64,000 nucleotides of DNA, from assembly GCA_001599595.1 (NCBI GenBank), contig BCHH01000017.1, positions 201,054 to 265,053 on the forward strand. Reading direction: 5' to 3'. Source of the stretch: Beverwykella pulmonaria (Eukaryota; Ascomycota; Dothideomycetes; Pleosporales; Melanommataceae). Positions within the stretch are counted from its first letter, which is position 1, and the number at the start of each line of letters is the position of its first letter. Under the pieces are notes generated by a model that saw nothing but the letters and a program-made list of their open reading frames with translations, did no database searches and was not told where the DNA came from. Both the position numbers and the translations under genes were made by a program. This document shows, in pieces, positions 1 through 64,000 of the stretch.

Positions 1-1414
1 GTTGAGCCAACCGCCAACATTTACGCCGCGGATTGGCATCTTGCCATATTGGAAGCTATCTTTTAGACTGGGGACCTTCTCATTGGCTGTCACGTCATCA
101 TTCCATGTCGAGTTGAGACCCATGATAGGGAGGCCGCCAACTGTTGCAGCCGTGTAGGTGACATTGAAGTCATTGGTGTCATACCACGACCACGGATCGA
201 GGATTCCCCCTTTCGAAGAATCGGGAACAGAATTTGGATCGAGGTTGTTGAGATTGCTGTTGGAGGGTGAATTAGAGTTGGACGTGGCTCCGCTTGTGGT
301 AGTGTTATCGCTCTTCTTTTTTGACAACATGACAGCGACTGGGATGACAATGGCGAGGATGAGGAGGACAGCTACCACTCCGATTACTGTACTTCAATTA
401 GCATTATTTCGGTGTGTAGTAATGGTTGAACATACCTATCCGCTTGATCTTTTTCTTCCGTGCTAGCTCCTCTTCTGTGTAGTCGCTCGGTATACTACCA
501 GCACCTCCTCGCTTTTCCATCATGTACTGGTATTCGTCATCGTCGACACCACCTTCTTCGGCTAAAGGCCCACTGACGAGCCTCCGCTTTTTCTGCTCGG
601 TCCGATGCTGCCTTTCTTGTTCCTTCCTCGCCCTCCTTTCAGCGCGTTCAGATGGTGTATGCGTTTCCTCATATTTCCGCCTCCTCTCCTCCCGCTCTGT
701 ATCTGTGTGCGATCTTCTCTTGTCCCTCTCAGCATCCATATAGATTTTCTTCTTCTTCGTCTCATCATCAGTATATGCGGATCTTCTCTTCGTCTCCTCA
801 TCATCGGTAGCCACAGCCATTTTCCTCCTATCTCTCTCTCGCTTCTCTTTTTTCATCCTGGCTTCCTCCATCGCAACCTCACTCTCATGTTCCCTTCTTC
901 TCCGTTCGCTTCTCTCCCTTTCCCTCTCCTTCTCCCTCTCCCTCCTCTTCTCCTCCCTAACCCCCTTCAACCTCTCCCGCTCGAGCTTCTCCTCCTTCCG
1001 CCGTACCTCCTTCAAATAGTCCTCATCGTAATCATAACCCGACCAACCCGCCTTTTTCTGATGACTCTTGTCCAGCTTCGCAATCGCATCAAGACTCAAT
1101 GGTGCACCTGAGCTACGACTCGTAGACGCACTATCCCTAGGTGTCCCCGTAGAACGACGTGTTCTAGGCTTAGGTTTGCGCGGCGTAGCCTCGCGTTCGG
1201 AGTCGCTGGGTTGAACAGCGCGGGGTTGAGGCGTAAGAATTGCGCCTGAGGAGTCTGTTGCGCGGTGGCCGCGGCGGCGTCTGCGTTCGCGATTCTCGTC
1301 TCGAATATGGTCCCGGTCCCGGTCCCGGTCGTAGGAGGAGTCCTCTGCGTTTCTCGAGGCTCTTCGCTCACGGCGGCGGCGGTCGCGATCGGGATCATCG
1401 CTATCCCGTGTCAT
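1..1414 (-). CDS. exgD: Membrane-anchored glucan 1,3-beta-glucosidase (ExgD-like), 5' part
   Basis: Partial gene running off the left edge; 455 residues are visible. It probably hydrolyses beta-1,3-glucan at the cell surface during wall remodelling. The coding sequence is exons 1414-436 and 386-1, with an intron at 387-435 (GTATG...ACAG) that keeps the frame. Residues 1-326 are an extremely charged Arg/Glu/Lys-rich, coiled-coil-like cytoplasmic region. A single hydrophobic segment follows at about residues 327-347 (VIGVVAVLLILAIVIPVAVM), then a Ser/Asn/Thr-rich stalk and the start of a GH5 domain (PIRGVNVGGWL). This layout is that of the type II membrane exo-glucanases named ExgD in Aspergillus, where the same GLPIMGLNSTW and RGVNxGGWL blocks occur. 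The catalytic domain lies outside the window. I chose the ATG at 1414 because the acidic/basic leader starts there; an open frame extends upstream to 1651 but looks like untranslated leader. Confidence 0.85.
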
Positions 1415-2321
1415 GGCGGGGTGGGAAGAATACCGGCAATTAAGCAATGCGAGGAGGGAATGGAAAACGGGATAAAAAATGCGGCTCTGTGATTCAAAAA
1501 TGTGGAATGCATATAGGGACATGTATAATTTCGGCAGTGGGTTTGTGAGATGGCATGGGGATCGTCGCGTTGCTATGGTGATGGCCCAGCCCTGACGTGG
1601 ACAAGCCTCGGTGTGAAGACAAACCTTGGAAGTGGGAATTGAAAACACCACGAGGGTTTCACCGGCTCATTGGCGGTTGTCAGCTGAATCTTGGGGTCTG
1701 TGAAATTGCTTTCTCGGAGGCGATTCATTCGACTTTGCTTGCTATCACTAAAATATAAGTCATTTGTTAAACAGAGTAGTGCTGGATAGGTCGAGGTAAA
1801 GAGCTAAAACACCTCAGGTGAAGGAATATATTCTACAGTATAGCCTAGCCCTTATCTCATTAAGACAGGGTTCTGACAAAGGACGATCAGCTTTATGCAT
1901 GCGTGAGGTTCAATGGCCGACTCAATGACATCAGCTCACGTGACGTGAATTTGGAAATCCCAATGGGGACTATTGAAGGGTTTCATTATGGAGTGATCTC
2001 CATAACATGGTGCATTGGGTGTGTGGTATCATATCATAAAAACTCGCAAATAATTCCCGCCCACCTTTTCCCAACAGTGCCCGTGGAGGCATTTGGACCC
2101 AGCCCTCTAAGCGCGGTCTTGGTACCCATTACCGACCCAAAATCAATCCAAGGCCCACCCATAATGAAGATGCGGCAATATGCTAAAGCTAAGTTTACAA
2201 TCGCGCTTTGGTGTCGCGGAGGGCTGGGGCAGAAGGAGGGCGAGTAGCCGGGTGCGTAGTCGGAGCCGAATGGTCCGGTTTAGGGTTAATTGTATGGATG
2301 AACGATGAGGTGACTCATTCG
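1415..2321. other. Intergenic, no gene seen
   Basis: This stretch lies between the 5' end of the glucanase gene and the 3' end of the NMN adenylyltransferase gene. Short open frames exist on both strands, but none has a recognisable product or splice-linked continuation. The part just above 1414 probably holds the promoter and leader of the glucanase gene. Confidence 0.5.
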
Positions 2322-3332
2322 TCAGGAAGCCGTAGCGATTTCGGAGGATCCAGACGTCGTGGAGTCACCAGATGCCCGCTCTTTGCCTTTTCCAGGCTGT
2401 TTCTTCTCGTCGTCCACGTAGAGGTTATGCTCGTAGATATAGTCAACGACCTTGTCGGGGATGTAGTAGCGAATGCTCTTGCCACGCTTGCGGAACAGTC
2501 GAATCTTGGTCGAGGAGACGTCGTTCTGGATCAACTGCGGAATGACTCGGATGTTATCTCTGAACTGCTGGAGGCTGAGAAGCGCATCATCTGTAGCGAA
2601 TTAGTTACTTCAACATTCGGACGACCGCAAGGATGTGGCATACCAATGTCAGTCCCGCTGCGCTCAAGAATGAAGGCGCCGTAATGCCCCAGAATCCTGT
2701 TCAGATCCTCTTTCGCCCACAGGCCTGAAACTCGGATTAGTGAATGCTGCGACAATCAGCGCGGGGGACATACCGGGGGTGCTCATGGTCTGGATGAGGT
2801 CGGCACCGGCAAGCAAGGCTACCTGTATCCGCTTCTTCTCGCCCGATGACGTCTCGATGCCGCCCATGACCTCGTTCAGCTGGTAGTCGAAGTGGTCCAG
2901 CACCTTCACCGTGGGCAGGTATTCCTTGTGTAGCGGCTCCCACGGGTCCACGCCAATCCACGTAGAGCTGTCCTGCACAGCGATTCTCGTCATATTGATC
3001 CTGTGGTGGGCCGACGCGAGCCCTGCCTTCTTGTACGCATCGCCGACAGGACTGAAGAAACCGCCGACGACTTCAAAGTCGGTCTCGAACTCGCAGTAGT
3101 CGGCCGCCTCCTCAAACATGCGCAGATGGAGGTTCGTTGGCGGAGAGAAGGAGCCGCAGGACACGAGAACGAGCGGCGTCTTGGTGGAGTCATTGAGCGT
3201 CTTCTTCAGTCGCTCGCTAGGGAACGTGTAGTTATCGAGTGTCATGACGTCGGTGGTGTCGAGGCCGGCGTCGAGCACAGGCTGGACATCGTCGCAATCC
3301 GAGCCCAGGTCGTAATCGGTTGGTGAGCCCAT
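2322..3332 (-). CDS. Nicotinamide-nucleotide adenylyltransferase (NMNAT)
   Basis: The enzyme joins nicotinamide mononucleotide (or nicotinic acid mononucleotide) to AMP from ATP, the common last step in making NAD. Exons are 3332-2774, 2724-2644 and 2590-2322. Introns 2725-2773 and 2591-2643 have GTATG donors and AG acceptors, giving 302 residues. The nucleotidyltransferase signature is clear: GSFSPPTNLHLRMFE near residue 60, where eukaryotic NMNATs have a similar block in place of the bacterial TxGH motif. The C-terminal VSSTKIR motif that contacts ATP phosphates is present. The ends are poorly conserved: an acidic N-terminus and a Lys/Ser/Thr-rich tail. Length and motif spacing agree with yeast Nma1/Nma2 and other fungal NMNATs. 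No defect is seen. Cell compartment cannot be read from the sequence. Confidence 0.93.
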
Positions 3333-5087
3333 GGCGAACCGTGAGTGAATGTGGCGGTGATTGGATTCGAAATCGGAACCGAGGTAGCGTTGCGGCGAGC
3401 AGCGGAGGCAATGGGAGGTGGCGAGCTGGTCGTGAGTGAATCCAAGGCTGGGGGGAGGCGAGAGGCCGATTTATGAGGCAGTGAGAAGTAGCACCAGCAA
3501 GTAGCCGGTGGGACTAGGCAGACACGGCTGGTTGAGCCAAAAGGCGCGGTGGTTACTAAAGCGCGTGGGTGGTTGTGCAATGACGCGGGGTCCAAGCAAG
3601 CAAAAGCCGAGGAACGTGGGGTGGTTTGGTCAGGCCGGTTGGTCGCCCAGAGGGTTCAGGGCGACAAAGAAGGCAAAAGAGGAGGAGGAGGAGGAGGAGG
3701 AGAAGGAGGAGGACGGTGGAAGGCGGGCGAAAGCAGCGCGGGCGAAGGCGACATTTGTAGTGTGTCCAGCAGAGAGCGCTACTACGGTCAAACTGCTCCT
3801 TGACCTTGCCGGTACGTAGACTTTGCCTTTTGCGCGGCGGGGGTGTGGTATGTTCGAGACTCGTGCCGCTACCTCCGTGCTAAAACCGCCGTGTGCCCTG
3901 CAGGCTGAGCGCTGCATGGCACAGGTGCAGATGAAACAATTCCTGCGCCCGAGCAACCGCCAGACGAATTCCGATTTGCCTGCAGCGAGCAGTTTGCTGG
4001 CGGAGAAGGGCTGGGTCACGTGCGGCACTGTGAGGCGGAGCGCCGCTTTCGGCGTCTGAAGTTCTAGTCATTAATTAATGCAATTGTTGCTATATAAGCA
4101 AGGCTAGGTACAAAACCCTAGCCCGCCATCTGACTTCCGAAAGCACACGCGATGGGAAATACTCATTATTGCCATGCGGAAGTTGAGATAGGAGTTGATG
4201 TGTTGCAGAAGCGATGGTGACGCTGAGTGATTCCGAGAGATTGCTCGCATCGAGCGCGCTGAAGACCTGTTGCACAGAACATGCCTCTGTGATGGACCCT
4301 ACTGTCCCTGCTGTGGCAATGGTGTGTACTCCAGCCTTGCGAAGCGACCAGGGCGCGTTGACGATGGAAATGGCTTGGCACAATGTTTGCTGTCTCAATA
4401 CGCCTAAACACCCGCAGACACTTGCTGAAAGCACACGCAAGACTGCACAAAGCGGAAAGGGGGTGCTGTCGTGCGCTGCTTTCCTGGCTGCATTCCAGTA
4501 TTCAATGCGAGCATTTCCGTGCGACTTGCTGTCGTGATTTTACTGCTGGATGCTCCTCTCTCTCCCCCACCGTGCACTAAATAAGTGGGCCCCCAGGGAA
4601 CGCCATCCGCCATCACTATCATCTGCAACGCCAACAACCCGAGCACCAAACCACCATCACCACCCCCAGCCGCGGCCCCAGACACCACCACTGCACGTCG
4701 TCCTCCTCTTTCACGCCGACAAGCACGCTCCTCGCCCCGCGCCGATTCACCGCGTTCGCCGATACCCACCGCACTCACTCGCTTGCACGGCCTATGGCGT
4801 AGCTACGTGCTCCTATGGAAAGGGAACGTCGACCTGCATCTGGTTTTCGTGACGGCCCATCCTCTGCTTCTGCTTCAACCTCCAGGTAACTTCCCCCACC
4901 ATCTCCTCTCGCTGCCTCTACTCCACCCCACCCACCCCATGCACTCCCATACCACCACCTCCATCTCCACTCCGCACGTCGACACCCTCTCACCTTGCTG
5001 CATCGGCACAGAGCTGCGACGCCAACCGACGGGGCCACAGTCTGCGTTGCGAGCCATCGAGTGTGCAAGCAAAGTCATTAGATTCTC
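3333..5087. other. Intergenic region between divergent NMNAT and UFD4 genes
   Basis: The two flanking genes diverge, so both promoters lie here. A TATATAAG-like box is at about 4090. The 500 bases before the UFD4 start are strongly pyrimidine-rich (CCACC/CTCC blocks), as is common in leaders of ascomycete genes. Open frames of about 100 codons occur, but none matches a family I know. A GGA repeat at 3679-3714 is listed separately. Confidence 0.5.
3679..3714 (+). repeat. GAG/GGA trinucleotide microsatellite
   Basis: An almost pure run of GAG triplets, with one AAG interruption, lies in the divergent NMNAT/UFD4 intergenic region. It is probably length-variable between strains. No function can be inferred. 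Confidence 0.8.
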
Positions 5088-8000
5088 ATGTCGTCCAGAG
5101 TGACTCGCTCTTCTGCGAGGCTTTCCACAGGTTCGACCACCTCCAACCCGCCGACCCTCCCCGCCGCCGACCCTCCGCCGACCCATCCTCCTCCACCGCC
5201 CCCCTCTCGCAAACGCAAGGCTGCTGCTCGAGAGCCCAGCCCCGAACAGCCCGAAAACACCCAGACACCGCCGGTTCGGGGCGGCCGTGCAAAGCGGACA
5301 CGAGTAGAGCACCAAAACCCTCTGGCGCCTGCCCCAACATCGGGCCGCTCGAAGAAGGGCAAAGCAAAATCGGCAATGTCCAGTGCTGGGTAGGCGTTTC
5401 CCCTGCCGTCTGCCACGCGTCTGCTAATCGAGTCCAGCCCCTCTGGAGAACCGTCCGAGGACAAAGCCGCCACACCCACCCGACCTGCTTCGTCATCGAA
5501 ACGCACCAAAGCGGGCCGAAGGAGCGGAACCCAAGGTGACGACTCGCGGCGGCAGGTCAGATCGTCCCATACTGAACCGAACGTAGATGCCACACCCACG
5601 AATCCGTCTTCAGGCTCCCGACGAAGCTCACGAAAGTCGGCACCAAAGCTAGAGGAGGACGTTTCCATGGAGGATGCACCTGAGCCGAAGCCCGAAGGCG
5701 AGCCGCGGCAGTCTGGCTCAGACCAGGCTCGACCCGAGACGAGTGATGACGGCAACGGAGATGGCCCGCCCGGCCGGTACGATGAGGAAGAGGACGACGA
5801 CGATGATGATGACCCTTTCAGCGGCGCAGGGTTTCTAGGCCGGCACCCACATGGTTTATCGCAGCTGCGTCACCTTACTGGCATGATGTCCCACGCCAAC
5901 AGCCGGCTGCGTGGAATTCTGGACCAATTGAAATCCAAGGATCCATCCATGCAGCTCATTGCCTTGCAAGATCTCTCCGAGGTTCTGCTCATATCCACAG
6001 AGGACAACCTCGCGGGCAACTTCTCTCCGGATGCGTACGTGAAAGAGCTCGTTGCTCTGATGCAGCCGAGCGACTTCGGCGAGGAGAATCCAGAAATGAT
6101 GCTGCTTGCGTGCCGGTGTCTCGCAAACATGATGGAGGCCCTGCCAGCTTCTACTGCAAACGTTGTATACGGGGGAGCAGTTCCTATATTGTGCTCAAAG
6201 TTGCTAGAGATCAATTTCATTGACTTGGCGGAGCAATGCTTGAGCGTACGCTGAACCCTATTTCTTCCGAGAATATGATGATATGCTAACCATTTTGCAG
6301 ACACTGGAAAAAATTTCCGTCGAGTTCCCTGCCTCCATTGTGCGTGAGGGGGGGTTGACTGCCTGTCTCACCTATCTTGACTTCTTCGCCACGAGCACGC
6401 AGCGGACTGCCGTTACGACAGCCGCAAACTGCTGTCGAAACATTCCAGAAGAGTCCTTCGCCACAGTCCGAGATGTCATGCCTATTCTGAAGGACATATT
6501 GAACAACAATGACCAAAAAGTCGTGGAACAAGGCTGTATTTGCGTTTCGAGGATTGTCCAGAGCTTTAAGCATCACGAAAGCAAGCTGGAAGAGCTTGTG
6601 AGCCCCGAGCTGCTCCGCGCCATTCTCGGATTGCTTCTGCCTGGCACGACGAATCTGATTGGGCCCAACATTCACACGATGTTTCTCCAGGTGCTTGCGT
6701 ATACTGCAAAAGCGAGCCCGCACTTATCGGCTGAATTGTTCAAGATGAACGTAGTCGATACCCTGTACCAAATTCTAACCGGCGTGTCGCCACCAAGCGG
6801 TACAGAGGACGTAGCTGCAAAGATTGATAGCGTGGTGATTATGCAAGCGCTCATCCACCGACCAAAAGACCAAGTCTTTGAGACTCTAAATGTCATTTGC
6901 GAGCTGCTTCCCGATGTGCCCAAAAATGGCCTGATGTACCTGGACGACCTCTTCGACGCAGGCTGCCCAGGTGATGAGCAGCAGCCACTCTCCACACCCA
7001 AAAAATCCGCCAATGAAACGCGAGTTGAGCTGCTTCGGGAGTGCAAGCAAGAAGTTAGGCGATTTGCAGTCATCCTCCTTCCCACACTCACAGATGCGTA
7101 TTCAAGCACTGTCAATCTCAGTGTCCGGCAGAAGGTGCTCACCGCACAGCTGAAGATGCTTTCAAATTTAGACACGGAAATATTAGAGGAAGCGTTGCGT
7201 CCCGTACCATACGCGTCGTACCTGGCTTCGATATTCTCTCAACAGGATCACGCCTCCCTAGTCACCTATGCACTGCAAGCTGCTGAGTTGTTGCTGAAGC
7301 GTCTCGAGCCTATTTATCGATACCAGTTCTACCGAGAAGGTGTTATCTCGGAGATTTCACAGCTTGCTAATCGTCCCTGCAAAGCCGTGGAACCCCGAAA
7401 AGACCCCAAGGCGGCCATCGAGGTTGAGGCAGTTGCCAATTCTGGCACAAGCTCTAGCTCGGCTGGCGATATTGATGTTGATGTCGATGTCGATGTCGAT
7501 GTCGATGTCGATGTCGACCACGAAGTTCCCGACGAGGCTGAGATGGATATGCACTCAGACGAGGACGAGGATGAGGATGAGGATGAGAACGAAAACGAAC
7601 ATGACGAGGACCAAGCTGATCATAGCGATAATCGAGAAGATGATGATGACGACTCGGACTCTTCCTCCTCCTCTGAACGATACGCCCCTCCACCAGTCCC
7701 AAATATCGAAGATATCATCACGCTTCGGGCTAAGAGGTTTATCGAGGTTCACGAGAAAGATAGCACAAAATCCGTTCGGGACAAGGCATTGGGGATACTG
7801 GACGACCTCAAGACCCTCGCCAAAGAGATCAAAACATGCGTCCTGGAAGATGGAGGCAATAATTGCCTGGAGCTGTTCACTCGCTTGGCAGCATATTTCG
7901 AGGGAGATGCGCTGGAGAGCATCACAAGCTATGAATTGATGACGTCAAGCATCGTAGAAGTCTTATTGGAGGTATTTTCTGCCCCTAATTCCTCCAAGGG

Positions 8001-10941
8001 CATTGATCCCCGATCCGTCTTTCTAGAAGCTTTCATGGGCTCAAACAACCCGAGCAAGATCAAGACCACGAGCAACTCTTCTCCGGCCACGCCTTTCAGC
8101 GTTTTGACAAGCAAGCTCCAAGATTTGCTTAGTCGGGCTGAACACTTCGAGGTGATCACGGTCCACCAACACTCATACGACAGCAGAGGCAGTGCCACCT
8201 CTATGTTGGCCAAGCAACTACGTCTGAAGCTCATGGCAGATGACGATTCAGGTATACCCAAGACGTACCGGAACATTATGGTCTCAATCCATGCTATCGC
8301 GAATTTCAAAGCGTTGGATGACTATTTGCGACCACGAATCAGCATCGCCGAGCGGCCGTCCCGTGGCTCCAGGAATAGAGATACGATTAATGCATATACC
8401 CAAGCCCTCTCTGAAGGAAATTCTCCAGGTCCTCCCCCTCCGCATACTCCCAATGAGACCACAAATCGAGCTTCATCTCGGAAATCTTCTAAGCCAAAAC
8501 CTGCAGCATCTTCAACTGGATCACAAGCTGGTCCAAGCTCCGCTCCTCAAGACAAGACGCGTCGCTCCAGCCGGAGGCACCAGACACAAGCACCTCCACC
8601 TCCCCCGCCTCCACCACCAGCGTTGCCCCCATCCAATACCGACCAGGATCCTGTTGAATGCGCGGATGAGGAACGCCTCTCTGAGCAAGACTCCCTAGAC
8701 GAGCATGGCGACCTGGACGCTATCATGGGCGCAGACATCGATGAAGATATGGAAGATGAGACACCTGATCCGTCGGCGGTCAGCGTCGAGGTTGCGTCAA
8801 CTGGGAAGGTGACAGCCCGTAAGGAAGACGGAACGAGGGTTGCCACCCCTGTGCAAGGACAATCGTCTACTCGACAAACTCCAGTGGAACGGCTGGCAAG
8901 TTCTAGTTCACGATTGTCTGCTTTGCTCCGTGGATCTGCGCTGCAGCAAGCATTTGGCACTTCGGCTGGTGCGCACTCTTATGCTGCAGCTTTACAATCT
9001 ATCCCACAAGATTGGCATATCGAGTTCAGCGTCAACGATCAGCCGATCTCAAATGAGACGACTATCTACCGTGCTGTGCACTTCAACCAAGCTCAACCAC
9101 CAGACATATCCCACCGAACTGTTTGGAATGCCATTCATACTATCAAGTTCAAACGCGTCTCTGGGCCCCCACCACCAGAGTCCAGTGCCCTGACTCCTCC
9201 ACCGGAGCTTTCCAAATCAGGGGTTTCAGGGATGCCACTTTCGTTGGAGAAATTCCCCGTCACTTCCGGCATTCTTCGGTTGTTGAGTATCCTCCACGGC
9301 CTCAATTCCAACTTGGACGATGTCCTATCGGACAATCGGGAACAGATCAAACTCAACGTAGAGCCACTTTCGCAATTCGTGAATACCAAATTAACTGCTA
9401 AGCTCAACCGACAGCTAGAGGAGCCCTTAATCGTGGCAAGCAACTGTCTACCCAGCTGGAGCGAAGATTTAGCTCGCCTCTACCCATTCCTGTTTCCCTT
9501 CGAGACGCGACACCTCTTCCTTCAATCAACGTCCTATGGGTACTCTCGGTCTATGACCCGATGGCAAAATTCCCAATCAACAAACGATTCTAGGCATGAT
9601 CGTCACCGTGAGGAGCGTCCTTTCTTAGGAAGGCTGCAGCGTCAAAAGGTCCGCATATCCAGGACACGAATTCTAGAGTCCGCAGTAAAGGTTATGGAAC
9701 TATACGGATCGTCTCCGAGTGTTCTCGAAGTTGAGTATTTCGAAGAGGTTGGTACTGGCTTAGGGCCTACTTTGGAGTTCTACTCGACCGTTTCAAAAGA
9801 GTTTTCAAAGAAGAAACTCAAGCTTTGGAGGGAGAACGAATCTCCCAATGATGATGAGTACGCTTTTGGGAAACGCGGATTGTTCCCCGCTCCCATGAGC
9901 GCCGAGCAAGCTGAAACGGAGAACGGCAAGAAGGTGCTGCACTTGTTCAAGATGCTCGGCAAGTTTGTGGCCCGATCGATGCTTGATTCCAGAATCATCG
10001 ATGTGTCTTTCAATCCAACGTTCTTCCGCATTGGCGATGGTAGTGCGACTGTCGCCCCTTCACTCGGATCCATTAGATCCGTAGATCACGATCTGGCCAA
10101 GTCACTCTTACTTCTGAAGCAATTTGCAGATGCGAGGAAACAAATTGATGAGGATTGCAATCTGGATGCGGCGCAGAAGGTCCAAGCCATCCAAAACATC
10201 GTGATTCAGGGCTCCCACGTCGAAGATTTGGGCATAGACTTTACGCTTCCTGGGTATCCTATCGACCTTGTCGAGAAGGGATCAGAGAAGCCTGTAACGA
10301 TTGACAATGTGGAAGCTTATGTGGACAAAGTCTTGGATTTCACTCTCGGTTCAGGAGTGCAACGTCAAGTGGATGCGTTCCGTGCAGGGTTCTCCCAAGT
10401 TTTCCCCTACACGGCCTTGAAGGCCTTCACACCTGACGAGCTTGTAATGCTATTCGGCAGAGTTGACGAGGATTGGTCCCTTGAGAGTACGTTTCTATTC
10501 TCTTTCTAGTTGATGGTGGAAAATAGCTAATCAACCGCAGCCCTCATGGATTCTATCAAGGCCGACCATGGATACAATCTTGATAGCAAGAGTGTACGCA
10601 ACTTGTTGCAGACCATGAGCGAACTTTCGGCTACACAGCGCCGGGACTTTCTTCAATTCATCACTGGTAGCCCCAAGCTTCCCATTGGCGGTAAGCTCTT
10701 CAGTACCCTTTAGCAGCCGCATTCTGATACTAATATCATACCAGGCTTCAAGAGTCTGACGCCAATGTTCACGGTCGTCTGCAAGCCGAGCGAGCCGCCG
10801 TACACGTCTGACGACTACCTCCCCAGCGTTATGACTTGTGTCAACTACCTGAAAATGCCAGATTATAGCAGCATGGATATTCTTCGAGAGAAACTGAATG
10901 TTGCTATCCAGGAAGGCCAGGGTGCTTTCCATCTTTCTTAA
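5088..10941 (+). CDS. ufd4: HECT-type E3 ubiquitin ligase, UFD4/TRIP12 family
   Basis: Giant ubiquitin ligase of the ubiquitin-fusion-degradation and N-degron pathway. Exons are 5088-5389, 5438-6245, 6301-10486, 10541-10690 and 10745-10941 (1880 residues); all four introns are 48-55 bases with GT-AG ends. Residues 1-235 are Ser/Pro/Arg-rich and probably disordered. From about 240 an armadillo-like helical region begins ([18 protein letters not shown]). A hyper-acidic stretch follows at about 755-830, including an Asp-Val repeat (bases 7474-7518), then a Pro-rich linker. The C-terminal HECT domain starts at about 1515 ([15 protein letters not shown]) and ends with the catalytic cysteine in [12 protein letters not shown], near residue 1847. 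Yeast Ufd4 is shorter; filamentous fungal and TRIP12 proteins have similar long linkers. The ATG at 5088 gives a basic, nuclear-localisation-like start ([10 protein letters not shown]). Intact. Confidence 0.95.
7474..7518 (+). repeat. In-frame GATGTC hexamer repeat inside UFD4
   Basis: Tandem GATGTC units (first unit GATGTT, last GTCGAC) encode alternating Asp-Val residues inside the acidic linker of the UFD4-type ligase. The unit length is a multiple of three, so expansion or contraction keeps the frame. A second short GATGTC array outside any gene is at 20087-20112. Confidence 0.9.
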
Positions 10942-11750
10942 ATGAGTTCACGAACACCGCCGGATCTTGTTTGCGGAGCATAGTCAGGGCCGGCGCAGGA
11001 CAACATTTCATGGCAGGGATCCAGGATGGGGTTTAATATGGCGGTGGACTGTTTATTTATTGCATGAGATTTCTCATAAGGCGAGAATGAACTCGAGGAT
11101 GGCTTCTTCCTCGATATTTCCTCAGAGTCACCGAGCGGATGGAATGCATTGCAGGTGGTATTTTGGATGTCGGCGCTGATAAGTTTGTGTAATTTCTCAA
11201 CCCCCTAGTGCGAGCAGGACATTATAGGATTGGTGGCTAAATTAGACCCTCGACTCGATATTTGATAGGTACCAATATTGCAGTACTGTCATCAGTTGAC
11301 GTTGGGACAATTGCACGATGTGTAACCATTTTAGACCAACTTGGAAATTAATCGCTGTCGTGTTCAGAAGTTGGTAATCCATACTCTGAACGCTTTTTGT
11401 CGGTGACGTAGAGCGGGAAAACTATACACTGAAAACAAGGTAATTCTCTCCTTTCACCTTGCTTTTTTAGTGTTTTGTGTAGTAGAGGAGAGACTGGCTG
11501 CCAAGCCCTTGGGGCTGCGAAAGTGCGGCGGGCGGGACTACGCCGTATTTGAATCACCCACCTGCCGCCTTCTCTCCCGTACTCACCACCCTCCAAAACC
11601 AATCCCACCCGCCTGTGCGATATACAAACATCGCACGATCCTCCAAGCCACCTGTTGCTCTGGACGAATTCCCATTTCATTTCTGTCAAGCTTTGAGTAT
11701 GCGATCTGCGTATTTTCCAATTCGAAGACGACAGCATTCCAAGACCAAAG
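10942..11750. other. Intergenic between UFD4 and the Smr-domain gene
   Basis: This holds the 3' region of UFD4 and the promoter and leader of the CUE/Smr gene. The open frames on both strands between 11348 and 11812 show no recognisable domain and overlap the leader of the next gene, so I do not call them. Confidence 0.5.
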
Positions 11751-13371
11751 ATGGTTGAAGATCTACACATTCTAGAAGCATGCGCTCCCTTCTGTTGCAC
11801 AACATCAAGCACTAACAGGTCACCAGCAAGAATTTTGCCCTCCGATAGACCCCGCGCTCGTCCACGCGATCTACTACGACTATGCGAACACGCCGGATTG
11901 CATGCAGCTGGCTAGAGCCATGCTAGGTGGCATAAAGCAAGCAGCGGATTCGGAGCAGTGGACCGATTTCGACCCGTCTGGGAGTAGTGGAGATGCTTTA
12001 CGGTCGAGCCCGGGCAAGCAAAGCGACGAGGAGTACACAAGCTTGTCAAACGACCTCTCATCGCTAAGTCTGGCGGGAGGTTCGGAATTTGAAGGGTCCT
12101 CGGAGGGCGGCTATTTCAGGGACACCGAGCACTTCGACACCCCCACAAAGGAATTGTTGCTTGCGGAAACATTCCCCACGCTACGGCCCGAATTTGTCGC
12201 ATATACGCTGAAGAAATGCAATGGGGAGTTCAGTAAAGCCACGGATGAGCTACTGAACCACGTGTACTTCGAATACTCACAGACAAGCCCCAGCGAGGAG
12301 GCTGTTGCCGTGAAGGGCGTGGATGCTTTTGCAGAAGAGTTCCACATGCCCCATCGCGGGAAGCAAGGCAAGGGAAAGAGGAAGAAAAAAGGGTCGCCAC
12401 TCCTGTACAACACAAGCCCGGCATCAGCTTCAGATTCTAATTTATCAACTCCGCCATCCAATAAGTGGCTGGACAGCAACCGAGATGTTGAATTCATCAC
12501 GTCCAGGACAAAGTTTGCAAAGACCGTGATTGCGTCGCTGTACCACCAAAATGGTGCTTCACGCCCAGCTACCATCATGGCAATAATAGAAAAGGACGTC
12601 ACAGAAAACCAGAAGGAGAAGGAGCCGGATGCTGCAATGGTTCAGGCAGCAATTGAGCTTACTTCAGACTTTCCCAGCATTGACCTAGATTACGCTCTTG
12701 CCCTCATTCGCATATCGGCACCATCAACCGCAAATGCGCACGAGCTCGCGAAGGCACTGACAGTGCGACCGGGTTTTGCAACAGACCCTAAAGGCGGCAT
12801 GGCAGTTATACCCCAATACGCACCTGTAGATCTCTCTGATACCACAACCGAGTCAACCAAACTCCCATCCCTTCCTGCGTCTGCTCTGCCCCAGACCACA
12901 GCGTCTCTCGCTGCGGCGCGTGGCGAAGCGTTCAACCAAGCCTCAGCCGCCTATCGCAAGGGGAAATCCACACCCATGATGAAAGCAGTAGCGGGTTACT
13001 ACTCCCAAGTTGGGCGCGATATCAACGCTAACCTCAAAGCCATGAACGAGACCGACGCAGACGCGCTCGTGTCCTCGCAATCCTCATCTCTTCACCTCGA
13101 CTTACACGGCGTCAGCGTGCAGAGCGCAACACGGATCGTGAAAGAGAGGGTTCAAATCTGGTGGGATGGCCTCGGAGAAGAACGAGTTCCTGGAGGTGGG
13201 CGAAGAGGTGTAGGCAACGGATATCGAATTATCACGGGGCTCGGACGACACAGTGAGGGTGGTAAAGCCAAAATCGGCCCCGCGGTAGTGAAAGCGCTGG
13301 TAAAAGAAGGATGGAAGATTGAGGTTGGGACCGGGGAGTTGCTTGTCGTGGGGCTTGCGAGGCGGAGGTGA
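11751..13371 (+). CDS. CUE-DUF1771-Smr protein, Cue2-like
   Basis: Predicted 523 residues. The order is a CUE-type ubiquitin-binding helix bundle at about 85-130 (ETFPTLRPEFVAYTLKKCNG), a low-complexity middle, a DUF1771 helix (AYRKGKSTPMMKAVAGYYSQ) and a C-terminal Smr domain (LHLDLHGVSV then ITGLGRHSEGG). In yeast, Cue2 with CUE and Smr domains is the endonuclease that cuts mRNA at collided ribosomes in no-go decay; a similar role is inferred here. The Smr LDLHGV and TGxGxHS motifs are present. The 5' end needs an intron: a CACTAAC branch site and an AG at 11826 lie just before the conserved EFCPPIDPALV block. The only donor that joins in frame to a nearby ATG (11751) is a non-canonical GC donor at 11778. 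That start is therefore less certain than the rest. Confidence 0.85.
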
Positions 13372-14930
13372 ACCGTTCGACGCTGTTCTACTATCCTCTC
13401 CTATTAGGAGTGCGAAGCGAAGCGATGAGGATATGATATATATTAGACCATACCTCGATATGGGCTTGAAATTTAGAGCTGTGGAGAAATCTTGGGGTGG
13501 CGACAGTCAGGCCCTCATGTTCATTGACGTTGAGTCATGTAATACTAATATTAGAGCTGTACCTTCCCCTTGGTTTCTTGGTTGTTATGCCTTGTTCATT
13601 CTTGAGAACCGTGAGTGGAATCTCGAAGCGGTGAGATGGTGTGCGGTCTTGAAAACGATGGCTGTATGGTCACTTCAACGTAAGAAATGCCTCTGTAAGG
13701 CTAAATATATCAACTTAGTCTTCATGCGCCTCACCATTACCATCCAGACTTATCTTAGCGTCTCACGTGCAACGCTAACCCTGCACTAAACCACAAACCT
13801 CCCGCCTAAGCGTCCGCATGCTCAAACATTCACGCAAAGCTTAACGGTCTAGGGCACCTCCGAAACTGATGTCAGTGTTGCACATTTTGTGTCGTGATGT
13901 GTTTGGATGGGCGGTCACCCCGGCACTGCCTGCTTTTGTTGTTTGGGCAATTGTGGGGCACTGAAACGAATCGTGGAAGGCGTTGCGATGCAAGACGCCG
14001 CGCCTGTCGTTTCACCCGGAGACGGGTGGTGTAGCTTGGCGATAGAGTGTAGGGAGGTTGATGATGGAGGATAGGGATCGTAACGGTGAAGGAAGAAGGG
14101 GGGATGTGGTGAGCGGATCGTGGAACTAGGGAGGTATGTGAGCGTGTGGTACCATCTACAGTATAGTAGACTAAAAGAGCACGGAGTGTGTGGTAGGGTA
14201 GAAGACTATTTTCTTGTGTCTCTCCCTTTTCACATCTTCACATCTTTACACCTTCCTTCACATCTTTACACCTTCACAACTTCGCCCAATGGTATCATAC
14301 TATGTCACAAAATCACAGAACATCGCCACTCCGTGCACCTTCTCTGGCCTCCCTCTTCGAACCGGACCAGGAGCATCCCCTCTCGAATTTCAAGACTCGT
14401 CGCTCAACAAAAAGCAGAAAATCATGTGTTAAAAGCAAAGAGCATGGTTCCAGCAACCATCATTGTTTCAACATCATAGACATGCAGAGTTACAGGCCGG
14501 CATGGCGCAACCCGCATAGCAACACAATCTTGCCTCATTACCTTCTATTGGCCTCCTTCTCCGCATGGTCCGGACTCTGATCGCCGCGAGGTATCGGTCC
14601 GGCGTGCCTGCTCGCATCGTCGATCGAATGGAAGGCCAGAAACGAGGCGGGACGTGAGACCGGATGGAAAGCTTGGTTTGGTTCCGACTCGGTCCACCGT
14701 ATATATGCTGTCCATGTTGGCAGACCATATGACTTTCTTCCTCCTCTGTAGTTCGATACTCACCGGACATTTCTTATACAAACTATTTAGGTGTTCATAC
14801 ATCCTGTCCTTCCTTCTTTTCAACTTTACTTTCTACCCCTGCTGCTAGTCGGCTCCTTTAATTTCTATATTCGCTGCCGGACAGTTCACTTTCTCTACTT
14901 CTATATCCACATATTTAGACTCTATTTACC
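13372..14930. other. Intergenic, promoter side of the collagen-like gene
   Basis: No convincing gene is present. Open frames at 13319-13789 and 14120-14580 lack known motifs. The 250 bases before 14931 are pyrimidine-rich (CTTTCT, TTCTACTTC), as expected of a leader for a strongly expressed gene. A perfect 2 x 20-base tandem repeat at 14236-14275 is listed separately. Confidence 0.5.
14236..14275 (+). repeat. Two perfect tandem 20-base units
   Basis: The unit CTTCACATCTTTACACCTTC occurs twice head to tail (14236-14255 and 14256-14275), about 650 bases before the collagen-like gene. It may be a duplicated promoter element or simple slippage. Confidence 0.85.
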
Positions 14931-17600
14931 ATGAAATTTTCCACATCTATTGCCGTGGCGCTTGCGGCGACGCCCTTGGTCGCTGCTGCTCCGGCCCAAT
15001 ATCCACATGTCGCCAAGAAATGGGTGGACACCACTGGAGGGTTCTCAGGCAGCAAAGTCCCGGCTCACTACGTCGCGACTATGCGCAGCATTGCCCGTGA
15101 GAAGCTGAACCGCAAGCGACAACTCGATCAAATTCTTGGTGGGCTCACAGGCGGCGCCGGTGCCGCTGGTGGTGCCGCTGGCGGAGCTGCTGGTACATTA
15201 CTCCTTTCCTTCATCTATGATGTGATGATCGATTCTGACAATGAATAGGAGCTGCTGATCCCCTTGCGGGACTTCTCGGAGGTGCTGGAGGTGCTGGAGG
15301 TGCGGCTGGTATGTTATTCTTCCTTTCGTCTATGATGCGATTGTTACATCTGACACATGAATAGGAGCTGCTGACCCCCTTGCGGGACTTCTCGGAAAGG
15401 CAAAGGGCGCCGCCGGCGGTGCGGCTGCTCCGGCTGCTGCTGCTCCTGCTGCTGCTGCTCCTGCGGCGGCGGCAACCCCGGCGGCAACTGCTGCTGGTAT
15501 GTTCATCTTTTTTCTTCTATTTTATCACCTTGAGCGAACAGTTCGGGGAGGGAGCATAACAGGCCTCTGGTAGATATGGCAAAGAAAGTGGGGATGAAGT
15601 GATCTTTCTGCCTCTTTGCCAGTATCTCGTCATCGTTCCGTTACTCCCCAGACTCGAAAAGTTCGCGCGGAATTGATCACGAAGAGTACATTCTTGAAAC
15701 TCGATTTGCTGACTTGGGATAGCCAAAGGAAAGGGCAAAGCTAAGGCTGCCAAAGGCAAGGCGAAGGCAGCGGGCGCAGGTGCCGCACAGGCTACTAGTA
15801 AGTCAAACCACTCCTACATCCATCTTTTCATGGTATTGATTATATCACGGGACTTTGCTAACGACATCAAGGTGCCCCGCTTGCCGGTGCTGCGGCGACC
15901 AACGGAACGGCTGCTGCTGGTACGTTCTTCCTTCTCATCTCCACGTGCATTCAGGAGGCTAACACACAAATAGGAGCTGCCAAAGGAAAGGGCAAAGCGA
16001 AGGCAACTGGCGCTGGTATGATATCTTTCACCGCTTTTCTGGGATCTTCGTCTTATTTTGAATAGCTCTTCCAGCTGCTGCTACGCCCGCCGCAGGTAAA
16101 TTTCTTCCATTATCACTCCATTACGATTTAATTGACTAACTTGGATAGGTGCCGCTACGCCCGCTGCCGCTAAAGGAAAGGGTAAGGCCAAGGCCACTGG
16201 TGCTGCTGGTATGTTGCTCTGTTCTTTATGAGCTTGAACAAATAGGCTAATGTTTGTTAGCTCCAGCTGCTGCCACTCCCCCCGCCGCCGCTGGTAAATT
16301 TCTCTCTCAGAAACTCAGTTGAATGATTGACTGATTTGTATAGGTGCCCCGGCCCCTGCCGCCGCTGCACCAGCTGGAAAGGGAACTGGAAAGGGTGCTG
16401 CAGGCGCTGGTACAAAGCCTCTATTTTGTTTAGGAGGATAATAGACTAATTTTGAGCAGCCCCAGCCCCGGCCGCTGCCCCCGCTCCGGCCGCTGCCCCC
16501 GCTCCGGCCGCTGCCCCCGCTCCTCCTGCCGCAGGTACTGCAGGTATGTGTATTTTGCTCCCCACGTCATAGCGGAACCCAATACTAACCTGACCAGGTA
16601 CTGCTCCCGCTGCCGTCCCCGCCGCTGGTGCTGCTGGTAGGCCTTTTTCATTCTTTATAAGTCGTTGTTCAATTGCCTGACTTGTATAGGCGCCGCTCCT
16701 CGTCCCGCAGGTACTGCTGGAACCGCGGGAACTCAAGGCACACAAGGAACTGCCGGAACTGCCGGTACTCAGGGAACTGGGGTCCAGGGCACTGGCAACC
16801 AGGCTGGCGTTGGAGCCGGTACTCAAAGCACGCAGGGTACTACTGGTAAGTCTCTTCAATTTTCACCTCGGAAATATAGTATTGACGTTCGCTTAGGAAC
16901 CGCCGGAACACAAGGCACAGGCGTCCAAGGTCAAGGTCAAGCTGGTATCCAAGGCACTCAAGGCCAAGCTGGTAACCAAGGCACTCAGGGTCAAGCTGGT
17001 GTCCAAGGCGGTCAAGGCCAAGCTGGTAACCAAGGCACTCAAGGCCAAGCTGNNNNNNNNNNNNNNNNNNNNNNNNNNNNNNNNNNNNNNNNNNNNNNNN
17101 NNNNNNNNNNNNNNNNNNNNNNNNNNNNNNNNNNNNNNNNNNNNNNNNNNNNNNNNNNNNNNNNNNNNNNNNNNNNNNNNNNNNNNNNNNNNNNNNNNNN
17201 NNNNNNNNNNNNNNNNNNNNNNNNNNNNNNNNNNNNNNNNNNNNNNNNNNNNNNNNNNNNNNNNNNNNNNNNNNNNNNNNNNNNNNNNNNNNNNNNNNNN
17301 NNNNNNNNNNNNNNNNNNNNNNNNNNNNNNNNNNNNNNNNNNNNNNNNNNNNNNNNNNNNNNNNNNNNNNNNNNNNNNNNNNNNNNNNNNNNNNNNNNNN
17401 NNNNNNNNCAAGGCACTCAAGGTCAAGCTGGTATCCAAGGCGGTCAAGGCCAGGCTGGTATCCAAGGCACTCAAGGTCAAGCTGGGATCCAAGGCCAAAC
17501 TGGTGCGACTGGACAGGCAACTGGCACTCAAGGACAGACTGGTGCTGGTGTGACGGGTGCTAGGACCAACGCCGTTGCGGACGTCGAGGACGACGAGTAG
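14931..17600 (+). CDS. Secreted Ala/Gly-rich protein with collagen-like Gly-X-Y tail, 14 exons
   Basis: Predicted 596 residues, including about 119 inside the N gap. The start MKFSTSIAVALAATPLVAAA is a textbook secretion signal. Exons are 14931-15192, 15249-15308, 15365-15496, 15723-15797, 15872-15919, 15974-16015, 16066-16095, 16149-16208, 16261-16293, 16344-16409, 16460-16543, 16598-16636, 16690-16845 and 16897-17600. All 13 introns are phase 1 (usually splitting a Gly or Ala codon after its first G) and every internal exon is a multiple of three. The middle is Ala/Pro/Lys-rich with GKGKAKA blocks. Exons 13-14 encode Gly-X-Y triplets (GQA, GIQ, GTQ, GNQ, GGQ), a collagen-like pattern, ending in a short acidic tail (VADVEDDE). 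I know no named family. A wall- or surface-associated repeat protein is an inference. The exact exon set needs transcripts, because many alternative in-frame splice choices exist. Confidence 0.8.
17053..17408. other. Assembly gap of 356 N inside the collagen-like repeat
   Basis: The gap sits within the GQAGxQGTQ repeat of the preceding gene. Reading frame is kept across the stated gap length, but the true number of repeats is unknown. Near-identical repeats are the probable cause of the gap. Confidence 0.99.
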
Positions 17601-19099
17601 ATATGATTATGGTTACTCCATGAATTTTGATGTGAGAGTGCTAGAGTAATGACAATGGAAGGGTGTGGTGGTGGACAAAAGGGAAAAGTTACCTTCGAAA
17701 TAGTATATATTAGACTTTAGGGGAGTATGAATGCACTCATTTGGTGGATGATCAGATTCGATTCCGTATTGTGGTGGAAAGAGGTGACTCTTTTGATGTA
17801 AAGGCTTAAAGTGCAAGTAATTGAACAAGGAAGTATTGCCCCTTTTAAATGTAACAATAAAAATATGTCTTGTGCACGGAGTGACTCCTAGCTTGTTGCT
17901 ATAATCTTAGCAGGAGCTTGAATTATGTGACCAAACCCAGCCCCTGATAATTGGCTCTGAACTCCTGCGCGAGTTGGTAGAAGTTGTAGGGGAGATGAAA
18001 GCAATTGTGTACTGAGCTGTTACGCGCCAGCAAATGGTAGGTTGGCTTCAATGTCGAAATCGAAGGCTAGTTAATGGGAGACGTTAAGGTGGTGAGCAAG
18101 CGCTGCAAGTCGAGGACAGAGAGACACCGATCAAGTAAAAAAAAAAAGGCACCAATAGCCGCGCGTTCGTGGTAAGTGGCTGTACACGCGAGGGTAGACA
18201 ATGAAGTGGAGTCCGCGCATTTGTCTCCGTGATTCGTGAGCGGAGGTGTGTTGGTGACGCAACTCAGTGATGAATGCGCAACGTCTCGTAATCGGATAGG
18301 GTTATGCTAAGACGAAGTAATTTTAGATGATAGATACTCTATTCAAAAGGGCATATGTTGAATAATATATATTGCTATTGTTCAAAACTTTTAGCGGGAG
18401 AAATGGAGAGGGACAAGAATATGTTGTGGTAAACATGGTAAATCGAATGCGGAACAAATCTGTGTGTAAAAAAGCTCCTAACAGGAAATGAGGACACTAT
18501 AGGGTAACCTTTGAAATAATTCACTTTGATTTATTTTCGTAGTTTGCTGTGATGCCTTTACAAGAGAAACCAATTGCGAATAGGAATAAAGAGAAGAGCG
18601 TGAGAAATGTAAATAAGCGGACGTGCATACACTGTAGAACTAATTCTCAGAGCACATTCTTGGTCCATCAAATCAATAAGTCGACACAAGTGAGGAAGAG
18701 AAGTATTTCCGCAAACGGCGGTGGTGCACAAAATGAAGGCTACAAAATGAAAGTCTGGATGGTGGCGCGTTGAAGTCAAACGCCAAACAATCACTAACCA
18801 AAAACACTAATTCTCATCACAGCTACGAGAAAAGGAAGAATTGCGCTATTGCAATCATGTCTCCAACAACGCGTTCTATAGCCCCGTATATGGCTGTCGT
18901 CTCTTTCGTTGACGAAATCCGGCAAGACGGTTCACATGTTCTCTATATTTGGAAGCTAATTTCGATAGTGATAGTGCACCAACACTTCCCTTTCTCTATA
19001 CCAAGAGTCGGAGGCTCTGGAATTTCCTTTCAAGCCAACTTCTAAGTGTCCGCGGACAATTGACCACCCACACAAACCATGGCACCCCGAAAGAACTAA
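17601..19099. other. Gene-poor, A/T-rich decayed stretch
   Basis: No supported gene. Short open frames (18549-18794, 18770-19045) lack motifs. An A run lies at about 18137, and the sequence from about 18300 to 18480 is rich in TpA steps. The first 200 bases include the 3' untranslated region of the collagen-like gene. Confidence 0.45.
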
Positions 19100-19860
19100 A
19101 TACTCTCCATCAAGTTCCTGTCGAACTGGAACATCACCGACAGGCAACAGACCTTCCTTATTGAACCCATACCTCGTGAATCTTAATCGTTCAGCGCATC
19201 ACTTATCCCCTCGTTGCATGAACTGTCTGTAATAACGGAAGGCCGAGTTGAGGAAGTCCATGGCCTTTGGCTTGAAGTTATGGCTCAGGATTCCTACGAG
19301 AAAGTGGCTGAGGTTACTGTGGATGATGTAATGGCAGTGCACATCGGTTACAGGAGTTGTTCAACGAAGTGTTTGTCCCTCCAAACGGAGGGCTATTGAT
19401 GACCTCGTTGTGAGCGAGCGTCATAAGTGGCAAATCGACCTGTTTATGAGGTTGGATTGATATTTCCCAGGAATACGCATCAATCAGTGACATAAACTCT
19501 GAGAAGGAGGTCATCTAAGAGTGGCTTCTAGTATTCTCTCCCTCTAGCTACGAACTATACAATATTCCTGCACTATCTTTTGTATCCGCTGGAGAGTTCG
19601 AAGGAATCTAGGAGCTCTCGCAGCAGTCGAGCTGACAGCTGTCGGTAGAGGAAGATGTCCGTCCCGAACCTTTATCTTCATCTAAACGGGACAACAAGCT
19701 GGCGAGCCAGATTCTCAAACTGCGAGTGGAAGAAGAAGGGCATCGGCATCTTACTGAGGAATACTTGGCGAAAGCTGCGCAGCATTAGAGAGAGGCTCTA
19801 TCGCTGAAAGTTGAAGTCGAACGGCTGGAGACTCAATCATCTAAGACGCCATAAAGAGAA
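19100..19860 (+). pseudogene. RIP-like relic of a coiled-coil protein
   Basis: From about 19350 to 19855 one frame reads as protein apart from stop codons, each of which is TGA, TAA or TAG standing where CGA, CAA or CAG would restore sense. Recognisable blocks include NEVFVPPNGG, SQEYASISDINSEKEVI and the heptad-like KRDNKLASQILKLRVEEE and ALSLKVEVERLETQ. A piece further upstream (19214-19365, EGRVEEVHGLWLEVMAQDSY) is in another frame. I cannot name the family. The end resembles a coiled coil. The gene is dead as it stands. Confidence 0.55.
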
Positions 19861-20341
19861 AATTAAGAGCCGACGCTCGGACCTAGCCTTGAATACAAGT
19901 GGGCACCTAGCGCCATATCAACTCCTCTAAGCTCTCATCAAATTCACTACCCAGCAGTTGGCAAGTCGGAATATGCGACATATAGGAGACGATGGCGCAG
20001 ACTAAGAATAATTATGAAAATTGCGAACGAGAAAAGGAAGCATGAGGGTGAAATAGCGTTATGTCGGCCCGATTACCGCATTTGTTGATGTCGATGTCGA
20101 TGTCGATATCGAGCTCTTTGTTCTGCATGCGCACTTTGGTCGGAAAGTCGAATTAGCATGGTGACGTCACCGCGCAATGACAACCGGGACGAAAGGGAAC
20201 GCACCATGAAAAGCTCTATGCGACCCAATCGCCTCGCTACCTCCATGATTGCATCTCCAAAGCCAGTCAATTGGATCACAAAAGCACACCTAAACCCTGC
20301 CAAAACCTCTGTCATCACCACCAGCGGCGAATTCGGCCACA
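19861..20341. other. Intergenic with short GATGTC array
   Basis: No gene is supported. A GATGTC hexamer array lies at 20087-20112. The last 150 bases are the probable promoter and leader of the small mitochondrial-type gene. Confidence 0.45.
20087..20112 (+). repeat. Noncoding GATGTC hexamer array
   Basis: About four GATGTC-type units (last one GATATC) outside any called gene. It has the same unit as the in-frame array in the UFD4 gene at 7474-7518. Confidence 0.7.
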
Positions 20342-20662
20342 ATGCCTCTCCGAATCCCAACCGCGCTCCTCCGGCCTACCCCTCGCATTCCCTCTACATC
20401 AATTGCAACGCGACGCGCCCTCACAACCACTCGGCGCATGTTCCTCAAGGAAGACGAAAATCGATCTCCTCGGGAACTTGAGGACAAGAAGCAGGAGCAT
20501 TTGGACAAACAGAAACGCGGCGAAGGCCACTGGGAGGAGAAGCTTGGGAGTCAATCGGAGGGAAATATTGCAGCAGACAAGGAACACGTCAAGGATCATG
20601 ACAACCACATGAGTAAACTGCAAAGGGAGACATCAAACAAGGGCGAGAAGGGTGAGATCTAG
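20342..20662 (+). CDS. Small protein with mitochondrial-type presequence
   Basis: Single-exon frame of 106 residues. The N-terminus is rich in Arg, Thr, Ser and Pro with no acidic residue up to about residue 35 (LLRPTPRIPSTSIATRRALT), as in mitochondrial targeting signals. The rest is highly hydrophilic and helical, with the run KRGEGHWEEKLGSQSEGNIA followed by an ADKEHVKDHDNHM block. I recall similar small conserved proteins in ascomycetes but cannot assign a function. It differs from the F1-ATPase inhibitor, which has a longer coiled coil. ATG context (CACAATGCC) is good. Confidence 0.65.
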   Translation: MPLRIPTALLRPTPRIPSTSIATRRALTTTRRMFLKEDENRSPRELEDKKQEHLDKQKRGEGHWEEKLGSQSEGNIAADKEHVKDHDNHMSKLQRETSNKGEKGEI

Positions 20663-21037
20663 GGTAGAGTGGAAGCGGAATGAGAAATGTGTTCCATGAT
20701 GCTGGGTCGCAACGAGCCACTGAATTTTGTGCCGACATCTGTTCAGATCGCCCACCTTCCCAGATAGGGCACTGCTATGCCCGAGGGTGAATGTCAGTCG
20801 GCCTGGGCCGCACGTGGCCTCAACCGATGCTCCACACTTGGTCTGTTTCAGCCATAGCGTCACACGGCCACGCCAGCGCTAACGCCGAGCCGGCCCCTAA
20901 AGCACGGACCGTGCGTCCCTTCTCGCCATTCAACAACGTGGGACCGGCTGCGTCGTGCAAATTTCCTTTTCCACATTCCCGCCTTTCCCCCCCGCGCCGT
21001 CCGATACTAACTCAGATCTTACCCCAATTTTTGCCAT
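20663..21037. other. Intergenic, promoter of the Zn2Cys6 gene
   Basis: No gene is seen between the two plus-strand genes. The sequence just before 21038 is pyrimidine-rich and contains an ATACTAACTCAG stretch. Confidence 0.45.
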
Positions 21038-22801
21038 ATGCCGAGAGCGCAGCGCAGTAGGGCGTGCAACCAATGCCGAGAGCGCCGGGTTAAGGTATGT
21101 ACGCTCCCTATACGCTTCGTTCGCCAGTCGTTGATCGATCGCCTGCTTTAGTGCGATGAGACCTCGCCTCTTTGCCAGCAATGCACAAGGCTTGGCCTCA
21201 AGTGTTCTGGGCCTCTTCAAGGCTCCATAATCATTAATATGACGGAGAAGGTGGCGAAACCCCGCCAACGAAAGAAGAGAGAAGTCAGAGCCTCGGTCGT
21301 GATTCGAGAGGACGCCGTCAAGGAAACCCCCGCGGCCGCTGAGAGGCTCGTGGTGTGCAAGCAAGAGCAAATCGAAAGTGCACCTCCACTGCAGCCACTG
21401 CAAATGGTCCCCTACCCAAGACAAAAGCCCGTGCCAGCCAACATACCCCAACGAGAGTGGGAGAATGCTGTCGCGGCAATACAGTGGCAATTCAAACTTC
21501 CTGCTATCTATCAACCCTCCCAAGCACACAATTTAGACCTTGCATTTATATCACACTTTGTCGAGCTCAACAAAGGCGTGCGACCGTACAGTCCGGAAAT
21601 ACCATGGATTACTCATCTGCCAGCCTTACACACGAGAGCTACCAAGCCAGCCTTGAGGTTATCGATCCGTGCCACAGCCATGGCTTTTTACGCGAACATG
21701 CACGGAGATCCAGCCATCATGGTCGACTCGTATCGATGGTACACCATGAGCCTTAACAGTCAACGGTTATCGCTTTCCAAGATGGATGGAAAATCAATAC
21801 CGAACGACGACGAAGTACTGGTGCCCATTGTGCTGGGGCTCTATGAAGTCTACGCTGGCACCACGCCAACCAATGTATTCCAGCATCTCACAGCAGCCAC
21901 GAAGATAATAGAAATGAGGGGACCGCACAACTGCAGCTCAGGTGTCACATTCCCACTATTCAAGGCCATGAGAGTCTCCGATGTAAGCAGCCTCATTTCT
22001 AGTTGGCAGTAATCGAGGACTACTCAAGCTAACATTACCAAGGCTCACCGTGCAATGATATTTAACGAAGCATCCATCTTCTCCACTCCCCAATGGATGA
22101 CCATCCCCTTCATAATCCAGCCCCGAAACGCACACCAATACCTTGCCGACATCCTCCTCGCAATTCCCGGCTGCACCGCCTTATGCGGCATGGGCGGCAG
22201 CATGAGCGCTTTCTTCTCACGCCCCATTCCCTCTCACACTGATCTTAGACCTGTTCGAAAGCGCACCAACGAACTCCTTTGCGACCTAACAAATTGGGCC
22301 GACCAATATCCCCACCTTACTAGTGTATCCCCTGGCCCGCTCATTGTGACTTATGATATGGCTAGAGAGGTCAGTGGCGCGGTTTTGACAAGCTCTGGAT
22401 CGCCGGTTCCATCCGTTGTATTGCCTGATACATTTGTAGCTCTGACAGCTATAACCTACGAAGCCGTCCGCCTCATCCTCACACTCCTTCTACACAAGAT
22501 ATCAACAGAACCTACAAAAACGCCTTCAACACCTGCAACCCCAAACACACCTCCGCAGTCCCCACTTCTAGATTTAATATCAAATGCAACAGCATCGGCA
22601 AGGTCTATACTGGATATCGCGATGTTTTTGGAATCTACACATCCGGTTGGATTTGACTTCATGAGGAGTGTATTCCCGTTGGTAGTCGTAGCTATCTTAG
22701 GCCCACGAGACGAGGAGAAGAATAAGGCGATGAAGATGATGGAGAGATGGGGTGAAAGTAGAGGCGTTGGAGGTCTCTGTGGGGCTTGGATTAATGCTTA
22801 A
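21038..22801 (+). CDS. Zn2Cys6 fungal transcription factor
   Basis: Predicted 548 residues. Exons are 21038-21094, 21152-21982 and 22043-22801. The first intron (21095-21151, GTATGT...TTTAG) falls inside the zinc cluster between the Lys-encoding AAG and the third Cys. After splicing the cluster reads CNQCRERRVKCDE then CQQCTRLGLKCSG, six cysteines with standard spacing. A basic linker (KPRQRKKR) and a helical C-terminal part typical of the fungal-specific activation region (Fungal_trans_2 / DUF3468 style; e.g. ISHFVELNKGVRPYSPEIPW, ATKIIEMRGP) follow. It is a DNA-binding nuclear regulator; its targets cannot be read from the sequence. It lies 29 kb from the PKS, so a link to that cluster is not supported. 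Intact. Confidence 0.9.
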
Positions 22802-23300
22802 GAATACGAACGCAACTCAACTCAAAACTGCATCATCCTCTTTTCACTTTGATCTTTCTCAAAGCGGCGAGATCTTTAACTACCTTGACAACACAACGGG
22901 ATCTGCAATCGGAAATGGTGCAGGTCCGAATAAGCTTCGCTCTATACCCTCGGGCCCGAACTCACAGACCAAGTGACCTATTCTTGGGTCAGTCTGCGCG
23001 TGTTTCAAATCCCGGTTTGACATCTGTGGTCAAAACATCTCGGAAACCACAATGTGTCACTGTAAACACTTGGCAAAATGCAGTGCGGCTGATACTTTCT
23101 GGGTCTTGCCGCGCACAGATCGATACTGTTTTTCCTCGGACGATTTGAAGATGGCAGATGAACGAAATGTCACTGACCACGAATATCAAATTGAAGAACT
23201 TACAACACGATTTTGAACAGAGAGAGCCATGTATCTGAAATCGAGCTAACTATCCGAGCCGAAACCCCTCCAATGCACCCAAAAATCCTACTACAGTTCT
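22802..23300. other. Intergenic
   Basis: This is the 3' side of the Zn2Cys6 gene followed by degraded sequence leading into a C2H2 relic. A short frame beginning at 23151 (MADERNVTDHEYQIEELTT) may be the decayed N-terminus of that relic. Confidence 0.4.
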
Positions 23301-23591
23301 TTGCAAAATAGGCTTCCCTGCAAATGCGAGCGCATCAATTCAACTACTGGAAAGCAGTGTAATACTATTTTCTCGAGATCATACGATTTGACACGGCACG
23401 AGGACACTATCCACAATGCGCGCAAGCAAAAGGTGCAATGTGTACTTTACGCCGAGAAACCTTTTTCCCGAAGCGATGCGTTAACCAGCTACATGCGCAT
23501 TTTCACGATGAATTTCGAACCCCAGGAAGCTTTCCACTGCGAGGGAAAAACACTATCATCTAAGCGACTATTGAGTCTACCTATTCGCTAG
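23301..23591 (+). pseudogene. C2H2 zinc-finger relic
   Basis: A 96-codon frame reads CKCERINSTTGKQCNTIFSR then SYDLTRHEDTIH, a good first C2H2-type finger of a fungal subclass. The second finger has lost ligands: CVLYAEKPFSRSDALTSYMR has Tyr where the second Cys should be, and the His pair is gone. No activation domain follows. It is best read as the broken DNA-binding end of a former regulator, next to the HET relic on the opposite strand. Confidence 0.6.
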
Positions 23592-25482
23592 ACGATTGTA
23601 ACATCAATAACAGGATTTCCCGAGTAACCGGGGCCAATCTTACTAGAATTTAAGATCCCCTCACACGCCTCTCCATCCATAAACCCCGATAGCCACACCT
23701 GACCAATTAGGCTATATCTTCCATCGCCTGTCTTCCTTAGAATTAAAGGCATAGCGCATCCAAATAATACCCAGACCTCATCTCCTGGCTGGACCGAACA
23801 AGTACTAGCTACACCCATACAACCTGCCCTTGTCCCAACGAATTGGCGATCTATAAATAGCAGGCCAGTTTTTCGACCAAACTCGATGAGTTCCCCCGGC
23901 ATTGAATCGGACCAGCGCCTCAGAAATTTCTCATTGAAAAAGTTACTAAAACTAATATTTTTCAACTCCTTGGGAAAGACATCATCTTCTCCAAATACCT
24001 TAAATCGAAGGTGTATCTCCATCATGGATGCTGCCCAACCGCTTCTCGTCTTGTCAACAGTTGGCCAGGGCGGACCCGACCGGCCATCATCCTCGAAGTG
24101 ATCGAAAGCCCTCAAGTTTCTGATCCCGGTCCAGCCGTTCCATGGCCGATCATCACCAGCTAGCATAAATCTGCAGTTCCAGAGATAATCCTGAAGAACA
24201 TGCTCGTCCCAATTGCTGTGATCCGCCCCCGGATTCACCTGGAAGAACATGTCTCTCAAATCCGTGTACCATTCCATCACTGGCGCCATGTGCACTGCCT
24301 CGTGCTTCCCTCGAACCAGCTTGATAAGTTCTCGGTGGGCCCAAGGATAGTTGATGCTGCGCCATCGACTTGACGCTTGAAGACTGGCAGCACAATGATG
24401 CAGAGAAACGACAGGCTTCCATAAGTCTGAATGAATGGTTGGAAAATTTTTGCGTACACTCTGATTGGAGTAATTGTGTAGTCCACGTTGATGCTCTGAG
24501 GGTCGCAATCGGAAGCAAGGGCCATCATAACATACAGTCGATCTCGAGCGTCAGAAACTTGGAGGTTTCCAGACTCAAGATAAAGATCTAATAGAGTTCC
24601 CGTGTGCTTTGATATCCGAGGCGATAGAGGGCCTAGGGATCTTTTGGTTCCCGAACGCACGGCAATTAAGTGATCGGATTCGTACATGTGGGCGAGGAAC
24701 TTGGACGCCATGCCACCGTTATTAGGAGACCCTTCTAACATTTTGGAAGCAATTCGATCAATTGTACGTCCTCCATTCGCGTTATTGTGTTTATCTCCCA
24801 AGGCATTGAGCCATGATAAGGCAAAATCGACGAAAACTGACCCTTCGACATTCTGGCTCCGGAAATGAAGAATGAGGTTGCGGGCTAACAGTACTTCTTG
24901 TTGCACCCAGAGTCTCGACCAGTATGGGTTACAGAATGCTTTGGCAACAGGATACCAGAATTTGGCGGGGTGATCCTCGAAATAAAGCGCTTGTCCCTGC
25001 CTCCTGATCTCTGCAAAAACCTTTGCCGAGAGATCGATATCCTCGTCAATCCATGCACGGACTGCATGTGCCTGTAAGTATAGCTCGCTCATTAAGGGAA
25101 TCTGATGGCTCTTCTCTTCCATGTCATCGTGGTTGATGCAAATCGCGTCTACCTAGATGACTATAGTTTTACCGGTTAATCGAATGTCTTAGAGAGCGTG
25201 TTTGAGATTCTTGGTAATCATGATAGTGTGGCTATCGACTGCGATCTGTTCTACTCGCGCGGGGTCTCCCCAAACATAGCTGAGGGCGTCATACGGGCCG
25301 GGATCGAGGAGGAATGTGACAAGTACTTTGGCAACAAGTGGAGAGCGACGATATTTGGACGGCAGAAGGTGGAGCAATCGGATTTCTTTTCGGCCAGAGT
25401 TGAGAGGACCATAGACGTATGGTTCATGCGAACCGCCTGGTTTCTCCCGCTCTCGACCAAAGACTTTTCTCAATGCATCCAT
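23588..25482 (-). pseudogene. HET-domain protein, inactivated
   Basis: HET-domain proteins trigger heterokaryon incompatibility cell death in filamentous fungi. The domain is clear: YGPLNSGRKEIRLLHLLPS, YDALSYVWGDP, then VDAICINHDDMEEKSHQIPL and the DARDRLYVMMALASD block. Two in-frame stops break it between 25195 and 25145: TAA where CAA would fit (next to NLKHAL) and TAG where TGG is expected just before VDAICIN. Both are C-to-T type changes on one or other strand, as RIP produces. A frameshift near 24400 joins the second half (RGKHEAVHMAPVMEWYTDL onward, to the stop at 23588). No 50-base intron with good signals can remove the two stops. No intact HET gene remains here. Confidence 0.8.
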
Positions 25483-26577
25483 TTTTGGTTCGGAAAATTG
25501 AAGTGTAAGTGTGCCTTTTTTTTTTCAATGGTCTCACGAAGACCACAAAGGACACTGACGGAGCGGGGAAGTCTAAATTATGAATTAAAGACCGGGGACA
25601 TTGTTGAAAGTTGTGGACTGTAAAAGCCTGTAAAAATCGGATGGCTGGGTTCACGTTGTCACCACAGCGTAGGTGCGCCTCCAGCGTGCACGGACAATCC
25701 TATAAAAAAACAAATAATTATTTGATATCGACACTCTCTGACACGAACTGGAAGTGTTCCTGGAAGCTTCGTCTTGATTTACAGTCTTTTCGGGGTTAGA
25801 GCCACCCAATTCGGGGGCGACCCGTGTATTTATTGAGATTAAGAAACAGAAGAATCCAAGAGCACAAATACCTACATCCAAATTACACTCACTTCGGGTG
25901 AACAGCCTTCCACGCTAATAATCCCTTAGTTCTTCTACGGCTGGTTCCGGTATGACAGAGGCGAAATGTTAGGGCTCCCAAGGCTTCGAGCGGGTTGCCC
26001 TTGTCTCTGCGTCCAAGTGTTCAGCTAGTAGAATCCGAACACTGCCGTGGTCTAGCATGTCGACTTCCCTTATCCCAGAGCTGACGAGTTCATGACTTGG
26101 TTTCCCGAGGAATACTGTAGACTCGAACCTCGAGCACCGGCCATTCACAGTTCGTAGTGTTTCCCTGCGTCCAGTGAGATTATCTGCACTGTATTCACTA
26201 TCGGAGGCCAAGTGCTTGTACCGAAATGTATGGGATTGGCCAGCCAAACCCTTACCGCAATGTGAAGTGATTTTCAGCAAGGTCATCGCTCTGATTGCGA
26301 GAGTGCAGCTCACAACGACGAAGTACCAATCTTTTTCGATGATCAGTGTTCCAGATGGGCTGACGAACACAGCGTTTCCCGGTGGCCTGCGAGCAGGGTT
26401 GTAGGTTTGAATATGCACACAATTTACCACAGTCCTAGGTAATTATCCTGGCTGTCCTCTGTCAAGCACTACAAGGGTTGTGTGGCTTTAAACTTTGTAG
26501 ACATGGTTGTGGAACGAAAATGAGAGAAAATGGAAGCTGTTCAATGAATAGCTGCCCCAATATTGGCAAAAAGCATT
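25483..26577. other. Intergenic
   Basis: No supported gene. A 153-codon minus-strand open frame at 25969-26430 has no motif I recognise and no splice-linked neighbour, so it is left uncalled. The first part is the promoter side of the HET relic. Confidence 0.4.
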
Positions 26578-27690
26578 ATGCCAAATAGCGAAATTGCCAC
26601 ATCTGGGATGAAGAGGAAAGCAGATGAAATTGATAAGGAAGAAGTAAGAAATACGGACACGCGCCCGACGAAGGCTCGAGGAGCATCCGAAGATGGCGAG
26701 CTAGAAGATATTACAAGCTCTACTGAAGAACCATCGAGCGAAGCGGAGGACGCTTGCTCATTCTCTATCCCTGACACAGTAAATGAGCCCACGAAGCGAC
26801 TTCACGGCGTCATACATCCTCACCCTCGACCTAACGGACGCTCGTCATCATCAATCCCAGCCGTTGAGATGGCGACATCTTCGTCTGCGAAGTCGAGTGA
26901 GACATCAAAAGGCTATTCATCATCAGGCGCCCCCCTCCCAATCACCCGTCATCGACCCGGGTGCATATTTTCAGTCTCCCCAGCTTCCCACTCGCTCCCA
27001 ACCTCAACTCCCTCCACAATCGCATACCAGTCCGCCTGAATCTATTCCTCACATCCAGCATCACTTGTTCCCTCCACTGAGCAATCTAGATCCCCTTCTT
27101 CCACGGCAGCACTCATACGGTTCTTTAGCTTAATCCCAACTTTCGGTCCTTTTTCTTACCGCTCCACAACTGCGATTTCGATCCACCAACCCCTTCGGAT
27201 CTAGGTCCCCACCCCCGTCCCCATCCCGTTCAGGCTCCCACCCATCTCCAATCTCACCAACAGCCCCAAAACCCAAATTCCAAGCAAAATCTCACTCAAG
27301 TATACCGGGATCAAATGAACGTCCCACCCCAACGCCAGACACTCGAAGATATGCTCCTCCGCCAAGACTTAGCCGCAAGCTAAGTAACCCGCTGGAACTA
27401 CATTATCGCCGTCAAACGTACGCACATCGCGCGCTTTACCGTCGAAACGAGGTCATCGAGAAACACTGCAGCGACTAGAGATAGAAGAGGTAGAATAGAT
27501 AGAGAGAGCTGAGCTAAGGTCCCTCGCCGTCCTAAACCTAGAGCTCCAAGAAGCCGAAGTTGCGCACGAAGAAGCGAGGGTTAAGGTATGTGATTGCGAG
27601 CAAGCGAAAGCAGTGTGTGAGGGTAGGGGCATAGGCGTAGGCGCAGGCGAGAGAGGTGGGAGGACAGCGTAGGTAGTTTTGAAGAAAGGG
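26578..27690 (+). pseudogene. Relic of a nuclear-type, Ser/Pro-rich coiled-coil protein
   Basis: The frame from 26578 starts with an NLS-like segment (SGMKRKADEIDKEE) and an acidic Ser-rich part. Near 26930 the sensible reading moves to another frame (PPSQSPVIDPGAYFQSPQLP), rich in Pro, Gln and Ser. It then meets a stop at 27131, shifts again, and ends in heptad-like sequence around 27480-27590 (LRSLAVLNLELQEAEVAHEE) interrupted by TAG. Several frames are needed to read one protein, so this is a decayed gene. Family unknown. Confidence 0.5.
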
Positions 27691-27844
27691 GGACGAAGGG
27701 ACAGAGTGCACATGGAGAGAGTACATAGTGCGCATGAACCCCAAAATGAGAGAAACCGAAATGATGATATTCCGCTAAACCTGGGTATTCGAACACTTCT
27801 TCCTCATTGTCATTTTCTTTTTCTCTTCCCTTTTCCCATCCCGT

Positions 27845-30800
27845 CTATTTCATAGGCAATTCTTTAAATACCTTCTTAAATATCATTTTACTATTGTACA
27901 AATTGACCAGCCTCAGTCTCTCATTATCCAAATGCGCACTATCACTCGCCTGCCCGCACGGTAAATGCGCGGCGGGAGCTCCAAACTCCTTCTCCAGGAA
28001 CCTAATACTCGGGATACTCCCCCCTTCCCTAATGTACAGCGGTTTGCGGAGAAGCATAGAGGGATCCGAGGGCGCGTTTTCGGCCTCGATGGAGCTGTTG
28101 GCCAGCGTGTTGGATGTAGTGGGGGAGGGGCGGACATCGGAGGGTGTGGTTGTGGGTGAGGAAAGGAGGTCGGGTATGGATTTGAGCGCATTGACGGAGG
28201 AGCGGCGTCGAGTGTGCGTGGGGCCCCAGACGGACATTATGGCGCTTTCGAGTGTTTGGAAGATCTCGTTGTTGTAGTCGCCAAGCCAGGGTTCTGCTTG
28301 ATGGTCGATCGTGACTTGTAGTGCGTTTTTGGAATCCAGTTTGTCGAATTCTGATTGAAGAAAGTTTGTCATTGTCCTGGCGACTTCAGCTGATTCTTGG
28401 TTTGGCACGAGACGGAGGGAGAGGGAGGCTTTGGCTAAGCGTGGGATAATTGTAGAATTGTCAGGACCGGATGTCTGGAAACGGTGGATGGTGAGCGAGG
28501 CTTCGCGCCATCTGCGCATGAGAGACTGGGCCAGTTCTTCTGGGTCTCCGAGTTCCGGGTTGCCGCGCAGAAGGGTCTCGGTGATCTCGGAATAGAGATC
28601 TTTTTCTTCCGCGGTGAGAGGGAGAATGGGGTCGTAAAATCCTGGTATCAGAACCTTGCCATGACTGCCGGTTAGTTTAGAGAGAAGCATGACCAGGTCC
28701 TTGAGAGGCTCATCGAGCAGCGCACTTCCATCAACACCACTGTGAAGATCGGGGTGCCTGCTTTGAATCTCGACTGTGGCATGGATGACGCCTCGCAAGC
28801 CATAAGTCAGGCAGGGCACGAAGTCGTCGAGCCAGTAGCTGTTGGCAAGGAGGATCCAGTCGATGTTGCCAATGAGTTCCTTCTTGGCTTGGATCGCCTG
28901 CGCGAAGCCTCGGGACCCACTCTCTTCCTCTCCTTCAATGAGGAATATAATGTCGGAGCCCAATTGTTGTTCGTTGGCTAGTTCATGAGCGGCGTAGATG
29001 GCAGCCATGATTGGGCCTTTATTATCGGAGATGCCACGCCCGTATAGGTAGCCGCCTTCGCCGGTTAAGGTAAATGGATCATGCTTCCACTTCTCCTGCT
29101 CATCCTCTGCAGGAATGACGTCGTAATGGCCGTAGAAGAGGATCGTCTTTCTGGAAGCTGCGGTCGCCGGGTTCCCTCTGAATTTTGCAAAAACAATGGG
29201 GTTGTACGGCTCGGTTGTGTTGAGCATTTCCGTGGCTGCGCCAAAATTCTGGAATACCGATCGAAGGAAGGATGCACCTCTCCTGCAGTCGGCGCGGTAC
29301 TTGGGCAGTGACGATACGGTGCGGAACGAGATGAACTGATTGAGTGACTCCACCATGAGATCTGGACGGCTATTAGCGCCCAACGCCAATTAGGTAGGTA
29401 TACGTGGACGTACCATTGTTGCTCCTTTTCGCGTTGGCTAGCGGCTCTGTGCAGTCTCGCACATCCCATATGACAATCATGTTGTCATTTCCACCTGTGA
29501 CGTACGTCGGCTTATCATTGTAGGTAGTGAAGGCCGATGCGAGGATTAAGCCGTCATGCGCTTTGAACGTCGATACCGTCTCGTAATGTTGATTGAATTT
29601 CTGGAGCCATGTTAGCGAGGCCAACTCGCTCGGCCATTTACAATTTGCTCACCTGTACAACCCCTGACTTGCCTCCTGCGAACAACAGGCCGCCCCCAAG
29701 GCTCAATGTGAGAACGTCGTCGGTTTCCGTTTTCAAGCTTCGGACTAGCTGCCTTGTCTCCAGGTCCCAAACGTTGATCTCACCGTCCAGACGTCCGCTG
29801 TACAGAAATGATCTGTCTCGTGCAAGCGAAAGAATAGACTCCCCTTCCTCGCGGCCGTCCTCGAGCGTGTAGAGCTTCGTGATGGCGCCTCCTTTGGACT
29901 GGATTCCCCAAAGCTGTATGCGCCCATCTCCGCCTCCCGACACCAGAACTTCTTCCTTGGGTGCGTCTGGCAGAATGCCCTGGCCTAGCAGCATGCAGTA
30001 CACGTACCCATAATGTGCGAATTGGTGTATGTCTTGCGGGTCAATCTCCAGGTTCTGTCCTCCTACGGCGTCGCGGAGTCTGGTGTTTGCACCATTGGGT
30101 CGAGGGGTCTGGACTCCGCCGGGGCCGGCCGAATCGAAGAATCTGTTCTTCCGTTCGGAGGGGTGGGATGTGAGTTCGGGACGCGGCCGTGAGTCCTTCT
30201 GCTTCAAGTCATACCACTGGTGTCTGTCAGCTCAGAACTCTCGCCTCGGGACCCGGCAGCTATACCTGAATGCTCGTATTTTGCGCCCCCAGATAGACGG
30301 TGTGGTGGTAGGACGAGTACGCGATGGTGAAGATGTCACCGACATCATAAGGGCTCCAGAGCGCGTAGAGGCGGCGAAACGTAGTGGTACACCACACCTG
30401 AAGAGTCAGCCAGCGCTGCGAACATGCCAGAGCTCCCTGCTCACATTAACAATGGGGTCGGTGGCACTCGAAAAGAGGAGCGCCTGGTCTTTCGAGAGAC
30501 AGAAGCCCAGCACGCTTCCTTTGTGGGCCTCGATGACCTTCAGGCGTTCGTACGTGTCGAGGCTGTACACCAATATCTCTCCGCCCTGGGTGCCAGCGAA
30601 TATGAAGGTTGAGGAAACTGCGAGGGCCAGGATCGAGGACGCATGCTTCATTTGGTGGGACAACATGGGGACGCGGATCGACTTCGGGGTTGCCCTCTCA
30701 GGGCCGTTCGTGTCCACGGCGCCGTCATATTGGGGTATTCCTGCCATGGGCAAGTGTCAGCGCGCGTGTCTCGGGGGATTTGTGCTGTTCCCATTGTCGC

Positions 30801-31227
30801 GTGTGGTGCCAGTCTATGGCCGCAGCGGCCACGAAGATCGTGGGACAGAGCCCTGTCTAGCGCCGCCGGGCCGAATATGACCGTGTGGGGTTGTCCTTCG
30901 ACCCACCACCTCTTGTTCCTGATGCCTCAGAAGAGCTCGACACCACATACCTTTGGTCCCGTTGACGCATTTGGAGATGTCCTTGGACGTTATGGACCTT
31001 GTAAACTGCATGGCTCGTCCGGCAGCGTTGCAAGCAAACAGCAAATGAAGCGGCGGAAGCGGGGATGCGTGTTCGCCTATGGTCTGAGTTACCGAGTATG
31101 TGCAGGGCCCTGACCATTCCTCTTCAGCATGGCGGAGAGTGACATCGGAGGCAGAGTTGGAGAGGGACAACGTCGATGTTCTTGAGATGGGAATGGGGCC
31201 CTCTCCTGCGGACAGGATATCAATCAT
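27845..31227 (-). CDS. dug2: DUG2-like WD40 plus M20 metallopeptidase of glutathione breakdown
   Basis: Predicted 990 residues. Exons are 31227-30951, 30740-30445, 30397-30266, 30216-29653, 29600-29414 and 29361-27845. All five introns keep frame; four are 47-52 bases and the first is 210 bases. The N-terminal half is a WD40 propeller (FAGTQGGEILVYSLDTYERL, YVTGGNDNMIVIWDVRD). The C-terminal half is an M20A peptidase with the metal-site blocks FYGHYDVIPAEDE, GRGISDNKGP and LIEGEEESGSRG. This fusion is the hallmark of yeast Dug2, which pairs with the glutamine amidotransferase Dug3 to cleave the gamma-glutamyl bond of glutathione. A Ser/Thr-rich insertion sits inside the peptidase at about residues 880-920. 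The ATG at 31227 is the first in frame. Intact. Confidence 0.93.
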
Positions 31228-32919
31228 GCTCACCGCTTCGTAATTAACCCTGGCCGTGCGGGAAATTCTGAGATGGCGAGCGAGATAAGATGGATGGCGA
31301 GCTCGACAGACTCTGACTCTTTCCTCTCTGGCAACGCCCTGAAGAGTGCCATCTTTTTATTTCTTCTCTTCACTCGTTGCTTGTCTTGCAGCGAGCATGT
31401 CTGGCAATGTCCAGCAAGCGCACACTGAGACTGCTCGTTCCTCCATTGGTCTACTTGCGTCCCATTGGACGGGCTCCTCCGAACTCACGCCTACATTGCT
31501 CGACTCGTCTGCACTTGGGAGATAGGGGGTTCATACGTGTTCGTCGATGCTGCGGGTCTAGAGTCAAGTCGTACAGTACAGTGCAAGGCGAGAGGTTTCA
31601 CAGAGTTTCCACCATCCATCTCGTCATTCATCCGAGATTGCACGCCGAATGCGTCCTGCCTGTCATCTGACATGGCGGCTTAAGGCAACGCGCATAGAGC
31701 CTCTTCTGCGGCTACACGTCAAGCAAATGGCTCTGCAGACACACGCCGTTTGAGGCTGAGATCGACGTTCAAACATCTGTTTGTTACCCATGGGCGCCTG
31801 GTCTTGGAGCGTGGGAGCGTGGGATGCAGCGTGTCTAGCCTCGTCATCGTGCTGTGAAGCACAGCTCGCAGCAAATTTTTTCGGTTGCCCAAAAAGCACA
31901 CAAAAGCCCTCATGAATGCGACGGGATGGATGGCTTGGCACGGTGAGGGAATATCTTCGGCCGGCACCCATACAGTCCAAGGTCTCCGTGTCAAATAGAC
32001 AGCGCTTGCCACCACGGAACACGCACGCTCTGGGTCGGTCTCAAACCGACTCCGCGTTCGCCGTGAACAACTGGAGTCTGGACGTTCATGGCTTGCTGCT
32101 GCGCCACGATTTGTGGCGTTACCATGATCTTCCAAGCTGAATCCGAGGAACTGGGCAGCCACGTCCCGTACCTGCCTGTCCATTCGAGGCTGTTTGCTGG
32201 ACCTGCACTTGGGCGTCAACGAGGAAGAATTTTCGCATGCGTTTGTGCTGCTTCTGCAGCCGATCTGGCTGCGCGGTTGCATCAGCACACGACACTCGTC
32301 CACTCCCAACGCTGACACGACGGCAGCAATATGTTTCCTGGGTGTGTCGTCGTGCCAATCGCAGCCACAGCCGAAAGACGCACGGCGAGACGCTGGCCGC
32401 ATGGACGGCTGCGCTTCCTAGCGTGCCTCGGATGTCCATTGACAACGGAACACGCCTACTAACCTATGGACCCTCCCTGACCTCCCGGTCTCGACGACCA
32501 GCGCCACGAATGCCCGCGCGCGACGTCGCACCTCCACGATCCAGTAACTGCAGGCACTGCACTTACTGGCGACCTTCTGCCAGAGCCGCCGGCCGTGCCC
32601 GCACACCTGACCACTCGCTCTGCGCGCGGTGCGCCATGGCCGCCGTCTGGCATTGACTATTTGCCTCACTTCGTCGCTGGCTCCGGGTATCCTTCCGTTA
32701 TTTCTGGCGGTGCCTGATAAAGAGCTCGTCTGCGACGTTGTCTCGGACCCAAGCCAGCGCAAACCCACCTGCATACCGCTCCGAGCTTTGATCCATCTTC
32801 ACCGCCTTCCTTGCTTAGGTGGGCCAGGTTCCCACAAACCCAACGCTGGGAACGTTCCACGACCGACACCAGCACACATCACGAGCTGCGCCCGTAAACT
32901 TGTCCTGCACATCGTCGCC
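31228..32919. other. Divergent promoter region between DUG2 and the 32920 gene
   Basis: The flanking genes diverge. Several open frames of 70-230 codons exist on both strands, but they are Arg/Cys/Pro-heavy, overlap each other, and show no family motif; this is usual for GC-rich noncoding sequence. No gene is called. Confidence 0.5.
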
Positions 32920-34227
32920 ATGGGCATTGGGGAGACCATCACCATTGTCGACAAGAGCAACAAGATTGTGAAATCGGTACGTACCCCGCGGCCTGTCTCC
33001 GCACGTCTCACACGACCCCCGGTGCTGATTATGTCGTAGTCCAAGCACATTGTCAATGTCTTCAAGGAGGCCAAGTCAAGCTATCTTGAGAGGAAAGCAG
33101 AGATCAGAGCAGAGCGCCATGCCGCCTCCCTGCAGGAGAAGAAACTGCGGGACGGAATGAGGGCCCTCCGCGTCGACGATGACGTTCGATCGCGCACATC
33201 ATCTCGGCATTCTCGGCATTCAAAGCATTCAAGAGCACCACACCGATCCAAGACAACTCACCTAACGGACCGCCCACCACTCGAACGTGGATACACGAGT
33301 CCACGACCGCGCCACCGCTTCGAGGACGACCTGGCCGGGGGTGCGCAAGAGGGGCACAGGAGGGAATTGGCACGGAGACATACCGAAATGGAAGTTCAGC
33401 AATCGCCATACCACAGGCCCTCTAGCTCAGACTCTAGCATCGACATGAATTTGGCGTACGGCCATCTGCCGCCGCCGCCTCCGCCGCCCAAATACGACGA
33501 CGGGGAGTTGCAAGAGCAGGCATCCAAGCTCACAATGCTGCTGGACGAGGCCAATTGCTTGCAATATTCCGTCACCACGATGATCGAGAACCTGCAAAAG
33601 AACCCCGACGCTCTCGCCGCCGTAGCCCTTACCCTTGCCGAGATCAGCGCCATTGTCAGCAAGATGGGTCCAGGTGTTCTGACTGTATTGAAAGGCAGCT
33701 TCCCCGCCGTCGTTGCGCTGCTTGCGAGCCCCCAGTTCATGATCGCTGCGGGAGTGGGAGTGGGAGTCACCATCGTTGCCCTTGGCGGATACAAGATTAT
33801 TAAAAGGTTACAAGCTCAGAAGGTCGAACAGCCCATGGGACCCATGGCTGTGCCAGCGGACGAACCCTACCAATTGGATGAGCTAGAGACCCAGGAGCTC
33901 AGCCGCATTGAGGTATGGCGCCGCGGCATTGCCGAGGTGGAGGCGGACAGCCAGGGCACCACCGTCGACGGTGAATTCGTGACGCCTGGCGCAAGTCGTC
34001 ATCTTGTCGCTGCTGGTGTCCTAGATGAGGATGATCTGAAGTCTCGACGGAATTCCAGAATCAGGGAAGACAAGGAGCACCGCACAAAGTCCCACCGAGC
34101 AAAGTCTGTCAAGAGCACGAAGACCACGGGAACATCGCGCAGCAAGACCGTCAAGGAGAGCAGCAAACCTAAGAAGAAGAAGGAGCATTCAGGGCTACGA
34201 AGCATATTCCGGAGTAACTCCCATTAA
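32920..34227 (+). CDS. Fungal protein with charged ends and glycine-rich hydrophobic segment
   Basis: Predicted 414 residues. Exons are 32920-32976 and 33040-34227; intron 32977-33039 (GTACGT...GTAG) keeps frame. The N-terminus (GETITIVDKSNKIVKSSKHI) leads into a basic coiled-coil stretch and a His/Ser/Arg-rich part, then PPPPPPP. A helical region (MIENLQKNPDALAAVALTLA) is followed by a hydrophobic segment with alternating small residues (FMIAAGVGVGVTIVALGG) at about residues 262-280 and a basic flank (YKIIKRL). The C-terminus is Lys/Ser/Arg-rich. It looks like a single-span membrane or membrane-inserting protein conserved in ascomycetes; I cannot name its function. Confidence 0.75.
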
Positions 34228-34926
34228 GAACCTTCATACGTCATTTTCATCATAGCATTTAGCGTCATTTTCTCGTACCGTCATACCAGCGCGGTTCAGC
34301 ATGCATTCCTCGTACTTTCCCATATTTTGGTGTTGGAGGCTGGGTATTCCCCTCTACATTTCGTTGCTATACGTTCCATGCTCATCAATGGGCAACCTAG
34401 AGTTCTGTAGGCAAGGTTGCAATTTGGAATACATAATAATTGCACTAGCACTATCGGCATTTCTATCCTTATTTTCCCCTCCGCTACCATCATGCCTTGT
34501 CGTTCTTGGAGTCCAATTCATATAATTACTCCTATCTTTGAGCCCTCTTTGAGCACTGATTCATCCCCAGAGAGCTCATTGTCGACTTTCATCAATGGAC
34601 CTCTTCACAAGGCTAAACAACAAAAGTTCTCAAATAGCGTCTCTTTATTACACAACGGCCATATCTTTTCTCTTCGTTCATCACAATCTATTGTCTTCAT
34701 TTGAGGTGATGCCCACGTCTTGCCTTGATACTGGATCACACTTACAATCGAAACCACATTCATGATTACAATCATTCATTCTTGATGCTTGCAACCATTC
34801 CAGTATTCTGGATTTTGATTACCACGCATAGATATGGTTTCCATCTTGAACAAACGTGTATTTGCTAATCTCAGGGGGTTCCACTTGCGAACCTAATTGT
34901 TCACTAGCTAAAAAAAGAACAAGAAG
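34228..34926. other. Intergenic
   Basis: A/T-rich sequence with no coding signal. The first part is the 3' end of the preceding gene and the rest leads into the relic that begins at 34927. Confidence 0.45.
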
Positions 34927-37130
34927 ATGGCGCGAAACTTTGAGAAGCCGATTGTAAGGGCAGGGGAACAGCGAGCTATTCAAGCTACTCAATCTGCCCA
35001 GCCAGACCCACCTGCCGCCGAACCCGTCGAGCCTGTCGTTCTTGTTCCCGTCGGACCTGTCCCCGGGGCTTAGCCAGTCCAGGCTGCTCAACCCACTCAC
35101 CATGCTCAACCTACCCAACCCGAGCCCATTGTTCTCGCTCACGAAGATGTCAATGCGGCCTCCAATACCCATGCTTCACTCTTCTTGGTCTTCAAGATCA
35201 CCCCAGGCTAACTTTCCAGCAATTCTTCAGTCTTATCGCGGAGGTCCAAACATCCATCCGCCTCGACCTACAAACTATAACGTCTTCCTGGTATCTACTC
35301 GCGGCTATCGTACCATCTCGCACTGACATCCTCCCCATACGCGATAATGTTCCCGAGTATCTGCAGAGAATAGTGGATCCGAACGGATATGAGATGCTAG
35401 GGACCAAACAGGGTTGGCGCACTGTTATCTTACTCTGGTGTATAAGGGAAGACTGACGAGGCGATGAAGATTGTAAAGAGTGTTGTTGATGGGAGGAAAG
35501 GCATGCTTGGAGGGATGGGGACCAACGCACGTCGTAAGAGAGATTTTGAAGCGGCGGAAGCCTTTTTCGACATGGAGGGGTGGCAGAAAAAGGCGGCTAA
35601 AGGGGAGAGGAAGAAAGCCGAGAACAATAATAAGGCTTCTTCGAAGAGTTCAAGTAAGAAGAGCAAGAAGCGAGAAGAGCGGCGAGAATGAAGATGGCTC
35701 CGACCACTCACGTCATTCTGATGACTCCGCGCCTGACGACGGCAATGGCGCTGCGGGCGGCAACTACCAAGACAATAATAGCCCTGCTCAAGATAACAAC
35801 AGCGGTCGTGAGCAGAAACCACCAGCCGATCCACCCACTGGATATAAACGTATACACGCCAACAACGATCTCGGTGCCTCGCCCTCCCTAGCCTCCAAGG
35901 CCGCAAAGAAAAAGGCATAGGAGGCGGCCCTGCACAGTCCACCAACTCACAACATGCGCTCGCAATCCGCCAAAGCTAGAGCTCCAGCGAACGTTGTGCG
36001 CGACTTGAAAAAGCTGCCTGTTAAGCCCAAGTCCCCATCCAAAGGCCAAGGATCGTAAGGGTACCAGTATTGCGAAGGACGCCGCTGAGACTGGAAGCAG
36101 CAAGAAAAGAGGAAAACCAGGTCCATTGAAGCGCAAGCATTCCAGCAGAGTCCCCGCGCGGTTAAGAAGGCGAAGGTCATACCATCACCTAAATCGACAG
36201 CTCCGAGGTTGTCGTCGGGTAAGAAGATGACGCCTGGGGCCGGCAAGTGCAAGAGCGCACGCAGAACAACCCCCGCAGACGTCACACACTTCATCCAAGG
36301 GCAAGAAAGTCATGGACGCTGCAAAGGTGGTCCAAGCGACGAATCCCCACCGTCAGGCCAACATCTCGGCGTACCGGTCTTCCGTTCCTGACGAGAGCAG
36401 GCTGCTGGACTATAGGTCTTCTGAGCAAGGCTGCGATGATGCTTTTCACTAATCGACGACGAGCAGGAGATAGATGGCGCAGAACATGAGAGGCTAATGG
36501 AAGAGAACCGGAAAGGATATATGAAGGGAAGGGACGATTTGCGGATCAGAGGCCTATCATCAATGGCGTCCAGTATGACAGAAATATGATGGGGTAATTT
36601 GAAGAGGACGAGGGAGTGGCAGTGGAGGAAGACAGAGGTGATGACCATGCCCCTGCGCTCCCATAAAATCTACGATCAAAAGTTTTCTTCGCATATTCCC
36701 CCGATTCCTAAAGGCATATCGTCGAGAATTGCGACGGCTCCAGCTGGTCAACAGGGTGATGTGGAGGCAGCAGCGGGCCCCCACCTGGGACCTAGGCATC
36801 AAAACACCATTAGAGTACTCCTCGAATTCTGGATGATCGATAGTGAACGCAAGATTTAGAATCTGAAGTTCGAGTTGGAGGCTTAGAGGGCACGAGCGAG
36901 GATGGAGGACCTAAAGTCGGAAATTCCCTGCTTGAAACGACAGTTTGCGGGGTTGGAAGACAAGGAGGTTGATTAAATGGAGTTCGATCGGGGGTACGGC
37001 GATTACGAGGACAGTATGAATGCATATGCTAGGGATGGCTTGGAAGAACAAAGGGTGGTGAGACAGAAGAACCGTCAAGTCTTCAACTTGCCAACACCAC
37101 CCAGTGCACCCGGAGGTAAGAACATTATTA
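34927..37130 (+). pseudogene. Large multi-stop relic of one or two Lys/Ser-rich fungal proteins
   Basis: The reading starts at 34927 (MARNFEKPIVRAGEQRAIQA) and is stopped at about 35072 by TAG in a Gln/Pro-rich part. It resumes in other frames: TSIRLDLQTITSSWYLLAAI, then DEAMKIVKSVVDGRKGMLGG and a Ser/Lys-rich region (35464-35918), then GKKMTPGAGKCKSARRT. A coiled-coil end lies at about 36810-37110 (RARMEDLKSEIPCLKRQFAG). Many of the stops are TAG or TAA in Gln-rich or heptad contexts where CAG or CAA fits, e.g. before NLKFELEA, after it, and before MEFDRGYGDY. Frameshifts also occur (e.g. near 35690). The parent family is unknown to me. It may be two adjacent relics. Confidence 0.6.
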
Positions 37131-37178
37131 TTACTATTTGCATTTCTTATTTATTACGTCTAATGGTCTTCCCATGCC

Positions 37179-38922
37179 TTATGGCATATTCGGATTCGGC
37201 GCCCCGTCCAACTTGAAGTACCCCGGCTGCAGATCTTGGAACACCTCCGTCGGATCATAGATCTTCGCAATCTTCTTTAGCTTCGCTTGGTTGGTAGCAC
37301 CGTAGCTGGGGATCACGGCCTGGAACTGGCTCGCATAGTTCATATAGATATAATCGACGTACAGACCCCTCGCCTTCGCCTCGGCGACAGTGCGCTTCAC
37401 GATGTTGGAGTTCGCCTTTAGGATGCGCGTGTCGTCGGCAATGTTGGACCACATCATGTTTAGATTGAGGAGGATGAGGGGTCCGGAGGCGGTGCTGAGG
37501 CCGAGCGGGTTACCGCCTTTCTGTGACATGTGGGAGAGCTGGGGTGTGGTGATGACCTGGAGGGTCGCCGCGGGGATGATGTTTGCTGCATCGGCAATTG
37601 TGGCAACTTCGTCAAAGAAGACGGCTTGGATGAAGTCGGTGAAGTCTTTGTCGAGCTTGAAGGCAACGGCCCAGTATGTCTCGCGCAAACCACTTGGGTT
37701 GCTGGCGTTGAACTGGACAGTAAGATCGGCGAGGCTGCGGATCTTGGTAGTGTCTGAAAGAGCGGGGATGGCCATGTACTCAGCCAAAATAGAAGCATTG
37801 GCTACGGGTTTGGCATATTGTAGGTCAGCGCTGGCGAACTTAGTGCTCTGAGCGTAAGCAAAGGAGAGGATCTGAGCGGCGTTGGTGTCTTGGGCGGAAT
37901 TGAGGCCCAGGTTGTAGAAGGCTTGGATAACGGCAGGGAACTCGGTTTCGAGGTGGAGACGTCCTCCTCCCCACATCTGACCTTGGGAAATGGTGTTGAG
38001 CGTGAACTTGGTGACGACGCCAAAGTTGTTGCCCCCACCGCGAAGCGCCCAATAGAGATCTGGGAACACGGTTGGGCTAGCGGTGACAATGATGCCGGAG
38101 GCCGTCACTACCTCGAAGGAGGCAACGTTGTCGCATGCCCATCCGTACTGGTTGGAGAAGAAGGAGATGCCACCACCGAGTGTCAGTCCTCCAACACCGA
38201 TAGCTGCAACCTGATGGCCTGATATTTAGTCAAACACTCGATGAAAAGTAACAATGTTGAAAAGCACTTACACGACCTCCAATAACGGCAAGGTTCTGAC
38301 TCTCGAGCTTAGTATAAACATCGTACCAGGTGTTACCAGGGCCAATAGCAGCCGTCTTCTTGTCAGAAGCAAGTGTGACTTGGTTGATGTTTTGCAAGGC
38401 AATGGTGATGCCACCGGCAATGCTGGATGCTCCACTGAAGGCTGCATGCCCGCCACTCTTCACAGCAAACGAACATTGCGTCAGGCGAGCAATAAGCAGA
38501 GCGATTGAAACATCTGCAGCCGTCGAGGGCTTGAAGATGCAATAGGGATCCACTAAAGCTTGTTGAACCGACCAGTAGGAGTTGGTGAATGCATTGTATG
38601 CGGCGCTCTGCTGGTCTACAAGCTTGGCACTACCAAAAAGAAGCTGCAGAGAGCTGCACTATATTGCCGGGGGTATGTTGGTCAGATATTGTAAAGTAAG
38701 GAGCGGGAGCATGAAGATATGGATGGAAGAACATACGGCTATCGAGCATCCACTGGTCGAAGACCGCTCGACCAATCCTGCTAACGCAGGAATCGCAGTG
38801 ACGTTGATGCCCTTGTCAAGAAGCGCCTGTGTGACATTGAAGTCGCTCGGCTCCTCGAACGTGCTCTGGGCCCAAGACAGCCCAACCAGGATGCTGGCAG
38901 GAACAAGGGAAGAGACCCGCAT
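37179..38922 (-). CDS. Secreted FAD-linked oxidoreductase (PCMH / berberine-bridge type)
   Basis: Predicted 536 residues. Exons are 38922-38737, 38658-38274 and 38218-37179; introns 38659-38736 and 38219-38273 keep frame. A signal peptide is present (MRVSSLVPASILVGLSWAQS). The PCMH-type FAD domain shows CIFKPSTAADVSIALLIARL, FAVKSGGHAAFSG, GPGNTWYDVY, GVGGLTLGGGISFFSNQYGW and LYWALRGGGNNFGVVTKF. The C-terminal berberine-bridge part ends KIAKIYDPTEVFQDLQPGYF. The His in KSGGHAAFSG is the usual site of FAD attachment; the second, Cys attachment site seen in some family members is not obvious. These enzymes oxidise sugars or small metabolites outside the cell, or work in secondary metabolism. 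It lies 12 kb from the PKS, so cluster membership is only a possibility. Confidence 0.9.
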
Positions 38923-40614
38923 GGTATTGCCTTATCGATCGACGGGAAAAAATGAGTGACAGGATGAAACAATGGGAACAATTACTGCAGTACAAAGGCT
39001 AACAAACCACACACACAGGAAAGGAAGATGCCAGGCGCGTCGTGAGAAAAACTTGAAAGACGTGCAGGATCCTATAGCAAAGATGGGGTTTCTACCCTGT
39101 AAAGAACAAACGCAACGTGCAGCACACCAGTCATGGCCCGGGCATGGAACACGGTTCCATCGAGGTGTCATGGAAGCGAGATTTGAACGTTCCCGCCAAT
39201 GCTGATCCCAAAAAAGCTGACCCCAAATACTGGGGTACGGCGATGAACTAACCACTATTGTAGAGTGTGTCCCGACCTCAGTCGTAGCGCATCACGACCC
39301 ACACGGGTAGAGGAAGTCGAGAGAGGGGCGCAAATCACGCGAAACCCGCTTCCAACGAGTGGCGCCTGGTGAGCGCGAGCCGTGCCTGCTGCCTTGAGGG
39401 GCAAACACATGTACATCACACCCAATTGCTCGGAGGCGAGTGAGAGTCTCCCTTTTAACCGCCTCTAGGCGTCCCACTTAGACTTGAGCCGTCGCTCTAT
39501 ACGTATGAGTACCCAGGCGATATTCATTTCTACTTGCGCAGGTCCGCACAATGCAATTCTTCAACGTGTTTCAAAATCGCAGTTGCTTCCCGCCTCGGCT
39601 ACGCGGCTCTGGTCCCTCGTATTCGTAAATCCCGACATCTTTTGGCCGTCTACACATTTCTTTTTTATGACGGGCGCATGATAGCGTTTCCAACTCAGTA
39701 CAGTCAGGAGCAGGGATACGAAGAGATTACTGTCACGTAAGCGGAATGCTCAGTTGCCATCTTTGGCTAGATCAAACGTAGAGGAGTGTGATCGTCGGCC
39801 GTTGTCGGGAGTAATAAACCTTAGATAGGTTGTTGCACTTATCGCCTTACTGCAGCAGTGGTAGTTCAGAGATTTTCTTCTGATACTCTCCATACCGATC
39901 AATACAAGGAAAAAATTCACTGTGTACAGTACATCCCTCGTGTGTGCCAAGTCTCCCAATCATTTGGGACGTCATGCTAAGGCTCGACACATGCAAGCCA
40001 CACATGTTTCTGATGGTGGCGCGGACCCAGCATCACAATCAGTCCTAGGCTTCTGAAAAACGTCAGTTCAGGCACTGGTGGTCGGCCCAGAGGCAAGTGA
40101 GTTACCGATATCGCGGAACAGCCGTGCTGCCACCCGTCTTCCTGAGCCGCCTAAGCTCATGCCTGATTAAATCAAAATCCCCGTATCAAGGCAGGTCGGA
40201 TGTTTTGACCGTTTTTCTAGAACTTCATTCCCCATCCCCGCTATTGGTCACTACCCTTGAGAGGCCCTGCACCGAGGTCTAATCCCTGATCCAAATGAAC
40301 CTGCCGCAACGTGTCTATCGACAACTTGTGACATAGCATGGCGTAGCCTCCTGCAGCGCATTAGATGCAGAATCATATTGTCCTCATTCATCAAGCGACC
40401 CGAGATGCCCCCCACGTATCGTTCCTTATTCCCCATGCAACCTCTAATTACTTAGGGTGCTTAGCTGACAAGAGTCTTGAAGCGCAATGCCATAAGATGA
40501 GCGTGAGTGGTGCAAAACCCCTTCGTCTTTCTTTGAACGTCTGGTCAGTGCCGGATATCTTTGGTAGATCAACTTTCCCATCGCTCACCTCTTACTATTC
40601 CTACCGGTACTACC
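38923..40614. other. Divergent intergenic region
   Basis: This lies between the FAD oxidoreductase (minus) and the Pth11-like gene (plus). No gene is supported; open frames of 60-110 codons lack motifs. Promoters for both neighbours must lie here. Confidence 0.45.
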
Positions 40615-41873
40615 ATGTCGACCCAGAACTACGTTACCCAGGAGCAGCTGCTCAACACGAGCTATGCGATGATTGCCCTCACCTCGGTCTTCGCCATTGC
40701 GCGGGTCGCAACTCGGGTCTTGAGGCCGAAGGCTTTGGCAGTGGAAGATTATCTTGTCTTTTTGTCGTTTCTTCTCTTCCTCACCATGTCGATATTGTAT
40801 ATTGTCGTTACGCCGGCAATGTTTAGAATATCGGCAGTGACTTCAGGGGCGATCCCTCCGTACGCTGAGATGCTGATTGACGCCCTCTTCATCATCAAGG
40901 TATTCTTCGCCAATACGATGGTCTTCTGGTTACTTCTTTGGACGGTCAAATTCTCGCTGCTTGCGCTTTATAAGAGGTTGATGACTGGAGTGGACAACAA
41001 GATGTATATCAAGATTTGGTGGGCGGTGCTCGCTTTCTGTATTCTAGTAGGTGGCATTAAGAGCGGGGCCTCTGTTACGCGATACTGATGGTATGTTAGT
41101 CGTTGATCGGTTGCATTGTTTCCAACTTCACATCTTGCCATAGCATGCATGCGTGGTTTACGCCGGGAGAATGTACTCTGAAGCGAGATGTTCGAGCGCA
41201 AATTGCGAGTCTGTACTACGCCTTTGCAGTGGATGTTCTTTCCGACTTGATGAGTAGGTCCACCACTTACTTCTTAACTTGTTTAACGTTTACTGACAGT
41301 GGACAGTCATGTTCCTTCCGATCCGCCTCATCTGGAATCTTCAAATGCCCCGAGCCCAGAAAATCAGCGTTGGCGCACTGTTCTGCACTGGATTTGTGTG
41401 TATTCTGTTTGCTATCATCCGCGTAGTCCAAATTGGTGTGAAAGCAGGCAACAGCACAACTCCTAGTAGCTCCTGGCTGGCTCTTTGGGCCGTGGTTGAA
41501 GGATCTATCGGTAAGCCCCTTTTGGAATCTGCGGAGCTTCCGAGCATTGACTAATCAGTTACATGCAGCTGTAATTATTGGTTGCTGTCCAGCCTTCGCC
41601 GCACTCTACCGCACCACTCGCAAGACCCAAAAAGCATCCTACGATGCACGAGGCTATGCGAAACATCCCTCTAATCACTCTGGGGCCATGCCGTCTCCTT
41701 CCATCAACCTCAAGAGCATCGTTAGCACGTCGTCGCGACCAAAGAAGTACTCGCCCTACTATGACCTCAGAGCGGATAGCAGCCAGGAAGAACTTGCTGC
41801 GAAGAACGGAGGCATATTCGTGACGAAGACATTTAAGCAGGAGGATGAAAATTCGAATGAGAACCGTGCGTGA
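40615..41873 (+). CDS. Pth11-like / rhodopsin-type seven-helix membrane protein
   Basis: Predicted 364 residues. Exons are 40615-41046, 41100-41253, 41307-41510 and 41569-41873; all three introns are 53-58 bases and keep frame. The family signature is clear: an N-terminal helix followed by ARVATRVLRPKALAVEDYLV, FWLLLWTVKFSLLALYKRLM, SCHSMHAWFTPGECT, DVLSDLMIMFLPIRLIWNLQ and RAQKISVGALFCTGFVCILF. The tail is hydrophilic (SRPKKYSPYYDLRADSSQEE). In the rice-blast fungus, Pth11 is a plasma-membrane receptor-like protein for surface sensing, but most family members have no known ligand and this one lacks an evident N-terminal CFEM domain. Intact. Confidence 0.9.
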
Positions 41874-43619
41874 GATGGTAGATAGGAAAAGTGCAAAGCT
41901 TTAGAACATTTAAAATAAGATACCCAAACCGCGTCGCGGAGTTCGATACGAACGATTTGAAGCTATCATAGAAGAATTATCTTGTCATATCTATTCCATG
42001 TGATGGTAGTCATATATTCAGCACATGTCCGGTTAATAAAGCCCGCATAGCGCTTTCGACATGGCGCCTTTGATCGTTGAAACATTTCCAACGTTTACTT
42101 CCAACTCTACCATATCTTCTATTTGGTTATTTAATTTCTGTAATATACTTTTTAGCTGATGAGAAAGCTTTTCTTCATTGTTATTCCTAAAGACAGTCCA
42201 AATTTCTGCCCATGACAGAAACGTCAAGCTTCAGACAGATGTAATTCACTTCTCGCCTAAATGCCTAGCTTGATCAATCACTCTCGTCTCAACAGGCCTC
42301 ACACGTCCATGCTATCATGGCAAACTACCATCCCTGTTTGAATTGCAGCAAAGCAAAAAGGTTGCGACTGGGAACATTTTAAAACCAAAGGTGTCGTAAA
42401 GATCGAATCTTGGCAAGATTTCAGAGAAGCGCGAGACTTCTCGACATGTACGAAACTGCCTTGATTGCATGAAACTTTCTGCCACTCTTCACAGAGGTAT
42501 TTATTTTTCCCGGACGAGATCTAACGAATCATATTGTTCTTCTTCGCCGATGTCTGCAGGTTGGCCATCATTCATTGCCAGAGAAGTGACGAATAGTGAG
42601 CCAGAGCTTGTCCAAGAGACCACGTGCAGAGACCAAAATACAAGTAAATGAAACTCAAAGTTAGCCTATTCGATAATTTAACACATACGTTCCTCATTCT
42701 CGTTTTCCAATTGCATGAGCAGACGGCGAGCCTTCACCCGAATTCGGTCGTAGGCACCAGATATTCATGGCGTAAATCGATAGCTTCATTTGCAGCAGAT
42801 CATGAGGCCTATATATCAATTGTTTTAAAAAAATCTCCATAAACGCTAAGCACATATTGAAATGTATGCTGAAAGTTTTGCTACATTTCTCTACTGGCAC
42901 TCCTAGATCTTGTTTCGGTTTAGCGTCTGCACAGGCCATTTTCGGACGAAAGTGGGGCATCTCCTCACTTCCAGATTTCATACAACCTCGCGTCATTGCT
43001 CGCGCACGATCTCGAGGATAAGATGATTACCTATGAACCTGAACCCGACTGTCAATGCTACGAGTCTCGTAGCCTGCTTGCTGTTTGCGAAGGCCAAGGC
43101 GAAATGTGACAAGTAGGTAAATGAGCCTTGCTTTTTTATATCATCTATCTCTCACGCATCATCATCAGGGGAGTAGGTGTTTATCTTGTCTGTAACGCTT
43201 GATTTAGGGGCGTAAGCTCAGGAGCAGCTCCCGTAGTCGAGTCTCGTGTGAGAGCTCTTATGGCCCAGTCACGTGCGAGCGGTGAGATACCCTCCAAGGG
43301 TACTCAGGGGCCTACAGAGATTGGAGAGTGCGTATTACGTAGTACTCTAAGTGGGAGCTGGCCACCCGGCCTCGGGCTATGTACAGAAAAGCAAAGAATC
43401 AAATAAATACAAAAAACAAGGCAAGTAGTTTGAGTTTGTGTCGAACTTGTTGGGATGGTGGGTGGGAATACAAATCCAGCCATATTAGCCTATTGAGCGT
43501 ACAATGAGGTTGTTGATGATAGCTGAGGAGAGATGGACAAGGTGGAGGAGAAGGACGAGGAAGTTCTGCCCTGAGGCACCAAGGACAAGCTCCCATACTC
43601 CTGGATAATATTTGACCAA
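41874..43619. other. Gene-poor A/T-rich stretch
   Basis: No supported gene. Minus-strand frames at 42033-42227 and 42694-42996 look weakly protein-like (for example KSILQKLNNQIEDMVELEVN) but have no linked exons or start. A region at 43190-43430 resembles a solo LTR in texture but lacks verifiable ends (see rejected list). Confidence 0.4.
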
Positions 43620-44500
43620 GAGTTGAACCTATTTTATGATCTACGACCGGATTTTGATGTCAACGAGCTCAATGCTCCGGTGCCAGACAATGATGAATTG
43701 TGGTATAGAATCTGTAGAAAGATGGCACACTACCTATCCAAACTCATCACGTACTTGACCGTAACTAGTATACATCCGTCACAATGTATAGAAAGACACT
43801 TAGTTCTCCAGCAAAGACGTTTGTGCTATTTATGTCAAATAAGATTTCCCGCAGCGGGGCCATTTTATCACTTACTAAGCCGCATTTTCTCTTGCATCCT
43901 CTTTAAGCATTAATCTATCACGTAAACAAGAGCATACGATTCATGTTTAACTCTGGGAATGAAAAATCTCTCCAGCGTCTAATAACGCAACTGGAAGAAG
44001 TCCAGTATTTCCTGAACCAATTACGCCAAATGGATGCGTCAACATAGTCATGTTTCATTTATTTGGTCTCAATGTCATTACCTACTATACAAATATTGAG
44101 ATACTTGCTTGTGGTGAGATACTGCTAGAAAACTTTCGAGTGTCGCACGGGGCGAGAAAGTGGTGTTCGGAAGAAGCGCCCCAAAGTATGGGGTTGCAGT
44201 GGGCAGGCGATACGATTATTTCTGGAGGTGCCCGCTTCCGATCGACCATATTGGTGGAGCGCAATTATTTATCACGTAGCACTTGACTTGTGGATAACGA
44301 GCTTCTCCGGTAGCACAGGCCATCCCAGAGCTGTTCTTCACTATTTACAATCGAGCACATTACGATAGATCTTCTTCAATACCACGATAGTTACATTATT
44401 CAATACCTACGCCATAAAGATGGATCCCCTATACTTTCCTTCTTTGATGGGACCCCAGTCTGGTTGAATTCGACACTGCATCGAAGGCTTGAAGAAGGAA
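43620..44500 (+). pseudogene. Relic of a fungal-specific transcription factor (middle homology region)
   Basis: Blocks typical of C2H2-type or Zn-cluster regulators lie in three frames along the same strand and in the expected order: LFYDLRPDFDVNELNAPVPD then NDELW (43623 on), RLITQLEEVQYFLNQL (about 43970), FHLFGLNVITYYTNIEILAC (44050 on) and DRPYWWSAIIYHVALDLWIT then SFSGSTG (about 44230-44315). Frame changes and stops separate them, so no protein can be made. It is the nearest regulator-like sequence to the PKS locus, about 7 kb from the PKS 3' end. Confidence 0.55.
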
Positions 44501-45191
44501 CCTGAGTCTCAACTCGATGATGGCAACCTTAGCAGATTTTCAATCATGGTAGAGATGTAGAAATGAATGTACCAAAGATGAGTTACTATACGGCGGGAAT
44601 CACGTGTGCCTTCAGTTCAAAGTTGCCCACATCAATGTTGAATCGTGCAAGTGCTGAGAAAAACTAATTACGCTTCGGAGCTACGCCACATGCCAGTAGT
44701 GACACGATTTACAAAAGCCTAGGTGTCGATCATTGTAATAAGCTTTGGATCATCGACAGGCATGGTACCTGTGCCACGGCCAGCAATGCGTTCATGAAAC
44801 ATCACTACGGACCTCTGATGAACTACCTGGTTATCTCGCTCTTCTAGAGCAATTTTTCAGGCCGCTCTTTCTATAACATTTCTTATTCAAATGACAATCC
44901 CTCCGCTACTTGGCTCAAATTCCGTCGAAGTTTATCACATGGACTCCATGAGTTCAGTTTCATCCCATGCCACCATCCTTATTTCTCAACATCTTGAATA
45001 ACAATATCACAACAAGGCTCTTCTAGCGGAAAGCTCCAACGATCGTCTTCAACGAAAATTGCGCCTGCATTGATGTTCTGAAACAGTCAAACATTAGCAT
45101 CATCCAACCAAAATCGCCAAGTTCACTTTCAGCAACCCCCAGAACTCCAACCGTTTACACTGAATTATTTTCACCACATATATCTTCATCA
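44501..45191. other. Decayed sequence, nothing assignable
   Basis: A/T-rich, stop-dense on all frames. The first bases may be the tail of the transcription-factor relic. No other coding signal was found. Confidence 0.35.
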
Positions 45192-46230
45192 TGGGTTTCC
45201 AGTTCAACTTTATGAAATCCCAACTCTTCACACAGTTATCATACCCTACCTCCGATTTCAAAGTTCAGACGATCATCGTCACAAGCTCCAACACAGGCCT
45301 CAGACTTGAAGTTGTACGCCAAATCGCTCGACTTGTTGCCGCAAAAGTCATCCTAGCAATTTGAAATATCGCCAAAGGAGAAGCCGAAGCTAGATACATC
45401 GTCGGTAGCACTAACGCCAAGAAGACATGATTGAAGTTTGGGAACTCAGTCTCCGGATATAAATCTGTCGAGACTTTACCACTGGAATAAAGGCAAGTGA
45501 CTTTTCACTTGTCTAGGGCATCGAGAGCCATATCATCATCAATGTCATTTCCGCTGCCTTGATAGGTCTTGGTGCCTTAGCAAAACTCAGACAAATATCC
45601 AGTACGTACATGTCCGGGTTAGGCTCACATCAGTCAGCTTAGATCTTCACTATGTTGCGAAATTCAAGAAAGTGGAAACGACGGGATCTCTGCGCGCGCA
45701 CTCAGCAAGAAGACAGGCGCGGACACCGGTGATAGGTACTTGCCAAAACAAAATTGCGTCATCATCGCCACTGACTTTAAATTTAGATGCAACATGTCGA
45801 AGCTGTTGTTTCTATACACCGTTCACCTCACCCCTGGGGCTTGCAAGACGGACATCTTCCGAGATGATAAGGAATGGCCCCATGCAGTAATGATGAGTGT
45901 TGTATCGTTCTTCATTGCTAGATCAACAGAATTTCGCTGCTGCATGTTGGTTCATGCCTCGAAGCTTGAAATTGAAGGTAGTGCTCATGGCGCTTTTTGG
46001 ATGAACTGCAACGTTACTGCATAAGTCATCCTGTAGCAATAATTGATCATTGGCTAATTCAATTTTAGAGGTTGTCCGAATGTCGAAAGTCCAAAGAGTT
46101 AGAATCGACACAAGGAATGGATTGAGGAACTCCTCCCGAAGCTTGAGAGTATTTCTTCGAGTGGATGAAATTGTTGCTATGACAGAAGATAGTTATAGAG
46201 AGGACTTTGACAAGTGTAAACCTTGATTAC
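45192..46230 (+). pseudogene. Short-chain dehydrogenase/reductase relic
   Basis: The start MGFQFNFMKSQLFTQLSYPT is followed by TIIVTSSNTGLRLEVVRQIA, the Rossmann motif TGxxxGxG in mutated form (TSSNTGLR). Next come VAAKVILAI, a TGA where CGA (Arg) is usual, and NIAKGEAEARYIVGSTNAKK. Later fragments in other frames match the C-terminal part of fungal SDRs of this type: PGACKTDIFRDD (about 45833) and ARSTEFRCCMLVHASKLEIE (45918 on). The catalytic YxxxK region is badly decayed. Changes such as CGA to TGA and GGC to AGC are transition-type. Confidence 0.65.
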
Positions 46231-49200
46231 TTCTTACCACGCACGACAAGAAGGGAGTGATAAATGCCAATGTATTTCCCGCACTTGGTTGAGGTGTCTT
46301 CCATTAGCGTCTTCGTCTCTAAAATTATCTAATATTTGATACAATTCAGCCGTTATGGTCATTAAAGTCCAGGGTAGCAGCTACTATGCACAAAAATCTC
46401 CTGTCGTATTTGTTCAATGGTAGTCGTAGGGCTACTTTCCTCTGTTCAAGAACAAAGGTTTGCTTTTCTCTTCATTACACCCCACTGAGATTCTTCCCCA
46501 TCTCATATTGTATACATTTGATCGTAACACGCTACTATTTCCTAGATTATACATCAATATTGGGAATGAGTATGGTTGTGTTGTGAAGTGTGGCGTGTTC
46601 GGGGGTAGGTCTAGTTTCTGCCCCGTTGGTGATATAGTGCCATCGATATTGATGTCGTCTGACTTGAAGAATTGGAGGGTACTGGAAAGACTTCTGCTTG
46701 CTCAGCGTACAAATTTTGAAGGGATGTGGAACCTACGACGCCGGGAACTGCATTGCCGCTATAGAGAAGTTGATATTTGAGACGAATGTTTTCGTCTCTG
46801 AGGGCTCGAGTGACAGGCCTGGTAGAATGGATGCGTGTGGTCTTGATGGCGTCTAACGCCTCTCGGGAGACGCTGATGACAAGATTGATTGACTCCACGT
46901 GATACATGGAGCATTGGTGTGGCTCATTGTGCGCTTGCTTTTGTATCTCTCTTAAAGTCAGGTTGTACTGTAGATGCTGTCACGTCACCACTACTCGGTG
47001 ATGATAATTCAGATCAACACATTGACCGTTGTGCAAAATCATTTGGGTTCGATAACTGAAATACGTGTCGACTCGAGTAAGGCTATGAATACGAGGGTCA
47101 CAAAATCCAGCACCCTGCTAATCAGTATAGTGTGAACCAAGGTTTATCGAATGTTGCTGCCTGGTGCCATCAGTGGACGATGGACTCGCAAATTGATAAA
47201 GACTGAAGGGTCTTTGATAGTGTACTGCTGACGCAAGTATTGATACAATTGAAGTTTGTGGGAAATTAAGTTCAAAAGTATTTACGCTAAGAGCGTGGAT
47301 GGCGGAAGGGAAAAAGAAAGGCTCATAGTAAGGAAATCGAGAGACTCAATATAGGTTTTGGCTTCTGCGATGGAATAATTAGATATGTCGTACACAATTG
47401 CTCTCTTTTGACCTGGTTCTGCATCCCATAGCCTGCAACGCACACAATTGCGAGGCTATACCTTGACCAACAGAGAGTTGCCCTCCCGTGCGAGTAACAA
47501 GATGTTACTGAAGTACATGCGACGTGTCGCATGCCATGCCGTGTCACATACATAGGCGAGGTTTGAGTACTTCCGCAGAAGCAATTCGGACCACAAACGT
47601 TAACGCTAGTCCCAATTTGATGCATAAGCATACTTTCTAGGTCTTTCAAGAGTGAGAATTCTCCCGCCAACAGGCACTCGTTCCGCCGGTGCGGCTCCGA
47701 TCTCACCCATAGGTGGGGGAGACACAGCGGCTACCTGCTCACCCTAGAGAAGAGCAAGCACGTCCAGAATTGGACCTGGCTGCATGCGCAACTCAGCCTT
47801 ACACATGGAACACCAGCCAACCGAAAAGACTAGCGTGGGTAACGGTCGATCAAGGTCGGTCTGCCACAATCCGAGACTAATGCATGCACGCCAGCTCTCC
47901 GCGGAATACGGCACATCTGCTCGATGGCATTTGTTGGTCGTGTAACCATGGGGAACTCGTATCTCCGCCGCAAATGCTGTGTAGCCATGCAGGATGCCGC
48001 ATATGGATAACATGGCTTTCCTGCAAGAGATCAAAATGCTGATTTCCTCCTCATCCTCGATTTCGCCCATCGCTAACGTCGGCGACTGACAGCTGCTGGC
48101 CTAGACATACACGGCTAGCTCGCCAAATATGCTCCAGTACGCGAAAACGTGCCTCAAGCTTGAAGTAGTACAAGCGGGCTTTGTTACAGCAACCCTAATT
48201 TCATACTGCAAACAAATTGTTTTGCCCATTGAATTCTTAATTCGTAGTATTTAGTAATTGAATTTTTTTTGGTATAAAGCTGTAATATATTTAACATAAT
48301 TATACCAATAACGTTAATAGGTATCCAAAATTAATGGATTTTACTGAAAGCTTAATTAAAAGATAGGTTATCAACTACCTAAGTCAGTACTTATAGCAGA
48401 AGATAGAGTACCTACAGTAAGAATATAGAGTAGTCTATATAAGCGCTAGATCTCGAAGTATACCATATTTGATTGGTAAGGCTGAAACTAAGCTTTCCTT
48501 TTACTGTCTGCGGTGCCACGGTCACAAGTCTAGCTCCCCACGGAGAAGCTTTGGCTATGCTTGCTCTGCCTGATCTCAATACAGTACTTTTGAACTCGGA
48601 TGGCTGTTTCACGAGCCGTGGGCGCTCCACATCATCTCCCCAGAGCTATCCCGTCAACTCCAACGGCTCTTCCCAGAGAGTTTTTTCCGGCCGCCTTCGA
48701 GCTGATGATATTTCTCCCCTGGAGTAACCGAAGAGAATGTCACCATAACACGCTCCAAACAATGGTTATGAATCTGCGCATATGGTTGTCCTCTCAGTCT
48801 GAACCTCAATGGCAGTCGACACCTATACGTGCTTTGTGGGATGACAACCGTAAAATTGAAGCAGTCTTGAAAATCAGAACACGGCATGAAGAGGGGAGAG
48901 AAAAATTACTAGTGATCAATTGCGAACCATCCCTTTGTTCCAATTCTTGTAACAACCGGTCACAAATTTAAGTATAAAATCGAGGCTTTACAGAACCTCT
49001 CAAATTAAGGACACTGTTGTCCAGCTTCCACACCCGATCCTCACTCCTGTCTCCCTGCGACAGCGCGAGACAGCTTATTTTCAATGCCTGGCCTGAATCA
49101 CCGACAATTGTGTTTGTGCTGGACGTTAGAGATACACCACAGCCCTGGGTTATGACTTCAATTGATATTTTTGCTCTTTTCAGCCCTGGCAGAGCTTGTC

Positions 49201-49799
49201 AATAAGAAACGCAAACTGTATTTTACACAGTTTCTTGATGGCTGCGGCCTTTCTTGGTCAAGCCTGATTGTCGAGCGTCGCATTACAGCTGCACTGTCAC
49301 CCTTGTGCTCCCTTTGCATTATTGTATGACGTCGGGCCTTCCTTCCGCGTAAATATGCGGAGGCCGGGATATCAACTGCACCATTGCAAAGAAGCACACA
49401 AAAAGTAACATGTCACTTTTGCATAGTCTGTGCATTGTTTGAATGGTTCTGATTGGCTATCGCTCCTTACCCTAAGGTTCCCCGAAAACACGAACTCTTC
49501 TCATTCTCGTCAGAACAACTGGCAAAGACATATAAGCTAATACAGTGAACATTGAGACACAATAATCGGGGAACAAAGCATGAGAAACCATTCCGTTCTT
49601 GAGAGCTTGTTTACTTCCTTCTTCACCCTCGCTTTTTGTGCCGGGCATCTCGATCTTCTGATCACATTTTCTATTCTCAAAACCTCCTGGGTGGTAGTTT
49701 GTTTCGTCGAAAAGGTACCATGAGGGGTCTCCAGTGCTATAAGCAGAACAGGGTAAGCACTGATATAAGACCTTAGTCGAACTCTGACATATGCTCACG
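46231..49799. other. Gene-poor A/T-rich decayed region
   Basis: No supported gene. The segment 48200-48420 is especially A/T-rich (long ATTTTTTTT and TTAATTAA-like steps). Short frames around 48473-48971 and 49017-49205 contain peptide-like stretches but no motif I can name. Confidence 0.4.
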
Positions 49800-49817
49800 T
49801 CGTAGCCAAAAAATATA

Positions 49818-50264
49818 TCGCAGAAGAAGCGCCAGACCCCCAAGGCAGATGCGCCATATCAATCTCTCCAATACATACCAAGCTCTCCACAAAAGCGTCA
49901 GTGTCGCTTTCCTCCGAGATCTACTACCTCCAAATATCTCGAAGTCATCTTCACGGTACCCAACACAACTTTACCTGTACTGGCTCATCCCAAGGTACCT
50001 ACGAAAATATACGAAAACCATGAGGTTGCCTTTGCCGCTTCAAACGCAATAGTTGGACCATCCATACCCGAACAAGTAGCTCCAAGCCTGCTTACGATGC
50101 GCGTCCTGCCCATGGAAACGAAAGTGCTAGTTCAGAGTATCGATATTCCCAAGGAAGACTCCGCCACAAAAGCCGGAGTACACTTGGTTGCAGGCGTCGG
50201 CGTTCATTTAGGGGCCCAGGTAGACTGCCATACATGTGCAGATATATTGAGATACTTAGACTGA
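49818..50264 (+). pseudogene. Unassigned coding-like frame without a proper start
   Basis: One plus-strand frame stays open for about 149 codons and reads as plausible protein in its second half: VIFTVPNTTLPVLAHPKVPT, HEVAFAASNAIVGPSIPEQV, METKVLVQSIDIPKEDSATK, AGVHLVAGVGVHLGAQVD. The first internal ATG is at 50098, leaving only 55 residues. I do not recognise the family. It may be the last piece of a decayed gene whose 5' part is lost in the stop-rich sequence upstream. Confidence 0.35.
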
Positions 50265-51342
50265 GAGGATCATATTGCACTATGATTTGGAGCAAGAAGA
50301 GTGTGATGGAATCTCCAAAATAAGGTATCGGCGTTTCCGGCCTCGTTCACATTCTGCGGGATTGAAAGGGTTTCAGTGTCGTATCTGTCTTTGCATTGTT
50401 GTATTTCGAGTTCATATTTTTAACTTAATGCTGTCTTCAATCCGATAGACGAGCTTTGTGATAGTCTCGCTGTCCAGTCATTGTTGTAGCTGTCGCACGA
50501 CATTCCGACATAGAGTGTTTTGACTTAGTACCACAATTTCCCCCCATTGATACGCTCGGATTAAATCGCCGCCACAACTTCCAATTACACGCTTACTATT
50601 GCCCCTCACCGCCTCATGTTGGCCGAGTTTGCGTTTGCACTTTAGTCTAACGTACCGTTCAACTATTTTCAATGTTGCAGACCATTCGGTACCCCTACTT
50701 GAACAAAGGATTATAACATAATGATTCATGTCGTTGCACCCTCGCTATATGTCATATATCGGTCGACCTTCAATAGATAAAACATACATTGTTATCACGG
50801 TATATCACGTGTATATCACGTGCACCACATGATCCTGGATATCACGTGTACTGTACGCTTAGTCACATGTCTCGATTAGTCATGGCTGGATATATATACT
50901 CGTCGATTTCCATAGCTTCTAAATCAACTCAGTCCCTGATTTATCTCGTCCATATTACGTGACCGCACACTCCGATAATTGTCTATAAAAGCAATGTTAA
51001 AACAATCTAAAATAGCCGATATTAAAAGATGTCAGGGTATAATGCGCTACTCTATGGCTCTATACAGGAAGAGAGAAATCATTCCGCCGTGTCTTCATAT
51101 CCTTGGATACTGTCGTGATTTCGCCATGATGAAAGCAAGACGAGACGGGTTGGACGCTAATTTAGCGTGCCACAAACTCGCAACCCAACGCCAATTTCCA
51201 ACCTTCATTTCCAACTTAGCAACTCGTCTTATATTCAAACAATATCCATCTTCCCCTCTTCAGTTGGAGTTATTATCGGCGTTGTGTGCAAGCGCGCCTG
51301 AGCTTTCCCTGACCAAGATTGACAGGTGCAGGCCCTATTACC
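50265..51342. other. Intergenic with CACGTG cluster, 3' of the PKS
   Basis: Apart from the CACGTG cluster at 50793-50848 no function is seen. A 128-codon frame at 50979-51365 overlaps the PKS end on the other strand and has no family signature, so it is not called. Confidence 0.45.
50793..50848 (+). promoter_or_regulatory. Cluster of TATCACGTG sites
   Basis: Three copies of TATCACGTG start at 50803, 50814 and 50840, with a diverged copy (TATCACGG) at 50793. CACGTG is the palindromic E-box bound by bHLH factors. The first two full sites are 11 bases apart, one helical turn. No certain target gene starts downstream, so this may be a relic promoter. Confidence 0.5.
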
Positions 51343-54300
51343 TCACTCTCCGACCTCTTTATTGAAAGTACTCCTTCCTGCCACAATTCTCCCAAGGCTC
51401 TCGAATCCGACACCACCTTGTATCTCGAAAAGAGCCACATTTGCACCAAACTCTTTGGCTAACCAGCTCCGCAATTCTACCGCCAGCAATGAGTCCACCC
51501 CGTACGCTACTAGCGGCTTACATACGTCGACTTCGCCTTGAAGGCTGGAATTTGTTTTGGAAAGTTTTCGAATTAATGCGGCCGTGATAAGACTAGCAAT
51601 GTCATGGTTTGCGGGGTCGGCGAATATGACTTTCCAGTCCTGGGATTTGGCTGAGGACGAGGCCGCAGCTGAGGGAGGTGTCGTGGCAAGATTACGGAAA
51701 ATGGGTTGGCGAGACGTTATGATCCCATCTTCACCGGTGCATAGGCCAATTATGGGCTGACTTTGAGTGGGATTCTGAGGCGGGAGTGATGGGTTGCAGT
51801 AGTAATCCATAATGGCGTTAAAGTAGGTCCTAGAGATGCCATTCAACGCGCCATAGCTTAGCACTCGACTTAGAAATTCGGGGTCTTCGGCGAGCAATCC
51901 ATCGTCAGTCAGCGCGCCCAGATCAAGTGATGTGGCTCGAAGACCAAGTGAGATACGGTGTCGCGCAAGAGCATCCATGTATGCGTTTCCGGCAGCGTAA
52001 TTTGCTTGGCCATGGAGACCAACAACACCCGACGCTGAGGCGATCATGACGAAAAAGTCGAGGTCATCAGGAAGGAGTTTGTGGAGGTTCCATGAACCGA
52101 TTGTTTTGCAGTCAGTCCCGAGGCGCCAATTTTCGTACGACAATTTGTCGAAAGTGAAATCCTAGAAAAAGTTAGCTGGCAGGTTTCCTTAACTAATCCA
52201 GATGATAAAACGAACTCTGAGAACCATGGAAGCTTGGACACATCCCTTTATCGGGGGCATCTCCTGGGCGCACTCTTCAATGACGGCCTTCAAGGCTTTA
52301 AAGTCAGACACATCGCATGCGGGCGCTCTGACCGTTACACCCCGCGCGTCGAGATCCTTCATGAGATCTTGAGCCAATTCTTTACACGGCCCAGAGCGGG
52401 AAAGCAGGAGTAGGTTCTTTGCACCACGATCTGCCAGCCATCTCGCCACGTTCCGCCCAAGCCCACCAAAACCCCCCGCAATTACATATGTCGATTCCTT
52501 GTCGATGGTGAAGCTGGGTATGGTGCGGAGTGTTGCCTTTATCTCTGTATCCTCGGTCATCTCTAGCACAATCTTCCCAGCCAATTTCCCCTCCTGCATT
52601 GCTCTAAATGCATCCTCTGCCTTGCTCAAAGGGAAAATGTGCAATGGTTTTGCCGGCCGGAGCACGCCCTCTTCGAACATGTCGAGAACCTTTTTGAACA
52701 ACTTTCTGTACAAATGTGGTCGATCCGCCGCGAACGCGAACCCGTCAAAACATATGAAACTAGCGTTCTGGCGAAACATGTACATGGGTAGGTTCGAGTT
52801 CTGGAGGATGTCCTTCTTTCCAAGCTCGACAAAGCGGCCATAGGGCGCAATGCATTCCCAGCTCGCAACTAGGCTTTCTCCAGCGAGAGAATTTAGCACG
52901 ACATCCACGCCATGTCCATTAGTTATGCGCATAACTCCTTTCGCAAAGCTAGTGTCGCGGCTGTAAAATATGTGGGACTCAGGAATGCCGTACTCCTCAA
53001 CCAGGAGCTGCCTTTTAGCATCTGAGCCCACAGTCGCGTAAATCGTTGCGCCAATGTATTGTGCCACTTGGATGGCTGCTTGCCCTGTCCCGCCCGCGGC
53101 AGTGTGAATGAGAATCGATTCGTCCGCTTGGAGCCGTGCGAGCTCATGGACTGCTTGCCAGGCTGTGCAGAATTGAGTGGGGATACTGGCTGCTTCAGGG
53201 AACGTCATCTTCTCCGGGATCTTTAGCACTCGATGGGCCTTCGTCCGTGCGAATGTCCGCAACCCAGGTCCAATGATTATGACGCGATCACCCGGACTGA
53301 CGTCGAGAGAGGGCGAGCCGACACGCGAGACGATACCGCCAGCCTCACTCCCGTTCATAGTGCCAGGGACGCGACCCAAAGCCACGAGGATGTCGCGAAA
53401 GTTAAGACCGGCGGCGCGCACCTCGATTTCCACGTCATCAGGCTCCAGCGGTTGGCTGTATGTATCGTCTTCGATGAAATGCATGCTGTCTAGGAAGCCC
53501 ACAGACCCGACAGCTAGCTGAATTGGAGGACAGAGTTTTAGTTGCTGTGCGATAGTACGTTGACTGAGCGTGCCCTGATAAACGTTCTCGGAGACATCCT
53601 TTGCCTCCACCACACGCGGTATATGAAGCACACCTCCTATTTCGATGTACTCCTGATCTTGCGTTGAAGGATCACGGAAAGACGAAATTGTCTGGAACAC
53701 CTGGTGGATGAGACCAACTTGATCGTCTGTGATTGTTTCTTTCAGGTCAAGTTTGAGGGTGGCATGGGGACAATCGGGACGTTCATTCCGGAGGACGCGG
53801 AAGAGACCATCGGCGACGCCAACTGCGGGACTTTGAGGAAGGAGGCCACCACCATTCGAAACCCATAATGAAGCTTTGCAGGTTGTCAACAGCGATTGCA
53901 GGCCAACGTATTCCCCTTCCGAGAGGTGCATGAGCATCTCATTTTCCAGCCCCTCAATGAAGATGAAGGTTGTATTAGCTTTATCCTCCAGGTGAGTGGC
54001 CTCCGATAAATTCATCATGTGATAATCAATAGATGCGGTGGATCCCAGACGTACACCTACTTTTTTTTGGAGGTCCGAGTTCAGATTTGCGATGATGATG
54101 GGTCTCGGTGTTTTTGCTTTACCATTTACACCATTCATCCCATTCGTCACTTTGGCAGCTCTGGCGACCATCACGCTACTCCCATGAAATCCTGGTGCCG
54201 AAAAATCGGGAATTTCCAGATCGATCCCACTGAACCCGTTCTTACGAAGTGCCTCGGTCCATGACGCTAGATTTAATGACGGAATCTCGGGCCCACTTTC

Positions 54301-57300
54301 AGGAAGAAGAGCAGAGATGAAATCCCTTCGAAAGGAATCAGCCCTGATGGTCTCATCTAGAATCAGGCGTCCCCCAGTCTTAAGTAAACTGCGGATATTT
54401 TGGAGAGCTGCATCAACCTTGTGGACGTTTATGCCAATAATATTTGAGGCAAACACAAGATCATAAGTTCCACTCTTGAAACCTTGGGCTGTGGGATCTT
54501 GGTCAATGTTGAATTCTCTGAATGGGACGTCGATATACTCGGTAAATTTAGGCGCGGACAGCATCCTAAAGCTCTCGTCCGAGCCAATTTCAAGTACACT
54601 CAAGTGCCGGTTTTTGTGAGCGACGGCATCCAAGTACCGGGTCAAACTGGAAATGCAGTCTCGAGAGTAATCAAAACCGTTCGATAATGCTTTGAGTATT
54701 TGGGTAGGCGGTTCGCGATACTGTTGCAAAACCGGCTCGGATGGCCTCGTTTGAGCGCTGTATGCGCACAGCTGATCGTTGTTCATAAGTTCAACATCTG
54801 GCTTCCATTCAAGATGATAGCAGGTTTGATTCTCATCGGATCGGCTTGTAATTGGAGCGGACACGTTAGCCACGATTGTCGATTGCAGGCCATCACCCCG
54901 TACCAGCACCTTACTACCTGACGCATTGAGGACCGAAATATCATATTCGGTGCCGCGCGAGTCATTGTTTTTCATCCAAGCGCTGGCCCTCACTGAATTG
55001 GCTTCAGTGCTTGATAGACCATCTTTTGATACCCACAGTTTTCGAAGCCCGTGAGGGATGGCCGTGGGAACTGTTGCGCGTCCTCCGTCAGCGAAGGCGG
55101 CGACGGTGAGGTGCAAAATGGCATCCAGGGAACAAGGGTGCACAATATGCGTCTGTGGATACGCTTCTACGGGCCATTTGTACAACTCAACGTCTGCTTT
55201 GCCTTGCCTATTTGCGAAGACACCGTTCCGGAGCAACTGGAATGACGAACCGAAGTCGAAACCGCTTTTTTGAAGGCATGCATACATTTGTCCATGCTCA
55301 AAGCCATGGCCTTCCGGGTCTACGATAGAAGCTTCACGGACGCGGCAAGCTTTAACTTCTTCTACTTTTTCCAAATCCGTGAAGATCTTTTCAGTCGTAC
55401 CCTCGAATAGACTCTTGTAGTGCACACGAATTGCCCCAGTGCAATTCTCAGTCCACTGCTCCCTATTGTAACAGAAGATACGGAATTCGGACCACGGCGC
55501 CTCATGACTCGACGACGATCGATTTTCACGAAGGCAGAGTTGTGTTTCGATACCATTTGATGTGCGAGGCACGGCAAGCGTGGAAAGGAACTGAACGTCC
55601 TTCAGTTCGAAGCCTTCGACCTCACGACCGGGAATTGCGAGCTGGTTGGCGGCTTCAATAGCCATAACGAGCATTCCCGCACCCGGGTAGATGGTAGTAC
55701 CGTTAATCTAGTGCCCGAGGTTAGATGTATATAAAATTCCATCGAATTTAAACGTACCTTGTGATCTTCAACCCACGGCATCTCAGCCACACGAATAAAA
55801 TTCCGCCATTTTGCTTCCGCCCTGTTCCAATCCGGGGAGGGTTTGCCCAGGAGATCGAGCTTTCTCTGGGGGTGTAGCCGAAACCTCTTAGATATGCGAC
55901 TTTCTTCCCAGTAAGCTTTTGAGTGGTTGAATTGATACTCAGGAAGGTTGCACAGCAGTTTCGGAGCCCCTGAGACTTTGTCTTTGACACAATTGACGGC
56001 TCCTAAATCAACCGCATATCCGTGGCAGAATAGTTGACCCATACTACCAAGAAGTGTCTTGAAGGGTGACTGGTCCCGTAACAGCATACTCTCATATCCG
56101 ACTTTGACATCGCTTGCAACTTTGCCCAGGATTTCACGCAGTGGACCTCTAAGCGCACCGTGGAACCCAATTTCGAGCATGAATGTGGCTCTTGAGTGGT
56201 TTCGATGGCTACAATCCAGCCGCTTCCACAACTTACGGTTCGCTTGGAACGTGAGCTTCTCAACTGCTGGCGAGAATCGCACAGGTGAAATCATGTTGTC
56301 CACCCAGTATTGTGCCTTGCGCAAATTCGATTCAAGCACCCACTCGCCTGTCACGGTCGACATCATAATGACCGCTTTTGGTGGCACAGCGCCTTCTTCT
56401 AGCGTTTTGATCGAGTTGTAATAAGGGTCTGCAATTATTTGCATTGCCGATGAATGATAGGCCATGTCAACGTTGAGCTTGCGGGCGAAGATTGCGTTTT
56501 GGGAAAGCCTTGTCTTGAGAAGATCCAGTTGGCGACAGTCCCCAGATATCGTGACGCTTTTGGGGCTGTTGATACAAGCGACGGTCAGTTTTTGCGCACC
56601 AGTCTCGGACGCCAACTCTTCGATATACGATGTTACATCTTGTTCAGAGAGAGCAACAGCCATCATGCCACCGAGATCAGCCTTGGATGCTGCAAGGTTG
56701 GAGGTATGGTATCCTCTGAAGTATGCGACTTTGACAGCGGAGCGGGCGCAGAGGGCGCCAGTACAGTAGCTAGAAATTTGTCAGGACGCAGAAGCTTGCA
56801 GCATGGTGAACAGAATGAACGTACGCAGCTGCAATCTCGCCACTTGAATGCCCAACGACCACGCTTGGGAAAACGCCAAAACTTCGAAGAAGATCAACCA
56901 ATGCAATCTGAACGATGGTCGAAAGCGGCTGACTAAATTCCGCGCGATCGATGTTGGATAGACTACTCGCCTTGTAAAGCTCGTCTGTTTCGTCAGTCTC
57001 TCCATTCTTCAAGCTTGTGGTGACTGAATAATACCTCGGAGATCCCATTGACACCCTAGTTCCATCAAGCACTCATGCGCGTTATCAAGACAGCGTCGGA
57101 ACACGTCGAATCGTTCGAGACAACGCAAAACACTACCTGGATATTGGGCTCCTTGCCCTGTAAAAATGAAGCACACTGCTGGATCTTCGGTCGACTTCTG
57201 AGGGCCCGAAAGAAGCGTCTTGAAGCTTTCCAGCTCTTTTGGAGATCCAACCACTGCCGCAGACCGCCAGGTGAAGGCATGTCGTCGTTCATTAAGAGTA

Positions 57301-59129
57301 TAAGCGAGGTCATTAAGAAAATCTTTAGATAGTAGGCTGCTGGTATGCAAGTCATGGAAAAACTCAGAATGTGTCATCGCTTGTGTTTTCAAAGTAGCTT
57401 CGTCACTTGCCGAAAGAACCAGAAGCCTTGGAAAGGATTGCTCTTCTGACAGAGGGAGGCCATTCACACCAAAGTCAGGATACTCATCATCTTGAATCTC
57501 CGGATCAACGATGGTATTGTGATTTCCTTTCAGCCCTCTTATGCGGAGATAATGGTATGCGTCGTCGATGACAACGTGAGAATTCGAACCACCAAATCCA
57601 AACGAATTCACTGAGGCACGTCGGAGACCATTTGAGGGCCACTTAGTTGGCTCTTGAGGAAGCTGTTCGTTAATCAGCATATGTGAGCTCGAGGGCGAAA
57701 GTCCACGAAGTTACTTACCCTCATTCGAAGGTAGTCGAGATCTATCTTCGGGTTGAGAGTGTTAAAATTTGCATTGGGCGGTATTATGCCTCTTTCTAGG
57801 ATAAGAACCGTTTTAATAACGCCGGCAATACCGCTCGCTCCTTCCAAATGGCCGATATTGCCCTTCAACGCACCACTGTTGTAATATCAGTCTAGGGGTC
57901 TTCCGCACAGAATGGGCAATAACAACGTACACAAGGAGAGGCTCGTTGGCCGAACGATATGGTCTGAATGTTTTCCCAATTGCATCAGCCTCAGTTGGAT
58001 CTCCAATCTGAGTTCCGGTGCTATGAGCTTCGACGAATCGTGTGTGTGCTAATGATAGACCGGCGCGAGCATAGGTTGATTGCATGAGGGCGGCCTGAGC
58101 TTCTCCACTTGGTTGGGTGATGGTCGATGTACGACCATCTTGGTTTGACCCTGTTGCACGGATAACAGCACGAATCACATCGTTATTGGCAATAGCGTCG
58201 CTGAGACGCTTCAGCACGAGAACGCCAAAGCCATCGCCGCGAGCGTAGCCGTTTGCACGAGCATCGAAAGGATAGCACTGGTTGTCAGGTGACAGCAGTC
58301 CCAAATTTGAAAGCGGATGGATGATATCAGGATACAGCAGGAGGTTGCAGCCGGCTGCGATGCTCTGGACGCGATTAGTCACATGACTTGAGTGTCGGGA
58401 AGGATTCGATGGATCCGTCAGCGCGGGCTTACCATGTCAGAATCCCCACTGGCCAAGCTTTTGCAAGCGAGGTCGACCGCCAACAGACCACTCGAACAAG
58501 CGGAATCAAGGTTGGTCGAGGCGCCCTTGAAATTGAAGAACCAACTCAGCCGATTTGCGAGCATCGAGTGCTCAATTCCGACAGCAGAATGGCTGGCGCA
58601 CTGCTCAGAGTCCTTCACCGTGAGTAGTTTCCAGTCATCGGTAAAGCAGCCAGTAAAAACGGACGTGTTGGACCCAGCCACCTGATCCATAACCTGTCCC
58701 GCTGGAGCGGTATATTAGCATGCATGTGCACACGTGGAAAGCAAGAGAAAACCTACCATTCTCCAGTGCGCGGAAAGTTGTCTCCAGAAGACCGCGCTGT
58801 TGGGGGTCCAAGGCCGCTGCTTCGGTATCTGAGATGGAAAAGAATGGGGCATCGAACTTGGCAATATCACGTGTGAGAAAGTGGCCACCTCGAAAGCCTA
58901 CCGTCCCTCTCCGGCTAGCATCCGGATGCCACAAACTTTCGGCGCTGTATCTGTCTTGCGGCACTTCGGTCGCTGTGTTCCTCCTCTCGATCAGAGCCTG
59001 CCAGAAAGCCTCAGTCGTGTCGCATCCGCCGGGGAACTGGAAAGAAAGGCCGACAATGGCCACTGGCTCAACTCCATCGTGAGCGTCGCCTTGCCCTCTG
59101 GACGCACCGTCTGGAGAAAAAACGGGCAT
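51343..59129 (-). CDS. Highly reducing polyketide synthase, KS-AT-DH-(degenerate MT)-ER-KR-ACP
   Basis: Predicted 2447 residues. Exons are 59129-58757, 58701-58433, 58364-57931, 57875-57719, 57662-57035, 56984-56825, 56769-55758, 55707-52216 and 52161-51343; all eight introns are 50-68 bases and keep frame. The KS has its catalytic Cys193 ([13 protein letters not shown]) and His motifs ([21 protein letters not shown]). The AT has [12 protein letters not shown] (Ser667). The DH has [20 protein letters not shown] (His1010) and [10 protein letters not shown]. The methyltransferase region keeps VLEIGSDES and [20 protein letters not shown] but lacks the glycine-rich SAM loop. The ER has [20 protein letters not shown], the KR has [18 protein letters not shown] plus a Ser and Tyr site ([20 protein letters not shown]), and the ACP has [13 protein letters not shown] (Ser2399). 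No terminal release domain is present; the neighbouring hydrolase may serve. Product unknown. Confidence 0.95.
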
Positions 59130-59894
59130 CGAATGGCATCCAACAGCCTAGAGGCCAGAAAGTGTAAAAAGATACATGCAACGTGAACCAGATGATAGCC
59201 ACTGATGGGGCGACAAACGACCTTGAAAAGATGAGGGTGAATGGAACGTTGGAACAGGGAACACAATTCTTACATACCTAAGACACGTTGCTGCCGGGAT
59301 TCTTAACCCCTGATAGATGGCGGCAATGTCACAGGTGCATCCGCCGAAACTTAGCAGCAGCAAAACTGTATCGTACTTCGTTACGGCCGCTGACTACCAG
59401 CGTTTAAAATGGCTAGTCTAAATTTGGAAGCTATTTCTCCCGTAGAGGGCCGAGGTAGACACAATGTGACAGTTGAACTCGCTGTTTCGGACAGGAAACG
59501 TTTCAATTCAATCAATTATTAGCCACCAACACGCGGTGCCCAAAAATTCAATCTCAGCACAAGCGCCTAAGCTTCCCCCGCGCGCTTAGGACATTGGCAT
59601 CCGCTCCGTCTCTTGGAATAGTCCTACCTACTGCCTAGCCGAGTATAGGGTCGGTCCTTTCTGCACGCCGCAATACCGTAAATACACATTAAGTGGACGC
59701 CACAAAATTCAATGGCGAGGCCAGGCCGCCAGCCAACTCTGCCAATATCTTGACTGGATCTTGAGTCTTGTCCGTGTACGCGCCATCGACTTGCCAAGAT
59801 CCGTGGCCAGTCGGGTGTCTTCCTTTCTAGTAGCAAATGCGAGCCTTTTTGTATCTATCCCTACCCGATAGTGTCTTGAGCATTTCAAATCAAA
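59130..59894. promoter_or_regulatory. Shared divergent promoter of PKS and hydrolase
   Basis: The 765 bases lie between the PKS start (minus) and the hydrolase start (plus), so one region must drive both. No gene fits here. I could not identify a specific regulator site by eye. Confidence 0.5.
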
Positions 59895-60618
59895 ATGCAT
59901 TTTCTATGCCTCCACGGTGTGGGCACCAACAGCGAGGCAAGTCATGGCACTTCTGCATGCTTTATGATCAATTCACTCATAGTTTTCGCAGATATTTTCT
60001 ACGCAAACGGTTTCTCTTCGCTATGAACTCGGCGACGCGCATACATACGAATTTCTCGAAGGCACAATTCCCAGTGCTCTTGCCGACGAATTGAAAGCAT
60101 ACTACCCCTCCTCGGTACCAACTTACAACTACGGCGATGTCAACGATCCCGTCTCTCTACTACAAGCCCTAGAGCAACTCCACACCTTCGTGCTTCTTGA
60201 AGGGCCATTTGATGGCGTGATCGCATATTCGCAAGGTGCCGGATTTGTAGCGACCTACATCATCCAACAAGCACTTATGCAGTCTTCCCCAGCTCCTTTC
60301 AAATGCGCCATCTTCTTCTCGGCCGCTCGTGCATTGGATCCAGTCTGTTTATCCACAGGATCTTTGCGATTTTTGGAGGCAAAAGAGGACCAAGTCAGAA
60401 TCAAGATCCCAACCGCACATATATGGGGGTCCAACGACATGTTACACCCAGGCTCAAGCGAATTTGTTCGCGAGCTAAGCGCCGCGGAAATGAGGGAAGA
60501 GGTGGTGCATGAGGAAGGGCACGACATTCCGAGCGGCAAAGCTCGAGCCACGGTCTTGGAGATTGCGAAAGCTATTCGGCGAACAGTCGCGAGGGCTGAG
60601 GGGTGGGATGGCAAATGA
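59895..60618 (+). CDS. FSH1-family serine hydrolase, LovG-like product-release enzyme
   Basis: Predicted 222 residues. Exons are 59895-59936 and 59992-60618; intron 59937-59991 uses a GC donor (GAG then GCAAGT) and TTTTCGCAG acceptor, and joins the family start MHFLCLHGVGTNSE to IFSTQTVSLRYELG in frame. It has the alpha/beta-hydrolase fold of the FSH1 family: oxyanion-side LHGVGTNSE, nucleophile Ser94 in GVIAYSQGAGF, acid in HIWGSNDMLHPG, and His in EEGHDIPSG. In lovastatin-type pathways the FSH1-family thioesterase LovG hydrolyses the chain from the HR-PKS carrier. The PKS here has no release domain and this gene shares its promoter region, so the same role is inferred. Intact. Confidence 0.9.
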
Positions 60619-60808
60619 GGGTGTGTTGGTAAAGGGACTGTATGGTCGGAATTGGTCGGAGTCCGAAGGTGATTGCATGTGCATCTCGGCGCAGAATTCC
60701 AGCACACTGGTCCATTTTATCCAAAGTAACTAGAGTACACATCCTAGTCTATCATTTATCATGCATGTTCCGCAAGACCCTGTCCCTGTCTAGTGCGCCG
60801 CCCGGGCA

Positions 60809-62730
60809 TTATCCCAATTTGGACCAGCGCTTATTCCAAACCATTGCGACGACCAGCAGTTGTGCTGCAGCAAACGCTACTATAATGTTGTTTTGGTAGT
60901 TGTACTCTTTTGCAAACACGTGCAGTACTCTTTCTTTTCGATCTGGTGCGAGCATGTTGATAATAGTGGTGTCGCGGTCAAGTGCAAGCATCTCGTTCGG
61001 GGAGAGCAAGCCCACAAGCCCGTGCTTGAGTCGTGAATTGAAAACGTTGGAGACGATGGCTAGGCCTATGACACCACCGAGAAATCGGAACTGAATGAGG
61101 GATCCACCAGCAACGCCTACGCAGCAATCAGTCAGCCACCGTGTAGTAATATGATGTTTGGATGGACAACTTACCAATATTTCTGGATGCAACGATGAAA
61201 GGCGTCGCCAGAATACCAATGCCAAATGAAATACCTAGTCCAACGCCAGCAATCACTAGGAAGCCGTATGCACGGTCTGGCCATTCCGTGGTTGCGGGAA
61301 GTGTCGACAACAAGGCCAAGCCCACAACCTGTAGCGAAGCCCCGAGAATGAGGATATGGACAACAGCAACGCGGCGCTTGGAACCCATGATCATGGCAAG
61401 AAGAGCGCCGAACGCGGCACTGAATGTGTACGGCAGCAGACGCTCTCCAGCACCCAGTGGGCTAACTCCGCAAACGGTCTGCAAGCGCTGAGGCACGAAG
61501 ACAACGATTACGTTGAAAGGCATCCCAAGTAGAAATGTAGAGAGAAGAATACCCATCCATGGTCGGTCGTGCACAAATTCCCATGGCAGCAAAGGCTCCA
61601 CCTTGACGTCGCCGACCGCGATATACCACTCCCAGCCGACGAACACGATCCAGGATAGTATCGCGAAGATAACCAGAAGAACGGACCCAGGGTTCCCCCA
61701 GCCCTTGCGCAGCGAGTACTCCAATAGAACGGCGGAAAGTATCAGGGACCCAGCAAGAAGCATTGCAAGTCCAAAAAAATCGACTCTTTCCAATCCCTTA
61801 AGGCCGCCAGAGCGTCTAATTTGGTCCTTCGGTGTGTTTTGGTACGGGAATCCGTTGGGGATGCCAATGAAGAGAACGGCCATGACGAAGCATCCCGCGG
61901 GCAAGTTCAAGTAGAACACCCACCTCCATGAATCTGATTTGTTGATGAGCCCACCGAAGAGTGGGCCCATGAGCGTTGCAAGTGAGACGGCAATGGAGTT
62001 GAAGCCACCATACATTCCGAGTTTATCCTTGGGCACGAATTCGTACGTCATAACGGTTGCGAGCGAGTAGCACCCTGCTCCACCCATACCTTGGAATGCG
62101 CGACAGATGATTCTGTGTGGTCAGCAACAGGTAACGATAATGGCTCGAAGTGAGGAGCGTACAGTTGGGTCATTGTCCGCGATGCTCCGCAGCCGGCGGA
62201 CCATATTGTGAAGATGGCCATGCTCAATATAAACATGCTCTTCCGACCCCAAATATCGCTGAGCTTTCCCCACACGATGTTGAAACCTAGATGTGGCGTC
62301 AATTCTGATGAACCAATCTAAAAGACCCAGGACGTATCCTACCCATATACGTGACTAGATAGCCACTGACAACCCAGCTTGTTTCGCTGAAGCCTTGCAG
62401 ATCGTTGGTGATGGCCACGAGTGATGTCCCGACAATTGTAACTTCGAGGTTCACAAGAAGAAGCGACATGACTATTCCGAGTGTTGTGCAGTGTAGCCTC
62501 CATCCTGTGATGTAGCAGTCGGGGGGCGCATCTTCAGTAACAGGTAGGTCTAGCTTCTCCGGATCCTCGGTCGTCTTTGATTCCAGTGTTTTTGAATTTC
62601 CATTAGGTCCATGTTGCGCTCCATTAACCTCCTCCTCCTGTCCATCGTACACCTCGCCGGATGTCGAGGCTGTCGACTCCGGTTTCTGAATGTGCTGCAT
62701 CTCATACGTCTCTGTACTGTGGTTGTTCAT
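60809..62730 (-). CDS. MFS drug:H+ antiporter (DHA2, 14-helix type)
   Basis: Predicted 585 residues. Exons are 62730-62343, 62286-62163, 62112-61175 and 61116-60809; introns of 50-58 bases keep frame. The hydrophilic N-terminus (about 80 residues, Glu/Thr/Ser-rich) precedes the first helix (LHCTTLGIVMSLLLVNLEVT). Family motifs are present: DLQGFSETSWVVSGYLVTY, motif A as GKLSDIWGRKSMFILSM, CRAFQGMGGAGCYSLATVM, and SWRWVFYLNLPAGCFVMAVL. Length and helix count fit the DHA2 group, which exports drugs and fungal metabolites at the plasma membrane. It converges with the hydrolase gene at the edge of the PKS cluster, so export of, or self-resistance to, the polyketide is the likely role. Confidence 0.92.
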
Positions 62731-64000
62731 TCTGGGATGCCACAGCCGTTATCTGGCGTGGCTTGAAGGGAGCGGCGCCGACGTGTTGTAGGTTCGACGT
62801 GACGACAAAAGGCATGGCAGACCTCGGGACGGGAAGTTGAGGCTTACTGCCAGAGCTTGTTTAAACACTGCGCCGCACGGGAGCGGTTCACGCTCGACAA
62901 AATGGCCAGCCCAGCCGCTGATCCCTTCCCCCGCCCGCCAGGGGGCCCCTCCAATCTGTCTCATAACCTGAGCACTAACATGTCGGAGGCCGAGTCCTGC
63001 ACTCACGTTAATCTAACGTGAAATCGGCAGAACGCGAATGGCAATGAGCGACAAATACTCCACAAAAGCACTGCATCGACACGAGTTCTTAGAGCGAACC
63101 AATGTGCGAACCCAAGCGATACGGTTGGCTCGGAGGAGCAGACTCCGCGTCCCAGTTTTACCACAGCTCCGTTTGTAATGGCAGCGCTTCCCCGCACGGT
63201 GCACACCACGCGCAACTTGACTTTCGTGTTTGATTGTCCAATTCTCCGCCGAACAACCTTCCTAGAGTAGCATTTGTAAAAGAGCACCCCGCAGCGTGGT
63301 CGTTGTGGATGAACCGTCAGCACAAAACACGGAATGCAATTTTATGACTATCGCGCATGGAACACGGTAGGAACAAACTTGATACATCGGCTCAACAGAT
63401 CCCAGAGAGAGACCACGCTGCAAAGTACTGTGTTACTCAGATCCTGCATCAGTTTGCAAAATTGACCCTCCTGTGTTCCGATTACGGGAGCCAATGCGAA
63501 TGAGTGGAATGAGCTCACTGATCGATTCAATATGATGCTGCGACGCATGCCACTACAAATGCGTTCCAGCTTAAAGGTAGGGCTCTACTGTAGCCGTAGC
63601 GCTATGAATCAAGCTATGAGTTTGGCCAACACACTGGCAGCGGGACGACAATAAGCGCGGAACGGCAACAATGACAGCGGGAGGCGACACGGACAGCGGG
63701 ACGGGCGCCTGCCAGATCTCCACGTCAATGAAGGTAACCATGCAAACAGCGGGATGGGCGGAGCGCCCAAATCCACAGTGCAACGAGCGTAGGAGAGTGA
63801 CAATGACACCGTAGCAAGCAGCGGGAAAGGGCACAATTACCGCGTCACCCTCCTCTCTTGGAAAGTGAGCAAGGCGTCCCACGAACACGCCATCATCGGC
63901 ACGGCGTTGCCGTCCCGTCCAACCAGCCGCCATGGCCGTTGAAAGGATCGCTACCCTAGTCTTCCCGTCGCCGATTGGTGCCCGTTAGCGCTCCACCGGG
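62731..64000. other. Intergenic, promoter side of the MFS gene
   Basis: No gene is supported to the right edge. Open frames of 65-120 codons on the minus strand lack motifs and overlap each other. The first few hundred bases hold the MFS promoter. Confidence 0.45.

Follow-up and report, generated by a model that had tools for sequence, protein, structure and literature searches.

A gene with thirteen phase-1 introns in Beverwykella pulmonaria and its predicted secreted, low-complexity repeat protein

The 64,000-nucleotide stretch of Beverwykella pulmonaria DNA analyzed here (the window) contains, at 14931-17600 on the forward strand, a gene model of 14 exons and 13 introns in which every intron is in phase 1, splitting a codon after its first position. 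The product is probably a surface or matrix protein, rich in lysine and glutamine, that is trimmed by Kex2 and disordered. Its middle probably grew through duplications of small segments that kept the frame, and in one clear instance an intron was copied along. In this proposal, Kex2 would remove the pro-region, and the mature chain would remain disordered, with its repeated lysines and glutamines giving a cohesive polymer at the cell surface or in the extracellular matrix. The tail would have grown separately, by slippage of 27-bp repeats inside one exon. The surface or matrix location is proposed on the basis of composition.

The reading frame opens at an ATG at 14931 and stays open across every readable part of the 14 exons, ending at a single stop codon at 17598-17600. 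The gene model thus confirms an earlier note on this DNA, which had described 14 exons, 13 phase-1 introns and symmetric 1-1 internal exons of 30 to 156 bp; these measure 60, 132, 75, 48, 42, 30, 60, 33, 66, 84, 39, and 156 bp, each divisible by three. Twelve introns are 50 to 74 bp long and one is 226 bp. All 13 have GT...AG borders, and the acceptor is TAG or CAG in 12 of them. Retention would introduce an in-intron stop codon in 10 of the 13; intron 4 is stop-free and would shift the frame, and introns 5 and 13 are stop-free and in frame. An Rfam search of the window returned nothing at the gathering score.

Exon 1 (14931-15192) encodes a signal-peptide-like start, a pro-region, the Kex2-type site NRKR/QLDQILGGL (the slash marking the cut), and the first LxxLGGL unit. 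An AADPLAGLLG unit follows intron 1 (15193-15248, 56 bp) in exon 2 (15249-15308) and intron 2 (15309-15364, 56 bp) in exon 3 (15365-15496), where it is joined by an Ala/Pro stretch. Intron 3 (15497-15722, 226 bp) is the sole long intron. The lysine-rich exon 4 (15723-15797) carries a KGKGKAK unit and is separated from exon 5 (15872-15919) by intron 4 (15798-15871, 74 bp), which has donor GTAAGT, branch site CTAAC, and acceptor AAG. Beyond intron 5 (15920-15973, 54 bp), KGKGKAKATGA units are found in exon 6 (15974-16015) and exon 8 (16149-16208), a PAAATPAA unit in the 30-bp exon 7 (16066-16095), and a PAAATPPAAA unit in the 33-bp exon 9 (16261-16293), with introns 6 (16016-16065), 7 (16096-16148), and 8 (16209-16260) between them. 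Intron 9 (16294-16343) leads to exon 10 (16344-16409), encoding Ala/Pro and then GKGTGKG, and intron 10 (16410-16459) to exon 11 (16460-16543), in which PAPAAA repeats are encoded by an 18-bp tandem repeat. Introns 11 (16544-16597) and 12 (16637-16689) flank exon 12 (16598-16636). The Gly-Thr-Gln, or Gly-X-Y, part begins in exon 13 (16690-16845) and, after intron 13 (16846-16896, 51 bp), continues in exon 14 (16897-17600) as 27/54-bp repeats of the GQAGIQGTQ type. A sequence gap of 356 N (17053-17408) lies within this repeat, and the exon ends with the acidic ADVEDDE and the stop codon.

The signal-peptide-like start, judged by eye from the sequence, is followed by a conserved pro-region ending in KR/QLD. 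The mature chain runs from LxxLLG and Gly-Ala units through KGKGKAK and PAAATPAA segments, on small 1-1 exons, to the Gly-X-Gln tail and the acidic end. Its 414 known residues contain no cysteine, aromatic residue, or dibasic site. In shuffles, a dibasic-free outcome was obtained in 0.02% of cases for the four lysine blocks alone and in 7.5% for the surrounding 150-residue region. The genome encodes one P_proprotein domain, as in kexins (E = 4.8e-30). A Kex2-processed repeat protein would be expected to have three or more repeats freed by Kex2 cutting, and the known mature residues, with the gap unread, offer 0 dibasic sites. An AlphaFold model of the isolated 87-residue N-terminus, built with eight rows, had a mean pLDDT of 57 and one helix at residues 45 to 73; this low-confidence model fits disorder and is no proof of it.

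A family search with a two-row alignment gave seven matches at E<=1 among 292 candidates, six of them below 2e-9. One of the seven, P0002, was part of the query; it had been found independently at 5.5e-17 with residues 18 to 75, a query that recovered one relative. With residues 1 to 100, 7996 candidates were scored and none reached E<=0.001, low-complexity sequence having swamped the search. KRQ is present in all eight aligned rows including that of the window (7/7 relatives), and a signal-like start in six rows (5/7 relatives), being absent from P0006 and P0008; the earlier suggestion of a secreted protein is supported on both counts. The WVDT motif occurs in five of the eight rows, varies in P0006 and P0007, and precedes the later start of P0008. 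The window protein combines a signal-like start, WVDT, and KRQ followed by an LxxLG-type unit, from which unit P0007 departs. P0002 to P0005 share the first ~75 residues with the window protein and differ in sequence beyond them, which fits the description of the protein as fast-evolving. Pfam gave no family at E<=1 for exon 1, a PDB sequence search gave four matches with a best E value of 0.26, and a tblastn search for relatives in viral and prokaryote contigs gave none, as expected of a fungal gene. The protein belongs to a family that has no Pfam name in the searches made here.

Growth by exon duplication, as the earlier note proposed, is borne out in one place. Intron 1 with exon 2 and intron 2 with exon 3 are 80% identical over 109 columns spanning the intron-exon border (45 of 53 aligned bases in the introns and 31 of the first 33 in the exons), a score matched by 0 of 1000 intron shuffles, and here a single intron-plus-exon unit was clearly duplicated. 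Elsewhere the proposal loses ground: nine of 13 unit comparisons did not fall below 2% in a strict shuffle control, in which the donor sites and the final 16 bases of each intron stayed fixed. The score was matched in 165 of 1000 shuffles for exons 6-7 versus 8-9, 58 of 1000 for exons 8-9 versus 10-11, 649 of 1000 for exon 11 versus 12, and 754 of 1000 for exon 4 versus 6. Besides the case of introns 1 and 2, values below 2% were obtained for exons 8-9 versus 10-12 (13/1000), exons 7-8 versus 9-10 (6/1000), and exon 5 versus 7 (3/1000), uncorrected for 13 tests. A two-exon period pairing a lysine exon with a proline exon was also considered (15976-16148 versus 16163-16343, 68% identity over 192 columns) and rejected, having failed both the strict shuffle (165/1000) and a register test (2/20, 6/20, and 4/35 labelings).

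With splice signals held fixed, introns other than introns 1 and 2 are only weakly alike. Taken together, the 11 short introns resembled one another more closely than intron-like stretches of this genome do, even without the pair of introns 1 and 2 (0/5000 draws with 48 library members of GC <=0.50, and 0/5000 with 36 T-rich members); this test can be inflated, since the motif-defined library includes false introns and its T content is lower than that of the gene's introns (0.32 versus 0.38). When the 11 short introns were compared with a motif library of 65 members (~260 kb), no score exceeded 8.0, whereas intron 1 against intron 2 gave 21.5, and intron 11 scored 4.0 with a library intron versus 1.0 with the best intron of its own gene. 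Genome searches with intron 3 and with the block 15180-15400 found no second copy of either, and these two therefore give no sign of an introner family.

The weak likeness of most units lends some weight to a different order of events, in which introns were inserted into, or survived in, repeat-coding sequence that had expanded independently. The likeness in phase and flanks would then derive from GCTG/G sites, and the exon duplicated with its intron would be the exception. Units of the types encoded by exons 1, 2, and 3 read through in a single open frame in relatives, whose apparent lack of introns there was deduced from where the reading frame leaves low-complexity sequence. P0002 and P0005, with longest contigs of 20.6 and 92 kb, each have three unbroken LxxLLG-type units, and P0004 has GAANPLAGLLGK in frame shortly past the exon 1 unit, on contigs of <=1002 bases that might be spliced RNA. 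The dominance of phase 1 at G-preceded sites and the nine comparisons not below 2% point the same way. Against this stand introns 1 and 2, each a copy of the other along with the start of the exon that follows, and the single occurrence of intron 3 and of block 15180-15400, which gives no introner sign for those sequences. We regard this order of events as possible and, on balance, unlikely.

Uniform phase is less telling than it first appears, because G-preceded sites and sites following TG are mostly phase 1. In a tally that began 60 bases upstream of the exon 1 end and stopped at the gap, phase 1 accounted for 63% of sites after G and for 90 of 90 sites after TG. The uniformity is partly a matter of composition, since every codon for Ala or Gly has G as its first base; under composition nulls, 13 of 13 phase-1 introns ranged from p = 0.002 to no surprise, versus 6e-7. 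For the duplication model favored here, phase 1 would be the phase most offered by Gly/Ala-rich coding sequence and would render the gain or loss of each unit frame-neutral, so that the frame could survive the copying or loss of phase-1 pieces.

The same layout, many small symmetric exons of one phase behind a signal peptide (judged by eye and from its presence in five of seven relatives), would be expected of a gene that works like schistosome micro-exon genes or aphid bicycle genes, with secreted-protein variants arising because frame-neutral exons are skipped or, over evolution, exchanged. Schistosome micro-exon genes are described as having signal peptides and symmetric exons (PMC4015677). 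The animal systems are families, whereas the N-terminus of this gene has one match at E<=1 in the 45.6-Mb genome, by which the gene is judged single-copy; in addition, bicycle homologues are reported to be backed by CYC motifs (PMC9168663), and the known mature part here is cysteine-free. This mode of action is distinctly unlikely. It is also rather doubtful that a filamentous fungus evolved a micro-exon-like gene independently of animals, with skipping and copying of lysine- and proline-rich 1-1 exons tuning polymer charge and length within the species.

A secreted, repeat-built protein with KGKGKAK blocks might instead be an effector that enters host cells, where the lysine-rich blocks would reach nuclei or nucleic acid as in the SP7-like effectors of mycorrhizal fungi. 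Those effectors are described as repeat proteins at nuclear condensates; their genes, likened to this one by description, reportedly share a conserved intron upstream of the first repeat, which counts against the parallel (PMC11333574). We consider an effector role improbable.

The earlier note had called the protein collagen-like and had tied a Gly-X-Y tail to the symmetric exons. The Gly-X-Y tail itself holds up: uninterrupted runs comprise eight triplets in exon 13 and, in exon 14, 13 ahead of the gap and 12 beyond it, compared with a mean longest run of 3.7 and a maximum of 10 in shuffled tails. Exon 14 would hold ~65 triplets if the gap consisted entirely of repeat and its stated length were correct. 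The repeat register across the gap differs by exactly 360 bases (40 x 9), so the stated length may be right; a random length would fit one time in nine. The tail consists mostly of the 27/54-bp tandem repeats within the last exon, not of material from symmetric exons, and exons 2 to 12 encode Gly/Ala-, Ala/Pro-, and Lys-rich segments. In collagens, proline or hydroxyproline at X and Y stabilizes the triple helix. Proline occurs in 0 of the 25 exon 14 triplets around the gap, whose X and Y positions lack charged residues and are dominated by Gln and Ala. Scored apart, the two sides of the gap gave 24.6 and 22.5 bits to Pfam Collagen (PF01391), under the cut-off of 27.2, although sequence inside the gap could raise the score of the whole; neither the pre-gap protein nor the tail piece had a Pfam match at E<=0.01. 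The likeness to collagen is thus weak. A true collagen, with a tail that trimerizes into a Gly-X-Y triple helix in the manner of a coat protein, could account for the perfect-triplet runs; it fares poorly on proline, charge, and Pfam score and is improbable.

The introns were also examined against chance. Twelve of the 13 introns carry a YTRAY branch motif whose A lies 9 to 11 bases from the 3' end, intron 6 having CTTAT only; with 6 to 22 bases allowed the count is again 12, compared with a mean of 2.3 and a maximum of 7 in 2000 shuffles. Introns in the same register, separated by open exons, formed a longest chain of 10 on the strand of the gene and of <=3 in 53 other 10-kb strand-pieces, drawn from seven pieces of the window (two overlapping) and 20 of the same genome, and in 300 mononucleotide shuffles of 15150-16950. 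This test is blind to phase, with phase-0 and phase-1 frames both giving 10, and phase 1 is assigned because the reading frame starts at the ATG. That the model is an artefact or a dying gene, its intron chain a chance pattern in low-complexity DNA, is very improbable: the 356-N gap, the AAG acceptor of intron 4, and the missing YTRAY of intron 6 speak for it, and the chain and branch-site controls, the frame open to one stop, and the N-terminus conserved among relatives speak against it.

Arrays of short exons of the same phase in secreted proteins are known in animals as a means of building modular, variable proteins, and the layout of the thirteen introns resembles that of animal genes. With a fungal array, one clear intron-plus-exon duplication, and units that in relatives seemingly lie in one exon, the order of events could be read from the sequences of close species: repeat first, intron first, or both together. 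The analysis also defines a secreted family with a conserved pro-region, a free-running low-complexity body, and no Pfam name found, possibly a self-assembling biopolymer. If exon skipping is absent, the case still shows base composition alone biasing intron phase.

Schistosome micro-exons are smaller than the exons of this gene. The micro-exon genes of Schistosoma mansoni, as described, share with it a signal peptide in most cases, many tiny symmetric exons, and frame-safe excision (PMC4015677); they belong to an animal parasite, number dozens in families, and have isoforms that have been seen, whereas here there is one gene with exons of 30 to 156 bp, known from DNA alone. Aphid bicycle genes likewise have many small internal exons, nearly all of one phase, and encode putative secreted effectors; in the same account their phase is 2 and their exons average ~17 (PMC9168663), in contrast to a low-complexity Ala/Gly/Lys/Gln protein with a cysteine-free known mature part. 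Among fungi, a literature search by title or abstract start yielded no same-phase exon arrays among the matches listed. MCL1 of Metarhizium, compared by description, is a fungal protein with a collagen domain that serves immune evasion and is called so far unique to that genus (PMC7776561, PMC3334602); another fungal collagen-like protein, of the BclB type, is mentioned elsewhere (PMC6293661). Kex2-processed repeat proteins (KEPs) resemble the window protein in being secreted, with repeats and a KR-type site, and differ in that their survey, as described, demanded at least three repetitions (PMC6339444), whereas a single KR site lies ahead of the repeats here and none in the known mature part. 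In Zymoseptoria tritici, intron duplications, for example in tandem within one gene, are reported as <1% of single gains (PMC4457414). Introner-like elements of Dothideomycetes offer a fungal route to numerous recent introns; they are described as near-identical, with hundreds of copies in unrelated genes (PMC4457414), whereas here the clear likeness lies within one gene.

The gene at window positions 14931-17600 (+), in a 45.6-Mb genome of 31 contigs, contains 14 exons and 13 introns, read directly from the sequence with the exons assembled by script, and has a single stop codon (17598-17600). All 13 introns split a codon after its first position (phase 1), and the internal exons, 30 to 156 bases long, are each a multiple of three; on exon and intron number, phase, and symmetric exon size, this script-assembled model agrees with the earlier note. 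Twelve of the introns measure 50 to 74 bases. Intron 3 (15497-15722) is 226 bases, three to four times the length of the others, and a search across the genome for a second copy of it found none. Retention would introduce an in-frame stop for 10 of the 13 introns and a frame shift for intron 4; introns 5 and 13 are in frame and stop-free when retained.

Judged by sequence signals, the intron layout is real. A YTRAY branch motif is present in 12 of the 13 introns, its A lying 9 to 11 bases from the intron end, against a mean of 2.3 and a maximum of 7 in 2000 shuffling trials; intron 6 has CTTAT in its place. Intron 4, whose donor is GTAAGT and whose branch site is CTAAC, is the only one with an AAG acceptor. 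When introns in the same register were chained mechanically, with an open exon required between neighbours, the longest chain was 10 at this gene; the search accepts any GT[AG], so that some donors lie one or more codons off the gene model, and it does not pick the phase, which is set by the ATG frame, phase 0 and phase 1 frames both giving 10. The maximum was 3 in 300 shuffles of the gene region and also in 53 further strand-pieces of 10 kb (both strands of 20 pieces of the same genome and of 7 window pieces, two of which overlap, with the gene's own strand-piece excluded), where genes cut by piece ends are under-counted. As far as approximately 260 kb can show, the layout is unusual for this genome.

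Under equal phases, 13 of 13 introns in phase 1 has p = 6e-7. Base composition accounts for much of this uniformity, because the coding sequence is rich in Ala and Gly, whose codons begin with G, and most sites after G are phase 1. From the end of exon 1 to the gap (a run of 356 Ns at 17053-17408, inside exon 14), phase 1 holds for 63% of sites after G (p = 0.002 for 13 of 13), 68% after AG (p = 0.006), 80% after G preceded by non-G (p = 0.05), and 90 of 90 after TG, where uniformity is hence no surprise; CTG precedes 10 of the 13 introns. Duplication preserves phase and could account for more of the uniformity.

One intron-plus-exon duplication, intron 1-exon 2 and intron 2-exon 3, is clear from sequence comparison. 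Positions 15206-15308 and 15320-15427 are 80% identical over 109 columns, the copies spanning from inside introns 1 and 2 across exon 2 and into exon 3, with 45 of 53 aligned bases identical between the introns and 31 of 33 between the exon starts; when only intron bases outside the splice signals were shuffled, none of 1000 trials reached the score. The proposal that the gene grew by exon duplication is thus borne out in this one case (80% identity, 0/1000), and the evidence beyond it is mixed. Of 13 unit comparisons made under this strict control, 4 fell below 2%, uncorrected for multiple tests (the clear case, exons 8-9 versus 10-12, exons 7-8 versus 9-10, and exon 5 versus 7), and the remaining 9 did not. 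The 11 short introns resemble one another more closely than do the members of a library of motif-defined intron-like stretches from the same genome, also with the intron 1-2 pair left out: mean z was 1.51 versus 0.47 (sd 0.20) for the library (0/5000 draws), and a second comparison gave 0.33 (sd 0.19) in the library (0/5000); the library includes false introns and is slightly less T-rich than the gene's introns. The best match of intron 11 is in the library and not among the introns of its own gene. A regular two-exon period, seen by eye, was not confirmed by tests. Two intron-like stretches on different contigs, L011 (about 6133, +) and L024 (about 8949, minus-strand count), are near-copies (score 29), which points to intron duplication or to a repeated element.

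The suggestion of a collagen-like protein holds for the presence of Gly-X-Y triplets and probably not for collagen identity. The 25 readable triplets of exon 14 (GQA, GTQ, GIQ, GNQ, GGQ, GVQ, GQT, and GAT) are arranged as 27/54-base repeats and include no proline or charged residue, exon 13 adds 8 (GTA, GTQ, and GTG), and the two gap sides score 24.6 and 22.5 bits against Pfam Collagen, both under the cut-off. The N run preserves the 9-base register, with 360 bases between the flanking glycine codons, so the stated gap length may be a measured and not a nominal one. One site elsewhere in the genome, a Gly-X-Y-like open frame (L028, G000:C5:2994772-2994906, -; 27.4 bits with neighbours), exceeds the Collagen cut-off, and the surrounding 3.1 kb holds no long in-register intron chain (2 at most). 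After the Kex2-type KR site (residue 63), the 414 known residues of the mature part contain no Cys, no Phe, Tyr, or Trp, and no dibasic site, with 19 Lys, 29 Pro, and 44 Ser/Thr. The lysines lie in KGKGKAK-type blocks, spaced by G or A; avoidance of dibasic pairs has P = 0.0002 for the four lysine blocks alone and is not significant over the whole 150-residue region (P = 0.07). The genome has one P_proprotein domain, the type found in kexins. Because of the mature-part composition, the proline-free triplets, and the sub-cut-off Collagen scores, the product is read as a secreted polymer, disordered and cohesive, and not as a collagen, its location and role being likewise putative.

The N-terminus matched seven proteins at E<=1, two named "hypothetical protein" and the others nameless, all lacking a precomputed Pfam domain. 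P0002 to P0007 have E values of 8.6e-50 to 1.9e-9, P0002 itself being part of the query (5.5e-17 with the window sequence alone); P0008 (0.28) hardly differs from P0006 over their overlap. KRQ is invariant in all eight aligned rows. The match covers the first ~75 residues in P0002 to P0005; P0006 has no signal-like start, the central part of the pro-region is missing from P0007, and P0008 begins late. Past the KR site, most relatives repeat short LxxLLG/Gly-Ala units. The exon 2-3 peptide outscores all 300 shuffles in P0002, P0004, P0005, P0006, and P0008 and does not in P0003 or P0007. P0002, P0004, and P0005 carry several LxxLLG-type units in a single unbroken frame where the window gene has introns 1 and 2; P0004, whose contigs do not exceed 1002 bases, may derive from spliced RNA. 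In P0002, P0006, P0007, and P0008 the frame exits low-complexity sequence just after glycine, with residues that fit a G/GTA donor, and protein letters here suggest a phase-1 intron. A tblastn search of viral and prokaryote contigs yielded no relative. The picture is of a family in which intron number would change and the pro-region would mostly stay.

A HECT-domain ubiquitin ligase (6244-10506, +) occupies a 1421-codon open frame, which contrasts with the nearby intron-dense gene. The upstream neighbour (11902-13371, +) is an open frame of 489 codons that matches DUF1771, presumably an Smr-type protein. Pieces of a fungal-type highly reducing polyketide synthase and a major-facilitator transporter (51343-56780 and 61131-62120, -), with PS-DH, zinc dehydrogenase, and KR synthase domains within 52192-55707 (-), are perhaps a secondary-metabolite cluster. 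The short introns, together with neighbours such as this synthase, suggest a filamentous fungus.

Fungal introner-like elements are near-identical introns across many unrelated genes, and in Zymoseptoria tritici intron duplications, such as tandem ones within a gene, are reported to make up under 1% of single gains (PMC4457414), which gives the clear within-gene case an interest in its own right. Intron gain via tandem duplication across an intron-exon border is described for potato (PMC4974935). A survey of Kex2-processed repeat proteins requires at least three repetitions (PMC6339444), and by that rule the product of this gene is not one of them. The gene is comparable to the micro-exon genes of Schistosoma mansoni and the bicycle genes of aphids, both animal systems with which no sequence kinship is claimed. 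On a more novel and less likely reading, it would be a micro-exon gene of a fungus, whose product would vary through the copying and putative skipping of exons.
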